This document shows, piece after piece, positions 1 through 64,000 of a stretch of DNA of 64,000 bases. Within the stretch, counting starts at the first letter, position 1. The number at the start of each line of letters is the position of its first letter. Source of the stretch: Gamsiella multidivaricata (Eukaryota > Mortierellomycota > Mortierellomycetes > Mortierellales > Mortierellaceae); NCBI RefSeq assembly GCF_025024155.1, contig NW_026251713.1:558001-622000 (forward strand), in the 5' to 3' direction. The notes beneath the pieces are model-generated. The model did no database searches and had not been told where the DNA came from. It saw only the letters and a list, made by a program, of their open reading frames with translations. A program made the position numbers and the translations under genes.

Positions 1-1766
1 CTGCCCTTGCCCAAGACGATAGTGAACATCTCCTCGACAGCCTTTTGGTAGACGGCCACGATCTTCTCCTCGTCATAGTACTGCTTCGAAGGAAGCCCCA
101 GTCCGCTTTCGCTCAGCTTGAAGACGTTCATCTCGGGATCTTTGGGATCCGAGTCGACATCGAACTCCACCATGGTCGCAACGCCGAGCCATGCCAATTG
201 AGCGATCACCTGTGCCAACTCTTCTCTTTCTGCCCGGGCCAAATGTGCTGTTGCTCCTGCATCGTCACGCTTGCTGATTTCGTCGTTGTCCAGAAAAGTG
301 TCCACGCGTGAGGGGATATCCTGCTGCTCTGATACCTCATCAAGTGCGGAGCCGCGGTAGGATGACTGAATCTGGTCTTCGTTCTCCTCTTCCGCGTCCT
401 GCACTAATTGGATCCGCTGCACGTCTAAATTCCTGACCTTGGAGCTGGTGGTGATAGTCTTGGGGCGTGTGTTGACATTATTCAGGTTCTGAATCCTGCT
501 CTGGAAAGACTTCATGGGGGCGTTAGTATCGATGACACTAGAGGGGACAGGGAAGGCCTTGACCATCTTCTGAACCAGATCCGCCAGGGGTTTGACGCCA
601 ACCTCGGACATCTTTTTCTCATCCATGCAGCTCTCGTACAATGACTGAAGTTTGATCAGGTTGCGCTTCGAGGCATCGTCCTTGGTCCTCTGGACATTGT
701 TGATCTCTGGTGAAAGGATACCGCGAATAGTTTCCTAAAACAGGCATGACATTGAACCACCTTAGCTCCTATGCAATGCGTGGTCTAGGATCTCTGTCAT
801 GCTGGGAAACTGGCGAGGGAAGCACATACCTGATTTTGCTTTCTGACCAGGTTGAAGTATCCGATTTGAGCCTTGTCGTCTGGGATCGCCACCCGGTTTA
901 TAAATCCACCGCCTTGAAACGAGCCAATGTGACATGATAGACGCAAGCAGCTTCTCGTTAGCATCAACGCATTTCTTTCAAGCAATCGCAGAGGTTTACG
1001 TGGTGATGGGGAAATGGGGAAGTATAAACTTACAATTGAAGTCAAAAAAATCCGTGCAAGGGTCCACTCCAGGTTTCATGTCCCTCAGAATATCGGCAGC
1101 CACGATCGTACACTCTCGCGAGGTGCAAATTCCCTATACACAAACACATACACACACCACTACATGATCAGTAAAGACACACTCACGTATTTTTCACAAG
1201 GAAAAAAAGAAAGAAAGAAAAAGAAATGCTTGTGAATGGGCAGAGTCCAACTTTACATTCTTTCCAGTCTCGGGCAGGGCCTCTTTGGCACGCACATACG
1301 CGCACAAGAACCCAACCGCCAAGAAAAAGAACGCCACGGCCATAGCTATGGCGTATTTTTCAGTTCTCGAGTAGTTGTTCTTGAAATTGAACAGCGCCCG
1401 TCGACAGGGCAGACAGCAGCAACCACAGAGCAGTCGCTGTAATCCCGTCGGTCGATCCTGTCCCGAGAACCGCTGGGCGTCAAGATCCGAGGTATGATGG
1501 ATCGGTGGAGGAGGTCCTCTACGACGGTATCCAGCGCCGGTATTCTGGTGGCCGTAAGAGCTTGGGTCTGGGCCAGAGATGTCTTCAGTCTCTTCAGACC
1601 AGTGTCGCTGATTGTTGTTGTTGTTGCTATTGCTAGGAAGACCAGAGGTCAGGTTGCGATTACTGTAGGAGTTTGGGAAGGAGGAACCAACACTGTGGCT
1701 GCTGGGTATGGAGGCGCGCCGTGGATGGTGGCCACTGAGGAGAGGAGTTGTGTCTGTGGAAGACAT
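1..1766 (-). CDS. M13 (neprilysin/ECE-type) zinc metallopeptidase, 5' part; C-terminus beyond left edge
   Basis: Type II membrane endopeptidase of the M13 family. Exons read on the minus strand are 1766-1257, 1133-1034, 912-830 and 734-1, all joining in frame; about 475 codons lie in the window. The N-terminal ~135 residues are Ser/Pro/Asn-rich and cytoplasmic, followed by one hydrophobic segment (IAMAVAFFFLAVGFLCAYV). The luminal start shows the family's Cys spacing (CTSREC, then DPCTDFFDFNCGGF). The M13_N hallmark GLGLPSKQYY lies near the edge. The catalytic HExxH and its downstream zinc ligand should lie outside the window, so activity cannot be judged. An acidic, low-complexity insertion of about 90 residues falls between the two conserved N-terminal blocks. 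The start is the first ATG and gives a plausible cytoplasmic tail. Family assignment is strong; the substrate is unknown. Confidence 0.9.
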
Positions 1767-3416
1767 GGCTGGTTTGTGCTGTTAGGAGGACGTATTTGAA
1801 GTACGGAGTAAGGGCTGTAACGAATGTTGTTAGGAGAGTTGGGGTTGGGGCGAGGGTGTAGGGGGTGAGGTTCGTTTAATGGGGTGCTAATATTGGAATA
1901 TGGAATGAATGCAAGGAGGAAGGGAGTAAATTGCTCAGAAGCGTGTCCTGGCAAAAAGGCATCCAGATCTACGGAAAGAGCGTTGGGGAGTGAAAGGGAG
2001 AGAAGACGAGCGGGAGAAGCGCGAGGGTGAAGGGTGGAGAGTGGAGAACGGGCCTAGAAGGCGAAGTGTGGAGAGATGGGGAAGAGGAAGAAGAGGGAAA
2101 TGTGCCTGCTCAATTTTCATCCACGATGGTCCCCCCTACTCCATGGCGTGACTTGTCTTGTCCTGGCTTGGCTTCTTTGGCCCGGGTGCCAATGGATGGG
2201 GCATTGGTCTTGGCAGAGGTACCCATCCCAGTCAGGCCACTAGGGACGACGATCATTGTCGCTAAGTCTTGGAGGCGTCATGCCATGGTGCGTGATCTTT
2301 GAGCGAAGAGCGGACGAGAGCAAGGGATCATCATCCGATTTGGAATAGGTCCTAGCACTAACACGAACCATGTCTCTAGCGAGGTAGCCTTGCTGGTTCC
2401 CATTGAGGGACCACTAATTACGTCACCATCATCGTTTCACGGCGCATATTGATTGACTGACTGATGTGGCTCCTGAGCTGCTTTGTCTTTCTGGTAAATT
2501 CTTAGGGAGCGAATGTTGTAGGTCAAAGCTGTTCCCGTTGACGAAAAAGAGAGCTGGAAGCAGCGGCAGCGTACATCTTCCTTGTCCATTTCCATACACC
2601 GCTTTCGTTTCCAATGACGGTTTGTTTTGGTGGCAAAGAAGAAGATCCCTCCGTACGCGCGCGGATTTCCATTCACTAACATTCTTCATGCTTTGCCCAA
2701 CAGGAAACCAATGAACCCGAGAGCATGTTGTACTACAGCACTGCGGTGCGCCTGTCGGGGATCGAATCGCGCGTGCGAGGGGATTTTTATTTCTTTCCCG
2801 GCAAAAGGGGAACCAAACGCTGTGGACATGGAAGTCCTGAGCTGGTAAAAATGAACGTCCCCCACTGAACGCGTGCAACCGTGCATCTGCATGCTTCATT
2901 GTTTGTTGTTGTTGCTTCTGTAGTTGCTGGCTTTGCTGGCTTTGTTTGCTGTGGATGCTGCCCTTCGAGAAGGAAGGGTCAGCGCTTTTTCTTTGTGTGC
3001 ATGGCGCACAAGACCATCAAGACCATTTACGGCTGTTTTCCCAGCGCAGGACTGCTCCATTTGTCCTGTAATATCGATTTTGGACGCGAAAAATAGAAAG
3101 GAGTACCGCCAAAGTCATTAGACGACCTTCTCGTCTCTTGTGGTCTTTTGTTTGCCAGCTTTTCCCTCGTCTTCAATCTTGACTCACCAATTCCTTTTCT
3201 CGCCGACATTGTGCTCTCTAACTCGACTACTCACAAAACAACTAAAGATCGGGAGCTGATTGCGGAGACGTCATTCACATTCGCCTTGTCTTAGGGATTG
3301 TACACCTAGCCATTCGATTCCAACAATCCATTCCATTCCATTCGAGTACACTTGATACAACTCGACACAGCGACACAGCGACACAACTCGACATAGCTCG
3401 ATTTCAATTGGCCATA
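1767..3416. other. Divergent intergenic region between M13 peptidase and ZIP transporter
   Basis: No convincing gene. Open frames here (for example 2429-2899 on the minus strand) lack any recognisable family motif and have no consistent splice context. The last ~150 bp before the ZIP start contain short CGACAC/CATTC direct repeats (about 3320-3400), probably leader sequence. Confidence 0.5.
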
Positions 3417-5698
3417 ATGACAGCATTCAATGGCACTGACGACTATCGAGCATGGATGTACACTCTGGCCTCGACAATGGCGTGTGTCTTTGGGGGTAAG
3501 TCCACTGCTAACGATGGCTTGCCTTTTTTTATCATTTGATTCCGTGGTACGCTTTGCTTATCAGTTGGTCTTTTTTTTTTATCTACTTCCCCACTAGCCG
3601 GACTGATCTTCATCGACACGATTGTGAAAGCAGTTTCCGGACAGGACGTCCAAATACTACAGAACCACAAGTTCTTGGCAGGCTCCCTCGGACTAGGATC
3701 CGGGGTCATGGTAAGTCAGTAATATATGCAAACCTGCGTTCTTTATTTGTCACCAGGCTGCGGACAAGGAGGGAGCGAGGGGACGTGGGAACGGAGTCTC
3801 TTGATTTCTTGGAGGTGAAGTTAGTATTATGGAAAATGCAACATCAGCTGGACTCACTCGTAATTACATCAGTAACAAGGAAGGAAAGGGGGAGGGGGGT
3901 ACAAATTAATGAACAGTAGGGATTGTAGTGTCATTCGTACATACACGTGTCTGACCAAGAATCCTCTTCAAATAGATCTTCTCCAGTTTCTACAATCTAC
4001 TGCCAGAGGCAAAGGAGCAGTTATCGTCGGAACTGTCCATCTTCGCCAAACATGCGGATATGGTCTTGTTGCTGTTCTTCTTTGGAGGTGTTGGATTTAT
4101 GGCCCTTATCCACTGGATCATGCACCGCTTCGAGTCAAGACCCAATTCACCAGGGATTGAGAGCAGTGACGCAATCGAACAGTTCATGCAGCGCGAGGCC
4201 GGTCAACAGTCGCCCCCATCTTCCTTGCCTCAACACCGTCATGCCTACTCAAGGGCTAAAGCAGCAGTACCCAATGGAACGTATTCTGGCACCGGCAACA
4301 CATCCGCAGCTCCAGCATCGACTGCGCGTGTTTGCGAGGGTTGCGTTCAGGAGGAGAGCGACGAGGCAGACGAGGAAGTACGCTATGACGATTCAGAGTA
4401 CGTTGACGATGAGGTGGCGTCTCTGTTGAACAACGCATTCCTTCAAATCGGCAAGACTCCCAACAGCCGCATGGATGATGGCACACCACACATGGAGCGC
4501 CACCATAACAGGAACGGAGATCGAGATTATAAGGGGACCTGCGACGACGATGCAGAGAGCATAGAGGTCGTGATTGATGACCAAAAAGACAAGATCTTGC
4601 GACGTGCACCTCTGGATCATAGCGATCACGATCTAGACCTGGACTTTGATGATTTAGATATTCATGGGGGGCTACTGAAATCAAGCACGGACTCCTTGTC
4701 TTCGGCATCGACGCACTCCCAGAAACCGTTCGCGCCTGTCAATAAGAGAAGGAAGTCGGGCAATGCACACAAGGTCAAGGGACGCAAGCACGCAAAGGAC
4801 TGTCCCAAGGAATATTCATCAATGAACGGTAAAAACCACGCTGCCGAACATGCTGGCAAGTCACACCCTACACAGAATCATCATCATCAGCAGCAGCAAC
4901 CGCGCTCGGGTGGTATCAACACCATGTCGACATATGGTGCTGTTTCTCCACCAAACAATCGGCACTATTCTGGATCATTACCCTCGTTCCCTCGTCCTGA
5001 GCAAGGAGCACATCTTCGCCGTACTTCTTTCCCGCGGTTGAAGGGTGCGAGCACGATCTACTCAAAGCATGATGTCCTTGACCATGCTGGAGCTGACGAC
5101 CGCGAACACGCTGATTTGACAGAGGTTGGAATTCAGACTGCCCTCACTATCGCTATTCACAAGTTCCCAGGTATGATAAGATCTAGATCCTTTTTTGGTT
5201 GCGAGGCAATGAACCCATACTATGAACATGAACCTTAATGGTACCTTAATATTTTGCACGCGATTAGAGGGGTTGATTACATTTCTATCAACGACTGCAG
5301 ATCCCTGCCTGGGCTTCTCTGTGTTCATGGCGATCGCGGTTCACAATCTGATCGAGGGCTATTTGATTGCGTTCCCGCTCTACATCGGACTCCACTCTCG
5401 GACAAAGGCATTCGCCCTCGCCGCAGCCTTGGGTGGACTTTCACAACCATTGGGCGCAGTATTGGGCTGGTTTATTCTCCACAAGGTGGAGAGTATGGGG
5501 TGGCAGGTCTCAGCAACAGGATGTATTTATGCCATGGTGGCAGGCATGATGTCGTCCATCGCCGTCAACGGAATGTGGCCCCAGGCTATCAAGTGCGTAG
5601 GCAGGAGCAAAACCAAGGTCGTGCAGTATAGTTTCTTTGGAGGCATTGCTGCCATCGGCATCTGCCAGGCTGCCATGGGTACCAAGTGCGACCTCTAA
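3417..5698 (+). CDS. ZIP family zinc transporter (Zrt3-like)
   Basis: Predicted 605-aa divalent-metal transporter of the ZIP family. Exons are 3417-3495, 3598-3710, 3976-5170 and 5268-5698, each with GT-AG borders and matching phase. N-terminal membrane segments are followed by a cytoplasmic loop of roughly 300 residues, rich in His, Asp, Ser and Gln (aa ~150-440). The C-terminal bundle carries the two metal-site signatures HKFPEG (aa 459-464, split by the last intron) and HNLIEG (aa 488-493). Paired His/Glu motifs of this type form the binuclear transport site in ZIPs. The long loop and the motif forms resemble fungal Zrt3-type transporters, which export zinc from the vacuole to the cytosol; that location is inference. 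The gene ends 215 bp from the convergent Ppg1 gene. Confidence 0.92.
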
Positions 5699-5913
5699 GC
5701 CCCAGTGGTTAACTTTACATACTTTTTATCTTCGTTGTCGTTGTTTTTGTTGTTTTTGTTCGGTCGCCTTGTACTTTTATTTTGAAATTGTAAAATACAT
5801 CATTCACAGGAAAATTGTAAACTTGAAGAAAGGTATTGGATCTATTGTGCGCCATCTTATCATACATGAGTTTTTTTTCTTAGGATGTAAAGTTGGAGCA
5901 GCAACGTCCCAGC

Positions 5914-7931
5914 TCACAAAAAATAATGGATTGTATCCTATGGATAAAAATGACATGCAAAAGGGAAGCAGAGAGCAAGAGATGTTAGACGCCATTATCC
6001 CGTAAAGAAAAGAAGAAAAAAAAAAAAGAAAAGTTGCTCGAGGAATTGAACAGAACACACGACCATTACCTGAACTGGATCGGACGAGTTTGAGAAGCCC
6101 AGACCACCATTAGTGTTTACGCCTACTCCATCCCCGGTAGCGATGGTGCCGATCCCATTACTAAACAGGCCCGTCGGCACACCGTTCGAAAACAGGGTCC
6201 GGTGTGATTCTGCAGCGGATGGCCGCTCGTTTTCTGGTGCGGCCTCAAAGACATTAAAATGCCGCTCGCCCTCGACGCCGACCTCGAGGATCGAGGCGAG
6301 ATTGCCACAGCGGTAACAATAATTCGGTGCGGACCAAACGGTCGAGAGTCGGTCGTCAAAGAGAACTTGGAAACCTTCCATGCAGAGCTGGTGTGCGCGC
6401 AGAATATGGTCCATCCCGTTCTCGTGCAGGAATTTCTCGACCACCAAACTTCCGAATGTGTATCCTGCGCCTCTGTTTTTTTTTTTTTTTTTTTTTCGGT
6501 CGCGAAAAAAAAAAAAGAAACAAAATAAATAAAAGTAGATATTATGTCAGGAGCTGTTGCAAAATCGTTGCAATGTCTTTTTTTCGCCGTAATACTGGGG
6601 TCCGATAAAAAGCACGGGGTTGGATATTGTTTTTGCGAGGAGGGGTTACCTCGGTGAGACTGCAAATTCTTCTCGTCCTGGATCCGGGTCAGACCACACG
6701 AGATCCGCCATGGGACCTTCATGCGGGATTTCTACAACCACAACCACAACCACAACCACAACCACAACCACAAGGAGAGCGTTAGGAGACTGCAAAAACC
6801 CTCAAGGTTCATATTTCGGCATAGTCCAAATTAATTTCAGTTCAACAAAGAGACAACCCCCACCTTTGAAGCGATCCATAACTTTGATCTGGTCTATTGT
6901 GTGGATGGATGGCGACAACCCTATGAGCGAAAAATAAAATATAATAAAACATCATCAAAGTATCTGTTAAATTAATTTTGTCCGCAAGCAGTTTCTGCCA
7001 TGTTTTTCATTTTTTTTTTTTTTTTTTTTCGTATCGGTCCATTAGCATTTTGCTTCTTCAATCGAATCGCGTACCCCCATGGACGCAAAAAATCATGTTG
7101 TCGATGACGACCGAGAGTGTGAGGTAGTCAAAGAGATCTGTAAAGTAGTGCCACACCTGCGCACTGCCGTATTTCTTCATGCACTCTGTGTAGAATCCAT
7201 ATGTCTATCAAAGAGTGCCATTGCAAAAGACGATCATCCCATGTTCAGTCATTTGCAAAAATATAAAATCGTATCAATATCAAATAGTTGAAAGTTTAAG
7301 GGGACATCCAAGTGCAGCCCCTACCTGAGTCACCGCACGCGATTCGTGGTTGCCGCGGACGAGTTGGACTCTGTCTGGGTAGCGCAGCTTAAGACATGTC
7401 AGGATAGAGATGGTTTCCACGCTGTACAGTCCTCGATCCACATAGTCGCCTATATATATATATATAAAGTAGTTAGGTAGGATTAGTCGGAGTCTCCATG
7501 AAAAGAATCATTGGCATGATCGCCAGAAAACAAAAGGTATCCCATACCGAGAAAGAGATAGTTCGTATCGGGGCAGTATCCACCTATTTTGAATATCTCG
7601 AGTAGATCGTAGAACTGCCTAGATGTTGCACAAAGAGGACATTCAGCTTGGATTCACTTCCGTTCACATGGATAACAAAGCATCTCTTCATGCCCCCCCC
7701 CCTTGCTTTGCTCGAGTCTATGATCACCACGTGGTGCGCCCCCTCCCCCCGGTCCCCCTTGTCTTACCCATGGATATCGCCCACGACCGTGACTGGCGCC
7801 TTGATATGGACGACATTGCTCTCAGACATGAGAAGTTCTTTTGTCTTTTCACAGATCTCCTTGATCACGGACTCGGCCAGGAGTTGCCGTTGGAAGAGGG
7901 ATTCTATGCATGCGTCAAGGTCCAGCACCAT
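5914..7931 (-). CDS. PPG1: Ppg1-type PP2A-like serine/threonine protein phosphatase catalytic subunit
   Basis: Predicted 351-aa metallophosphatase. Exons on the minus strand are 7931-7768, 7618-7548, 7449-7325, 7204-7075, 6920-6864, 6731-6650, 6472-6070 and 5937-5914. All phases agree. Metal-site motifs are complete: GDIHG (aa 51-55), GDYVDRG and RGNHES, plus the [11 protein letters not shown] block. PP2A, PP4 and PP6 paralogues were considered. The match to yeast Ppg1 is best, through the VVGDIHG...[19 protein letters not shown] context, the [10 protein letters not shown] block and an extended Gly/Asn/Ser-rich tail before the C-terminus. The final 24-nt exon encodes seven residues ending in YFL, the conserved carboxyl tail of PP2A-like enzymes. 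In yeast Ppg1 works with STRIPAK/Far-like complexes and influences glycogen storage. Confidence 0.93.
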
Positions 7932-8489
7932 TCTTCCTTTTTTTTCTTCTTTTTTTTTTTTTTGTAGGCGCGCTCTTCGTGGTGGTTTACAGGAGAAGGT
8001 TTCTGTGTAGGTCCTGGAAGGTGAAAGCTTTATGTATCGTTTCTGTAGAGTAATGTTAGGTGGTATACTGAAGGTGCCCCGCGCGGTAGAATGAATCCTG
8101 GGGTTGGAAAGGGAGGAGAGAGGAATGGGAATGGAAATGAAAGGATGGGGTTATGGGTTTAGAAATGGGATTTCAAGGGGGGGCCGTTGCATCTGTGCGC
8201 CAAATGATAAAGTCAATTCTGTGTAGCTCCTGAAAATGAGGCCAGCCACAAATGCGGCTTTCCCCCTCCCCCCATACGATCAGTAGGGTCATGAGATCGA
8301 GTGCGCCTCCCTTTATTACGCACATGCGTCGCCTTTATCCATGGCGAAGCTCAATTGCATTCCAAAAAAATACAAATATTGCGTTTTGTTTATTCATCGA
8401 TACGGCGCTCTTGTCGCGCGACAAGGCATCTATTTAGACACCATTCGCGACTCCTTCACGGATGTTTTTTCTTGCAAACAGCAAGGGAT
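7932..8489. other. Spacer between cystatin-like gene and PPG1 (both minus strand)
   Basis: Holds the PPG1 promoter/leader and the 3' end of the cystatin-like gene. A T-rich tract lies at 7936-7963. No further gene or strong motif was seen. Confidence 0.4.
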
Positions 8490-9311
8490 TTAGTCGATGA
8501 AGTACTCGAGAGGGGTATCCTTCTCCCAGACTGCGCACTCGGGGGTGGTATGGAGCATGTAAAAGTCGATGACGCCCTCGTTGCTCTTATGGGCACTATT
8601 CGCGTCGAGACACGGGGTGGGGAGCATTTTGCAAAAAATAAAAAAATAAAAAATAAAAGATAAGATAGGTGAGTCTTTGCGTCCTTTCGCTGACATCTTT
8701 CATGTATGCAATCCGTCAAAAAAAAAAAATGAGTCGGGCTTACCGGGCATGGATGTACTTCTCATCGCCGAGATGGATCTTGGCAAAGTAGTTACTAAAG
8801 AGTATTCAAATTACCCCAGGCATAAAGATGAGTTCCTCGAGCTGTAGTTAAAGATAGATGTGTCCAAGCCAAAAGCAGAAATAAGAATCTACGCGACTTG
8901 AACTTACCGGCCAAAGGCAACATCCTCAGTGGCGTACAAGACTGGGGTGTACTCGGAGATGTGCTTCACTAGATGAGGTAAATAAGGCGCGGGAGATCAG
9001 TCAAAGACTCTCGAATACCGAATTACACCTATCCAATAAAGATCCTTCCGCTCGCATCCTACGCTTGTCCATCTCGTGAAGGCCGTGGCGGTCGTCCTCG
9101 CGGTTGATGCGGTGGATCTCTGCCAGGACCTCGTCCTTGACGGTGCGGAAGACTAGTGTGGTAGAAAGAATAGGTTGTAAGGATGTGCTCGGATTATCGT
9201 TCCTCAATATAACAATAACAGCCTCTGACTTGGCTTTTGGAACGTACCCTCGATGCACTCCTTATCAGCAGGACGAGGGGCGGTCATGGCGTTGTGCTTG
9301 GCATCAGACAT
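8490..9311 (-). CDS. Cystatin (stefin)-like cysteine protease inhibitor
   Basis: Predicted 123-aa protein. Minus-strand exons are 9311-9248, 9152-9063, 8968-8908, 8794-8744 and 8595-8490, all in phase. There is no signal peptide, so it is probably cytosolic like stefins. The block VAFGRNYFAKIHLGDEKYIHAR (aa ~67-88) resembles the QVVAG-NYFxKVxVGxxxYxHxR core of stefins. The C-terminal KDTPLEYF fits the stefin end. The usual QxVxG is replaced by EDVAFG and the N-terminal glycine region is atypical (PRPADKEC), so inhibitory activity is uncertain. Five exons for a 123-aa protein is dense even here. The family call is by motif resemblance only. Confidence 0.65.
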
Positions 9312-10207
9312 TATGTTTATGATGATGAGGTGGAGAGAATGGAAAGATGATGAAGAAAGAAAAAAAGAGAGAGATGAGGAGAGCTGCGAATAGGCGGATA
9401 GAGAAAACAAACAGACCGCGTTCTCGGCCCTTAACACGCGCGACTGGACCACACATGCATGATTGCATGAGCCCATACGCACTTTCTCGTTCTTTTACGC
9501 TGCCAAGGCGGCTGTCCACAAGCCGTTTTTCTTTCTGGGATTTTCGGGGCTATGGTTATGGCAAGGATGTTGTGAAGGGTTTGAGGATCGGTATCCCTGG
9601 AAGCATTTTCGCCACTAGACATCGAGATGAGGATACAAAAATGCGTGCCTTGGACGCGTTCTGCTTTTTTTGCCACCAATTTTGCACTGAGACAATCCGG
9701 GGTAGATAAAAAAAGGGTCTGCATAGCGTGGTGTCTCACAACTCCACAGCTTCTTCACTTTTGTAGAAAAAGAACGCGAAAAGATGCATTCCCAGCAATG
9801 ATGAAGGTGTGCATCGTGATGTAGCATCCTTGCTTCAATATGACAAGTTGAACAGAAATGAGGGCGTTCAGGACGATATACAAATACCGACAGTACAGGG
9901 AAAATGTCCCAAGTTGGACCTCTACTGGTCCAATCCGTTCAGATAGGGTCCCACATGCGTAACCATCATGGACTGCTTCACCTCACTTTCCTCGAAGGAA
10001 ACCCTTCTACGTCTCTACGTCTTGATGACAGCGTTGCTTTTGCACGTAGACAGATTGGGCCCTCCTCGGGTTCCAACCCGAATAGGCAAAGCTGGCAGTG
10101 TAGGGCCTGACCCTTAATGAGTACCCCAGAGACACATAAAAAGACGCTCGTCAACCTTGCCCTCCCCATCAACCCGCACACCCACATCATACATCAACAT
10201 CATCAAC
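9312..10207. other. Divergent intergenic region between cystatin-like and PDI genes
   Basis: No gene recognised. Presumably it contains both promoters. The leader just upstream of the PDI start is rich in CATCA/ACATC repeats (10184-10207). Confidence 0.4.
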
Positions 10208-11916
10208 ATGTTGGGAAAAAAGATTCTCTATGGCGCCATCGCCACTGTCCTCTCTTTCGCTGCCACAGTCGCTGCAGACAACGTCCTGGCCCTCACCCCC
10301 AAGGACTTTGACAAGGCACGCTATCATCTTCGATCTCATAAGGGCTCTATCAGTAGTGCCAGTAAAGTGCAGTGCATGTTCTAACATTCTCAACGACCCT
10401 CTTTTTGTTCATGTGTTCAGTCTATTGGCTCCACTCCAGCCCTTGTTGAGTTCTATGCTCCTTGGTGTGGACATTGCAAGGTAACGAACGATATACGTCT
10501 TTATTATTCTTTTCCCAGAGTTGATCGATGGTATCGCAATCGAAACAGCCAACGATTATTAATGCCCCTTTTACCCGCATACGTGTCACTCTATCATTAG
10601 AACCTTGCTCCCGTAAGTTCCCAGCCCCTACTTTTCTGCGGTTTGTCTACATTAGCGTTATAAGCGCTACCCCATCTCAGTACGAGCGGGTCACGGATAG
10701 CACGGAAGAGCTCATGCCCCATATTCCTCTTCCCCCCTCTCCTTTCTCTTGATGTTTGTCTTCTCCGCCCTCAGATTTACGAGGAACTCGGTGAAGCCTT
10801 CAGCGGCAAGCAGGATAAGGTGAAGATCGTCAAGGTCGATGCTGATGCCCACCGCGAGCTCGGATCCCGCTACGACGTCAAGGGTTTCCCCACGCTCAAG
10901 TGGTTCCCCAAGGGAGTCGAGGGCGAACCCGAGGATTACACTGGAGGACGCGATCTGGACTCGTTGTCGTCGTTCGTCACAAAGAAATCGGGTGTCAAGT
11001 CTTCGATTGTCAAGGTCATCCCCGCGGTCACTGTCCTGACAGATGCTACCTTTGAGTCGGAGGTCTTGAAGAGTGGAAAGAGCGCTTTGGTCGAGTTCTA
11101 TGCCCCATGGTGCGGACATTGCAAGAACTTGGGTATGTTGTTGTTCGCAATGCTTCATGATTTTGAGAATAGATTTGATTGTGAGATGATGCTAATGCGA
11201 ATATTACTTTTGTGAAAAAAATTGAATAGCTCCTACCTACGAGAAGGTCGCCCAGGACTTTTCCAATGACAAGAACGTAAGCACAGCCTCCAATTGCGGC
11301 GCCCAAGGATTGCTGACTGTGGTATATACGTATCGACTGCATCAAAAAGGCTATGGGGACTAATGTTTTCGACTTCATGTTGTTTTTTTCACAGACTGTT
11401 TTGATCGCCAATGTTGACGCCACGGTTGAGAAGAAGGTCGCTGACAAGTACGGCGTTACCGGATACCCCACCATCAAGTTCTTCACTGCCGACGGCAAGG
11501 TCGAGGACTATAACGGCGGACGCAGTGAGCAGGACTTTTTGGACTTTATCAACGCCAAGGCCGGTACCCAGCGTGTTGTCGGCGGAGGATTGCATCCTGA
11601 TGCGGGCCGCATTGCTGAGCTGGATTTGCTGGCCCAGCAGTTTGTAAAGTCGCAGGACAAGGACGAGAAGAAGTCGATCAGCGAAAAGGCCATTGAGGCG
11701 GCCTCGAAGTTGACGCATGCGAGCGCAAAGTACTACGGCCGCTTCTTTGAGAAGGCCTTGTCGACGGAGAACTATGCGGCCACGGAGGCTGCGCGTTTGG
11801 CAAAGATCATCAAGAACAAGTCTGTCAACAAGGCTCGTTTGGATGAGTTTTCGATCCGCCACAACATCATCACGGTCTTTAACGCCGTTGCTCCCTCGAC
11901 CAAGGACGAGCTGTAA
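10208..11916 (+). CDS. ER protein disulfide isomerase, two thioredoxin domains plus ERp29-type C domain (tigA/ERp38-like)
   Basis: Predicted 368-aa secretory-pathway oxidoreductase that forms and rearranges disulfides in the ER. Exons are 10208-10315, 10421-10480, 10601-10612, 10775-11132, 11230-11276 and 11395-11916. A cleavable signal peptide (aa 1-23) is followed by two thioredoxin domains, each with an active-site CGHC (aa 52-55 and 173-176). An alpha-helical ERp29/D-type domain follows, and the protein ends in KDEL, the ER-retrieval signal. The domain order matches the fungal tigA/PDIA6-related group. Exon 1 ends at a GC donor and exon 3 is only 12 nt (four residues, NLAP). Both are needed to keep the thioredoxin fold intact. 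An AATAAA lies at 11976-11981. Confidence 0.95.
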
Positions 11917-11975
11917 AAAAAAAAAGACATAATCTTCTGTGGGGAAAAACGATCAGCCTTTTAGGAAGGAGTAAA

Positions 11976-11981
11976 AATAAA
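11976..11981 (+). terminator. Candidate poly(A) signal of the PDI gene
   Basis: AATAAA hexamer about 60 bp past the stop codon of the disulfide isomerase gene, within the 148-bp convergent spacer shared with calcipressin. Confidence 0.45.
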
Positions 11982-12064
11982 GTTATACTTGGTTATATTT
12001 TAATTCGAGTGTTGCTTGGTTTTATTATTTTATTCTATATTATAATAGTCGGGTAAATGTGAGT

Positions 12065-12745
12065 CTAACAGCAAGGTGTTGCAGAGGCCCAGTCCTGGAC
12101 AGTGATGAAGGGCTGCTCGCCTTGGGATTCCTTAGCGGGCGAGAAGGCCAAGCGGGTTGGGGTGATGGGGGATCGAGGTGCAGAGAGGAGTGACGAGGAG
12201 GAGGACGAGGGTGTGCAAAGGGTATCGATGCGAAGTTTGAGGATATGTTGATACTGGGTGGTTTCGCTTGGGATTAATGTTGGTGAAAAGGTGGATGGTG
12301 TAGGCGACGGAGTAATATCATCCAAGGAGAGATTTTCGATCGTATCCATATCATCGTCTTCAATATGGCAGACAGGTGGAGATCCGGGAGGGGAGATCAA
12401 GCCGGTCTTTTCGGTGCTGACCTGGACGTGCTCTGGCAGGTGGAGGTAGTACTTTTCGGGGTCAATGGACAGTTCGGTGTGCTGGCCAAAGTAGACGCGA
12501 AGTGTGGTGTCCTCAAAGCGGGTGCTGTGGAGGAATGCCTTGGCTTTCTGGGCATCAAAGACAGAGTGGTAGACGACAAAGACTCGGTGGAAGGACTTGA
12601 TCGGGGAGAAGTAACAGACCTGGCCAAAGGCCTCTGTCTGTGTGCGGAGGGCAAGCAGGAGTGTGGGCTCAAAGTGGTGGTTCTCGAGGTTGGTGATGGT
12701 GATGGTGTTGGTGGGCACCGTGGGTGAGGAAGCAATATCGACCAT
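12065..12745 (-). CDS. Calcipressin (regulator of calcineurin, RCAN/Rcn1 family)
   Basis: Single-exon gene, 226 aa from the ATG at 12745. The open frame extends further upstream, but without an earlier ATG. An RRM-like N-terminal half (TITITNLE ... VFVVYHSVFDAQKAKAFLHSTRF) is followed by the family signature ISPPGSPP (aa ~120-127), the phosphorylatable SP motif of calcipressins. A Ser/Thr/Pro-rich segment comes next, then the C-terminal PFITVQDW. PFITVQ fits the PxIxIT calcineurin-docking pattern. Calcipressins bind and modulate calcineurin. The gene converges on the PDI gene with 148 bp between stops. Confidence 0.93.
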   Translation of the reverse strand: MVDIASSPTVPTNTITITNLENHHFEPTLLLALRTQTEAFGQVCYFSPIKSFHRVFVVYHSVFDAQKAKAFLHSTRFEDTTLRVYFGQHTELSIDPEKYYLHLPEHVQVSTEKTGLISPPGSPPVCHIEDDDMDTIENLSLDDITPSPTPSTFSPTLIPSETTQYQHILKLRIDTLCTPSSSSSSLLSAPRSPITPTRLAFSPAKESQGEQPFITVQDWASATPCC

Positions 12746-12799
12746 TGTGTTGGATATGATGAGGTATGAGGCTGGGGTGTTGGTTGACAAGTGTTGGAT

Positions 12800-12890
12800 C
12801 GAAATGATGGCTGTTGCTGTTGCTGTTGCTGTTACTGTTGTTGTTGTTGTTGCTGTAGTAGTAGTAGTAGTAGTAGTAGTTGAAGATGTT
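12800..12890. repeat. Trinucleotide repeats in the calcipressin leader
   Basis: Consecutive GTT/GCT and (GTA)n repeats on the plus strand. They read as CAA/CAG/CTA repeats in the calcipressin 5' leader, between its TATA-like element and start codon. Confidence 0.7.
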
Positions 12891-12922
12891 GTTGTGTTGG
12901 GAAATGCGAGGGAAGGGATGGT

Positions 12923-12931
12923 CTTTTTATA
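12923..12931 (-). promoter_or_regulatory. TATA-like element of calcipressin gene
   Basis: TATAAAAAG on the minus strand, about 180 bp upstream of the calcipressin start codon. Confidence 0.5.
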
Positions 12932-15756
12932 ATGCCATGCCGGCTACTGGCATGTTTGTCCCCATGCGCACGGAACACTTCCATCGAGTCCTTCGATAGA
13001 AGGGTCCTTGACAATGAGCAATGACTCCCCTCACTTTTCCAAAAGAAGCCATAGAACACCGATATGGATGCCCCTTCCTCAGGGCTGTACGTAATATTGG
13101 CGTATGGGCTTACTGCTGTCTTTGACCTGTCTTGTTGCTCCAGCCTACAGCTGTCGACGACAAATAAATTTAGAAATTTGGAATCCATTGTCGATGGGGT
13201 GCCAAGCTTCGGCTAAGCAGCAAGGCGGAAGAATACATAGAATTTTTTTTTTAATAGATTTAGAAAGACCTATGGCCTGCTTCCATTTGTTCGATCTCAG
13301 TGCTGGTTCCATAGAGGGCTTCCATGAACGCCCTTCTACTGCTAGAAAGCAAATTCTTTCTTTTTCGATGTAAGAATTCCATTCGACGTCAAAGGGGCGC
13401 CTATTCTTGTCTCCTGGAACTAGAACTACATGACCCTGCCTGCCTTGGCACAAGGCTACAGACCATGAGCAGAGACCTAGGACCAAGCGAGACCCATGGT
13501 TTCTGATCCACTCATGCTCCCCCTGCCCCTCTCCTCCCACATCCCCGTCCTCATCTCATTCTATTCCGGAGGGCACTGGCAGGAAAGAGAGAGACATCCC
13601 TGCAATGTGTTCTTGGTCACGGGCATCGACAGAAAGTCAAAATAAACCCCCTCACGAATCTACGTACTGTGAGGGTTATTATATTTCGCGCAGAACGATG
13701 GACGTTTCTGCACCTTCCTGGGATTCTTTTCACCTCTGTACCTCCTCCACCTGCACCTGCTAAACTTTACGAACGAATACCTGTGCTCTTGCAATGTTTT
13801 TTTGTTGTTGTTTTCCCGGGAGATCAGTCGCACCTGAATCCCTTCCTATTATATACACGACGGCGGTGCGCGACGCGAAAAGTATCCTAGGAGATGCGCA
13901 GAGAGGCTGCATAGGCCGGTTTTAAGTCTGCGGCGCCATCGCTTGAAACCTAGGCGTAGCTGTTTCCTCCCACACTATTGCGTTATTCTCGAGTGTTCAC
14001 CCCGTGAAAAGAAAAAATACGGGCCTTCCGTTTCCATGGTTTGTTTCCCAGGGAGGGGGGGAGAGGGGGTTTCGGATGTTGGCGTATTGACGTTTTTGGG
14101 CACACACCAAGATTTCCGAGCGTTCCATCGCATCAAGTGATTGTCATAGGGGGCCACTCTTGATCCGACCTCGTCTGTTAAGGCCTCCCCGGAACTTCAC
14201 ATATGCCTACGCAGTGCGTGATCGTCCCGTCCTCATGAGGCCTCTCAGATGCCCGCTGAAAAATCTTTCTCCACGATTGAAGATCGAATTTCTATCGGGA
14301 ATCAGGAACGAAGGCATGTTCCTCGACCGCGGTCGGTATTTTAGAGCCTTCTTTCATACTTGGCCGTAATTTCGGTGTCTCGACTACTATTTCTCGTTAG
14401 CCTGTGTGAGTTCGGGGCGAAACCATCGGTGCGGTGTGAGCGGGCAGCTCTATTCACCAGAAATAAAAATGCATAGCGTGTTGGATGCTTGCATAGGGCG
14501 AGCACGGCATAGTCGTCAGTCTGGTCTATATGAGTTGCAAGCACGAACGCGATTCTCCGTTTTTGAAAAGGAGGCCGATTGTTGCACAAGTTCGAAATTC
14601 TCGGCCCGTTCAAACCTGCACGGCCATGGCGGAAAGACGCGTACATGAACCTGAACGCAGTCGCTTTATCACTACCCTCAGCTCCGGTGTCACCTTGCAC
14701 CCAGAGGGTCATTGTCCATAAATATCGAGCTGCTGCTGCTCTTGTCCTCTGCCTCCGCTACCCAAGCAAAGAGCAAAGCTCAATGTCGCACTCTCCAACG
14801 AGTCTTACATTTCTTTATTTAACCATGTTTGACCTGTACCTCCAAGAACGCTATTCGTATCTATTCCTTCGCTGCCCTGACTGCATCGTGGTTCATGGTG
14901 TCGGCCGACTCCATCGTCGCTGTCCCTTCGGGCTCCGCTACTACATCCGCGGTCGGTGCCGGTAGGGAAGGAAGCTAATGGACGAACCCTTCGAGCATGG
15001 GCATGCCTAGCACTCAATTGATCTGATCTCGTCCATGTTTAAACCTGTCCCTGCTTCTGTGCCTGAATCTAATCCGGCGCCAACGTCATCTACGGTGCAG
15101 AAGCGATGGGATCGAGGCAGCTGCTCTGATGATTGATGCTTTGACGATTGCTGCCACGACCGCTTTGATTGTTGCCGTGATGTGTGTTGCTCAGCAGCAG
15201 CAGCAGCAGCGACAATGACGACGGCAGGATCATGATGTAGGATTGGAAACCAGTAAGCGCAGCAGTGCGACTGCTTTATTTGGATGGCGGGATCTTTGGC
15301 GTGAAGCGAGTTCGTATGGGGGCATGATGAGTTCCTTGAAGCCCTTTCTTTTTTTTTTTTTTTTTTTTGCACTTTGCGGTCCTTGCTATTAGTAGCAATT
15401 CGAATCCACGAGGTGCACGAATAAAGCAACAGGTTGTTTCGGATGCTCATATGCGAGGAAATGAAATACATTACTGCAGGAGAATGGTGGAGAAGACCTT
15501 CAGGGATGAGTTGGCAGCGCGAGGATTAAAATGGCTTGCTGCCTGCCCTGCCGTCTTGGGCGTATGATTCCGTTCACCCGATATATAAATTGTATTGGAA
15601 CTGCGCCCGTTTATTTTCGCTTCTTCTGTCCACTTCCCCTCACTCTTTCACCATCACCATACACACTCTCGCCCTTGCGACCCACAAAACATCCATCCCG
15701 AGACACATATCCCACTGAATCCTGCTTACCGCCGAGTATCGCCTTAACTATCAACC
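12932..15756. other. 2.8-kb intergenic region between calcipressin and ORMDL genes
   Basis: Several open frames of 100-150 codons exist on both strands (for example 13145-13540, 14341-14712 and 15007-15471 minus) but none shows domain motifs or splice-supported extension. A CAG/CTG repeat lies near 15190-15215 and a T tract at 15350-15368. TATATAAA at 15582-15589 is a plausible ORMDL core promoter. Confidence 0.5.
15582..15589 (+). promoter_or_regulatory. TATA-like element of ORMDL gene
   Basis: TATATAAA about 170 bp upstream of the ORMDL start codon; CT-rich leader follows. Confidence 0.45.
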
Positions 15757-17392
15757 ATGACCCTGGCAGCAATGTATAAGATGGACTATGTCCAAGTCCT
15801 CGATCAACATTCACAGATGAACCTCAACTCTTCCTGGGTCAACGACAAAGGTACGGCGCTTCCAGAGAAAAAAAAAATAATAATCAAAAATCAAAAACCA
15901 AAAAAGATCGACACTATGCCACGTATATCCTCCTCTCCTCTTCGCTTCCCTTTTCCCGTTTATCCGCGTCACCGACCCGTTACCCATGTATTGGGACCCG
16001 AAGAACTGCAAACGGATGCCAAGAAATTACTTTGCGTGCTCAATTAGGATTGGTTTCATGTCTCTGTTCTAAAGCTCATATGTTTAACCTCGGCTTGCAC
16101 CGCTTTTGTGCGCTTTTGCAATGCTGACTTTGTGTGTATAGGAGCATGGATGACCAATTTCGTGATTATCTTCTTCATCAAGTTCTTCTTTGGAATCATC
16201 CCGGGGATCTCACCGGAGCTGTCATGGACCCTGACCACCCTGACCTACAACGTCGTAAGTTTTATTTGCTTGGTTTTTGTGCCTGTCTTGATTCCTTCGA
16301 TGCTGGGCTTGGGTTATTGGTTCGGACAGAAATCTTTTGTCGTGTGGGGGGTGAGAGAGAGAGTGTGTGTGTGTCATGCGATCATACCAGTTCGCCGGAA
16401 CGTTAAAAAATGAGACCTCGAGGCTTCTTATTTTGACCCTCCCCCAACAGTCGAGAACCTCGAAAAAGGCTCCGCAATCTAGACTAACAAACGTCTTCTA
16501 ATCGCGACGGCCATATCGACTTTTGTGCTTGGATGACATTAGGGAAGCTACATAATGTTCCATGCGGTGACCGGCGTACCGTTCGAGTTCTCACAGGGCG
16601 CCTATGACGGGATCACGCTCTGGGAGCAGATTGATGGAGGCGTTCAATTCACGGCCACGCGCAAGTATCTCACAACTGTGCCGATTGTCCTGTAAGTGTT
16701 CGCTGCTATGGTTATTTGTTTATATCGCTTTTTTTTTTCCTTGGCATAATTGACGGCCAGGATCAGGAATCTTGTTATTGCACGCGGTTCTCCTCGTGCT
16801 CGCGCTGGAGAACCAGGTTGACAAATCTTAAACGGGATAGGCAATTGGTGTAGGAACACAAAATGAACACACGACCCCCACAAAACATGAACCATGTCAT
16901 GGAGCGTGTACAGTGCCGCTTGTTCAGCCAACAAGTTGGATGCAGATATCACGCAGCGGACCAAAAAAAAGATGTTTATTCAAACAGTGCCAAAAGGACC
17001 TTTGCATGAATTGGTCTTTCATTTATTTGTTGCCTTGCCTTTGTTCAGGGCACAGAGATTGCTCGTGCTTAATGCAGAACGGGCCCAAATGATGTTTATT
17101 CTTTTTCATCTGGGGTGACATGACCTTGCATGCATCTTTACAAACAAAAACGCCGAAGTCTTTTTGGTCAGCCAAGCCCTTCCTGATCTTTATATCTGAC
17201 AATTTTTTTAATTTGTTGTACTGCCTGTTGCGGATTAGGTTCCTTCTAAGCACACATTACACTCACTACGCCCCATTCGCGTTCTCGATCACATTTATTG
17301 CCACGGTCATTAATCTGATTGCAAAACTGCCAGCCATGCACCAGGTCCGACTTCTGGATATCAATCAAAAGGTCGATACTGAACTGCAATAA
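15757..17392 (+). CDS. ORMDL/Orm family sphingolipid homeostasis protein
   Basis: Predicted 169-aa ER membrane protein. Exons are 15757-15850, 16142-16254, 16543-16691 and 17239-17392. Orm proteins bind serine palmitoyltransferase and restrain sphingolipid synthesis. Family blocks are clear: [10 protein letters not shown] near aa 26-34, four hydrophobic segments, [53 protein letters not shown] and a terminal [15 protein letters not shown] stretch. Length is close to the usual 150-220 aa. Two further ATGs (codons 6 and 9) follow closely; the first was chosen. The short N-terminus lacks an obvious long Ser-rich regulatory extension of the yeast type. Introns 2 and 3 are 288 and 547 nt. Confidence 0.95.
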
Positions 17393-17867
17393 GCACAGGG
17401 GAGGAGGCGAAGCACCCACGCACACACACACACGCAAGGACACGAACAGAGTGTGAAGCGTACGAAGGAGGATGAGCTGTGTGTCCTCGATATTTTTGTA
17501 TATATATTTTTCAAACCACCACCACCACCACCGACCCTCAATATTGCCTCAATATTGGTTCAGGTTCATTGGGCGAAGCAGAATTTCGAGCAGACGAATT
17601 TTTTTTTTTTTGGAAACCGGAAAACCAGGAACGCAGCCAAACACAGCAGCGGATCACTACCGCTATGTAGTCAGCTCCATAATAATGAATCCCCAAATAG
17701 CAAATAGCCAGAGTATAATACCAAGAGTCGATCTTTTCTCAATGTATTCATCCAGTAGACATCCCATACTCGAACTGACTGTTGTGTTGATTCCAAATCC
17801 AAAAACGATTTATTTCAGACTGAGAAAATGAGGTTATTATTTCCTGATCCTAGGGGGCACAGGGGCT
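17393..17867. other. Convergent spacer between ORMDL and uS8 genes
   Basis: Contains a CACACA microsatellite (17418-17433), an ACC repeat (about 17514-17533) and a T tract near 17600. No gene seen. Confidence 0.45.
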
Positions 17868-18629
17868 TTAGTAGAAGTAACCCAAGACCTTTCCTCCGGT
17901 GTGGCGACGACGGGCCTCCTCGTGGTCCATGATACCGGCCGAGGTGGTGAGGATGATGTAACCGAACTGGCGGGAAGGCAAGAGACGGGCAATCCACTTC
18001 TCGAGCTCGTTCAACTTGATGTTGAAGCGGGGCGAGATGACACCGGTCTTGTTGATGCGTCCAATGAGCTGGACAACGATCTTGCCGGAGCGGTGGTCGT
18101 CGATCTCCTCGAACTCGCCAATGTAACCTACATCATATGTCAGATGACAAAAATTGTGTTTAGGTTCTGTGTCCGTGTATGCACAAATGCTCGTCTTTCA
18201 TTTTCTGATTCAATGATTGTGAACACGGTGTAGGAATGTCTTCGCCTGTTATAGACTGAAGGCCATTGACAAGGATGAATTGAAAAGAGGGCGCAGCAGC
18301 TTATATCGGGCGTAAGGTTGGTTTTTCGGAATAGTTTTTAAAAAAAAGAACAAATGTTGTGATACTGAAAGCTTGAAGTAACACTCATCCAAGTATTCAT
18401 TCCGGCTTGACAAAGGACACAAAAGACGAAATGAAAAAAAAAATGAAAACAGAAAACAGAAAACGAGATAATGGTTCAATTTGGATGCCAACGTACCGTG
18501 CTTCTGCATCAAGGACAGGAACTTGACGATGACCTTGGAGGAAGGACGGATCAAGACCTGGCGCTTGCCACGCTTCTCAGCGTTGTTGATGTTGTTGAGG
18601 CAGTCGTTCAAGACGGAGATGCGGACCAT
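17868..18629 (-). CDS. RPS22: 40S ribosomal protein uS8 (S15a/Rps22)
   Basis: Predicted 130-aa cytosolic small-subunit ribosomal protein, exactly the usual length. Minus-strand exons are 18629-18497 and 18127-17868. The N-terminus [20 protein letters not shown] and the C-terminus KVLGYFY are diagnostic. The single intron is 369 nt, long for this window. I looked for a snoRNA in it, since introns of this gene host one in budding yeast, and found no convincing box set. It converges with ORMDL and diverges from the nitrilase. Confidence 0.98.
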
Positions 18630-19422
18630 TTTGATATGCTTCTGATGAAGTTAAAAGTATCAGACAGGAAGGGGAGGGGTTAGTGTCAAGGGGGAAGAAT
18701 ACCAATTGCTCATATGAGAGTCGCCCGTTTTCATCTCTTCCTTGCCGTTATCAAGAGTGAAATACGACTAGAGAAAGGAAAGCGAGGATTCATAAAGGAA
18801 TGGGTCCTTGTCCAGGCCAGCCTGCGATGTGTCACCACCCTGCATGTTTGACTTTGACTGATCGAGCGGATCGAAGCAGATCATATGCCTAGATGCGGGG
18901 GGCGATGAGAGCAGTTCTGACGAGATAGTTGAACAAAATGAAAGAGAATGAGCTGTTGTAATGAGGAAGGAGGGATGAAGATGGGTGGGTCGCTGCCCTG
19001 AAGTGGGGTATGTTGATGCTTCATCCACTCATGTCGTGTGTCCTGAAAATTTTGCGCAAGAGGAGTAACGATCGATGGAAGAATGGCAAATGGACGCCGA
19101 CGACAAGAGTAGAGGGAGGGGTGGAGGGTGAGCTAGGTCGATGAGATGAGGACGTGATGGGGTCGATGGATGGATTATCGTCAATGGATGGATGCTTGAT
19201 GGTCCCCCCCTTCAGTTGGGACACACACCTTTTGCTATGTAAAAGTAAGAGGAGGAACTCATCCATTCCCCCAGGGCCAGGAACCTTTTACACTTTTTTT
19301 TTAACGCCGCCAAAAATGAACCTGGCCTACACGTGATCAATTGACCCACGCCCGGCCCTTTGACCGCCCCAGTTGGCCCTCTGGTCTTCAACTTCCCCAC
19401 CACCTGCTCTTTTTTGCCTCTC
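18630..19422. other. Divergent promoter region between uS8 and omega-amidase genes
   Basis: No gene. GGATGGAT-type repeats occur at about 19155-19195 on the plus strand. Confidence 0.4.
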
Positions 19423-20839
19423 ATGCTGCGCGCTGTTTCCTCTTTCAAACACTCCTTCAGGACCCTCTCCACCATGACCTCGCCCGCCCCCATGAAGCCC
19501 TGCAGACTAGCCCTCGTCCAGTTGGCTGTCACCGCAGACAAGGATGCGAATCTCGCCAACGCCCGCACGCATGTCCTCGAGGCTGCATCCAATGGCGCCA
19601 ACCTGATTGTCCTTCCGGTAACCTTGCCAAACCAAACCGGCCGGTTTGCAATGCGAAAACACCTGAGGGTCATTGCAGACCAAGACTTTGCTGCTTACAT
19701 CATGTGGTCCCATATGGTCCTCATTCTAGGAATGCTTCAACTCGCCATATGGTACAAAGTTCTTTCCAGAGTACGCCGAAAGCGCGAAGGACGGTCCTTC
19801 AGTCAAGGCACTCTCTGCCATGGCCAAGGTAACCCACAGCGCTTCTTCCATCCCTCCATTCAAGCATTTATCTGTTACTTGAAAATTAGCCTCTTGTGGA
19901 GCGCACCACCTTTCACTCCAGCAGTTCAATTGACGCTTGTCCCTTCTATGGTTATTTTTTCCTTTCTTTTCTTTGTTATATTCAGGAAGCCAAGGCCTAC
20001 CTGATCGGAGGTTCGATCCCAGAACACGATCCTACGGACGACAACATCTACAACACCTGCACGGTCTATAATCCTGAGGGAGAGAAGATTGCGACACACC
20101 GAAAGGTGCATTTGTTCGATATTGATGTCCCGGGCAAGATCCGCTTCCAGGAGAGCGAGACGCTGACGGCGGGCAATCATTTGACTCATGTTGATACAGG
20201 TATTTGATTTGATTTGATTTGATTTGATTTTTTTTTTGGTTTCTCACGGTTCGCAATGTAGCTGGACGACATATTTTGAATCTCCCAACATTACACTGCA
20301 CATAATCGCGACCGCGACGGTAGAAAGGACGGTCGGTCTAGTATTGTCTTGTTGGGATAGAAGCATTCTAATGACCGCCTGCCTTGGTATTTTATTTTTA
20401 TTTTTATTTATTTCAATGGGACGACCCTAGATTTCGGCAAGATCGGTGTTGGTATCTGCTACGATATCCGTTTCCCAGAACCGGCCATGATTGCCGCTCG
20501 TCAAGGTTCGAGGACAATTTTTTTTTTTGTACAAAGCATCATAAACAGGAAGGGACATTGCAACTGAACGCAGACATGCTGGTGTTTTCCATAGGATGCT
20601 TCGCGATGATCTACCCGGGCGCGTTCAACATGACTACAGGACCGTTGCACTGGGAACTGCTCCAGCGCGCTCGGGCTGTTGATAACCAGATCTTCGTGGC
20701 CGCTTGTTCACCAGCTCGCGACTTGGACGCGTCCTATCACGCTTGGGGTCATTCGACGATCGTGGGCCCTGCTGGCGATGTGCTTCAGACCATGGAGGAG
20801 AAACAGGGTATCATCTATGCTGATCTCGGTAAGGACTAT

Positions 20840-20870
<31 letters not shown>

Positions 20871-21047
20871 TTGAATGTTGTCTGTCTAGTGTAGACATTT
20901 TGTTAGACAACCCGAAAGCTAAGATGATATGTGTTGTTCAACGCGCATTTAGACCAGACAATGATGACAGAGTTCCGCCAGAGCATTCCTCTTACGACCC
21001 AGCGCCGTTTTGATTTGTACGCGGATGTGTCGAAAGTGAAGCCTTAG
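19423..21047 (+). CDS. Omega-amidase / Nit2-type nitrilase superfamily protein
   Basis: Predicted 303-aa carbon-nitrogen hydrolase. Exons are 19423-19617, 19730-19828, 19986-20199, 20431-20505, 20595-20828 and 20953-21047. The nitrilase triad is complete: Glu66 (LPECFN), Lys138 (HRKVHLFD) and Cys179 ([10 protein letters not shown]). Overall similarity is to Nit2/omega-amidase, which hydrolyses alpha-ketoglutaramate and related omega-amides. The first ATG gives a basic, Ser/Arg-rich leader ([18 protein letters not shown]) resembling a mitochondrial presequence. In-frame ATGs at 19474 and 19492 would give cytosolic forms. A T-tract lies in intron 5 (about 20849-20871). Confidence 0.94.
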
Positions 21048-21327
21048 GTGCCATTCACCCTCTCCACCCTCTATGTATCATAGATGCCCATAAACTCGAC
21101 CACTTTTTGACAATAGATTTTTGCTTTGATTGGGGAAGTTTATTATGACATTTTTTTTTCTAGCTGGAAAAAATGGTTTGATTTGTACAAGACTTCTGCC
21201 GTTGATCACTGACAGAGAACAAAGAAAGAAAGAAGATATGATGAACAGCGATTGATTACAGAGCAATTAACGGAGGAGGATAAATGGGGCGGGGTGGGGG
21301 ATATGAGCAAGACCTTCCTAAGCACCT

Positions 21328-23165
21328 TTACTGGTGATAGGTGGACTCAGCACCACCGCGCCACGAGCGAACACCGCCCTGCAAGCCGACGTTGTCCGAT
21401 CCAATGAGCTGCTCGTGAACCTTCTCGATCGACTTGAAGTAGTTGACGGTCTTGACGTGGAGCTCCAGAGTGGCATCCTCATCGCAGACAATCATTCCAC
21501 GTGGGTGAAGCTGGATGGCAGAGACAGTCCACATGTGGTTGACACCCTCCTCAATGCACTTGGCCAAAGCCAAGGCCTTGTGGGCACCGGTGATGATGAT
21601 GCAGACCTCGCGGGCGTCCATGACAGTACTACAAGCGAATGAATGAAGGGAGTGAACAGACAAAAAAGGTTTCAGTCAGATGCTTGATATTGATACCTGG
21701 TCATGCAACCTTCTTCTGATTGAGTGAAGTAGATGGGAGGGGGGGCGGGGGAGATCGTTACTGCAACGTATCACTTAGTTGTCCCTCCGCTACTTCCAAT
21801 TCGTGTCCCAGCTCACGTCCCAGTCCAACTGTCCCGACAACTGTCCATTTTCTTTTTCCTCAATGTCGTTGGAAATCGAAGAGAGGTCGATTTGTCGGGC
21901 ACATGTTGCGGAAGGAGGGCTCTCGTTTGTACGAAACTGGACAGAGAACGGTCCTTACATTCGCAAGAAACGCAGACAAAGTATATAAAATGCACTTACG
22001 CAACACCGACGGTCAAGGCCAGGTTGGGAACCTTGGTAATGTCGTTATCAAAGAAGCGAGCGTTGGCGACGATGGTATCGTAGGCAAGGGTCTTGACACG
22101 GGTGCGGGAGTTCAGGGACGAGCCGGGCTCGTTGAAGGCAATATGACCATCGGGACCGATACCGCCCAAGAAGAGCTCAATACCACCGACGGCGGCGATC
22201 TTCTCCTCGTAGCGCTGGCACTCGAGATCCAGGTCGTTGGCATTGCCGTCGAGGATGTGAACATTCTCGGGAAGGATGTCGACGTGCTTGAAGAGATTGC
22301 TCCACATGAAGGAGTGATACGACTCGGGATGGTCCCTGTATGCATGGTACAAGCAAGGCGTGGATGTGAGCGTTAGTGTATGTGCATTCACACAACGAAG
22401 TTTCCCTGCAGGCTGCAATGATATCACCCAGCCCTGTGGTGTCTGCATAACAAAAAAAAAAAAATTCCCGCGCTCCTGTGAGATCTTTAGTGCTTTGGTG
22501 TCTTAATGGTCAATCCCTTCTGTTGTTCTTTCCGAGTCGCCTTGATCGGACTTGACCCAATTCGAACTCGATACTTGAGAAGCCTTTCAGACATCATGAG
22601 GGTGCAAGTGAACCCTGCATTTTTACGGGTTTCCTTCCTCCCCTCACTCATCTTTTTTCTTATCGAGCAGATCATTATTCCACTGCCCTGGTCCCAATAG
22701 CACGAAAATAATAATAGCGTCGATATGTATGCACTGTACCTGGGCAATCCGACGTATTCATCCATGTTGAAGGTGATGATGTGCTGGAAAGAAAGCTCGC
22801 CGGCCTGGTGGAACTTGACCAGGTTTCTGTAGACGCCAATGGGCGAGGAACCGGTGGGGAGTCCAAGGACGAAAGGCTTGGCGGAGGTGGGAGCGAACTC
22901 CTTGATGCGCTCCTTGACGTACTTGGCTGCAAGGAAGCGATAGATAAAGATCGGCAATATAGATAAAAATGAGCACCAACGAATCTTTGAGACCAAGAAA
23001 TCGCGAAAAAAAATAAAGTGAAATAAAAAAAATGAAAAAGCCCAGTGGCAATGGTGGGCCAATGGGCCTGCGAACGGGCGCAATGAAGATCGGAGGAGGG
23101 CAGGGGTGATACTTACCGACGTGGTAGGAGACGGCCTCAAAGTCCTTGCGAATGACTAATCTCAT
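21328..23165 (-). CDS. Glucosamine-6-phosphate deaminase (NagB-type)
   Basis: Predicted 290-aa enzyme converting glucosamine-6-phosphate to fructose-6-phosphate and ammonia, the last committed step in using chitin-derived amino sugars. Minus-strand exons are 23165-23117, 22926-22740, 22335-22000 and 21628-21328. Family motifs: [13 protein letters not shown] (phosphate site), FNMDEYVGL, and the catalytic lid [17 protein letters not shown] with its Asp, His and Glu. The C-terminus beyond the fold is short (GGAESTYHQ). Eukaryotic enzymes of this group are hexamers. Introns 1 and 2 are 190 and 404 nt. The gene converges with the nitrilase (280 bp). Confidence 0.96.
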
Positions 23166-25811
23166 GGTGAATACGAGTGTGGGTTTGAGTTTAGGTGAAG
23201 GGAGGGGTGGTGGCGGTGGTGGTGTGGTAGGGGGGAAGGTGGATGAGGAGAGAAGAAGGAAGAAAGAAGATAACAAAGCCGTCGAGGTCTGCTTGATATA
23301 ACACAAAAAAAAAAAAAAAAATGCTGTCGTGTCATAAAAAAAAAAATCTTTGATTTGTGGAGTGAGCACACACACACATACACACACACAAGAAGCATAA
23401 TCGTTTCTCCTTTTCCCACTGAATCCGCGATTGGATCATTATGTCTTTCTAAAGTCCCCGTTGGTGTTGTTGATGTGGATGTGCTTTCTTTTCCTCCCTT
23501 CTCCCTTTCCTTGTCCCTGTCTGTTTTCCATACCTCAACCATGCCGACCTCCTCATCGCGGCCCTTTGTTGTCTTTCTTCCGGACTTTGGCTCAACAGCC
23601 AACCGGATGCACCCCAAGATCGTCATTTTTTTTTCTTGATCTCTGTGAGAGGATTGATTGTCTAATGGTCCCTTCTTCGACTCTGCTTCTCTCTTTCATC
23701 CTTTTTACTCCATCGATGGCTCAGTTGAGGATAAGAAGGGAAGACTCTAGAATGAGTCCATTGGAGAAGCATACCATGGACATCCTTCCATGGCATCGCG
23801 AGGACAAAGAAGATGAGACCCGCTGTTGTTTTCCACACATCCCCCATTAGCGCCCTTTCGAATGGTCAAAGTTCTCATTTGTTTTTTAATCTTGGCTTAT
23901 CAAGCTTAGATCGCGGCCTGTGATTGGGTGATTGAACAAACCTTCGTTGTCCCCGCCGTTACGAGCACAAAGTACACCCCGTCGATATAAGGATTGGTTG
24001 AAATCAATAAACAGTTTTCCACCTTTGAATTGAACCCCGATGATGAAACAGTTCTTTCTCGCACTCTCTCGCTGTCTCTCTTTTTTTGTTGAGCACTTCT
24101 TTCCTCCCCACTGTCGAGAGACCGAAAAAAACTTCGTTCGGAGTACACAAAAGAGAGGAGCCGAAGTAAAGAAGACACTCCTCTGTTCATCTGTCATCAT
24201 TCTTTGCCTTACCCACTGGCCATGATGGTACGCTCGCTTCGTTCTATGGTCCTGTCGGGGTCTCATTGGCAACAGTCTCGAATGACTCTGCATCTGGATC
24301 TGTGTTGGGTGCTGAGACTGTTGAGGCCTGAACACCATTGCTTCACCCTGTCGATCCCTCTCTCTCGCGAAGCACCAAAAAGTAAAGGGTTATCTGCATC
24401 CCCGCCCTGAAGGTGAACCACGATGACTCTGAGCCCAATTGTTCTTAAAAAAAAAAGAAAAGCCGCTCCGTCACTCTGCCTGACGCGTCGTAGAAATCTC
24501 CGTCGTGCATGGGCTGTCAGCTAGACTTTGTGGAGTATAAAAGGGCGCGAACAGACTCCGCCGTGGAAGAAATGTTTCCTACTGTGGCGCTTTCAACAGC
24601 AAATTGAACATATCTCATCTCTCTGCCTGGTAGTCGAGGGCCAAATACGGTGTCCATTGAGAATTCAACAACTGCAGGAGACGCATCGCGAACGGCCCTG
24701 ATGACCTTTTTTGTATGCTTGCTGTTGTCAAACTGGAGGCGGCCTGTACTACACAGGCTGGGTTGTGCATTGACTGCTGGACGTGTCCTGAGTAAACACA
24801 TCCGCCTGGTTCCTGTTGCGTGGCGCTTAGGTTGACTTATATACCACTTAGTTCACTTGCTGCATCAAGGCATTTTTACACTTGATCACCCGTTCACTCG
24901 CTCACTATGCCGACGCGCATTGCCTTTGTTGTCAATTGATACTGACTACGGGTGCTATCATGTTGCGATTAGTGTCGCTCATAAGAAATACCCGATGTAA
25001 TATCCTATTGACCTACTTGTTACATTCATTTGATTGAGAACGGCCGATATTCGAGTCATGATTTCCTTGCTTTTATCGGCGTTTGCTGTGCAGATGTCTC
25101 GGCTGAGAGAATACTGGCACAGATGATGATTTCCATGGGGGTAGTTTGCGGTCGGAATAGGCTAGAAGGGAGGGGGGCTGAATATGTGCTCCATGGTGCT
25201 TGCTGTCTACGGGACCCTCGATTCCGCGGATCGATCGATGTCATGCATGTGTAGGGGGGCTCAGGTAAGAAAAGAAAAGAAGGAACTGCAATGCTCCAAA
25301 AGAAATACCAGCAGAGCTTAGCCTGTCTTGGTTTCCAGCCAACAGGATTCCCAGCCAGTGCCACCAATTTTTGTTTCTTGTTGCTGGGACGGGGAGGGGG
25401 AGAGACAGGGACAGGGACGGGAAGAATGAGTGTAGTCTAACCATGGACTAATGTTGTTGCAGCTTCTTCATCTCCTTCTTTCATCCTCCCCTCTACTTTC
25501 TACATCCATCACTCCTTCCCTCGTTTCCCCTTTCTCGTTCTCTCGCTCCCCCCTCCTCTATTTCACTCTGTCACTCATTCCTCACCTCCTCTCTTTCCTC
25601 CTACGCAATCAAGCTCCACTCCCACGCGCCACCATCAGAGACCTTTTCTACCTCGCTCAATGCAGACTGCTATGCCCTCAAATAGAAACCTTTCCCCTAA
25701 TCCCGCCGTGGGTGCGTTACCAACCATGACGAACTACTGCCCACTTGCATACATCCCTCCGAAACCCCATTCCTCACAGCTCATCCCATAACAACTACCT
25801 CTGTCTCTTTG
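23166..25811. other. 2.6-kb intergenic region
   Basis: Lies between divergent genes. Contains A/T homopolymers (23303-23345), a CA microsatellite (about 23368-23390), CT-rich stretches upstream of 25812, and one low-confidence minus-strand frame at 24517-24801 listed separately. Confidence 0.4.
24517..24801 (-). CDS. Possible small protein, unrecognised
   Basis: Open frame of 94 codons on the minus strand beginning with ATG at 24801. Its composition is protein-like (balanced residues, e.g. AVRDASPAVVEFSMDTVFG). A TATATAAG (24843-24836) lies only about 35 bp upstream. No domain is recognised, no intron is evident, and the short TATA-to-ATG distance is odd. It may be a relic or chance frame. 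Confidence 0.22.
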   Translation of the reverse strand: MCLLRTRPAVNAQPSLCSTGRLQFDNSKHTKKVIRAVRDASPAVVEFSMDTVFGPRLPGREMRYVQFAVESATVGNISSTAESVRALLYSTKSS

Positions 25812-27779
25812 ATGAAAACTATAGACGAGTTCCTCCGCCAGGAAGGACTGACGGACGAGGAGTGGAAGCGCATATACGACCTTCGCTACTGCACCATCCT
25901 TGTGCCTTTCGCGGATAGCCCCAGCAAAGAGAAGAACGAGCAGGATCAAAAGGAGATCTTTGATGAAAGCGAAGCCGAGGAGCCACGAGCCATCACTCCA
26001 GTATCCACCCCAAAATCAAAAGCACAAAGACAGATGCCGACACCAAAGAGCGCCCAACCACCGCGACCCTCTTCCTCAAGGTACGGCGACTGTTCCTCTT
26101 TGTCCACACATCTGTTCCAAGTATTATCGACGCCCTGAGTGCTCACTTTTCATGGACTCTTGGTCTTCTCACTTGCTACACAACATAGCCTCAAGCCAGG
26201 ACTTTTGAATACCCAGAGCACTTCGCCTAGCCATATTGGACTATTGACACCACCTCAAAGTCGATCCGCAGGAGTACCCATAATCCACCTTCCAGAAAAG
26301 CAGGATTTGGAAGTGGGTGACAGCATCTTGACAGCTAGTGATCCACTTGCCAGCTATCTTACCGCAGTACGGGTAGGCCCAAGTCATACACGCAGGACAG
26401 CATTCGGAGGCTCGATGATTGTGACCACACCGACTGTGGATGATGAGGACATGGACACTGCAGAGCCAGAGACCTTCCATGACGCACTCGACACTGATGA
26501 AGAGACTAAGACCGGATCATACCTACAGCAGATGGATATTCAGGACGAGATCAGCGAATCATCGCATGCTGGAGTAAAGAGGCGGCATTGGGAGCTCGAG
26601 CCATCATCACATCTCTTGCAGCAGAGACAGCCAAGTTCATCGAAACGCGTTGCCATCACCACTTCCAAGACTGTCAGCACATCTGTGGTAATGACCACAG
26701 GCCTTTTGAAGCCAAAAGGGTTCTCGCCGCCCTCAACACCTGCCATCATGTACAGGCGCGGCTCGACAGCGTCTGATGTATCGACTGCATCATATGCAAG
26801 TTTCGCTCAACGCGCACTCTGGACAACCCAGGACTGGAAAGCACTCGAGAAGATTTACAATGAAATGGAGGGAAGTTCTATGGCTGAGAAGGATTTGAAC
26901 TCGATCGCTGATCATTTCCTGGCGGAGCAAGAGGCTAAGACAGGAGAGAAACCGCAGTGGACAAGGTACCGTGGAGATTTACCACTCGAACCTGTGGAGT
27001 TGCACTTATCAGCTATGATCTAATATTCAACTACACTCCTTGCGCCATTAGAGAGAAAGTCTTGACACGATGCATCGCACTATATAGAGTGCGAAATGAC
27101 TTGCACAGGGAACCAGCGCGCCATGTATGTAACGACGGCTGTGCCTCTACGGACAGAGTGGTATATTACATGTTGCTATCCTCTATCCAGGATCTAACAA
27201 AAAATCGCCGTGATATATTAGGAACGTGAATCAACACCACTGTCCCGAAGACTTCGCGAGACTGGCAGAAACTTGAATCGACCATATCCCTTGCATGGCT
27301 CGCGATTGCCGAGTCCCAGTCCGGCGGACCGCACTTCGTCAAGCGCAATTTCTGATTTTCTAAATCAAAGGCGAGCAGACCGGAATCATAAGCAAAGAGA
27401 CGCGGATCAGAATTATCAGCTCAAATCTGTATTCAAACATCGACTGGGATCAGGACTCAAGACGGTTCGTCAACTCCTGCCATTCTGGAGAGATGTCGAA
27501 AAGGGCGACGCGGATATCAAGGAGAAAGTTGCTGTGCCATTGGTACCTGCAGGAAAGGCCCAAGCAGTCATTGCGGCCTTTGAAACCCAGTGCCATGATA
27601 GTGAAATCGCTGGATCGACATTTTCACGATCAGACTCAGTTGTCTCTAGTTGCGGTGTCAGTCGTGAGAGAACGGGCAGTCCACCCGTGTCTGGAGCGGC
27701 GGAGACTGTTGCCGAGATGTTGGCTAGGGGTCATTCGGTCCGTTCAGCCTCTGCTTCTTCCCCTGGCTCTCAAGCATAA
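25812..27779 (+). CDS. Unrecognised 558-aa Ser/Thr-rich protein
   Basis: Predicted from five phase-consistent exons: 25812-26080, 26189-26965, 27052-27124 and 27222-27779 (four blocks with three introns). I do not recognise the family. The N-terminus (MKTIDEFLRQEGLTDEEWKR) looks helical. Residues ~60-310 are low-complexity, rich in Ser/Thr/Pro with many SP/TP sites and a basic patch (KRRHWE). A folded-looking block near aa 325-385 contains WTTQDWKALEKIYNEMEG and EKVLTRCIALYRVR, split by introns. The C-terminus again is Ser-rich. A nuclear or cortical regulatory protein is possible but unproven. The reading frame stays open across every junction, which supports a real gene. (Count correction: four coding exons.). 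Confidence 0.72.
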
Positions 27780-28185
27780 AGTCCGCCACTATGTGAACTA
27801 TGCTTTCATGATAGACCGATGCGGATTTCTTTACCTCATTCCATGTGTCTTTTATCTGCTTTTTCTGTATTCGAGCTCGGTGCCTTTGTAATGAGTGGTG
27901 CCTCATTTTTGCGTCTTGCCTAGCATTGTACTTTTTACTCTGTGAATTTTGAATGTCCACAGCTCTTTCTTGAAGGAGGCTGCTGACAGTATAGTTTAGT
28001 AGTTTAGAAGTAAAAATCGTTTGTGTTTTTGCCTGCAAAAAAAGAAGCCGAGTGTGTGAAGGGAGAGAGCGAGAGAGGGAGAGACGAGAAGCACAGCCAC
28101 TGTGACCTGCCATGTTTGGAAAGAGGGGCATCAAAAACAAAGAGCTCAACAGCACTCAGCGACAATAATCTTCATCAAGACACGA
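27780..28185. other. Spacer between the 558-aa gene and SET/MYND gene
   Basis: Tandemly oriented genes; 406 bp with a GA-rich leader (28056-28090). No feature beyond presumed promoter. Confidence 0.4.
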
Positions 28186-30182
28186 ATGGAATACATCAAC
28201 ACAGTCTGCGAACGCGAAGGATACCCTATCGTGGTCGAGTACAATCCGACGCTGGGAAACCACGCAAAGGCAGCACGCGACATTCCTCAAGGCGAAGGAC
28301 TTTTGCGGGTACAAATTCATGTGCTTGCATCGTAATCGTCTCCTTCCAGTTCACAGTCTTCTTTGAACCCTTGTGGCTCCCCCCCTCCTTCTGTCTAATA
28401 CCCTGCTCTCCCCCATAAACCTTTTCCCCACTCCCATATTCATCAACAAACCAAACAAAAAAATCCTTCTATTGATTTTCGAAAACCTTAGGCATTGCCC
28501 TATGCGGCCGAGGTGTTTGACAACTACAAGAAGCGGATGTGTCATGTCTGTCTTCTCTACCACAACCGGAGTTCGTTCACGCATCGGTGTCAGGAGTGTG
28601 ATCAGGTTTATTATTGTTCAGAAGCATGCAAGGCCATAGCCATGGACCCACAGATGGGGGCCCATGGGAGGGTCTGTAGGACGTTACGGAAACTGGCGAC
28701 GTGGAATTCGAATCGGCATACGAAAAGTATGATTAAGTTATTACTCCAGGTGTTGTTGAACCATTGGCGGGAAAGACATGGTATCCCGACGGCGTATCAG
28801 AGTCGGAAGACGATTCAGGAGGAGAAGGCCTTGGATGAGGAGAGAAATGGAAGTGGGGAGGGAGGACTGGACGGCGCGGACAAGGAGGAGGAAGGTCAGT
28901 TAGCGGAGCAATTGCACGAGACCTTAAACCTCACGGATCCGGACACAGCGGCTATTGCGCCGCCCACTGCTCAGGAACAAGGGTCGAGCGAGACAAGGTG
29001 TGGAGGGGCGGATCATGGCAGGGACCGGATCCAAGAACCGGTCGAGAATGACTTTTACGACGTGCTGCGTCTGCAATCCCATTTTGAGGATTGGGACGAA
29101 GAAGATACGAAGGACTGGAACCGACAGTCCCAAACGGTGCTCTCGTTCCTGGAGATGTCGGGTCTGACGGAGATAGCGACGGAGCCGGGTGGGGCCCTCA
29201 AGAAGTTGACGAGGACGGATATCAAGAAGTTGATCAGTACGCTCGAGAGTAATGCGTTTGGGATGTTTGATCGGATGAAAAAGAAGCCCGTGTGCTTTGG
29301 TCGAGGTATTTCATGTTTAGCGACAACAGGAGTGTTTTTTTATTCTTTCTTTCTTTTTTTTTTTTTTTTTTTTTGGTGCATGTCGTTGGTGTGTAGCTTC
29401 TTAATGTGCTAATAATGCACTGCTTGCGGTTTAATTTCATTTTATTTTAATTTGTTGTCATTATAGCTATCTACCCAATTGCATCGTTCTTCAACCACTC
29501 TTGCGAATGCAACGCCACAGCCGTGCAGGCGGACGGGTCCCTAGGCGAGGTAACAGGAGACGACGTCGTGGGATTCATGGAATCAAAGGAAGCCGAGATC
29601 CACAAGGATTCGTCTGCTGCAGCAGTATCATCCGTATCAGAACCACCCGCGCCTTTGCCCACACCCTCGGAGACCTCTGCTGTTGCTTCGAATGGCGAGG
29701 AACTTGAACAGGCCAAGAACTCGGAGAAGGAAGAGGACGAGGACGATATTGCCACTGCTACCGCTGCAGATAGTGTGGACCCATACGACTGCAGGATCGG
29801 CGGGTTCAGGATGATGACATTTTTCGCCATCAAGGATATTGCGAAAGGTATGAAGAGCGTGTCCAGGATCTTCTTATATTATATGGGTGGTGTCTATATT
29901 TCCTGAGAAATCAAGAGCACTCAAAAGTTCTTTTCTTTTTTTATATCCATAGGCCAAGATATCACGATTTCCTACATTGATACCGAGATGCCGCTTCATG
30001 CCCGCCGATTGGCGCTTTTGAGCGACTACCACTTTCACTGCTGCTGCGAACGCTGCTTGAGAGAGGAGAAATCCGGGGGCTCGTCATCATCATCCAAAAA
30101 GGCCGCCAAGGAGAACAAGGGCGCGAAGAAAGGCGGAAGAGTCAAGGGCAAGGCAGACAAGAAAGCAAAGAAATCCAAATAA
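28186..30182 (+). CDS. SMYD-like SET domain protein with MYND zinc finger
   Basis: Predicted 515-aa putative lysine methyltransferase. Exons are 28186-28308, 28492-29305, 29467-29847 and 29953-30182. The SET domain is split by the MYND finger, as in SMYD proteins. The SET start (GEGLLR) is followed from aa 58 by CHVC...CQEC...YYCSEAC...HGRVC. After an acidic insertion of ~150 residues come the SET core motifs FFNHSCECNA and ITISYID, then the post-SET cysteines FHCCCERC. The C-terminus is a Lys-rich tail (about 35 residues of Lys/Gly/Ser). A second acidic insertion (aa ~325-410) interrupts the SET core just after NHSC. Substrate unknown. Confidence 0.9.
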
Positions 30183-30481
30183 AAGTCGTTCGATATCAAT
30201 GATAACTTTCCCAGCTCATGGTTATTGATGCTTCACAGAATGTTTGAGCGTTTATTGGTGGTACTACAAAGTACGGACGCTATTGAGATTGCTGGATATT
30301 GCTTCAAATAAGACACAGACGTATTCAAGTAAGCACTGAGAGTAGAAAAGTATCAGCAAAAAAAGGAAAGAAAAAAGAAAAAAATAATGAATGCTTCCTT
30401 GCAAGGCCATCCGAGTATGCTGCAGTGGTCATTCAGAGCCGCAAGGGTGATGCAATCGAGCAAAGGCGTTGACAAACATCC

Positions 30482-32168
30482 TTACTCCTCATCGCTATCC
30501 TCATCGCTGTCCTCCTCATCAGCCTCCGCCAGCCACTTAAGAAAAGGCTCGACGCGGGTGCGAACGTCCTTGGCCTCCTCACGGCTGACATACTTCTTAC
30601 TGGGCTTCTCGCCCCACTTCAGAATGACGTCCTCGTCGAGGATGTCGTTGTCGTAGAACGCCTTCAAGACCAAAGGAGCCTTGAGCATCAAGCTCTTGGA
30701 GGTGATCAAGACGCGCTCCATGCCTCCGAGCAAAGCTCTCTGGTTTTTCTCATTGACAACAAACTATATCATAAAAGATTTCAATGTCAATACGAGAAAA
30801 CGAAACATAGCGAGAGTGGTATGGCATTTGATCAACATCAGATCAAGCCGAGGTAAAAAAAAAAGAAAAGTAAAAACATACCTTGCGCAAGAGAGAAGTG
30901 CGAGTCTTGACCTCGCGAGCCATGTCATCAGTAAAGATGCATTGAACCAAGACAGTGACAGCGCGCGACTTGGTGGTGATGTTGAGCTCGCCAGCCTTCT
31001 CCAAGATCTCAGCGTCCGTAGCCTTAGGGTTCTCTTCCAAGAAGATACCGAACAACTCATAGGGGTTCTCACCTTCGATGTCCTCATCATCATCATCCAA
31101 GGTGAGCTGGGTCTTGACGCTGCCCTCCAACTCCTTCATGCGGGCAGCAGCACCCTCAGCGGAGGTGTCGACGGACCAGTCATCGCCCAAAGCCGACTTG
31201 TAGTTATCAGCATCAGGGATAGCAGCAGCCTCCTCCTTGATCTTCTTGGTGAAATCATCATCCGGAATCTCCTCCTCCTCTTCAGGTGGGGTCGAGGCGC
31301 CGTTCTTCTTGCTCTTCTTGTCCGCCTTGTCCCCCTTGCTCTTCTTTCCGTAGGCGCTGTTGACAGGAGGGTTCTTGACGATGTATGTTGCCAATTTATG
31401 GATGTTCTCGCCCTTGTTGCGACGGCCGCAGGCATTACAGTACATCTGGATGGTGCCGGTCTTGTCCACGATGATGTCCGTCTCGGGGTTGCCACACGAA
31501 GGGCAGAGAACAAACTTTGAGATAAAGCCGTTCAGAAGCTGCTGAAGCTTGGTGGCATCATGGGCGCCATTGACGATGTAGCGGTCAGTCTTTTCGTCGC
31601 ACTTGACCTGCGCACCAAGTTCACATCCAAAATACTTGGTGGGATCTGGTCCAGGGATCGCCATAAAAGGAATAATCGTAGAAGAGGCACATGTTAGCAT
31701 TTACGACATCAAAATATAGGCCCAAAGGGAGGGGAAATAAATCCCAGGGACTGATTCTATTCTTTGTATGTGATTCTTGGCAGAGGGCCCTTGACTTACA
31801 GGTACTGGGGCGGTTGAGTGCACGAGCAATGTCCGACATGTTAGGGATGACGGTCTTGATTCCGTTTCCTTTGCCTTCGATCTACAAGATCCGGCGGGAA
31901 AACAATATTGCGGTTTCATAAGGAGGATTAGTAAACAGGCCGATTGAACCGCAGTAAAATATACGAAATGATCCGTCCTCTTCTCATTCGTCATATTATA
32001 CCGATCGGATGCTTCTCCGTGAAAAAAAAGAAGCGATCCTTCAAAAGGGGCAGATGCAGACATAAAGACAAAGCAGCCCTTGTTCAGCCATACCTTTGAG
32101 ATCAACTTGGGCATCTTGTAGCGGTAAAAAGCATCGTCGCTTTGACCGCCGATGTTGAGATTAGCCAT
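30482..32168 (-). CDS. TIF5: Translation initiation factor eIF5
   Basis: Predicted 400-aa GTPase-activating factor for eIF2 in start-codon selection. Minus-strand exons are 32168-32094, 31881-31800, 31645-30882 and 30763-30482. The N-terminal domain includes the arginine of FYRYKMP (Arg16), equivalent to the GAP arginine finger, and [19 protein letters not shown]4 zinc finger follows (CPSCGNP...CNACGRR). A Lys- and acid-rich linker precedes the W2/HEAT-type C-terminal domain, which binds eIF1, eIF2beta and eIF3. The protein ends in an acidic Asp/Ser/Glu tail. The gene converges on the SET/MYND gene with 299 bp between stops. Confidence 0.97.
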
Positions 32169-32953
32169 GGTGAATAGGATTCAGATGGATTGTCGAGTTA
32201 AGATATAGTGTCGAGTCTGCGGGAGAGGATACGAATATCTGGTGAAAGCGACGTCTTGGGCAAAACGTGGGGGGGATAGAAGCAATAGAGCTCGGGTCGA
32301 TTTAGCAGAATTCCTTCGTTCAGGAGGAAACGGCTAAACAATGAAAGTGTTTACGAAAAAAGTGCGGAGGATCAGAAGAGGTTGAGTGGAAACAAGGCAT
32401 AAGAATGCTTGGGAGCGTGGGAGGAGCGAGAAGGAGGGGGGGCTTTGTAGAACGAGAGACGAAGGGTCACTGTGTGTGCTGCAAAAGGAAGTTGTGGAGG
32501 TGTGGAAAGTGTGGAAAGAAGTGAAGAAGTGAAGGGGGGGACAGAGGACAGAAAAAGAAAAGAAGGCGGTAAGCGGTGGCTTATGCATATGTCATCTGTT
32601 TCAGCCGGCCAGGTCGACCGTGCTACATACTACCGAGCTCCTAGAACATAGATTAGATATGTATGCATATATGGGAGAGAAACAGCTTTGTGTGCACAAC
32701 GGAGCATATTTCCTTCTTTCCATAACACACTGCAAGGTCCTCTGAGGCTGGCTCGTACTGCATTAAGTACTGCTTCTAATACGGAAAAAAGAACATCTCC
32801 TCAAGGTAGCTGGTACAAGATAGGCAGGTTCATCTAAAACATGCAAAGCAAATCACGCTGACTCGTTCTCAGGACGTGGTGTTGCACAACGTCCGCGGAC
32901 AAGTTACTCGCACCGGGATCCATGAAAACTTCAAAACGGATCAAATTTGACGA

Positions 32954-32984
<31 letters not shown>

Positions 32985-33059
32985 GAGACAGGAAGGTTGC
33001 ATTTTATGCACCTATAAAGTGCAATGTCGGTGGATAGGTCGTTCTTACTGAATTAAATT
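32169..33059. other. Intergenic region upstream of eIF5, left of the repeat-flanked block
   Basis: Presumed eIF5 promoter, then AT-richer sequence with an A-run of about 26 at 32956-32981. No gene recognised. Confidence 0.45.
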
Positions 33060-33196
33060 CAGAACTCGGTACGGATTAAACTCGACAATCAAGGGCAACC
33101 TGCCCTGGCATTAAGCTGATGGCGCGAGCCGCTTCAAAAGTGTAGGACTATTTACAGACTTCTGAGATTCTATCGACAGCGAGCTACAAGTTAGCA
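33060..33196. repeat. Left copy of 137-bp direct repeat
   Basis: Matches 37897-38033 in the same orientation over 137 bp with three mismatches and no gaps. It begins CAGAACTCGGTACGGAT and ends AAGTTAGCA. Neither copy overlaps a recognised gene. The pair brackets the unusual 4.7-kb block. Confidence 0.9.
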
Positions 33197-33480
33197 TAGA
33201 TGGCTCGAGGAACAATGGCGCAAGTCCTCCATTGCCAAAACATTGTCCCCTGGCCTATATGCCCTGTGTCCACTAAGACGCCCTGCTCTGGCTGCTGAAG
33301 ACTGGTGGTGCATGCTCTGTCATGGTTTTCTGTATCCTTGCTTTGTATAAAAGCGGTATCACTGATACCAGTCAGATAGAGAAGATTGGTCAAATATATA
33401 GAAAAAAGCTGTCTCCAGTTCCAATCCATCCAAAGAGAACATTCTTGTTGGAATCCCAGTGTCAGGGTGCATGAGGTGCT

Positions 33481-35347
33481 TTATTTCGCTGAGCTAAGGG
33501 CGCCTCGGGCTGACGGTGTGGTGATAGTGGGGTAGAACGACTTCCTGCGCTCGTAGTCAATCTGGCCAGCATCCACCGCACGCTCAATAGATGCCGACGT
33601 CTTTTTAGCAATCTCCCTGAGCTGTAGCCAGAATGGTAGATCTTGCGATAAGAATAGCAGATCATTGACAGAGCAAGGGATCCGTCCTGTGCCGATCTCC
33701 AGCATTGCATAGATATCCTGGACTTTTTCAAGAACAAATGCTTGCAACACTAGTCCATTAATGTTGAAGAGAAGCAGCGGCACCTCCAGATCCACGAGGT
33801 TGTTTATCATATCATGGCCGTTCTTGCCAAAGACCCCCAACCTTATGGTATCTCCACCATACTTGAATGTGCTCTTTGCTGCAACGCTACTAGCCTCACC
33901 GAAGAAAGTCTCGACCTTGACTCCCTCATAAGTAAAGATGCCAACCATGTCTGGCTGTTTTGATTTACCTTGCAACTGGTTAATGGCTTTGTTGTACCGC
34001 GAGGCTTCTGAGCCTTTGTCGGCGCTATTTGTTGAATGCCAGATATACAGTGAGCAAGTGCTTAACAGAAGCATAGAATGCAGCCAGTTATGGGCCTCTT
34101 ACCATGAAAACCTAACCAAGTCCACTTCTTGCAGGAAAGCTGCCAACAAGTTTCGGATGAAGGAGGCAATGCCATCTGCCTCTTGGAAGTCCAATGGCTG
34201 TGATGCAAACAGTCCCTGGATACACATCACAAAATAAGTGTGCATTGCAGCAAGATCCAGGTCCTTCGCCTCTTTCCAATCACTGTGCAGCTGATCCAGT
34301 GTATCCATTCGCTTGGCCATGTTCTCTCTCCTATTTTCAGAAACAAGGCAAACCCATCTAACCCATTTGGATATGAGCGCCTGTTGCTTGTCTAGCAGGG
34401 TGGTATCCAGGGTGGGTACAATCGACTTGAGGAGCGTTTCTCTCAAGGCTGTCAATCGTTGGCCACCAAATGCCTTGAGTAGTCGTGGGGAGCGAGAGTT
34501 CTTTTTTATCAATAGGGTTGCAGACAATGCACTAGTGATTGTGTATGAGTGATAGTCAGGTTCTATAGCAGGCTCGCTATTTTCAATAAACAATGTCAGC
34601 AACTTACAGCGCATCCTCAGGGTATCCATGCTTGTAAGACTCGAGGCAACAGGCTTCGAAGTACTGAGTGAAGAGGGCGCCCATGTCAACATCCTCCAAG
34701 ACGCAGGAGAATATATGTTCCCGCTTGAGACCCAGTAATTCCCCCATTCGCTGATGAGGTAACATTTCTTGTAGCGCATCAATGATATCGCCAGGCATCA
34801 GAACTTCCCAGGACGACTCGCTGCCTCCTGCAAAGGCCTCACGGGGACGCTTATTAGGGAATGGAGGCGTGTATGGTGGAGAGGGCTCATCCTTGGTAAT
34901 AAATGGCGATATTTTGTCATCCATGAACTTCTTGAACCGATGGTGCTGGAACTCAAATACAATATCCTGCTCATTGCTGTTGACGTTCTCGATTTTCTGG
35001 GACCATTCCTCCTGTTGAAAGCAAGGAGAGTCAGCAGGACGAGCAGCATATGCTTTTTGAAAATGTGCCTCAAAAACAAACTGTACCATTTTCTTAGCTG
35101 CTTCTTCTTTTCGACGCAGTTTCTCCCAATATTCTCTCCTCCTGTCTTTGGAGTTTGCCCACCTAGTTTCCAGCACAATTGCCTTCTCTGCATCAAGGCC
35201 GCGGACCGTAGTTTTCCACACTGCGCCTGCATGTCCTTCATTCCAAGAAGGATAACCAGCCCATTCAAAAAACTTCACGGGGTCCTGGTCTTCTTCCGCC
35301 GATCCATTCAAGAATGCCAAGAGTTTGTTCTCGCGCTTGCTGTCCAT
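33481..35347 (-). CDS. Unrecognised 570-aa protein within the repeat-flanked block, possible PD-(D/E)XK-like C-terminal domain
   Basis: Three minus-strand exons, 35347-34608, 34531-34103 and 34024-33481, join in frame to give 570 aa. The function is not recognised. The N-terminal ~110 residues include a charged helical stretch rich in Lys/Arg/Glu with Trp-containing blocks (FFEWAGYPSW). The middle is helical. The C-terminal part has Pro414-Asp415, then GEASS with Glu433, then RLGVFGKNGHDMIN. That spacing resembles a PD-(D/E)XK nuclease fold with the catalytic Lys position occupied by Ser435. Similar large families of such proteins occur in Mucoromycota genomes to my knowledge, but I cannot search. 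The intact frame contrasts with its broken neighbour. An effector- or nuclease-like role is speculative. Confidence 0.6.
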
Positions 35348-35605
35348 TGCGACTTTGTTGATGTTGATGAAGTCGTGGCGTGTGTGTGTCTTGCTGATTC
35401 CAGGACAATGGGCGCGAGCTTGGGACGCGAAATCCAAGTCACAATAACAAAAGAGCGCGACAACGCAATTTGTCCTTCCTCCTCCATCCTTTATCCTCCC
35501 CATTACATTTTCACAATCCTCAATCCTTCTTCTCCAAACCCAAAGAATATTCACAGGTACGTCGCGCTCTTGTGCCTCCTACCCTTTTCTCTTCCCCTGG
35601 TGTGA

Positions 35606-35866
35606 GAATGTGCCATGACAGCATCCATTCCATGGCATAGATGGTCATGTTCATGAGTGGGTGTAGTAAGGATAGTGCAGCCCGGACACGTCTTAAGCTG
35701 CTAGTCTTTGTCTCTCTGGACCTGGGTCTTAAGCAACTCTTTACAATCTATACGTGGTGCGTGAGAGTTGTGACTCAGTCAGTCGTCTTCATGTTTCTCC
35801 TGGTTGACCATTGGAGGATGTGGAGACGATGATGTTGCCCAAGAGCAGAGGCGTATGCGACTTACT
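35606..35866. repeat. Tandem duplication, copy 1 (280-bp period)
   Basis: Nearly identical to 35886-36146 at an offset of 280 bp, with only a few substitutions and about 20 bp between copies. An identical 63-codon plus-strand open frame occurs in both copies (35641-35832 and 35921-36112) but is probably non-coding. The pair sits between two divergently oriented genes. Confidence 0.9.
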
Positions 35867-35885
35867 TTGGCTATTTTCTTAACAG

Positions 35886-36146
35886 GAATGCATTGCGACA
35901 GCCTCCATTCCATGGCATAGATGGTCATGTTTATGAGTGGGTGTAGTAAGGATAGTGCAGCCCGGACACGTCTTAAGCTGCTAGTCTTTGTCTCTCTGGA
36001 CCTGGGTCTTAAGCAACTCTTTACAATCTATACGTGGTGCGTGAGAGTTGTGACTCAGTCAGTCGTCTTCATGTTTCTCCTGGTTGACCATTGGAGGATG
36101 TGGAGACGATGATGTTGCCCAAGAGCAGAGGCGTATGCGACTTATT
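35886..36146. repeat. Tandem duplication, copy 2 (280-bp period)
   Basis: Second copy of the unit at 35606-35866. It lies about 180 bp upstream of the primase-helicase relic, so it may represent duplicated promoter sequence. Confidence 0.9.
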
Positions 36147-36326
36147 TCAATGCATTTCTGGCCATGAGAGGAGGGGTGATGGTATTTGTCTTGCTCCTCT
36201 TTTGACGAGCCATGTCTAATTAACCAACCCTCTCTGTTTGACTGGCACCACTGGTACCATCTTTATGCCAAGTTGCAAAATCATGGATAGAAAATTGAAG
36301 CGAGGTATACTAGCATAGAAAACATC

Positions 36327-37888
36327 ATGGAAGGCTTCGCGAAGACGTTTGTCGATCTGGACTTTGTGCCTATTGGCATCTACTTGCGGTGGGACCAACA
36401 GACCAACAAGAAGAAGATTGTATTCAAGCCAATGTGGGAGCGAACTACGCTGGGCACGTTCAAGGACTATTTTAATATGGAGGACAATGGCATTGCATTG
36501 GCGACAGGCGAGACCAGCGATTTGATAGCAGTTGATTGTGATGTCCCAAAAGACAATGGTCGATCTAATAGTATTGAGGATGGCCTGGGTGCCTTTGAGG
36601 ACATATCAAGAAACACGGACTCCCTGAGAACACGCCCATCCAGCAGAGTGCAAGCGGAGGGACGCACTACTTCTTCAACAGTGCTAGGAACTGCACAAAA
36701 TTACGAATAAATAACGCGCCTATGAGCATTGACGCACGTGGAGATGGCGGATGCATCATTGTTGGTCCTAGCTATGTTGACCAGAAAAAATGCAGCTTTA
36801 TCAAACCATTTGTGGAGCAAGCAAAGATGCCAGCCATACCAGAATGGTGTATGATGGTCTTTGCCAACAGATAGCTGGCCTTTCCTTGGAGCCCAATAAG
36901 GAGCATCGTGTCTCAGTATTCCTGAGCAACGTTAAGTCAGCCATCGAGTCGATGCTTGGCACAGAGATTGCCAAACGATGGGTCTGCACCAATGGCTTTG
37001 ACTTCAAGCCGTGCTCCATTGCGGAGTGTGCGCTATGTGGCAGGACGCACGAGTCGAACGACTACCTGGTCCGCCAGGTAACGCTTCATGTGCTTCAATG
37101 GCCATATCTGGCAGGAGGTCAGTAAACGCCGTGTGCTGAGCGACATTGCAGGTACTTGCAGAACCACCCTTGAAACTCTGCTCAAACACGTCCATCCACC
37201 GCTGGACACTGACAAAGACCAGATCATGGTCATCAAAAGACACCGCAGCCAACTCGCCAAAGGTGTGGCATATGTCCAGAAGGACACGAACATCAAGATC
37301 ATCTTGTTGTTCTACCGCACACTCTACATTGACGAGGCCATCGAGTCGCGTCTTGACCAGAATCCTAATGCCTTGACCGTCAAGAATGGGGCCATCGGTC
37401 TGCAGACCGGTTGAGTTACGCAATGGGTTACCCTCGGACTACATGTCGCGCCAGCTGGATGTAGAATACAAGGGCCTGGGTGCTAAAGCAGACATCATTG
37501 ATGAATTTATTGCAGACCTATTTAACCACGACATGAACCTGCAGCGCTTTCTAGGATACGGTATCACTGGTTGCACAGATTCGCAGGTGTGGACCATGTT
37601 TACAGGCGAAGGCTCCAACGGTAAGTCGCTGTTGGCTAGTCTTTTAGAGTCATTGTTAGAGGCAGCCAGCGTACACGTGTGGGCTCGCATTCCACGTACT
37701 TGGGTACCTTGAAGAATGCTCGCATCTGTGTCAAGGAAAAAGCAGATCCTAAGGAGAAACTGAATACCGAAATGCTCAAGATGGCGTTTTGCCTTGAGGG
37801 GAAGGTCTTCGATTTACAAATAGGCATTGTCGAACTTTTCCCCAAAAAGGGAGCTAAACATTTCTCTAAATCGGACAGTCTAGATTAA
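36327..37888 (+). pseudogene. Degenerate D5-like DNA primase-helicase
   Basis: Similarity to prim-pol/D5-type replication proteins of plasmids and large DNA viruses is spread across several reading frames, so the gene is broken. The first segment (36327-36710) carries the AEP primase-type ALATGETSDLIAVDCD with its Asp-x-Asp. A later frame shows a Ser-Gly-Gly-Thr-His motif. Another contains a Cys-x-x-Cys with an Arg-Thr-His-Glu-Ser block. The segment 37386-37712 holds the superfamily 3-like Walker A GEGSNGKS. Frames change at roughly 36640, 36860, 37080, 37410 and 37670, and stops interrupt each frame. No helicase segment recognisable to me extends to the usual C-terminus. It lies inside the repeat-flanked block, divergent from the 570-aa gene. 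The origin (viral, plasmid or transposon) is not decided by sequence alone. Confidence 0.75.
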
Positions 37889-37896
37889 CGCACATG

Positions 37897-38033
37897 CAGA
37901 ACTCGGTACGGATCAAACTCGACAATCAAGGGCAACCTGCCCTGGCATTAAGCTGATGGCGCGAGCCGCTTCAAAAGTGTAGGACTATTTACAGACTTCT
38001 GAGATTCTATCGACAGCGAACTTCAAGTTAGCA
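37897..38033. repeat. Right copy of 137-bp direct repeat
   Basis: Same-orientation copy of 33060-33196 with three substitutions. It starts nine bases after the stop of the last recognisable primase-helicase segment. Confidence 0.9.
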
Positions 38034-38913
38034 GAGTATGGCCACTTTTAGAAGAAGGAAAGATTGGCGCTTGACATGTCAAATGGGATCGCCTGCACTG
38101 CATCCCCTTCCCCCGAGCTGAGCGTCATTCTGAATTGACGTTGACTGTGCTAGCTGTTCCATCCTTATGGAGTGCCATAGTAGACAAGAGCTTTCATTTT
38201 GCGAAGGCAACAGCACAAGCGCATTCTCATGCCAGATCTTCTCTCGATCAATTGACAACGGTCTTTGCAGGACTATAGACGAGGCACGACTCAATGTATG
38301 GGTGTGAAGAAAAGGTAGCTCCAATTAGGAAGTGGCAGTGCGACTAATCTTTCTTGTTTTTTCCGCAGCGCCGTCAAAAAGTCGACATGCAGAAGGTGCG
38401 TGCGCGGGAACAGAAGTAGAAGCGCGTCATGAGGAGAGTGTAAACAAATCAATAAAGTGAATGAGAGTGATCGCGACAGATTCCACCAGCGTTGCTGAAA
38501 ACTAGCCTGGAGCTTAAAGCATGCCTCGGTAAACAAGATATTGGAATGAGGGAGAACCACATGGCTCCAATACACTCCTTTCAATAAGAATATGCTCTCT
38601 GATGTGGCAGTGCATATTTTAGGTCGCGCCGCTCCTCGAAACTAAACTTTGTTTTCTAGGGTCGATGCCATGTTTTCAGGGGGCATTTGCCTCTGATTGG
38701 AGGAGCAGTGGTGGCGGAGACTAAAGCGCGATGGAGAGATGGAGAGTCAAAGAGTATGAGACCCGTCTATATCCACGGCCCATGGATATAAATCTCCTCG
38801 ACGATCCACTTTTCTTTTCTTCTCTTACAAAGCTCATTACCGTCCTATACCCTCCTCATCACACTTCTCATCCCTCCTGCACTCCACACCCTATTCCTTC
38901 ATCTCACATCAGC
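38034..38913. other. Intergenic region right of the element
   Basis: No gene recognised. A TATAAAT at 38787-38793 and a CT-rich leader precede the cysteine-rich protein gene. Confidence 0.45.
38787..38793 (+). promoter_or_regulatory. TATA-like element of cysteine-rich protein gene
   Basis: TATAAAT about 127 bp upstream of the ATG at 38914, followed by a CT-rich leader. Confidence 0.5.
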
Positions 38914-40065
38914 ATGCGCTCTTTCGCAACAGTCGCGTCCTTCGTTGCCGTGGCCGCGTTCGGTCTTCTGGCCCCAACTGTCACTGCTCAGGAATACGTC
39001 GAACCCTATTCAAAGTCAGGCTCAGCCGGAGGATTTAAGGATTCGCTCAACTCACTCAGCTCCCTTGGTGTCGGACCATACCCTTCCTTATCTACCTCCA
39101 CTGGTCTCGGAGGCGGTCTCCCACCAATGTCAGTAGGCGCTACTGAGGATCTTGGAAGACTCCAGAAGAGACAGTCCTGCAGCCCTGGCTACGGTAGCTG
39201 CGGGTAAGTTTAGACAGCCAGGCACCGCCTGGGAGCTTTTTTCTCATTCGCTGGGTCCTGTAGATCCGGTCTTCTAACCAGCCTTTCAATTTGATCTAAA
39301 CACAATACATAGTAACGGCTACTGCTGCCCTGTCGGTGAGTTGTGCTTCAACTCGGTGAAGGGGTGCTGTCCGAAGAACCTTCCCTGGATGTGCGGTAAA
39401 CAGTACTGCTGCCCTGTAAGTCTTTCCCTCGCTCTTTCTGCATCCCGAATGCTCAAGCGTTCGAAATGCAGCGCTAACTCCCGTTACTGCTTCGATCTAT
39501 AGTACAACTCTTGCCTCTCGAACGGCCACTGCGGCTGCAATAACGGTGCCTTCAGATGTGGAAACAGCTGTTGCAAGTACGGATGCAACTCAAGTGGGGA
39601 CTGTGGATGCCCCTCTAGCTATCCCGTGGACTGCGGCAGTAAGTATATCTTTTACGCGAACAGCTGCTCTACCTATTGAATTTCCTTACTTACATAAAAT
39701 TCCTTCATGTAAAAAAAATAGGTGAATACTGCTGCCCTGCCGGTTCCGTCTGCGTGACTGGCGGCAAGTGCCTAGCCGGCGGCAGTGGCGGCGGCGGCTA
39801 CAGCAGCGGGCCAGAGCCATACCCTACTTTAACTCTGAACCCAACCTCCGGTTCATTTCTAACTCCAACCTCATCTATCACGCCAACCTCACCTCCTTTG
39901 GTCCCAGTCCCCATTCCAGGCGGCTCCAACTCTACTACCACTACATCCAGTTCGTCAAAGCCGACAATGTCCGTCCTTCCTAGCGACGCTGGCTCAAGCA
40001 AAGATGCTTCAAAATCTACCGCCATCATCATTGCCGTTGCTGTTGCGGCTGCTTTGATGAACTAA
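38914..40065 (+). CDS. Secreted cysteine-rich, probably GPI-anchored surface protein
   Basis: Predicted 290-aa secretory protein. Exons are 38914-39203, 39313-39415, 39503-39638 and 39722-40065. A signal peptide (aa 1-23, ending VTAQ) is followed by a Ser/Gly-rich pro-region with a KRQ dibasic site just before the first Cys. The Cys-rich core (aa ~93-210) contains repeated YCCP/CCP/CGC units reminiscent of granulin-like or chitin-binding-like folds. A Ser/Thr/Pro-rich stalk comes next, and the C-terminus is hydrophobic (STAIIIAVAVAAALMN) as in GPI signals. Nearly every exon break falls between Cys modules. I do not recognise a named family. A cell-wall or surface role is inferred from architecture. 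Confidence 0.82.
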
Positions 40066-40323
40066 GTGGAGCCATAAGCACTATTGAATATGAATAGTAC
40101 ATAATCAAATTACTTACCCCCTCGTACATGTAAAGCTAATAAATAAATAAGAAGCAAAGCAAAGCAAAGCAAACCTGGTTTCATGAGCGCCTGTTTTGTT
40201 CTTTCTTTTTCTCTCTGAAGGAATTAATAGGCTACATAAAAGGGGCATCGTATTGTGCACAGCGCGTAGAAATCAGTTGCGTAGTTTTTCAGACAATTTT
40301 ATTAAGGATTAATGTGGTATTAT
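40066..40323. other. Convergent spacer with AATAAA and AGCAA repeats
   Basis: Contains AATAAATAAATAAG (about 40138-40151) and four AGCAA/AAGCA repeats (40152-40173) just past the cysteine-rich protein gene. No gene. Confidence 0.45.
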
Positions 40324-40579
40324 ACAAGTGGATAGTGGATAGTGGATGCAATGGGTATGGAGTGAGTGCTTGAATGGCCTTGGTCGTATTGCATTAGCGG
40401 ATAAAGGGACCGGCAGCAGCATCACCCATGGTCTTGTAGAGGATCTTCTCAAGTGCTTGTTCCTTGGTCATCTTGTTAGCAGGACGCTGCCCTTGCATCG
40501 AAGAGCGAGGGGTAGCAGCGGGAGAGGCAGGGGCCGAGGCGGACTGGTTCTTGGAGGTCTTGAAGAGGGTCATGGTCAT
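40324..40579 (-). repeat. Inverted duplication, left arm (microprotein gene plus 3' flank)
   Basis: Inverted copy of about 41234-41480. The two arms share coding sequence and about 65 bp of 3' flank. The 3' half of the coding sequence is identical at nucleotide level. A nine-base duplication near the outer end is present only in this arm. Confidence 0.88.
40394..40573 (-). CDS. 59-aa microprotein, copy A
   Basis: Single-exon frame of 59 codons from ATG at 40573. An in-frame ATG two codons earlier (40579) would add Met-Thr. The sequence has a Ser/Ala/Pro-rich N-terminal half and a C-terminal half (MTKEQALEKILYKTMGDAAA) that could form a short amphipathic helix. No family recognised. Copy B at 41234-41413 differs at only three residues. 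Coding status is supported by differences concentrated at the 5' end, mostly at third positions, by the TATA element 90 bp upstream, and by conservation of the stop. Confidence 0.75.
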   Translation of the reverse strand: MTLFKTSKNQSASAPASPAATPRSSMQGQRPANKMTKEQALEKILYKTMGDAAAGPFIR

Positions 40580-41233
40580 CGGATGTGTGTGGGAATTTGT
40601 GTAGTAGATGGTTGTTGCTGTGAGTGAAGAAACTAAATGCAGAGGGACAACGGATCCTTTTTATACTGTTGTCCCCCTCCAGTGTTCTATTCTTGGCGCG
40701 CAACTCCTACCTTCTTTGCGGAGTCAAGCGGAGCATGGACCACCTCGTTCTGCCTGGAAGAATCGACCTTGAAGAGTCGGCCTCGGATGTCATCTTCCAC
40801 AGGGAACGTTGCCAAGGAGGAGAACGAAATAAAATAAAAAACGCGCACGGTACATCGTGGAAAAGGAAAGGAATGTTGGCTGACCTTGAAAATGCTTAAT
40901 TTTGCCGCATGACATCATGTACCTGAATAATCCTATTGGGCTTCAAATATGGACGGCATGGTTTTGATTTCCATCTTTGGCAATCATTAACAGCGGTTTG
41001 CTGGCTTGGTTGGCATCCTAGCCAAGCATGCCGAGCATCGTTCAGGTCGCTTTGTCGCGGTCCAAGGTGAGAAGCCGCGTATAAATACACTCGAGATAGA
41101 GCTTGTTTCCCTCCTCTCATCATCAACCAGACAAAACGCATCCAAGCAACCAGTAACTGAAGCAACCACATCACTCAAACACTCCCACACACAAACACAC
41201 ACATATACACACTCCCACACACACTCGATAACC
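40580..41233. promoter_or_regulatory. Shared bidirectional promoter region of the two microprotein genes
   Basis: A 654-bp divergent spacer. TATAAAAAGG on the minus strand at 40665-40656 serves copy A, and TATAAATA on the plus strand at 41080-41087 serves copy B. Unlike the coding arms, the spacer halves are not obvious copies of each other. The copy B leader has CA-rich repeats (41189-41225). Confidence 0.55.
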
Positions 41234-41413
41234 ATGGCCCTCTTCAAGTCCTCCAAGAACCAGTCCGCTTCGGCCCCTGCCTCTCCTGCTACTACTCCTC
41301 GCTCTTCGATGCAAGGGCAGCGTCCTGCTAACAAGATGACCAAGGAACAAGCACTTGAGAAGATCCTCTACAAGACCATGGGTGATGCTGCTGCCGGTCC
41401 CTTTATCCGCTAA
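41234..41413 (+). CDS. 59-aa microprotein, copy B
   Basis: Intronless 59-codon gene starting MALFKSSKNQ and ending GDAAAGPFIR, 56 of 59 residues identical to copy A. It is the plus-strand partner of the head-to-head pair. TATAAATA lies 147-154 bp upstream. The composition (Ser/Pro-rich head, Lys/Glu-rich helical tail, no signal peptide, no membrane segment) suggests a small cytosolic protein. Function unknown. Confidence 0.78.
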   Translation: MALFKSSKNQSASAPASPATTPRSSMQGQRPANKMTKEQALEKILYKTMGDAAAGPFIR

Positions 41414-41480
41414 TGTAATACGACCAAGGCCATTCAAGCACTCACTCCATACCCATTGCATCCACTATCCACTTGTACAA
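41234..41480 (+). repeat. Inverted duplication, right arm
   Basis: Counterpart of the arm at 40324-40579. From codon ~23 through the stop and about 65 bp beyond, the arms are almost identical, suggesting recent duplication or gene conversion. Confidence 0.88.
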
Positions 41481-41838
41481 CACCATCGCATCATTTGACA
41501 TCTAATAAATCTGCATGTGCAGTACTGTAGTTTAAACGAAACATGACTTGTACTTCCGCTAATAGGAGGGTTAGGGCCGTGAGTCTATAGAGTTGACTAT
41601 AATACTAAAACTTGGGGGGGAGAGAGAGAGAGAGGGGGGGGGGGATTGACAATTGACTATGAAGCCATGAAGCTGAGACCAGAGTTAAATTATTATTGCT
41701 CGCCCAGCGAGTGATTTATCATTTATTTCGACAGTTATTTTTTGTTGCATTCATATGGATATGTAAGATCTCTACATGAAAAAGAAGAAAAAAAATGTGC
41801 AACTCTAATCGTAGTGCGCTACCTCATCGCCAGATGAT
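41481..41838. other. Convergent spacer between microprotein B and chitinase genes
   Basis: Contains a G/GA microsatellite (about 41612-41644), an AATAAA-like signal near 41503, and A/T-rich sequence. No gene. Confidence 0.45.
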
Positions 41839-43527
41839 TTAGCAGGCACCGCCGTCCTTCCAAGCACCGTTGGCGCTAGCACCGGGGGTCTCGCCCTGGG
41901 TCCACCACTGGTTGGTGTAGATGTGACCGTTGTAGGTGACCTTCTGGCCGGGGGCAGCGTAGGCAGTGGCGCTGCTCCAGGCAGAGACACCGGAGCAGGA
42001 ACCAGCGGGGATAGTGGTGGTGGGAACAGCGGTGGTGGGGACAACGGTGGTGGGGGGGACGGTGGTGGTCTTGGTGGGAGCAGCGGTGGTGGTGGGAGCA
42101 GCGGTGGTGGTGGTGACAACAGGGCAGTTGGAGGTGCAGTGGATGTTCTGGAGGACGTTGAGCAACTCGTTGTTGTAATCGTAGGTCATGTCCCAGTTCA
42201 TGACACCCTTGACGCCCTTGGACTTGGCATAGTTGACCTTGATGGTCAAGGACTGGATATCATCGTAGGAGACGAAGGTCTTGTCCGAGGCACGGAACAA
42301 CCAGGGGGTCTGGGTGGTATCATCCCAGTATCTGGTCCAGCCCGAGGCAGCGGTGGTGGGCGAGGTCAAAGCGGCGCCACGGAGCTCCTTCCACTTCCAC
42401 ATACCGGAGTAGACAGCACCCTCGTTACAGAAGAAGTTGATATCGTTTCTGTCAGCTGGGCCTCCCTTGGGGGTGACGTCGGTCTTGTTGACGTACATGG
42501 TGATGGGGTTCTGGGCGTTCATATCGACGGTGGTGATGACTGAGCGACCGTAGAAGGCAGTTCCGAGAACCAACTTGTTGGCGGGGAACTTGGCAGCGGT
42601 CCAGGAATCGATCGACTGAACGAACGAGAAAGGATCAGCAGGGGAAGGACCGTTCTTGAAAGGAGCGTTGGGTCCGGTGGTTGCGCTCCAGGAGCCCATG
42701 ATGTCGTAGGCCATGATGGAAACCCAGTCGAAGTACTGGGCAAAGGCAGAGACATCACCCAAGGGCTTGCCATCAGTACCGTCGAAAGGCTGGACACGAA
42801 CGGCAGCGGTCAACAGCTTGCGGTCGTTGGGGAACTCGAGATCCATCTGAGCGCGCAATTCTTTGAGCAAGATGAGGTAGTTGGCGGAGTCCTGGGGAGC
42901 GTAGGTGTTGCAGATGGCACCGGCACGGCCGGGGTATTCCCAGTCGATATCGATACCGCCCATGTTCCAGCCATCGGGAGTAGTTTCGTAGTCGGGAAGA
43001 GTGTTGTTACGGACGAAGACCATGGCGTTGTTGATGAAGGTCTTGCGAAGGGCGGGGTCAGCGGCGATGGTCGAGAAGGTCTGCGATCCAGTCCAGCCTC
43101 CGATCGACATCAAGATTGGGACACCGAACTGCTTGCCGCGGGCAACCAAGGCGCGCATCTGGGTTCCATCGTAGTAGCGGTCGAAGGTAATGTCGGTGGG
43201 GTTAGGGTTCTTCTTGACGGTGACACCGAAACCACTGGAGAAATGGTAAAAAGGTGGCCAGGAATAGTCGTTAGAATATTGGTGGCGCGATCTGATCGGT
43301 AGCTCAGTCGGGAATGTTCAGGAATGTTTGCGTCAAATGAAGAGTGTGCAGCGGACTTACTAGTTGATGTGGGTGTACTTGGCCATGTCGAGCTGGGCAA
43401 CTGGGACATCACCCCATGGAACCCAGTATCCGACAACGACGTTGTCGCTAGCAGCGCGCTTCTCGACGGGGGCGGCGGAGGCAACAGCAATGGCAGTGGC
43501 AGCCAGGGCAAGGAAGGAGATCTTCAT
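41839..43527 (-). CDS. GH18 chitinase with C-terminal CBM5/12 chitin-binding module
   Basis: Predicted 520-aa secreted endo-acting glycoside hydrolase. Minus-strand exons are 43527-43361 and 43234-41839. A signal peptide (aa 1-19) is followed by a possible KR processing site. The GH18 barrel shows MSIGGWTGS and the catalytic GGIDIDWEYPG with its Asp-x-Asp-x-Glu; the first Asp of the usual DxxDxDxE is Gly here. Later barrel motifs are MAYDIMGSW and GVMNWDMTYD. A Thr/Pro-rich linker (aa ~410-450) leads to a CBM5/12 module with WSSATAYAAPGQKVTYNG and WWTQGETPG. Chitin degradation could feed the NagB pathway. A TATAAATA lies about 150 bp upstream. Confidence 0.97.
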
Positions 43528-43586
43528 TTTTGATTAAAAGAGTAGCTCAAGAGTGTGAGGGATTGGCAAAGCAGGAGTCCTGGAGG

Positions 43587-43640
43587 CGAAGAGGAGATTG
43601 GAGAAGAGGAGATTGGAGAAGAGGAGATTGGAGAAGAGGA
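43587..43640. repeat. Tandem repeat in chitinase leader
   Basis: Three near-perfect copies of a 17-bp unit (GAAGAGGAGATTGGAGA) between the TATA-like element and the chitinase start. Confidence 0.8.
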
Positions 43641-43677
43641 TGAGGATGAAAGTAGGAATGGATGGGCAACCCGGACG

Positions 43678-43685
43678 TATTTATA
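43678..43685 (-). promoter_or_regulatory. TATA-like element of chitinase gene
   Basis: TATAAATA on the minus strand about 150 bp upstream of the chitinase ATG at 43527. Confidence 0.5.
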
Positions 43686-46600
43686 TTGCTCGAGACCACT
43701 AAGCGTCCATGCCTTGTGAAAGGTTCCCAGAAGGAGCATTGGTAAGAGACGTAGAGGAAGAAATATTCTATCCTTCATGGACCATATTGCATTTCAGGGG
43801 TATGCGTGCAGTGAATATGGGCCATATTCATGATAACATAGAAAAACAGGGCATTCTTCTTGCACGGCTCAGAGCGGAATAAGGAATACACGGGGTCCAA
43901 TTCAATCGAGAAGGTATCGACAATGGACCGCGAGGCAAGGCCAGCATCATTAGTATCTTATGGGTTAAGCAAGAAGATCCTCTACGCCATCTGATATCGC
44001 TCGTTTACGATCACCATGAGCGATCCTTTTGTAATCTATCCAATTTATCGCTCGTTATATTTTTCTCTATTGTAAAGGTACGACGATGTAAACCCTCGGA
44101 CACACACAAAAAGTGTCGCATGCAAGTACATAGAGTTGGGGCTAATCAATAACCGGCAATGGTCTCCAGATTCCTACATTGGAAGTGTCCATGGGATGAG
44201 GTTAGATTTTGGAGCCGAGAGCAAATAAGGGTCTTGGTGATGAACTGATTATGCAGGGAACGCTTATTTGGATGTGCCTGTAGTATGCTTTTGTTGTTGC
44301 TGTTGTTGTTGCCCTACATATAGTTTTCTCAGACCCTATTCAAGGCTCACCTACCTGCTATCGGTATTAGTCCGTGATGTCTTATTATTCATTTGTTTAG
44401 TACAGATGTTCTGGTACCCTTTTTTTTTGCGATCGAATCGCATGCGGCAGAGTATATCTCGTTATTGTTCGACAGTGCTTCGCTACAGCTGCCTGTATTG
44501 TTTTCAGAGCGTGTTTCCACATGGCGTTGACACGGGATGGGATTCGATGCTGACAATGAGACCCAGGATATGAATAATTGGGCCGTTCGAGTCCTGAGAG
44601 AGAGAGGAAGTGAGAGGACTGAGGGTACGATGAAAGGAGGGAACACGGAGACAGAGGATGAGGAAGTGAAGGGGTAATTCAATCAGTAATTAAGGCGCGT
44701 TTATTTTGTGTAACCTTCCTCCCACATCCAAACACGCTTACCAGTATATCTCCCTGCACAATCTCTAAAGCTTGATGCTATCCCACCCACTGATTGGACT
44801 CAACTCAAACAAGCACCCGCCTAGACTGTTTGTAGCAAAAGCGCACTTTACAGTTGTACCTGCATTGCAGGCGGAAGCGGGAGGAAGGGTAGGTTGACCT
44901 GTTTATTTGGTAGTTCGCTTTGTTACATGCAGCCACGGCGAATCCTTGCATGTCTGGACTATCCTGCTTTCCCCTTTGTCCTTGTCAGCTTTACCGTGAG
45001 CAATGAATAAAATAACACGGTTTACAGTTGTCGTGTGCGCTGGCTGACATGACGAAACGAAAAGTAAAAAGACACAAAGACGCCCACATCCTACGTATTT
45101 TCAAACTCCTCTGCCCGTTCACCATAAGGCAACAGGTACGGGGGGACCCTTTTCACAATGCACAAAGGTGTCATGCGATCGTTATTGCATAGAGAGCAGC
45201 AGGCCTTGTTTTCGCACCATCTGCCATCATTTAATTCAATCACACATCTTATTTACTCGTAGATTGTTTCCCATGCTGCCTGTTCCATCCTGTTGGATCA
45301 TTGCTGGTCAAGGACAACGACATTCTTTGTGCGATCCTCCTCTCTTGGAGCTGCTGAAGCGAGGTGGATCCTTGCATGTCTGTTGACAGTAAACACTTGG
45401 AACATCTGGGGGTTCCTCTGTTACCTAGAGTTATACACACAAATACAATCGAAGAAAAGTCATTGTACATGGAGTAGGATGAGCCAGGGGAGTAAACAAC
45501 CCAGTCTTGGGATTCTCTGCCGCCTGTGACATAGTTTATTGGATGGGATGCATGACCTTGTTTGTGTAATAACGATCGTGAAGCTAGTTCAGATAAATAC
45601 TACGATCAAATATGGGCTCAGTGGCGACAAGCAAATCATAGCCGACAAGGGTTCAAGGCAAACACGGGGTGCTAGAGACAGGGCGAGCAGGTGTTTGTTA
45701 TGCCCGTGTAAACAAAAACGCGCTTCCCTCAGGCGACGCGGCATATTGGCATTCTATCGAAAAATTATCGCATTCTATTCGAAATGAACAAGCACCGTCT
45801 CCTTGCACCTGGGGGCCATCGACGCGCGCTAAGGACATGGATCTGACTTGATTATGCATGGAGACATGATCTTGGCTATTGGTCTCAATTTACTTTTTAA
45901 TTCCAGGGCGGGGGTAATGGAGGCATCTTCTGCGAAATCCATCCGTTCTTCCCATGGTGACCATCGGATCTATTAACCATCGACACTAACGAAAGCTGCA
46001 TCCATAATATCTCCTATGGTCCCGTTTTTTCATGTTCTTTACTAATTAAAGCGAAGAAAACAAAAACAAGCAGCTTGCGATCCCAATGAAGAACGCTTAA
46101 TGTAGTCTATGATATGGGCACGGAACTTTAACAGGGCAGCTGCAGGTTCTGTTCTTGGGGGCTAGTTTCGTTTTTCTCTACCTGCTGCCTTTCTCTCTTT
46201 CTTTTCCAGCAAGAAGCTCAAACTCTGCTTGCCGCAATAGGTACTTTCCTCGTTTGGATGAGGTAGGAAAAAAAAGCACAGAGTCGTAGGCAGGCGCAGA
46301 TCGCGTACACATTCATTGATCGCAGGAGACGCGCTTCGAACAGCCAGCTGGTCATCCCCCAACAACATCTACAGAGCAAGGCGCAGTAAAACAGCCGTTG
46401 TTCCTTCTTTCCCCTCCGAGTTGTTTACAGAACGCCAGGAGGAAACTACGGAAGGACTTTTTTTTTTGTGCACCCATTCCGGCAGTATTGCCACCCTGTA
46501 CTCTCTTCGACATGGGTTCTTTGTTTTATCACGCATGTAGATAAAACATCTCCCCACCATCTATTCTTTATTTCTACGAGGTTTGTTTTATCAGTTATCA

Positions 46601-47678
46601 GCAACGGTACCAGGATGCATGCGTGGAAGACGGGGGAAACGGCGAGATATGTGTGGAATGGTGGGACAATCGTCAACATGCTGGTTAATCAGATCGGCCT
46701 TCTATGTCATTTCTTTGTAAATTGATATGACATTTATGATGCGCGCGCTTCCTCCCTTCCCTTCCCCCCCTATTCATCGCACGCTTTCAGAATACTCTGC
46801 AGCACACACGCTTCTCCGTCGTATACTTTACCACGGACTGATCGATATTGTATCCAATTCATTAGGACATTTCATTCAACCCATCAAAAATGAACACCAT
46901 TCAACATGCACGCGCGCGCGTCTCCCCCCCAATAAAACAGTTGTTTCCCATTACAAATGGAAACGCTGTTATTTTGTTCTTATCAATTAGTAAAAGTGGC
47001 AAGGGTTCGTATTTTTGATCATGGTTATCCTTCATTGGAGATAGACTATCTCTTGATCTTTCTGCATGTTCTGAACATCAGAAATACGTCCCGATCGCGA
47101 TCTGAGTAATACAAAGGAGATCTTTCATAGCCTTACCGAGAATTCGATCCACGCTGTATCACCCTCCTCATCCATAGCAGCGCAAACCCTCCTCCCCCCT
47201 CCCCCCTTGACAAGACGGACCGATGTATAACATGATGAGCGTGCATCATACCTTCAAAAAGAACAAGTACTGTAGAGGACACTGTGAGGGGAGTGCACCT
47301 GGGCGAAGGGTCCCGAAAAAAATTCCGCGCGCCGTCAGGTCAGTGTACAGCAGGCCACGTCTACCAAGGAGACGCGCCGCCACGTATCTAGAGTGTCCTT
47401 GCCCCAAGTACTACAGATACGCAATGTACATCCAGAATGATTTGTTATCGATTATGTAGGCTTCCTAGCAGCAAAAAAAAAAAAAAAAAAAAGGTTCTTG
47501 TAGTCGTCAAAGGTTCTAAAAAAATATACGCTGAAGGATTGATCATGTAGGTTTCCTAGTTGAAGGATCGATTGCGTTGTTTCTACTAGTAATCCAAAAA
47601 CACGCGTTGAACGATGGAAAGGCATAGTTAACTTTAGTAACAAAAAATACGCCTAGACGTTCATCCAACTATGGCGCA
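43686..47678. other. 4-kb gene-poor intergenic region
   Basis: No gene supported on either strand. Open frames stay under about 105 codons and lack motifs. It contains a GTT repeat (44289-44309), a GA-rich patch (44595-44660), a T tract near 46460 and an A run at about 47472-47491. No transposon-like terminal repeats were recognised. Confidence 0.5.
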
Positions 47679-47710
47679 CCCCCCCCCCCCCCAAAAAAAA
47701 AAAAAAAAAA
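47679..47710. repeat. C14-A18 homopolymer pair downstream of NAT gene
   Basis: Fourteen C then eighteen A on the plus strand, ending 16 bases short of the NAT stop codon on the minus strand; it reads as a T-run then a G-run just past the gene. Confidence 0.8.
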
Positions 47711-47726
47711 TGAAGGCGTCGATCTC

Positions 47727-48761
47727 CTAGTCCTCCTTGACGAGTACAGCATCCTTCTCGTATCCCTCAATCCCAAAATATTTTTTAAAACACTCTCTCT
47801 GTTCCTCCTCATCCTCAAGCTGCATCACCTCCACCAACCTCTCCTTCTCCGACCCTTGCTCACGCTCCTCCATCGTCAACGTCAATCCTTGCAGCGTCAC
47901 CTGCCCAGCCCCATCGTTCCGAGGCATCGTCGCAAACGGTTCTGGAGGGCTGGTCGAAGACGGCGACATGGACATGTAATAATGAATATTCGCGATCTGT
48001 GCAGGGTCCGCAGCCTTTGCGGCGAAGGTATAGTACGGGAACCAGATTCGTGATCCAGGGAAGCGAACAGAGAGATTCCAGCGATCACCACTACCGCCGG
48101 CAGGGGAAATACGGAAGCGTTTGCCCATCACACCTTGGTATTCCGTACCAACCAAAGAAAACGATGACGATAAGGCGATCGGCTCGAGAATCGAGTACTT
48201 GGCAAGGCCCACGTCTACGAGGTATTCCTCCCGGTCGCTGCCATTAGTTGGTAGAAGACTGACCAACAGCATCTGATGTGTCTCCCACCCGGACTCATCA
48301 CTCGAAAACGTCTCGGTCTCTCGGATTTGATCCTCGGTCAAGGCTCCGGCACGCTCGCTCGCGAGTCGTTCAGACAAGACTTCGAATCCGCATACGATCC
48401 TCGCAGTGACCCTCACAACTGAGAACCCAAGCGCTTGGAGTGCTGCGCCTAGAAGACAATTGAGTTCGAGACAATAGCCACCCCGGCAATGGAGGATCAA
48501 TTTCTGGACTAGGGATTCGTTCGAGAGATCGAAAGGTGGTGATACGAATGAGGGCCCGGGAATTGTGGTGTCTGTGGTGTGCACGGGGCGCCAGTGCAGG
48601 GAGAGGTTCTCGTAGGGAATGGAGAGGAGCTGGTGCTTTTGGATTTGCCGCAACAGGTTGAGGGTGGGTCCTTGGGGTTGGAGCCCTGGGGCCTGTACGG
48701 GGCCAGTAGTAGCCAAGCCGACGCGTTTGAGATAGCTTTGCAGGTCGCTTTGAGAGAGCAT
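47727..48761 (-). CDS. Arylamine N-acetyltransferase (NAT family)
   Basis: Predicted 344-aa single-exon acetyl-CoA-dependent acetyltransferase of arylamines. The thiol-protease-like triad is present: Cys97 in RGGYCLELN, His in WETHQMLLV and Asp in EYLVDVG. The N-terminal SIPYENLSLHW is also a family block. Length is above the bacterial average (~280) owing to polar insertions and an acidic C-terminus. Lack of introns contrasts with most neighbours. In fungi NATs can detoxify plant or xenobiotic amines, but the substrate here is unknown. TATAAAAAG lies about 75 bp upstream (48841-48833). Confidence 0.94.
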   Translation of the reverse strand: MLSQSDLQSYLKRVGLATTGPVQAPGLQPQGPTLNLLRQIQKHQLLSIPYENLSLHWRPVHTTDTTIPGPSFVSPPFDLSNESLVQKLILHCRGGYCLELNCLLGAALQALGFSVVRVTARIVCGFEVLSERLASERAGALTEDQIRETETFSSDESGWETHQMLLVSLLPTNGSDREEYLVDVGLAKYSILEPIALSSSFSLVGTEYQGVMGKRFRISPAGGSGDRWNLSVRFPGSRIWFPYYTFAAKAADPAQIANIHYYMSMSPSSTSPPEPFATMPRNDGAGQVTLQGLTLTMEEREQGSEKERLVEVMQLEDEEEQRECFKKYFGIEGYEKDAVLVKED

Positions 48762-48832
48762 GGTTGCGTAAGAGAGAGAGAAGCGGCAGATGATGATAAT
48801 GGAGAAGTGGCCCCAGGGCCGCCAGATGAGTT

Positions 48833-48841
48833 CTTTTTATA
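48833..48841 (-). promoter_or_regulatory. TATA-like element of NAT gene
   Basis: TATAAAAAG on the minus strand, 72-80 bp upstream of the NAT start codon, within the 309-bp divergent spacer shared with the P-loop gene. Confidence 0.5.
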
Positions 48842-49070
48842 ATTAGAAGAACCATCGATCGCAGCCGTTTAGAGCAGCGGAGCGGTTAGTACAAGAAGGA
48901 GCCCAGCACCACGACCTCCTATGCCGTAGACGAAATAAAAGTCGTGACCGCGGCAACTTTTAATTTTTTTTTTCTGAGAAACCCTGGCGACGATCCCAAG
49001 ATCAGATCCCATTCCCCTCATCAGACCTCAACCAGCTCATCCCACGACGTTCATCGCACGACCAGAAAGA

Positions 49071-50227
49071 ATGGCGCCCCCAAAGAAGGAAAAGATGCCG
49101 AGCATGAAGGAGCTGCAGGACCTCCTTGCCGCGCTGGACGCCGAGGGCGGCCTCTCCATCGGAGGAGGCGAAGAAGGTATATATCGGATACACCTTTTTT
49201 TTTGCAATGGGGCGACTGATTATTGCACAGAAGTTAACCAAGTAAACGCGCGCGTTCGCTCTTATTTCCCACGGTAGACTCCACGAACCTAGACGATCTC
49301 TATGAGGACTCGTACTTCCACGCGATCCTCCACAACACCGTCACCCAGGACACTCTCACCCTCGAGCCCACCACCACCGCCCCACCAACAACGACCTCGC
49401 CGTCTGACCATGATCAGGGTCAGGAACGCTCTCAGCAGACCTCAGCACCATCGTTCCAAGTCCTCACCCTCCCTCCGGAACGCTCCTGGGGTGACGATCA
49501 CGAATCCCTCGGCCCAAGGCTCCTGATCCGCCCCGGATATGCTGTCGTCCTCTCTGCACTTGAACAACAACCTTGCCAATCCCAATCCATCTTCATGGCC
49601 ACCGCATCTCCAGGGATGGGTAAATCCTGTCTAGCCTACTATCTTGTCCATAAGCTCTTCCAAACCGGACACGACGTCGTCATCAGCGACCCCATGTTCA
49701 CGAACGCCTTTATCAACAGGGAGTACTATTCGTCTTACTCGCCTCACCTGGAGAAACACTCCATCATCTCAAAAGCCATCTCGACACCGTCGTCTTCGGA
49801 AGGTACTACAAAGCCTCTGTGGTGGGTCTGCGACGATGGCTTCCTACCGATCAAGGGCACCCGATGCAATGTCCTCATCACCTCCGCGACTACACAATCC
49901 GCCAAGGACTCTGAGACTGTCACCAAGAAGAACAAGTTGGTCACGCCGATCCAGTTCCAGATCCCAAAGTGGTCTCTGGACGAGATCAAGGCTGGCATGA
50001 TCGTTTCCCTGTCGACTTTAGATGCAGGAATGGGGTTGACGGATTTCAAAATCACAAAGGAGCAAGAACCCGTACTGGAAGGACTCTTTCAAAAGTTCAA
50101 GGGGAATCCTCGAAAGATCTTTTCATGGGTCAAATCCAATTGGGTCGTGGCCGAGGAGACCAGTGCAGCTAGCGGACCAAACTCTGGGAAGCGCAAGGCT
50201 AAGTCCAGCAAAGCAAAGAAGATGTGA
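49071..50227 (+). CDS. P-loop ATPase-like protein, unrecognised subfamily
   Basis: Predicted 351 aa from exons 49071-49176 and 49278-50227. The N-terminus is Lys/Met-rich and mildly helical, followed by a Thr/Pro/Ser-rich stretch. The nucleotide-binding core starts with the Walker A ASPGMGKSCLAYYLVHKL (aa ~140-157). Further on is WWVCDDGF, a candidate Walker B. The C-terminus is basic with a nuclear-localisation-like KRKAKSSKAKK. The SPGxGKS followed by a Leu/Tyr-rich helix resembles ATPase modules found in Crinkler- and RHS-type proteins of fungi and oomycetes. That link is by memory of the motif, not by search. It diverges from NAT (309 bp) and converges on the J-domain gene (214 bp). Confidence 0.7.
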
Positions 50228-50441
50228 ACTGGTTTTTTTAGGGCTATTATTGTAAAATATTTAATACATTTTGACATAACATTAAATTTTATTGCGAGTA
50301 TAATTATATATGTTTTTCTTTTTTTCTTTTTCTTTTCTTTCTTTTTTTTAAACCATCAAAGTGCTGAGGGGATGTGGAGTGAAAGTAAAGGTCGAAATGG
50401 GAGTGAGGTTTGGGAGTGGAGACTGATTGGATATTTTGTTC

Positions 50442-52603
50442 TCACGTCTGAGCACTGATGTTATTCGATCGACGTCCAAATCTCCTCGACGAAGGAGGAC
50501 TAACCGAGGTAGCACTACCGTTCTCGATCCTCATATTAGGCGACACCAACCGAACCTGTGCTCCCTCGCGATCGACCATATCGTCATCACCCACACCGCT
50601 CGCAAGCAGCATGCAGGGCAGACAGCATCCCGAACAGCACAACAGGATCGAAAGCACGATGAACACCGGGATCAGCACCCGTGCGACCGAATAACTGTAC
50701 CCATCCAGTCTCGCCGCCAACAATCCGATCAAAGCATACGACAGCGATCCAACAATCAAGAACACAACTCCTCCGGCGATCGTGAGCGACTGTCCCTGCT
50801 GTTTCATCTCCATGTTCTGCATCTGCGAAAACTCTCTGTATCCAAAGAGGAGCTGGAAAAAGTACTTCACGCCGACCAAGTACAGCGGAATAAACACGAT
50901 CCCCCACGAGCATGTGATCCTGTCGTCAATCCGGAGCATGATCAAAATCGCCAGTGCCAGACGCGTAATCTTCCACCAGAGAGCCTCAAAGACGATCTTC
51001 GCCTTCTTTGCCGCCGAGATTTCTGCATCCGCTAGCACCTTCATCGTCAGAGCCAGCCGAATGATCGCGAACAAGAAAAAGATGCCCTCGAAGACGAAAT
51101 AGGGTGCAAAGACTGCCGGTCCAGAGATACTGCTCGGGTCGTTCGCCTTCTTGACAATCAACACCTGGAACGCCGTCAACAAGAGGATGATCAACAGTGC
51201 GAACGTCGTCCCAAAAATCCGCTGGCGCTTCTTTTCCTGCAACTTCTTTGCCCTGCGCTCCTCCTGTGCCATTGGTGTGGCGTCGCCATCCTCGTGTTCG
51301 TGGTCATCCTCCTGTTCCGGATCCTCTGGCTGAAGACCACGGCTGATGGTGATCGCGGCCAAGATCAGATCCAGAATCCAGAGTGGGATGAAGACGACGT
51401 AGTAGTTCCAGTTGACCTTGCCATCGACGCGGACGGAGAGGAAGCTGAAGAAGATGATGGCGAGGGTCAAGAGGACGGAGAGGGCGAGGAAGAGGGAGCA
51501 GAGAAGACTTTCGATCTCCATCAATTGTGCTCCAATCTCCGTGCCAGCCATTTGAACGCCCATCATGCCGTACTTGTCATAGACCTGTCGTTTTTTTGGG
51601 TCAGCTATTTTTTTTTTTTTTTTTTTTTTGATGATAAAGGTTGCATTGCATGATAATTAGATTCCGCAATAACATCCGCAATTAATCTAATGAGAGAAGT
51701 AGACGAGCAAACAAGCGTTTTTTTTTTTTTTTTTGCTCACTGGCACAAACAAACAATAATAACAACGGTTTGCTCAAAGTGAGCCATTCCATGCCATGCC
51801 GTGTATCTTTTTCTTTTTTGTTCAACGCTTTTTTTTTGTCCTCCTTTCCGCGTGTCAACGAATAAACCGAGCAAAAAAAAAAAGCAAGCAGGCGAAACCC
51901 CCTGAAGGTTGAACATACCGAGGACTTCATATGCGGCAGCAATCTCTCGGAACTAACATCCCGTCAAGAAAACAAGGAGTGAAAAAAAGAAAAAAAAATG
52001 GACGATTAGATACTCGGCCTCGTGTCCCATGACAGCCCACCCATGTGTCATCTGTCTCGTTCTTTCTGATATGCAAGTGTGATGTACCCTTTGTTCATGG
52101 TCAGGGACTTCGGCTGCGTTGACTTTATCGGGATGGTATCGCAAGGCGAGCCGCCTAAGTGAATATATTCAGAGTCGCAGAAAGAATGGTGAGGAAGTTG
52201 GGTTACAATCAATTGCTCACTTGCTTCGCTTGCAGTCTTCTTTGCTGCTTTCTTTTTAAAGACAAGGCGTAGTGGTCGTGTAATTGTCCACCCCGTCCCT
52301 CCCCTCCCCTCCATCCCCGGGAAGGGACAGGGTCGAATCCGGTTCTGTTCGGTAGGTTCCTGCCTTGACTGGCCAGTGCTGGTGGCACCCCTCCTTCTTG
52401 GTGCTGATGTTTTATGGATAGTGTGTTGTCCCTGAGGCGCTGCATGGAATCGGCTGAGTCCGTGTGTTTCTGGCTTCAGGCATAGGTGTAGGAGTCGGTG
52501 TAGGATGACGATGTGTGTACCTGTATGCCTTTTTAATTTCGTCCTGGGTAGCGGTTTTTGGCACACCCAGGGCCTCGTACAAGTGGACCGTGTTGCGATC
52601 CAT
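50442..52603 (-). CDS. J-domain protein fused to TMEM185-like multi-span membrane domain
   Basis: Predicted 448-aa membrane co-chaperone-like protein. Minus-strand exons are 52603-52521, 52154-52088, 51952-51919 and 51604-50442. The first three and a half exons encode a J domain: LYEALGVPKTATQDEIKKAYR, then RYHPDKVN with His-Pro-Asp at aa 35-37, EIAAAYEVL and ADPKKRQVYDKYG. The HPD tripeptide is what stimulates Hsp70 ATPase. The rest is a membrane domain with about seven hydrophobic segments. NWNYYVVFIPLWILDLI matches the TMEM185 (Fragile-X-F) family. An acidic, then basic, cytosolic loop (aa ~170-200) is present. Intron 1 is long (366 nt). Membrane location and Hsp70 partner are inferred. 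Confidence 0.85.
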
Positions 52604-54949
52604 CCTGCAAAGTGCTTTGATTTCAAGGTGGGATGTCGATCAGAGTGGATGAGGACGAGGGAAGGAGAGGAAGGAGTGGATGTGGGAGTGGATGGGGATG
52701 GTGGATGCGAGGGAGAGGGGGTGGAGTGAGGCGATGGGGGCAGTGCGAGCAGTGCGATGAAAAGAAGGATGCAGTGGTGAGAGGTGTGAGAGAGGAGGAG
52801 TGAGGAGGGCTGAAGTAATAGCGTATGCTGATGTAGTCTATGTGGAGGTAAAAATACTCAAGTACACAAGTACACAAGAAATTACATCGTCTCCGTCATT
52901 GGCTGAGAGTCAAAAGTCGTCATGTCACTCTGCGGCCATATTCCGCCCTCCTCCTCGTCTTTTTTTCCTTATTTCCTTTTTTCCTTTTTTCCTCGCGCGG
53001 GAAACGCCCGTCGTCACAGGCACATCCCACCGCTGGCCTGTGCCATTGTGGCCCAACCATCCACAGCACAGCACAGCACAGCACAGCGCAGCGTTCGAAA
53101 CCCGTCCTGGAACAACGCGCACAGACATGGCCGCCGTTTCCTGGGGACGGACAGCCCTCAATCTGGAAACGGGCAGCCCCCAGTCTGGAGGCAGGACAAC
53201 ACGCGCAATCCTCACACGCATCTACACGCTCCGACCGATCTCATCCTCCATCTCATTCCATACTCCTTCCCTTTCCTTTCCGTATAGATATCCCACTTTG
53301 CATCATATTCCCGCTCTTTCTCTTCCTTCTCATCCTCGGGAATGTCTATGCCAAAAGAAAAACCTAGTGCATTCCGCGACAGTCTCGTATCACTTCCCCC
53401 CAAAACATCATTTCATAGCATTATCTCTCTCTCTCTCTCTTTCGAGAGTTTCAAGAAAGAATAATCCGTGCCCTGCATGGGCCAAGCACATCCTAGCAGC
53501 CTATTTTACCGAAATTTCTCATTTCCCGATCGATCTTCAAAGAACTCAATGTACACCACACCACACCACAGCGTTTTGCAACATGAGGCATGGTCGTGGT
53601 CTCCCCCGACTATCTTGCATAATCCCCCCTGCAGACATCCTTGGTCCTCTTGAATAATAATAAACCCAGTGCAAAAAAATGTATAGACCCACCAACGATA
53701 GTTAGATTGTACAGGACAAAAAAAAAAAACTCCCCCAATACGAATGCTATCTCCCCGGCACTACAATGTCAATGAAGATTCCCTTGAGTTCAGATGGCAG
53801 GGTTTTACAGCGCGTTTCTGTCGTTTGTTTTGATGGATCTTCATCGCATATCGGAGCACGCCGTTGTCTTCTCAAGCACCAGTTTGCTTACACTAGCCAC
53901 GAGCGTTTTTCTCAAAAAAACCATTTCCTCATCCTTATCCTTATCCAAAATTTCGTCATCTCAAGATCTCAGCCTAGACACGACTTTCTACAAAACGGTG
54001 CATGGCATCGACTTTGCAGGCACCGATTTACTTATACCAGCCTTGAGCGTTTCTTCCTAAAGCGCGTTTTCAGAATTTGCTATTGCCGGTTATCAATTTC
54101 AAATGACCCTCAAACGTTACCAAGGCACGGCCAACCCTCTGTTTGTCATGTACTCGTTCATTATTCCGTTTTTTAGACCGCGACTGACGTAGGAAGAGGG
54201 AGCGACGCGAGGAGAGAATCGACCAACATATTCAAAAGGTAATGCGACGGAGACAGAAGACGCGTCAAACTGATTGTGTGCGCATGAATAAAAAGATTTG
54301 ACGCGATCTAACAGCCCTCAGGCTATCCGTCAAAAAGGTTTCACGTTCTTTGTAGGCAGTGCATGCATGCGTTGATGCCTATACAATCCGCACCTTTTGG
54401 CAACTCTCTTACCTTGCAATCCACCTTCATTTCACCAAAGCACACCTTTGATTTTATCAATTCTTCTCCTACGCATCCCCCGACTTTCCCAACAGAACCA
54501 TGCTACAATGCAAAGCCTGACTTTTATCCCTGACCCCGGATAGTATATGAAGGCTCAGAATGTCCTGCAGGCCCAGGCTCGACAGGTCCAGCACGCTTAG
54601 CACGCCTAGCTCGCGCTTTTTTTTTCTAAGCTGCCCCCCCCCCCCCCCCCCCCCCCCTCATCCTAGCGCCGCCATGACTACTATCACCGCCAGTTAGCAA
54701 GCGCTGGAGTTATCTCCAAGCTCTTGACATCCAAGGACGATGCCGCGGGGAGGCTCCCAAAGTGAAGAGGGGAGGGAGGATTATAGTGAGATGAAGGAGA
54801 TATGCCGTTTCGTTGCTCTCGTATTACACATTACTAACAGTTCAACTGTGGGTTGTAGGACTCCAATGAGAGCATTCTGCCTTTTTTTTTATATATACAT
54901 ATATTTTATTTTAAGCATTTTGTTGCTATATGATGAGCTGCCGATCTTC
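52604..54949. other. 2.3-kb intergenic region between dienelactone hydrolase and J-domain genes
   Basis: No gene supported. One long plus-strand frame (52800-53657) is compositionally poor and motif-free. Contains GACAGC/ACAGC repeats (53061-53090), a TC microsatellite (53424-53443), two diverged copies of an about 50-bp segment (53867-53920 and 54011-54061) and a 24-base C run (54634-54657). Confidence 0.5.
54634..54657. repeat. Poly-C tract (24 C)
   Basis: Uninterrupted run of 24 cytosines on the plus strand, the longest C run in the window. Confidence 0.95.
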
Positions 54950-56320
54950 TTACAGCTTGCTGCTCTCGTGGGCAACGGCTGCCTTTTCAAAGAACGAACC
55001 CAAGAGGTCCGCGGCCTCCAATCCAGCCTTGAACTGGTCCGGCTGGGTCCAGTCGCCACGTCCTAAATGTTTCACGAAAAAAAAAAAAACCCCCCTCGGT
55101 TGCGTTAGAACCAGACCTTCATTTCTTTTAGGAAAAAAAAAAATGAATTAAAAAAAAAAGTGCTGGCATTTGTCGTTGGCTGATCGACGCGTGTGAATGA
55201 ATACCTCCGGTCCAGCCGTGGTGCATGTTATCGAAACGCTTGTGGAAGGGCTCGATAGGGAAGCCCTTCTGCTTGTTGACCTCGATCAAAGGCAGCTAAA
55301 ATTCATTCACAAAACGATGTAATTTTTTTTTCCGGTTAAGTCCAAGGGTCCGGAATTTTCGTCACGTCAGAGTATGACAAATCTCGCTTCCCCCAACCCA
55401 AAAGGAAAGGTTTTCGTTCACACCCATTCATCCGGTTTTCCAATAACATTTAGCCCCGCTCCATCCTTCTTCGTCGGCTTTTTTTTTTTTTTTTGGTCGG
55501 AAACAACTTACCATGTCGGCCTCATCCTTCGACGCGAGAACAATCAAAGGCGCCTTTGAATCCTTGGTCGTCTCCACAGAAAAGAACGAAGGATGGGGTC
55601 CACCCGCCGCCAAGAACGTCGAGCCTTCTTCCGAAGCGGCCTTGACGCTCATCAACGCGCCCCAGCACTGTCCAAAGATCGAAACGGACGTGCATCCGTC
55701 CTTGTGCAGATCCTCAATGGCCGCCCGGATAATCTCGCCGATATGGTTCTTCTGGTAATCGCCGTTGGCGTGGATCCAGTCCATGACGTTAGGACCCATG
55801 GCCTCGGGTGGGATACCACCGTTCTTGAAGAAATCGGGAGCCGAGAGTTGGAAGCCGCCGTGGGACTCGGCGATGCGCTAGATAGTGTGGATAATGAGCA
55901 AGGTAGAAGGAGGAGGGGGGGAGGGGTTTTGGAATGGCATAGAAACATAGGGAAAAAAAAATTGTAATGGGCTGTGAGCAAAAGCGAACCGGGTCCACAG
56001 ATCCATTGAAGTTCTATGCTGGACTTGTCCGCCCGCCCCTCCTTTTTTTTTTTTTTTTTCGAGAAGACATCCATCGATACAATTTCCACTGTCCCTCAGA
56101 AAGAACAAGACAAACGTACGTCAAAGAACTGGTAGGTGGTAGGGTGGTAGCCAAAGATATCATAGATGGCGATCAAACCGCGCTTCGATTCCGTGGGTCC
56201 GGTGCGATAGGTCGTTCGTTTGTCGCCTGCGATTTCCTTCGTCAGCTCCACCTGCTTGCCCTTGTTGTGCCAGTGAGCCTCCGTTGGGGGGGTGTTGCAG
56301 CATGCGGCAGTCAAAGACAT
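54950..56320 (-). CDS. Dienelactone hydrolase family protein
   Basis: Predicted 256-aa alpha/beta hydrolase. Minus-strand exons are 56320-56120, 55877-55512, 55295-55205 and 55062-54950, all in phase. The DLH triad is visible: Cys138 in FGQCWGA, Asp185 in ASKDEADM and His215 in MHHGWTG. Enzymes of this family open lactone rings in aromatic (chlorocatechol-type) catabolism, but many fungal members act on other esters; the substrate is unknown. No signal peptide, so probably cytosolic. The exon 2 end and the exon 3 start flank poly-T/poly-A tracts. Confidence 0.93.
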
Positions 56321-56789
56321 CTTTTGTATCGGCTGTTGTGGTGATTGGAACGTGTGAAGCAGAGGAGGTGGAGAGAAGGTGGAGAGGAAGAAAAAGGAAA
56401 AAGAAAGAAAGGAAAAAAAAAAAAAAAGGGAAAAAGAAGATGGGGGTTTCTGAATAATTTATGCATTTGGGCAATAGGGTTCGCTTCTCTCATCTTCTTC
56501 GCCTCGCAGAAAAAAATAAAATAAATGACTATTTTTCTCCCAAGCGCGTCAGTCAGTTGGTGGGACAAGACGCGTGCATGGTCATCCTACTCATAACAGC
56601 TACGCGTCCATCGCTCTACAACCATAACCTCGTAGATCTAACGACGGTTGCCATGCGTCTCCTACCGCCACCCAACGTTTTCATCAGCATGCGCGTTTTT
56701 TTTTTTTTTTTTCTTACTGATGTTTTCTTTATTGTTCGCAGTTCAAAATAACTACATCCTCCTCGACCTCCCTCCCACTTCAGCCTTCC
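56321..56789. other. Spacer between carrier and dienelactone hydrolase genes
   Basis: Both neighbours are on the minus strand. Contains an A-rich tract (56388-56436) and a T-run at 56697-56712 that lies just past the carrier gene. No gene. Confidence 0.4.
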
Positions 56790-58851
56790 TTACTTAACAT
56801 TAGCCGCCGAGAGCTTGAACGTATCCGAGTTCTTATCCAACCACCTCGACACCCGCTCATACACTGCAAATGTCACCGCCTGCCCTGGTGCGACCCTCAG
56901 CACTCGAGGTGTGACACCCTTATAAAAAGCTCTCCAGCCCTCATTCTTCAAAATTCCCTTGTTCACATCCATAAACCTCTCCCACCCACCCAACCCCTCC
57001 GGATTCGGCGTCTTCTGGATTCGAGTCTTCACAATATCAATCGGATTGTTCACCAACGGTCCCATCGCGCCCGAGATACATCCAATGATCGCAGATTGGT
57101 AACCGGGTAGGTCCTGGATGTTTTGGAGCCGTTGAAGGTAGCCCTTCAGGAAATGGTAGGTCGGGAAATTCGCCGCCTGGTTCGAGGCCTGACGGAGGGA
57201 TGTGAGACCGACACCTCGGTAGATGGCCGCGAAACCTTCTTCGCGAACGACAGTGTAGGCACAATGGGCTGCGTTGCGGTACTTGGGGATGTCGAGCGGG
57301 TCGGCCATGGAGTGGCGTTGAGCCTGAAGACGGATCTTGACCACGTCCATCGGTGTCACCACTAGTACCGCCTCCGTTACTCCTGCCAGCAACCCAGCTA
57401 CATGAGGAATAACAGGCGTTCAAAAAAAAAAAAAAAAAAGAATATAAGTATATATGATATTTCAAACAGAAAAAAAAGAAAAAGAAAAAGAAAAAAAGTT
57501 AGCAATCACTGCCAAGCTGGGCACGATTTGGATGTTGTTACCCCAGAGGTTGTTGAGCTTCCAGGGCGTGCCGTCCTTGGAGACCATCCAGTCCTTATAG
57601 AACTGGAAGGTCGTGAATCGGATCGCCATCTTCGGGACAATGCCCGCCGTCACCGCTCCTAGACCCTTGTAAAGCGCCAGTGGAGATTCTTTCCGCACAA
57701 TCTTCATTCCGACCCCGATAAACGACAAGTTTGCGCCCTAATGTTCGTTCGTTTTCAGAAAGCGAAGATCAACAACAAAAGAAAGATCGCCGTTAGTATG
57801 TATTGAGTATCCGATAGTTGATAATAATGTTACATCTTTTTTTTTCTGGGTTGTCATCAACTGGCGCTGTGGACAGGCACAGATCCAAAATCTCGAGGAG
57901 GGGGGGGGAGAAGGGAGGCCATTATCCTGTTATATCGCAATGTACTCCAGTTACTGTCCGATCATCTCTAGTGTCTCTTCCACACACACACCCCTGCATT
58001 ACAGTGGTATCTTTTTTTTTCCGTCCTCCTGGCCAACAGCGTCATATTACCCATCTCTTCATGCAGTACGCCATCAATGTTTCATATGGGTTCCATGTCC
58101 ATGTCCATGACAATGTCTATGTCAACATCAATGTCCTTGTCCTCGTCCTCGTCCTTGTCCTCGTCCTTGTCCTTGTCAATGTCAATGTCCTTGTTACTGT
58201 CTCTAGTCCTCGATTAGTCGAGTCGCGTCGAAATATTATCATTCGTATTGCTCGTAGTATTCGCACATGCAATGGCCACGAGATCCTGCTATGCTATCCA
58301 CTTCACTAGGGTAAAAAGAAAATAAAGGAGAGGGTGGGAAAGAAACCGCCTAGCATGACTCTCTAGTTTTTTTTTTTTTTTTTTACCTTCTCCCGCTGCT
58401 GCTATTGCTCTTGTCGCTATACCGTACCCGTCAAGGACTTCAAACGACTTTTTTTGTCCCAACTCATTCCAAAAAAGAAAAAAGAAACCCCCCCCAGGAT
58501 GGAATTGACATCTCATCTCTTTCGCATGGCGATTTGCAGAATAAAAAATAAAAAATAAAAAATAAAAAGTTCACACTCCGTCTGCTGTGCGCAAGTGCAA
58601 ATGAAAAAAACGAAACGAAAACGCTCCCAGACGAACGTTCTCCCTCCACACACACACACACACACACACAGGTAAGTAGGGATATAGGTACATGCACCAA
58701 AACTTACAGCTGGGTTCCTGGCAACGTTCTTGGCGAGCTGCATACGGACTTTGATCGTGTCAAGTGGGTGACAAATCAAGGCCTCCATGAACCCGGCCGT
58801 CCCTCCAGCGATCAAGTTCACCAATGGTGATTTCTTCTCTCGAGCTGCCAT
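56790..58851 (-). CDS. SFC1: Mitochondrial succinate/fumarate carrier (Sfc1/Acr1-like)
   Basis: Predicted 315-aa inner-membrane carrier. Minus-strand exons are 58851-58708, 57737-57542 and 57397-56790. Three tandem carrier repeats each show the PX[DE]XX[KR] signature: HPLDTIKVRMQ, TPMDVVKIRLQAQ and NPIDIVKTRIQK. Sfc1-like blocks include NLIAGGTAGFMEAL, LYKGLGAVTAGIVPKMAIRF, AGVTEAVLVV and ITPR/VTPRVLRVAPGQAVTF. In yeast this carrier exchanges cytosolic succinate for mitochondrial fumarate and is needed for growth on two-carbon sources. The first intron is unusually long (970 nt) and contains several microsatellites. Confidence 0.95.
58083..58198. repeat. Hexanucleotide tandem repeat inside carrier intron 1
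   Basis: About 19 copies of a degenerate 6-bp unit (TGTCCA, TCAATG, TCCTCG or TCCTTG) on the plus strand, entirely within the 970-nt first intron of the carrier gene. Confidence 0.85.
58649..58671. repeat. CA microsatellite in carrier intron 1
   Basis: About eleven CA dinucleotides on the plus strand inside intron 1 of the carrier gene. Confidence 0.85.
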
Positions 58852-58854
58852 TGT

Positions 58855-58857
<3 letters not shown>

Positions 58858-58890
<33 letters not shown>
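58858..58890. repeat. TC microsatellite in carrier leader
   Basis: About sixteen TC units immediately upstream of the carrier start codon, a GA-rich leader on the minus strand. Confidence 0.9.
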
Positions 58891-58892
<2 letters not shown>

Positions 58893-59644
58893 GTTATTGT
58901 TTGGTTAATTGATTGTTTGGTTGGTAGGTATTGATTGCTCGTGTGAAAGAAACGGTCCAGAACAGAGGAGGAGGTCAAAGTCGAGAGAGAGAGAGTCCTT
59001 GCTGGCTTGTTGTTCCAGAGTCGTCCAGTCGAATTCAGTCGGTTCGTCAGTCGGTTCGATGAGAGGATGGGGGAAAACAAAGGAAGAAAAGAAAGAAAGA
59101 AAGAGAGAACGGGTGTAGAGGATAGTTGCGAAATGTAGGAGAGGAGAGGGGAGAGTGAGGGGGTAACACGGAAAGGAGAGAGAGAGAGACATCTTGAGAA
59201 ATGACTCTTTTTCTTCACCCCACACCCTCCCCCCCTTTCCCCGCCTTCTTCCCCTTTCGAATATACGTGCGAGGGGGAACACAAAATAACACCCATGTGA
59301 AAGATATATAAATTTACCCTCTCTCTCTCGTTCCCACAAAGACAAAGAACGTCCATCAATCAAGTCAGTATCCATAATGCATCATCTACCAAATTCCACC
59401 TGGGCATCGTATCCTATCCATGGGATACTCGACCCCGTCGATGTGTGCCCCCCCCCCATGTACCGCACAGAATCGAGTCCATGGGGCGAAAAAAAGGTCC
59501 CTGCCTACTGCATTCAATCCAATATGTACAACCTCGACATTTTCATTCGCGCTATGCACACTCATCGGTCAATTCTTTTCTTTAATGCAAATGCTTGTTT
59601 TTTTTTTTTTCTTTTTGTAATCTTACTCTTTCATGACTTTGACT
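58891..59644. other. Spacer between PDE and carrier genes
   Basis: GA/CT-rich leader of the carrier gene, then the PDE 3' flank. Open frames here are low-complexity and probably chance. No gene. Confidence 0.45.
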
Positions 59645-62600
59645 CTACATGCTCGTCACCTCAACAACCCCACTCCTCATGCTTTCCTCCTTCTCCTGCT
59701 GCTGGAGCTGTTGTTGCTGATGCTGCGACTGATGTTGGCCATGACCCTGCACAGGTCCCTGCGACCGCCTTCCCGGAGATCGATGGCTCCTCGAATTCGT
59801 CTTCTCTTCCCCTCCTCCTTGCTGAATCATAGGTGAGACCGGTCTACTGCCTGCCCTACTTCCCGGTCGACTGCTGTGCCTGCTTCCAGGTCGGCTCCCA
59901 GGTCGGCTCCCTGGCCTGCTTCCTGGCCTGCTTCCTGCCTTTAATCCTTCTCCGGACACCGGCACAGATAGCGTGTTACCAGCCGTTGTCGATGTAACCG
60001 TTCGGACCCGCGAACTTGGTTCCCGAGGACGAGAATTCGTGTTGGATTGCTGACCTTGGCCTTGACCTTGAACCTGACCCTGACCCTGACCCTGTCCACG
60101 GCCATGATAATTTAACGACCTGGGCCGGCTCTCCTGACTGCTGCTTCTTGAACCCACAGCACTATCAGCTGTCACAGCCTTTGATCTCGTCGTTGATGTT
60201 CTTGGCCGAGGAATCGAGCTCACGTTTGCTGCCATCTCCAGCGACGCACTCGTGCTCGCATTCACGCCATTTGCTTGCCTTGTACTCGTGCTCACTGCAT
60301 GCACCTTCACAGAAACATTGACCTCCGACCTTATGCTTTGCTGGTTCTCTTCCATTTCTGATCCACGGTGCTGCTGTGGAGTCCTCGTGCCTGATTTCTG
60401 GGCCCCATCCTTGGGTGTCACCCTTCCATTTGCACTCCTAACTCTGCCATGGTTCCTTCTTGAACCCGAGGAAGCCAGTGCCAACTTCTGAGCCTGATCC
60501 GTTTCATCTTCACTGTGAGCGTTGCTCTCGGTCGTAACAGTGTTGGTAGTGGAGGCGTTGATAGCCATCGTGAACACCCCGCCTCCGTTCTTCAGATACT
60601 CTGTCTTGCGATCCTGCCAGATCTGGTGGTTGATCTGAAGGTATTCGACACAATATCCCATTTCTAAAGAATAAACACAAGTACCATATAGAGATTAGCA
60701 TACGAATGCAGCTAAAAAAAAACTCACCATCAACTTGCCACATATGCCAGTGTATCATACCTGGAATCATATCCCTGACGCTGCTGAACAAAGGCATAGC
60801 AAAGCCGTGAATGAAACCCAGCTGCGAATCAATCTGCATACCGCGATCATTCGCTAGACTCTTGGTTGATCCAGCAGGAACCGACTGAGATCCAGAGCAC
60901 ACCGCCATCTCCTTCTCAATGTCCGCTTGGTTGCACATCTCCTGCAACAACACAGTCGACCATCGCTCCGCAACATGGAATGGTCTCGACTATAATATTC
61001 AAGTGAGAAATTGAACATTGCACCAACATATTATTAGTCCACCAGACAAGAGGGAAAAAATAAAGAAGGTATATAAGGCTTTGCGCAGAAAAACAATCAG
61101 ATCAACTTACGGCATTGCTGATGTCGGCACACTTGATAAGCGAGCCGCAAAGGACTAATCGCTCCTGCTCATCAATGCTTGCCTGGTTTGGCTTGGGCAC
61201 ATTGCCGCCTGGCAAACCCCGCATACGAAGACGTTCTGTCTGTTCCTTGATCTTGCCAACATAGTCAAAGTGAAGTCCCATGTCCGTGGCGAGAATCGTA
61301 CTTACGACCATCTTCCTGAACTCTGTGTACCAGTACATCAAACCAAATGATATCCGTGTTAGTCAACATGTATTGCCATCGCTTCAAATATACACGCACG
61401 GCATCGGTGTTTGGCCACCAAAGCATATACGTACCCATGAACTTGCGGTTCTGAGAGTCCACATCAAAGCATTCAAAGCCATGCTTCTTCATGACCTGGA
61501 AGAGTGCCATTGAGTGAAAACTCTCAAGAACAGAACGATCATTGTAGATCTGAGCCAATGGGGTATGCGCATTAACCTATAAAAAAAACGAAATAAAAAT
61601 CAGAGAAAAAAGTTGAGTGTCACATTCTTTTATTCTGCTCAGCAGAATAGTGCAAGCATTCCCTGCGACCGTGGAAACCGTGGAAAATGGAGCTTACCAA
61701 AAACATGTTATTCACACCCGGGTGTCCTACATCGTGACCGATGCTGGCGACAATAAGCGCAAAGATATCCTCAGGTCGCAAGAAATCCTGGACCCGAAGT
61801 GGCGATGGAGCACTCTCTTCAGTGTTAGTAGCATCATTGCTATCCATGGGTATAGTCGCCGATGATTCGTTTGCCTCTGACTCTTGCTGCATGTCGTTGG
61901 TGTCGCTGTCATGACCCTTCGCCTGAGGCAGGGAAGTGTAGCCGTTTCCAGTCTGTGGAAGCTTGCCCATCCTGCAGAGAAAATAAAATGTTGCCTGGAG
62001 AACATCGACCGCATGTGCAAAGTTGTGGTATGGATTTGATCGATGATACGAATCACGCAGTCCGATCACGAAACGATGAAGCAAGTCTAGATAGTTTCGT
62101 GCAAATAATGCCAGAGAATAAGGGAAATCTTAGCTGCCGCTCAGAAGGTCCGCAAGCACCCCAATCCGGGATAACTCAAGAAAGCAGCCTCCACTTACGT
62201 TCAGGAATGTTCAAGTCTCCCAGGCCCTCCAGCTTCATGACCTCCTGAATGACAATCACCACGCACCGCATCAGATCGTCCTCACACAAATCGTGTGGAT
62301 GGAAATCCCATGAGAGAAGTCGGTGCTTGAGCTGCTCAACACGCTCCTGTGCAGCATAAGATGACATGGAGGGAAAGTCGTGAACAGACATTTTGCTTGG
62401 AGCGGGGCAGTAATGACTGATCAATATATCGGATAGCCTAGAACATAGAGCAATGAAACAAGTCAGTAAAGATGGGACAACTGTCGGTAGTTGGAAAAGG
62501 GCCAAAGAGCGAGGCAAAACGATCATCACCATTGATCTTTCAAAAACACGTCTCGAAGCCGGGTATGACTGGGCAGCGCGAGCGCGTTCTTCTGGGTAGT

Positions 62601-63391
62601 GTATCTGGGGATCGTGACAGCGGTCCTGTATTTGCTATAGCGGTGCGCATTCTATATCGCAGCGCGAATTTTTTTTTTAGAGACATTGTTCTCGGGTTAG
62701 ATCCAGCAGACCGATGGCGAAATCGTAGGCGAATGAATAGCGACTGCAGAGGTCTGTGCCATTTGCGAATCCGCAACTCACCAAAAACAATGTTTTCGCG
62801 ACCTGCTCCTCAATTGGCTTCAGTAAGACATCTGCTACGCCCAAGTTGAACAACTCCAGAATCCTGTCTTGAGATGTAGTTGAGCTGATAGCTGTAAATA
62901 GTGAGAAAGATAAACATTAGATACGAACCTGAGAGCGAGTAAGAAAAATTGATACCTTGTCCACAAGCACATACCGACGGGAACAACATGGCGCAGAGTG
63001 CCCTTGGCGAGTCCTTGCAGCACTGTCTCCAAAAAGTCCAAGCCGCACAGAGAGTCCTCCAAACCATTTTGCATGGGCTGCCTGCTGTGCGCGCGACGTC
63101 CTCGCTGCTGTGATCCCTTGGATGTTGTACCATCGCCGGTTGCCCTCGAGTGGCGCTGACCGTTGGCCTGCAGCAGTTTTGTGCCCGAGTCCACTGGTCC
63201 ACCATTATGGTTGCCCACATTCTTCTGGGATGTTGGGCGACGCAGACGAGTTGAATAAGATCCAGATGAATTGAATGCTGTGAGCTCGAGCTCTGTGTCG
63301 ACGTCCACGAGCAGTATCAATGGTCGAGATTCCGTTGGAGGGCGGTGTTCGAGAAGGGTTAGGGCTGCTTCAAACGTTGCGGCAGTCAAGA
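59645..63391 (-). CDS. Class I cAMP phosphodiesterase with receiver-like N-terminal domain (5' end unresolved)
   Basis: Partial at the N-terminus: exons on the minus strand are 63391-62975, 62891-62782, 62591-62530, 62437-62199, 62086-61698, 61576-61435, 61322-61111, 60989-60728 and 60663-59645, about 950 codons. Each join keeps phase. The class I PDE metal motifs are present: YHNFAHAVDVLQ and IGHDVGHPGVNN, then CADISNAVRPF. The catalytic domain is interrupted after the first motif by an acidic insertion of about 50 residues. Upstream are receiver-like elements (LILLVDVDTE, VVPVV AISS and GVADVLLKPIEE) separated by a basic insertion. The C-terminal ~280 residues are a low-complexity tail with repeated GSRPGSRP and GQGQGQ units. 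It hydrolyses cAMP and so damps PKA signalling. The first exon(s) lie upstream of 63391, perhaps beyond the window. Confidence 0.9.
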
Positions 63392-64000
63392 CTATTTTCA
63401 AAAAAAAAAAAAAAAAAAAAAAAAAAAGGTCAGTCCACTGATCTGTTCGATTAGGGTTATGTCAGTGAGTCCTTCCCGTTGTGCTGGAGGCGCGTGTCTC
63501 CCCAAATGAATCATCCTGTGCCCCTTCTTTCGCCCACATGCGCAACGTCTGGCCACGTTTACGAAAGCATAAGAAACAACAAAGCGCCCAAGAAAGGTAA
63601 GCGTAGGATATCGATAACAGAACGAAAATATGAAAAGAAAAAAAAAGAATGAAAAACCACACAGTGGATAATGGAGTTGGAGAAAAAAGGAAGCAGATGC
63701 AGGCACAACATCAACATCAGCATCAACATCAGTAATAACAAACAAGAGCTCAATGCGTCGGCGCTTTGGTGCAATGTATAATCAACAGAAGGTCGAGAAG
63801 ATAGGGGCAAGAAGCAGTGCAGAGACGGGGCCCTTCAGTCCAGACTGACCAGACTGAACCGTCCAAATTCCGCGGTGCTAATCCGACACTAGTGGACAAG
63901 CACCACACACACAAATCAAACCCCATAATTCGGCACACAGACATGGCCAGCACTTCCCACAACAGAACGCAACCCAAGACAAGAAAATACCCATGCACCC
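63392..64000. other. Region upstream of the resolved PDE exons
   Basis: Begins with an A-run (about 63400-63427) that forms the polypyrimidine tract of the PDE acceptor on the minus strand. Contains ATCAAC repeats (63708-63736). I could not identify the preceding PDE exon with confidence; several short frames are open, none with a convincing donor. Confidence 0.45.

What the first reader, a model, noticed from the sequence alone, without database searches (positions are those of the whole stretch)
33060..38033. Repeat-bounded block with a broken primase-helicase and an intact unknown gene
Two same-orientation 137-bp repeats with only three differences enclose 4.7 kb that looks unlike the rest of the window: a replication-type gene in ruins, an intact unknown gene, and a tandem duplication. 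Seen: the repeats, frames and motifs. Known: D5-like primase-helicases belong to large DNA viruses, plasmids and some self-replicating elements. Inferred: the block is a decayed mobile or endogenous viral element, perhaps inserted or excised through the repeats.
Basis: partly seen in the sequence, partly recalled or inferred. Interest (0 to 1): 0.75.

Follow-up and report, generated by a model that had tools for sequence, protein, structure and literature searches.

The report
Relocated fungal gene beside virus-type primase relic
In a soil fungus, a conserved fungal gene of unknown function sits beside the ruins of a virus- or plasmid-type DNA replication gene, framed by a short duplicated sequence that looks like a scar of insertion or repair rather than the ends of a mobile element.

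Summary
Two direct repeats (33057-33199, 37894-38036; inner 137 bp with 3 differences, 143 bp with 5) enclose 4.7 kb with an intact gene, a tandem duplication and a broken primase-helicase. The genome is Gamsiella multidivaricata (Mortierellaceae).

The broken gene is a Prim-Pol/D5-type primase-helicase relic (Prim-Pol above Pfam's cut-off): five frame changes, cut off at 37787. At least three more fragments of the family lie elsewhere in the genome (C30, C134, C93).

The intact gene looks like a fungal gene: four exons (545 aa, identical to the public model), homologues in 15 proteins from other Mortierellaceae names, a diverged paralogue on C101. In Mortierella sp. AD011 its homologue is fused in annotation to the start of the same Prim-Pol protein: linked in two species, in different arrangements.

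The repeats are unlikely to be ends of an element family: none other was found in the genome, and the right one abuts the end of a dispersed MITE-like family. In four informative relatives, locus tags or contigs place the intact gene away from eIF5.

Best reading: a gene-plus-relic segment was moved here and the repeat is a junction duplication. The move is inferred; no empty site could be examined.

The parts
33057..33199 (+). left copy of the 143-bp direct repeat
33481..34024 (-). intact unknown gene, exon 4 (with stop)
   Evidence: matches P0001
34103..34531 (-). intact unknown gene, exon 3
34608..35011 (-). intact unknown gene, exon 2
35087..35347 (-). intact unknown gene, exon 1 (ATG at 35347)
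35475..36161 (.). upstream region shared at 82% with C43:5597-6274, tandem duplication included
35617..35867 (+). tandem duplication, copy 1 (251 nt)
35897..36147 (+). tandem duplication, copy 2 (3 of 251 differ)
36327..36614 (+). relic piece 1: N-terminal half of Prim-Pol
36599..36871 (+). relic piece 2: C-terminal half of Prim-Pol, PF09250 25.9 bits (cut-off 22.8); overlaps piece 1 in another frame
36790..37086 (+). relic piece 3: linker region between primase and D5_N
   Evidence: 59% to C134 over 27 aa
37085..37411 (+). relic piece 4: D5_N-like, 19.2 bits (cut-off 22.4)
37386..37712 (+). relic piece 5: start of SF3 helicase with GEGSNGKS (Walker A type, motif recalled)
37688..37786 (+). 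relic piece 6: next helicase stretch, 74% to C30 over 31 aa; relic ends here
37788..37893 (+). end fragment of a MITE-like family with long terminal inverted repeats
37894..38036 (+). right copy of the 143-bp direct repeat
30482..32168 (-). left host neighbour: eIF5
38914..40065 (+). right host neighbour: spliced secreted cysteine-rich protein (my reading of the sequence; no Pfam match for its first exon)

Best explanation
Shown: the segment joins (a) an intact, spliced gene of a family found in Mortierellaceae, (b) its duplicated upstream region, (c) a dead fragment of a Prim-Pol/D5 primase-helicase, one of at least four such fragments in this genome, and (d) an end fragment of a dispersed MITE-like family, and is bracketed by a 143-bp direct repeat found only at this site. 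Inferred: replication genes of a virus- or plasmid-like element entered Mortierellaceae DNA and decayed. One copy lay next to the unknown gene, as in Mortierella sp. AD011. The gene-plus-relic segment was later pasted into the eIF5 interval during repair of a chromosome break, or by replication template switching, which duplicated about 143 bp of flank. The repeat is therefore a junction duplication, not element ends, and the block has no joint function today beyond that of the intact gene.
Confidence: 0.5

Rival explanations
1. The unknown gene and the Prim-Pol/D5 gene form one mobile or viral unit of Mortierellaceae: the replication gene drives copying, the spliced gene is cargo, and the block is a decayed integrated copy.
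For: The two genes are linked in Gamsiella (divergent) and in Mortierella sp. AD011 (same strand, fused in annotation as P0005). The gene is not next to eIF5 in four informative relatives.
Against: The other three relics in this genome show no copy of the gene in the 7-19 kb read around them (profile search). None of the 82 fetched viral loci encodes it. Its introns and diverged paralogue suit a host gene. Arrangement differs between the two species.
Confidence: 0.18
2. Gene and relic are long-standing residents; the 143-bp repeat is a later local duplication by replication slippage or template switching, and the fragment of MITE-like DNA a separate insertion.
For: Repeat copies differ at only 5 of 143 sites, whereas the relic's pieces are about 40-80% identical in protein to the other relics and to AD011, so the repeat may be much younger. 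A second local duplication (251 nt, 3 differences) shows that such events happen here.
Against: The repeat falls exactly at the right edge, where the MITE-like end stops, and the gene is not beside eIF5 in informative relatives.
Confidence: 0.22
3. One reading: the repeats are the terminal direct repeats of an element or virus that was inserted or excised through them.
For: Same orientation, high identity, replication gene inside.
Against: Repeat not found elsewhere in the 37.5 Mb held, so the other relics lack it; the right repeat is adjoined by an unrelated MITE-like end; the content includes a gene of a fungal family.
Confidence: 0.06

Closest known systems
Prim-Pol/D5 (SF3) primase-helicases of phages, plasmids and large eukaryotic DNA viruses
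   Same: Prim-Pol domain, D5_N-like region, GEGSNGKS motif in the order of these proteins
   Different: Broken in five places and cut off. With the C30 copy, the listed phage records match at 27-33% (20 of 767 listed) and the 80 kept IMG/VR contigs at 27-35%; the window's own short helicase piece matches two IMG/VR contigs at 40% over 59 and 50% over 40 residues and one plasmid at 38%
NCLDV-type insertions in fungi (Allomyces D5, Rhizophagus and Gonapodya DNA polymerase; PMC5294986 and PMC9894930, passages seen)
   Same: A virus-type replication gene in the genome of an early-diverging fungus
   Different: Here single-gene fragments without other core viral genes in the block; affinity to NCLDV not tested
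Mortierella verticillata MVEG_12362, listed as a GenBank hit (28% over 285 aa, 1e-28) of a virophage primase-helicase (PMC4722103, table passage seen)
   Same: A Mortierella protein similar to part of a primase-helicase, so such genes in the group have been listed before
   Different: Could not be compared with the window's relic; its sequence was not obtained
Gene movement by break repair with filler DNA (search listing and abstract starts only)
   Same: A gene-bearing segment in a new place with duplicated flank
   Different: Donor and empty site not seen here

Membership tests
Prim-Pol/D5 primase-helicase | Prim-Pol domain (PF09250) above curated cut-off | tested here: met
   25.9 bits against 22.8 for window:36599-36871; the N-terminal piece alone 22.0, just under
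Prim-Pol/D5 primase-helicase | D5_N domain (PF08706) | tested here: inconclusive
   19.0-19.4 bits against 22.4 in the window; the C30 copy reaches 29.1
Prim-Pol/D5 primase-helicase | SF3 helicase domain | tested here: met
   PHROG DNA primase 3.7e-14 on the piece with GEGSNGKS; only the first part of the domain is present, and PF19263 rings in the genome only at C30
Prim-Pol/D5 primase-helicase | Continuous reading frame | tested here: not met
   Five frame changes and internal stops; ends at 37787. It is a relic of the family, not a working member
Endogenous NCLDV or Polinton-like virus | Other hallmark genes beside it (capsid, packaging ATPase, DNA polymerase) | tested here: not met
   None by Pfam among the 10 ORFs of at least 100 aa inside the block; 7 of the 10 were also scanned with PHROGs. 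Flanks include eIF5 and a chitinase. The genome at large was not searched for capsid genes
Endogenous NCLDV or Polinton-like virus | Tree position inside the virus clade | not tested
   Pieces are short and no eukaryotic virus sequence was knowingly fetched for comparison
Element with terminal direct repeats (LTR-like) | The same repeat at the ends of other copies | tested here: not met
   Two copies found in the genome, both at this locus
MITE-like family (37788-37893) | Dispersed copies with inverted terminal repeats | tested here: met
   Copies at C152, C170, C90, C115, C2, C37 and others; arms of 241-312 nt, 75-98% alike within each of three copies. The window holds only one end
Mortierellaceae unknown-gene family | Homology to the family's proteins | tested here: met
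   17 proteins at E<=0.001 among the 7,995 candidates scored (a capped list), two of them Gamsiella; 16 of 17 below 1e-130

The most novel reading that the evidence does not exclude
Mortierellaceae carry, or carried, a family of self-replicating DNA elements built on a Prim-Pol/D5 replicase that picks up fungal spliced genes (this unknown gene here and in AD011, Crinkler-type genes at C30 and C134) and moves them, so that virus-like replicons have shuffled host genes in these fungi.
Probability: 0.12. Interest if true: 0.65.

Novelty: new member of a known kind. Interest (0 to 1): 0.35.

Why it matters
It adds Gamsiella, with at least four fragments, to the thin record of virus- or plasmid-type replication genes in early-diverging fungi, and shows one of them linked to the same conserved fungal gene in two species. 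If the linkage reflects joint travel, an element family may be waiting to be found in Mortierellaceae genomes that are already public.

Tried and rejected
Considered and rejected. Repeats as a dispersed satellite: only two copies found in the genome. Repeats as LTRs: no other copies found. Foreign composition: GC is ordinary. Frame breaks as sequencing errors: five in 1.46 kb beside an intact 1.9-kb gene. A three-exon 597-aa model of the intact gene (one search had started one base off): replaced by the four-exon model that equals the public protein.

Led nowhere. Viral-contig scans with the C30 piece, Prim-Pol alignment A3 and Prim-Pol piece 2 gave no relatives. The D5 piece gave 2 loci and alignment A4 gave 222, of which 80 were kept. 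I did not classify those contigs; GC of the 82 fetched loci is 0.60-0.70, so they do not settle the source. The protein search with the Prim-Pol tail of P0005 returned only P0005 (28 candidates). For the unknown gene, no convincing solved structure (best E 0.23) and no Pfam match better than E 0.021 among 16 members. For the helicase piece the solved structures gave only chance-level matches (best E 0.026); plasmids gave one weak match. Crinkler loci C114, C2, C172 and C112: 0 of 4 have a Prim-Pol/D5 piece in the 6.5 kb read, so the Crinkler link at C30 and C134 may be one duplicated segment (1,604 bp at 92.8%). The long frame at C79 (E 0.04) is a kelch-like host protein by eye, a chance match. 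Paper searches: Gamsiella with transposable elements, none; Mortierella with giant or endogenous viruses, none, two (the virophage and Polinton-like virus papers cited here), and none of the 15 listed papers held the word Mortierellomycotina. That is no proof of absence from print.
Full report
What was checked. The genome is held as G000 (37.5 Mb, 180 contigs). The window's intact gene is identical to a public Gamsiella multidivaricata protein on a contig of the same length, 736,129 bases, which names the organism (Mortierellaceae).

The repeats. The genome search found two copies of the 143-bp repeat, both here. Similarity fades out within about 15 bp beyond the right ends and stops at the left ends (alignment). 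The left copy is preceded by unremarkable sequence. The right copy follows the end of a MITE-like element (below). Nothing at 33200, the inner side of the left copy, was found to resemble that element's other end.

The MITE-like end. Window 37788-37893 matches, at 84-87%, the ends of elements at C152, C170 and C90, in both orientations, the two matches of one element starting 647-712 bp apart. The C152 element is 841 bp with arms of 312 nt at 98%. A genome search with it listed 62 matches (both orientations of one copy counted apart; 40 of 43 candidates scored); many of them share only the inner 150 bp. The element's end, GACGCAGG followed by TTAATG or CTAATG at C152 and C90 (C170 differs), corresponds to TAACGCACATG in the window, directly before the repeat.

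The relic. Six pieces on the plus strand between 36327 and 37787 read, in order, as Prim-Pol (two pieces), a linker, D5_N and the start of an SF3 helicase (two pieces), in frames 0,2,1,2,0,2. Pfam: PF09250 25.9 bits over a cut-off of 22.8; D5_N 19.0-19.4 bits, under its cut-off of 22.4. PHROGs: DNA primase 3.7e-14. Related fragments lie at C30 (end of D5_N and helicase), C134 (Prim-Pol with stops, and linker) and C93 (D5_N, 59% over 54 aa). They cover different, partly overlapping parts. No whole copy was found by these searches, which are lower bounds.

The intact gene. Four exons, 545 aa, three introns of 75-78 nt. Of 17 proteins found at E<=0.001 among the 7,995 candidates scored, two are Gamsiella and 15 carry other Mortierellaceae names (family of these names recalled), at 52-84% identity over the aligned part. 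The Linnemannia elongata entry P0017 looks like a chimeric model and was left out of the alignment. No Pfam match in 16 members is better than E 0.021. A diverged paralogue on C101 matches three parts of the profile in three separate frames, with breaks near profile positions 227 and 367, close to two of the gene's own exon borders.

Linkage in a second species. P0005 (Mortierella sp. AD011, 627 aa) is the unknown protein followed by about 80 residues that match relic piece 1 at 68% over 73 aa. So in AD011 the Prim-Pol start lies downstream on the same strand, while in Gamsiella the two are divergent. This is one gene model on a 5.3-kb contig; the entry also shows a second locus tag, BGX20_003671.

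Place in the genome. In the second Gamsiella assembly the eIF5 and unknown-gene tags are consecutive (BGZ54_007206, 007207), on a 23,062-base contig. Of six relatives that could be compared, tags are far apart in five (BG011, BGZ51, BGX26, EDD11, BGZ83), and in Lobosporangium, which shows no such tags, the two lie on contigs of different length; contig lengths differ in all six. In BG011 and BGX26 the gene's contig is only 3.5 and 5.0 kb, so I count four of six as informative (one search lists 120 of 1,005 hits). The remaining relatives could not be paired.

Upstream region. 35475-36161, which holds the tandem duplication and lies upstream of both genes, is 82% identical to C43:5597-6274, duplication included. 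The two C43 copies are 88% alike and the two window copies 99%. The duplication therefore seems older than the split of the two loci, and the window copies have since been made alike or re-duplicated. Neither the intact gene nor the relic matched the 10 kb of C43 read (best E 0.05; none).

Source of the relic. With the C30 helicase piece, 767 of 50,697 phage records match, all below 60% identity, the 20 listed at 27-33%. Alignment A4 finds 222 viral contigs; the 80 kept match at 27-35%. The window's short helicase piece matches two IMG/VR contigs at 40-50% over 40-59 residues. These searches cannot say whether the source was a giant virus, a Polinton-like virus, a plasmid, a phage-like replicon or something else. 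Papers: NCLDV-type genes are reported in Allomyces, Rhizophagus and Gonapodya (PMC5294986, passages; repeated in PMC9894930, passages). A table in PMC4722103 lists Mortierella verticillata MVEG_12362 as a hit of a virophage primase-helicase (passage). PMC4642659 includes M. verticillata in a tree of protein-primed polymerases (passage). PMC11071308 (passages) does not name Mortierella.

Conclusion. The relic's identity is secure (about 0.95). That the intact gene belongs to a fungal family is well supported. That the block was moved here and the repeat is a junction scar is the best of several readings (about 0.5).

Noticed in passing
L027 (C30:70000-79069) 1429-4567 and L028 (C134:170000-179000) 2488-4874: Two of the other relics sit beside members of one Crinkler gene family (PF20147 80.4 and 54.1 bits), sharing 1,604 bp at 92.8%, in convergent orientation to the relic; at C134 Crinkler and Prim-Pol are both cut short near each other.
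   Followed up: partly
L022 (C43:1-10000) 5597-6274: A stretch with the same tandem duplication as the window's 35475-36161, upstream of a minus-strand set of unknown ORFs; a DDE_Tnp_4 transposase lies 1.2 kb away.
   Followed up: partly
window 35617-36147: The two tandem copies are 99% alike although the duplication seems older than the split from C43, where copies are 88% alike: a possible sign of homogenisation.
   Followed up: no
window 49595-50227 (+): ORF of 210 aa with SPGMGKS, weak matches to STAND/NTPase models (E 0.01 and worse); looks like a fragment of an NTPase of the Crinkler/RHS sort (recalled).
   Followed up: no
C101 near 232.9-234.3 kb (L007): Diverged paralogue of the unknown gene in separate exon-like pieces.
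   Followed up: partly
G000:C93:350145-350288: Fourth D5 fragment, 59% over 54 aa, with one stop in frame and no Crinkler or unknown gene within the 7 kb read.
   Followed up: partly
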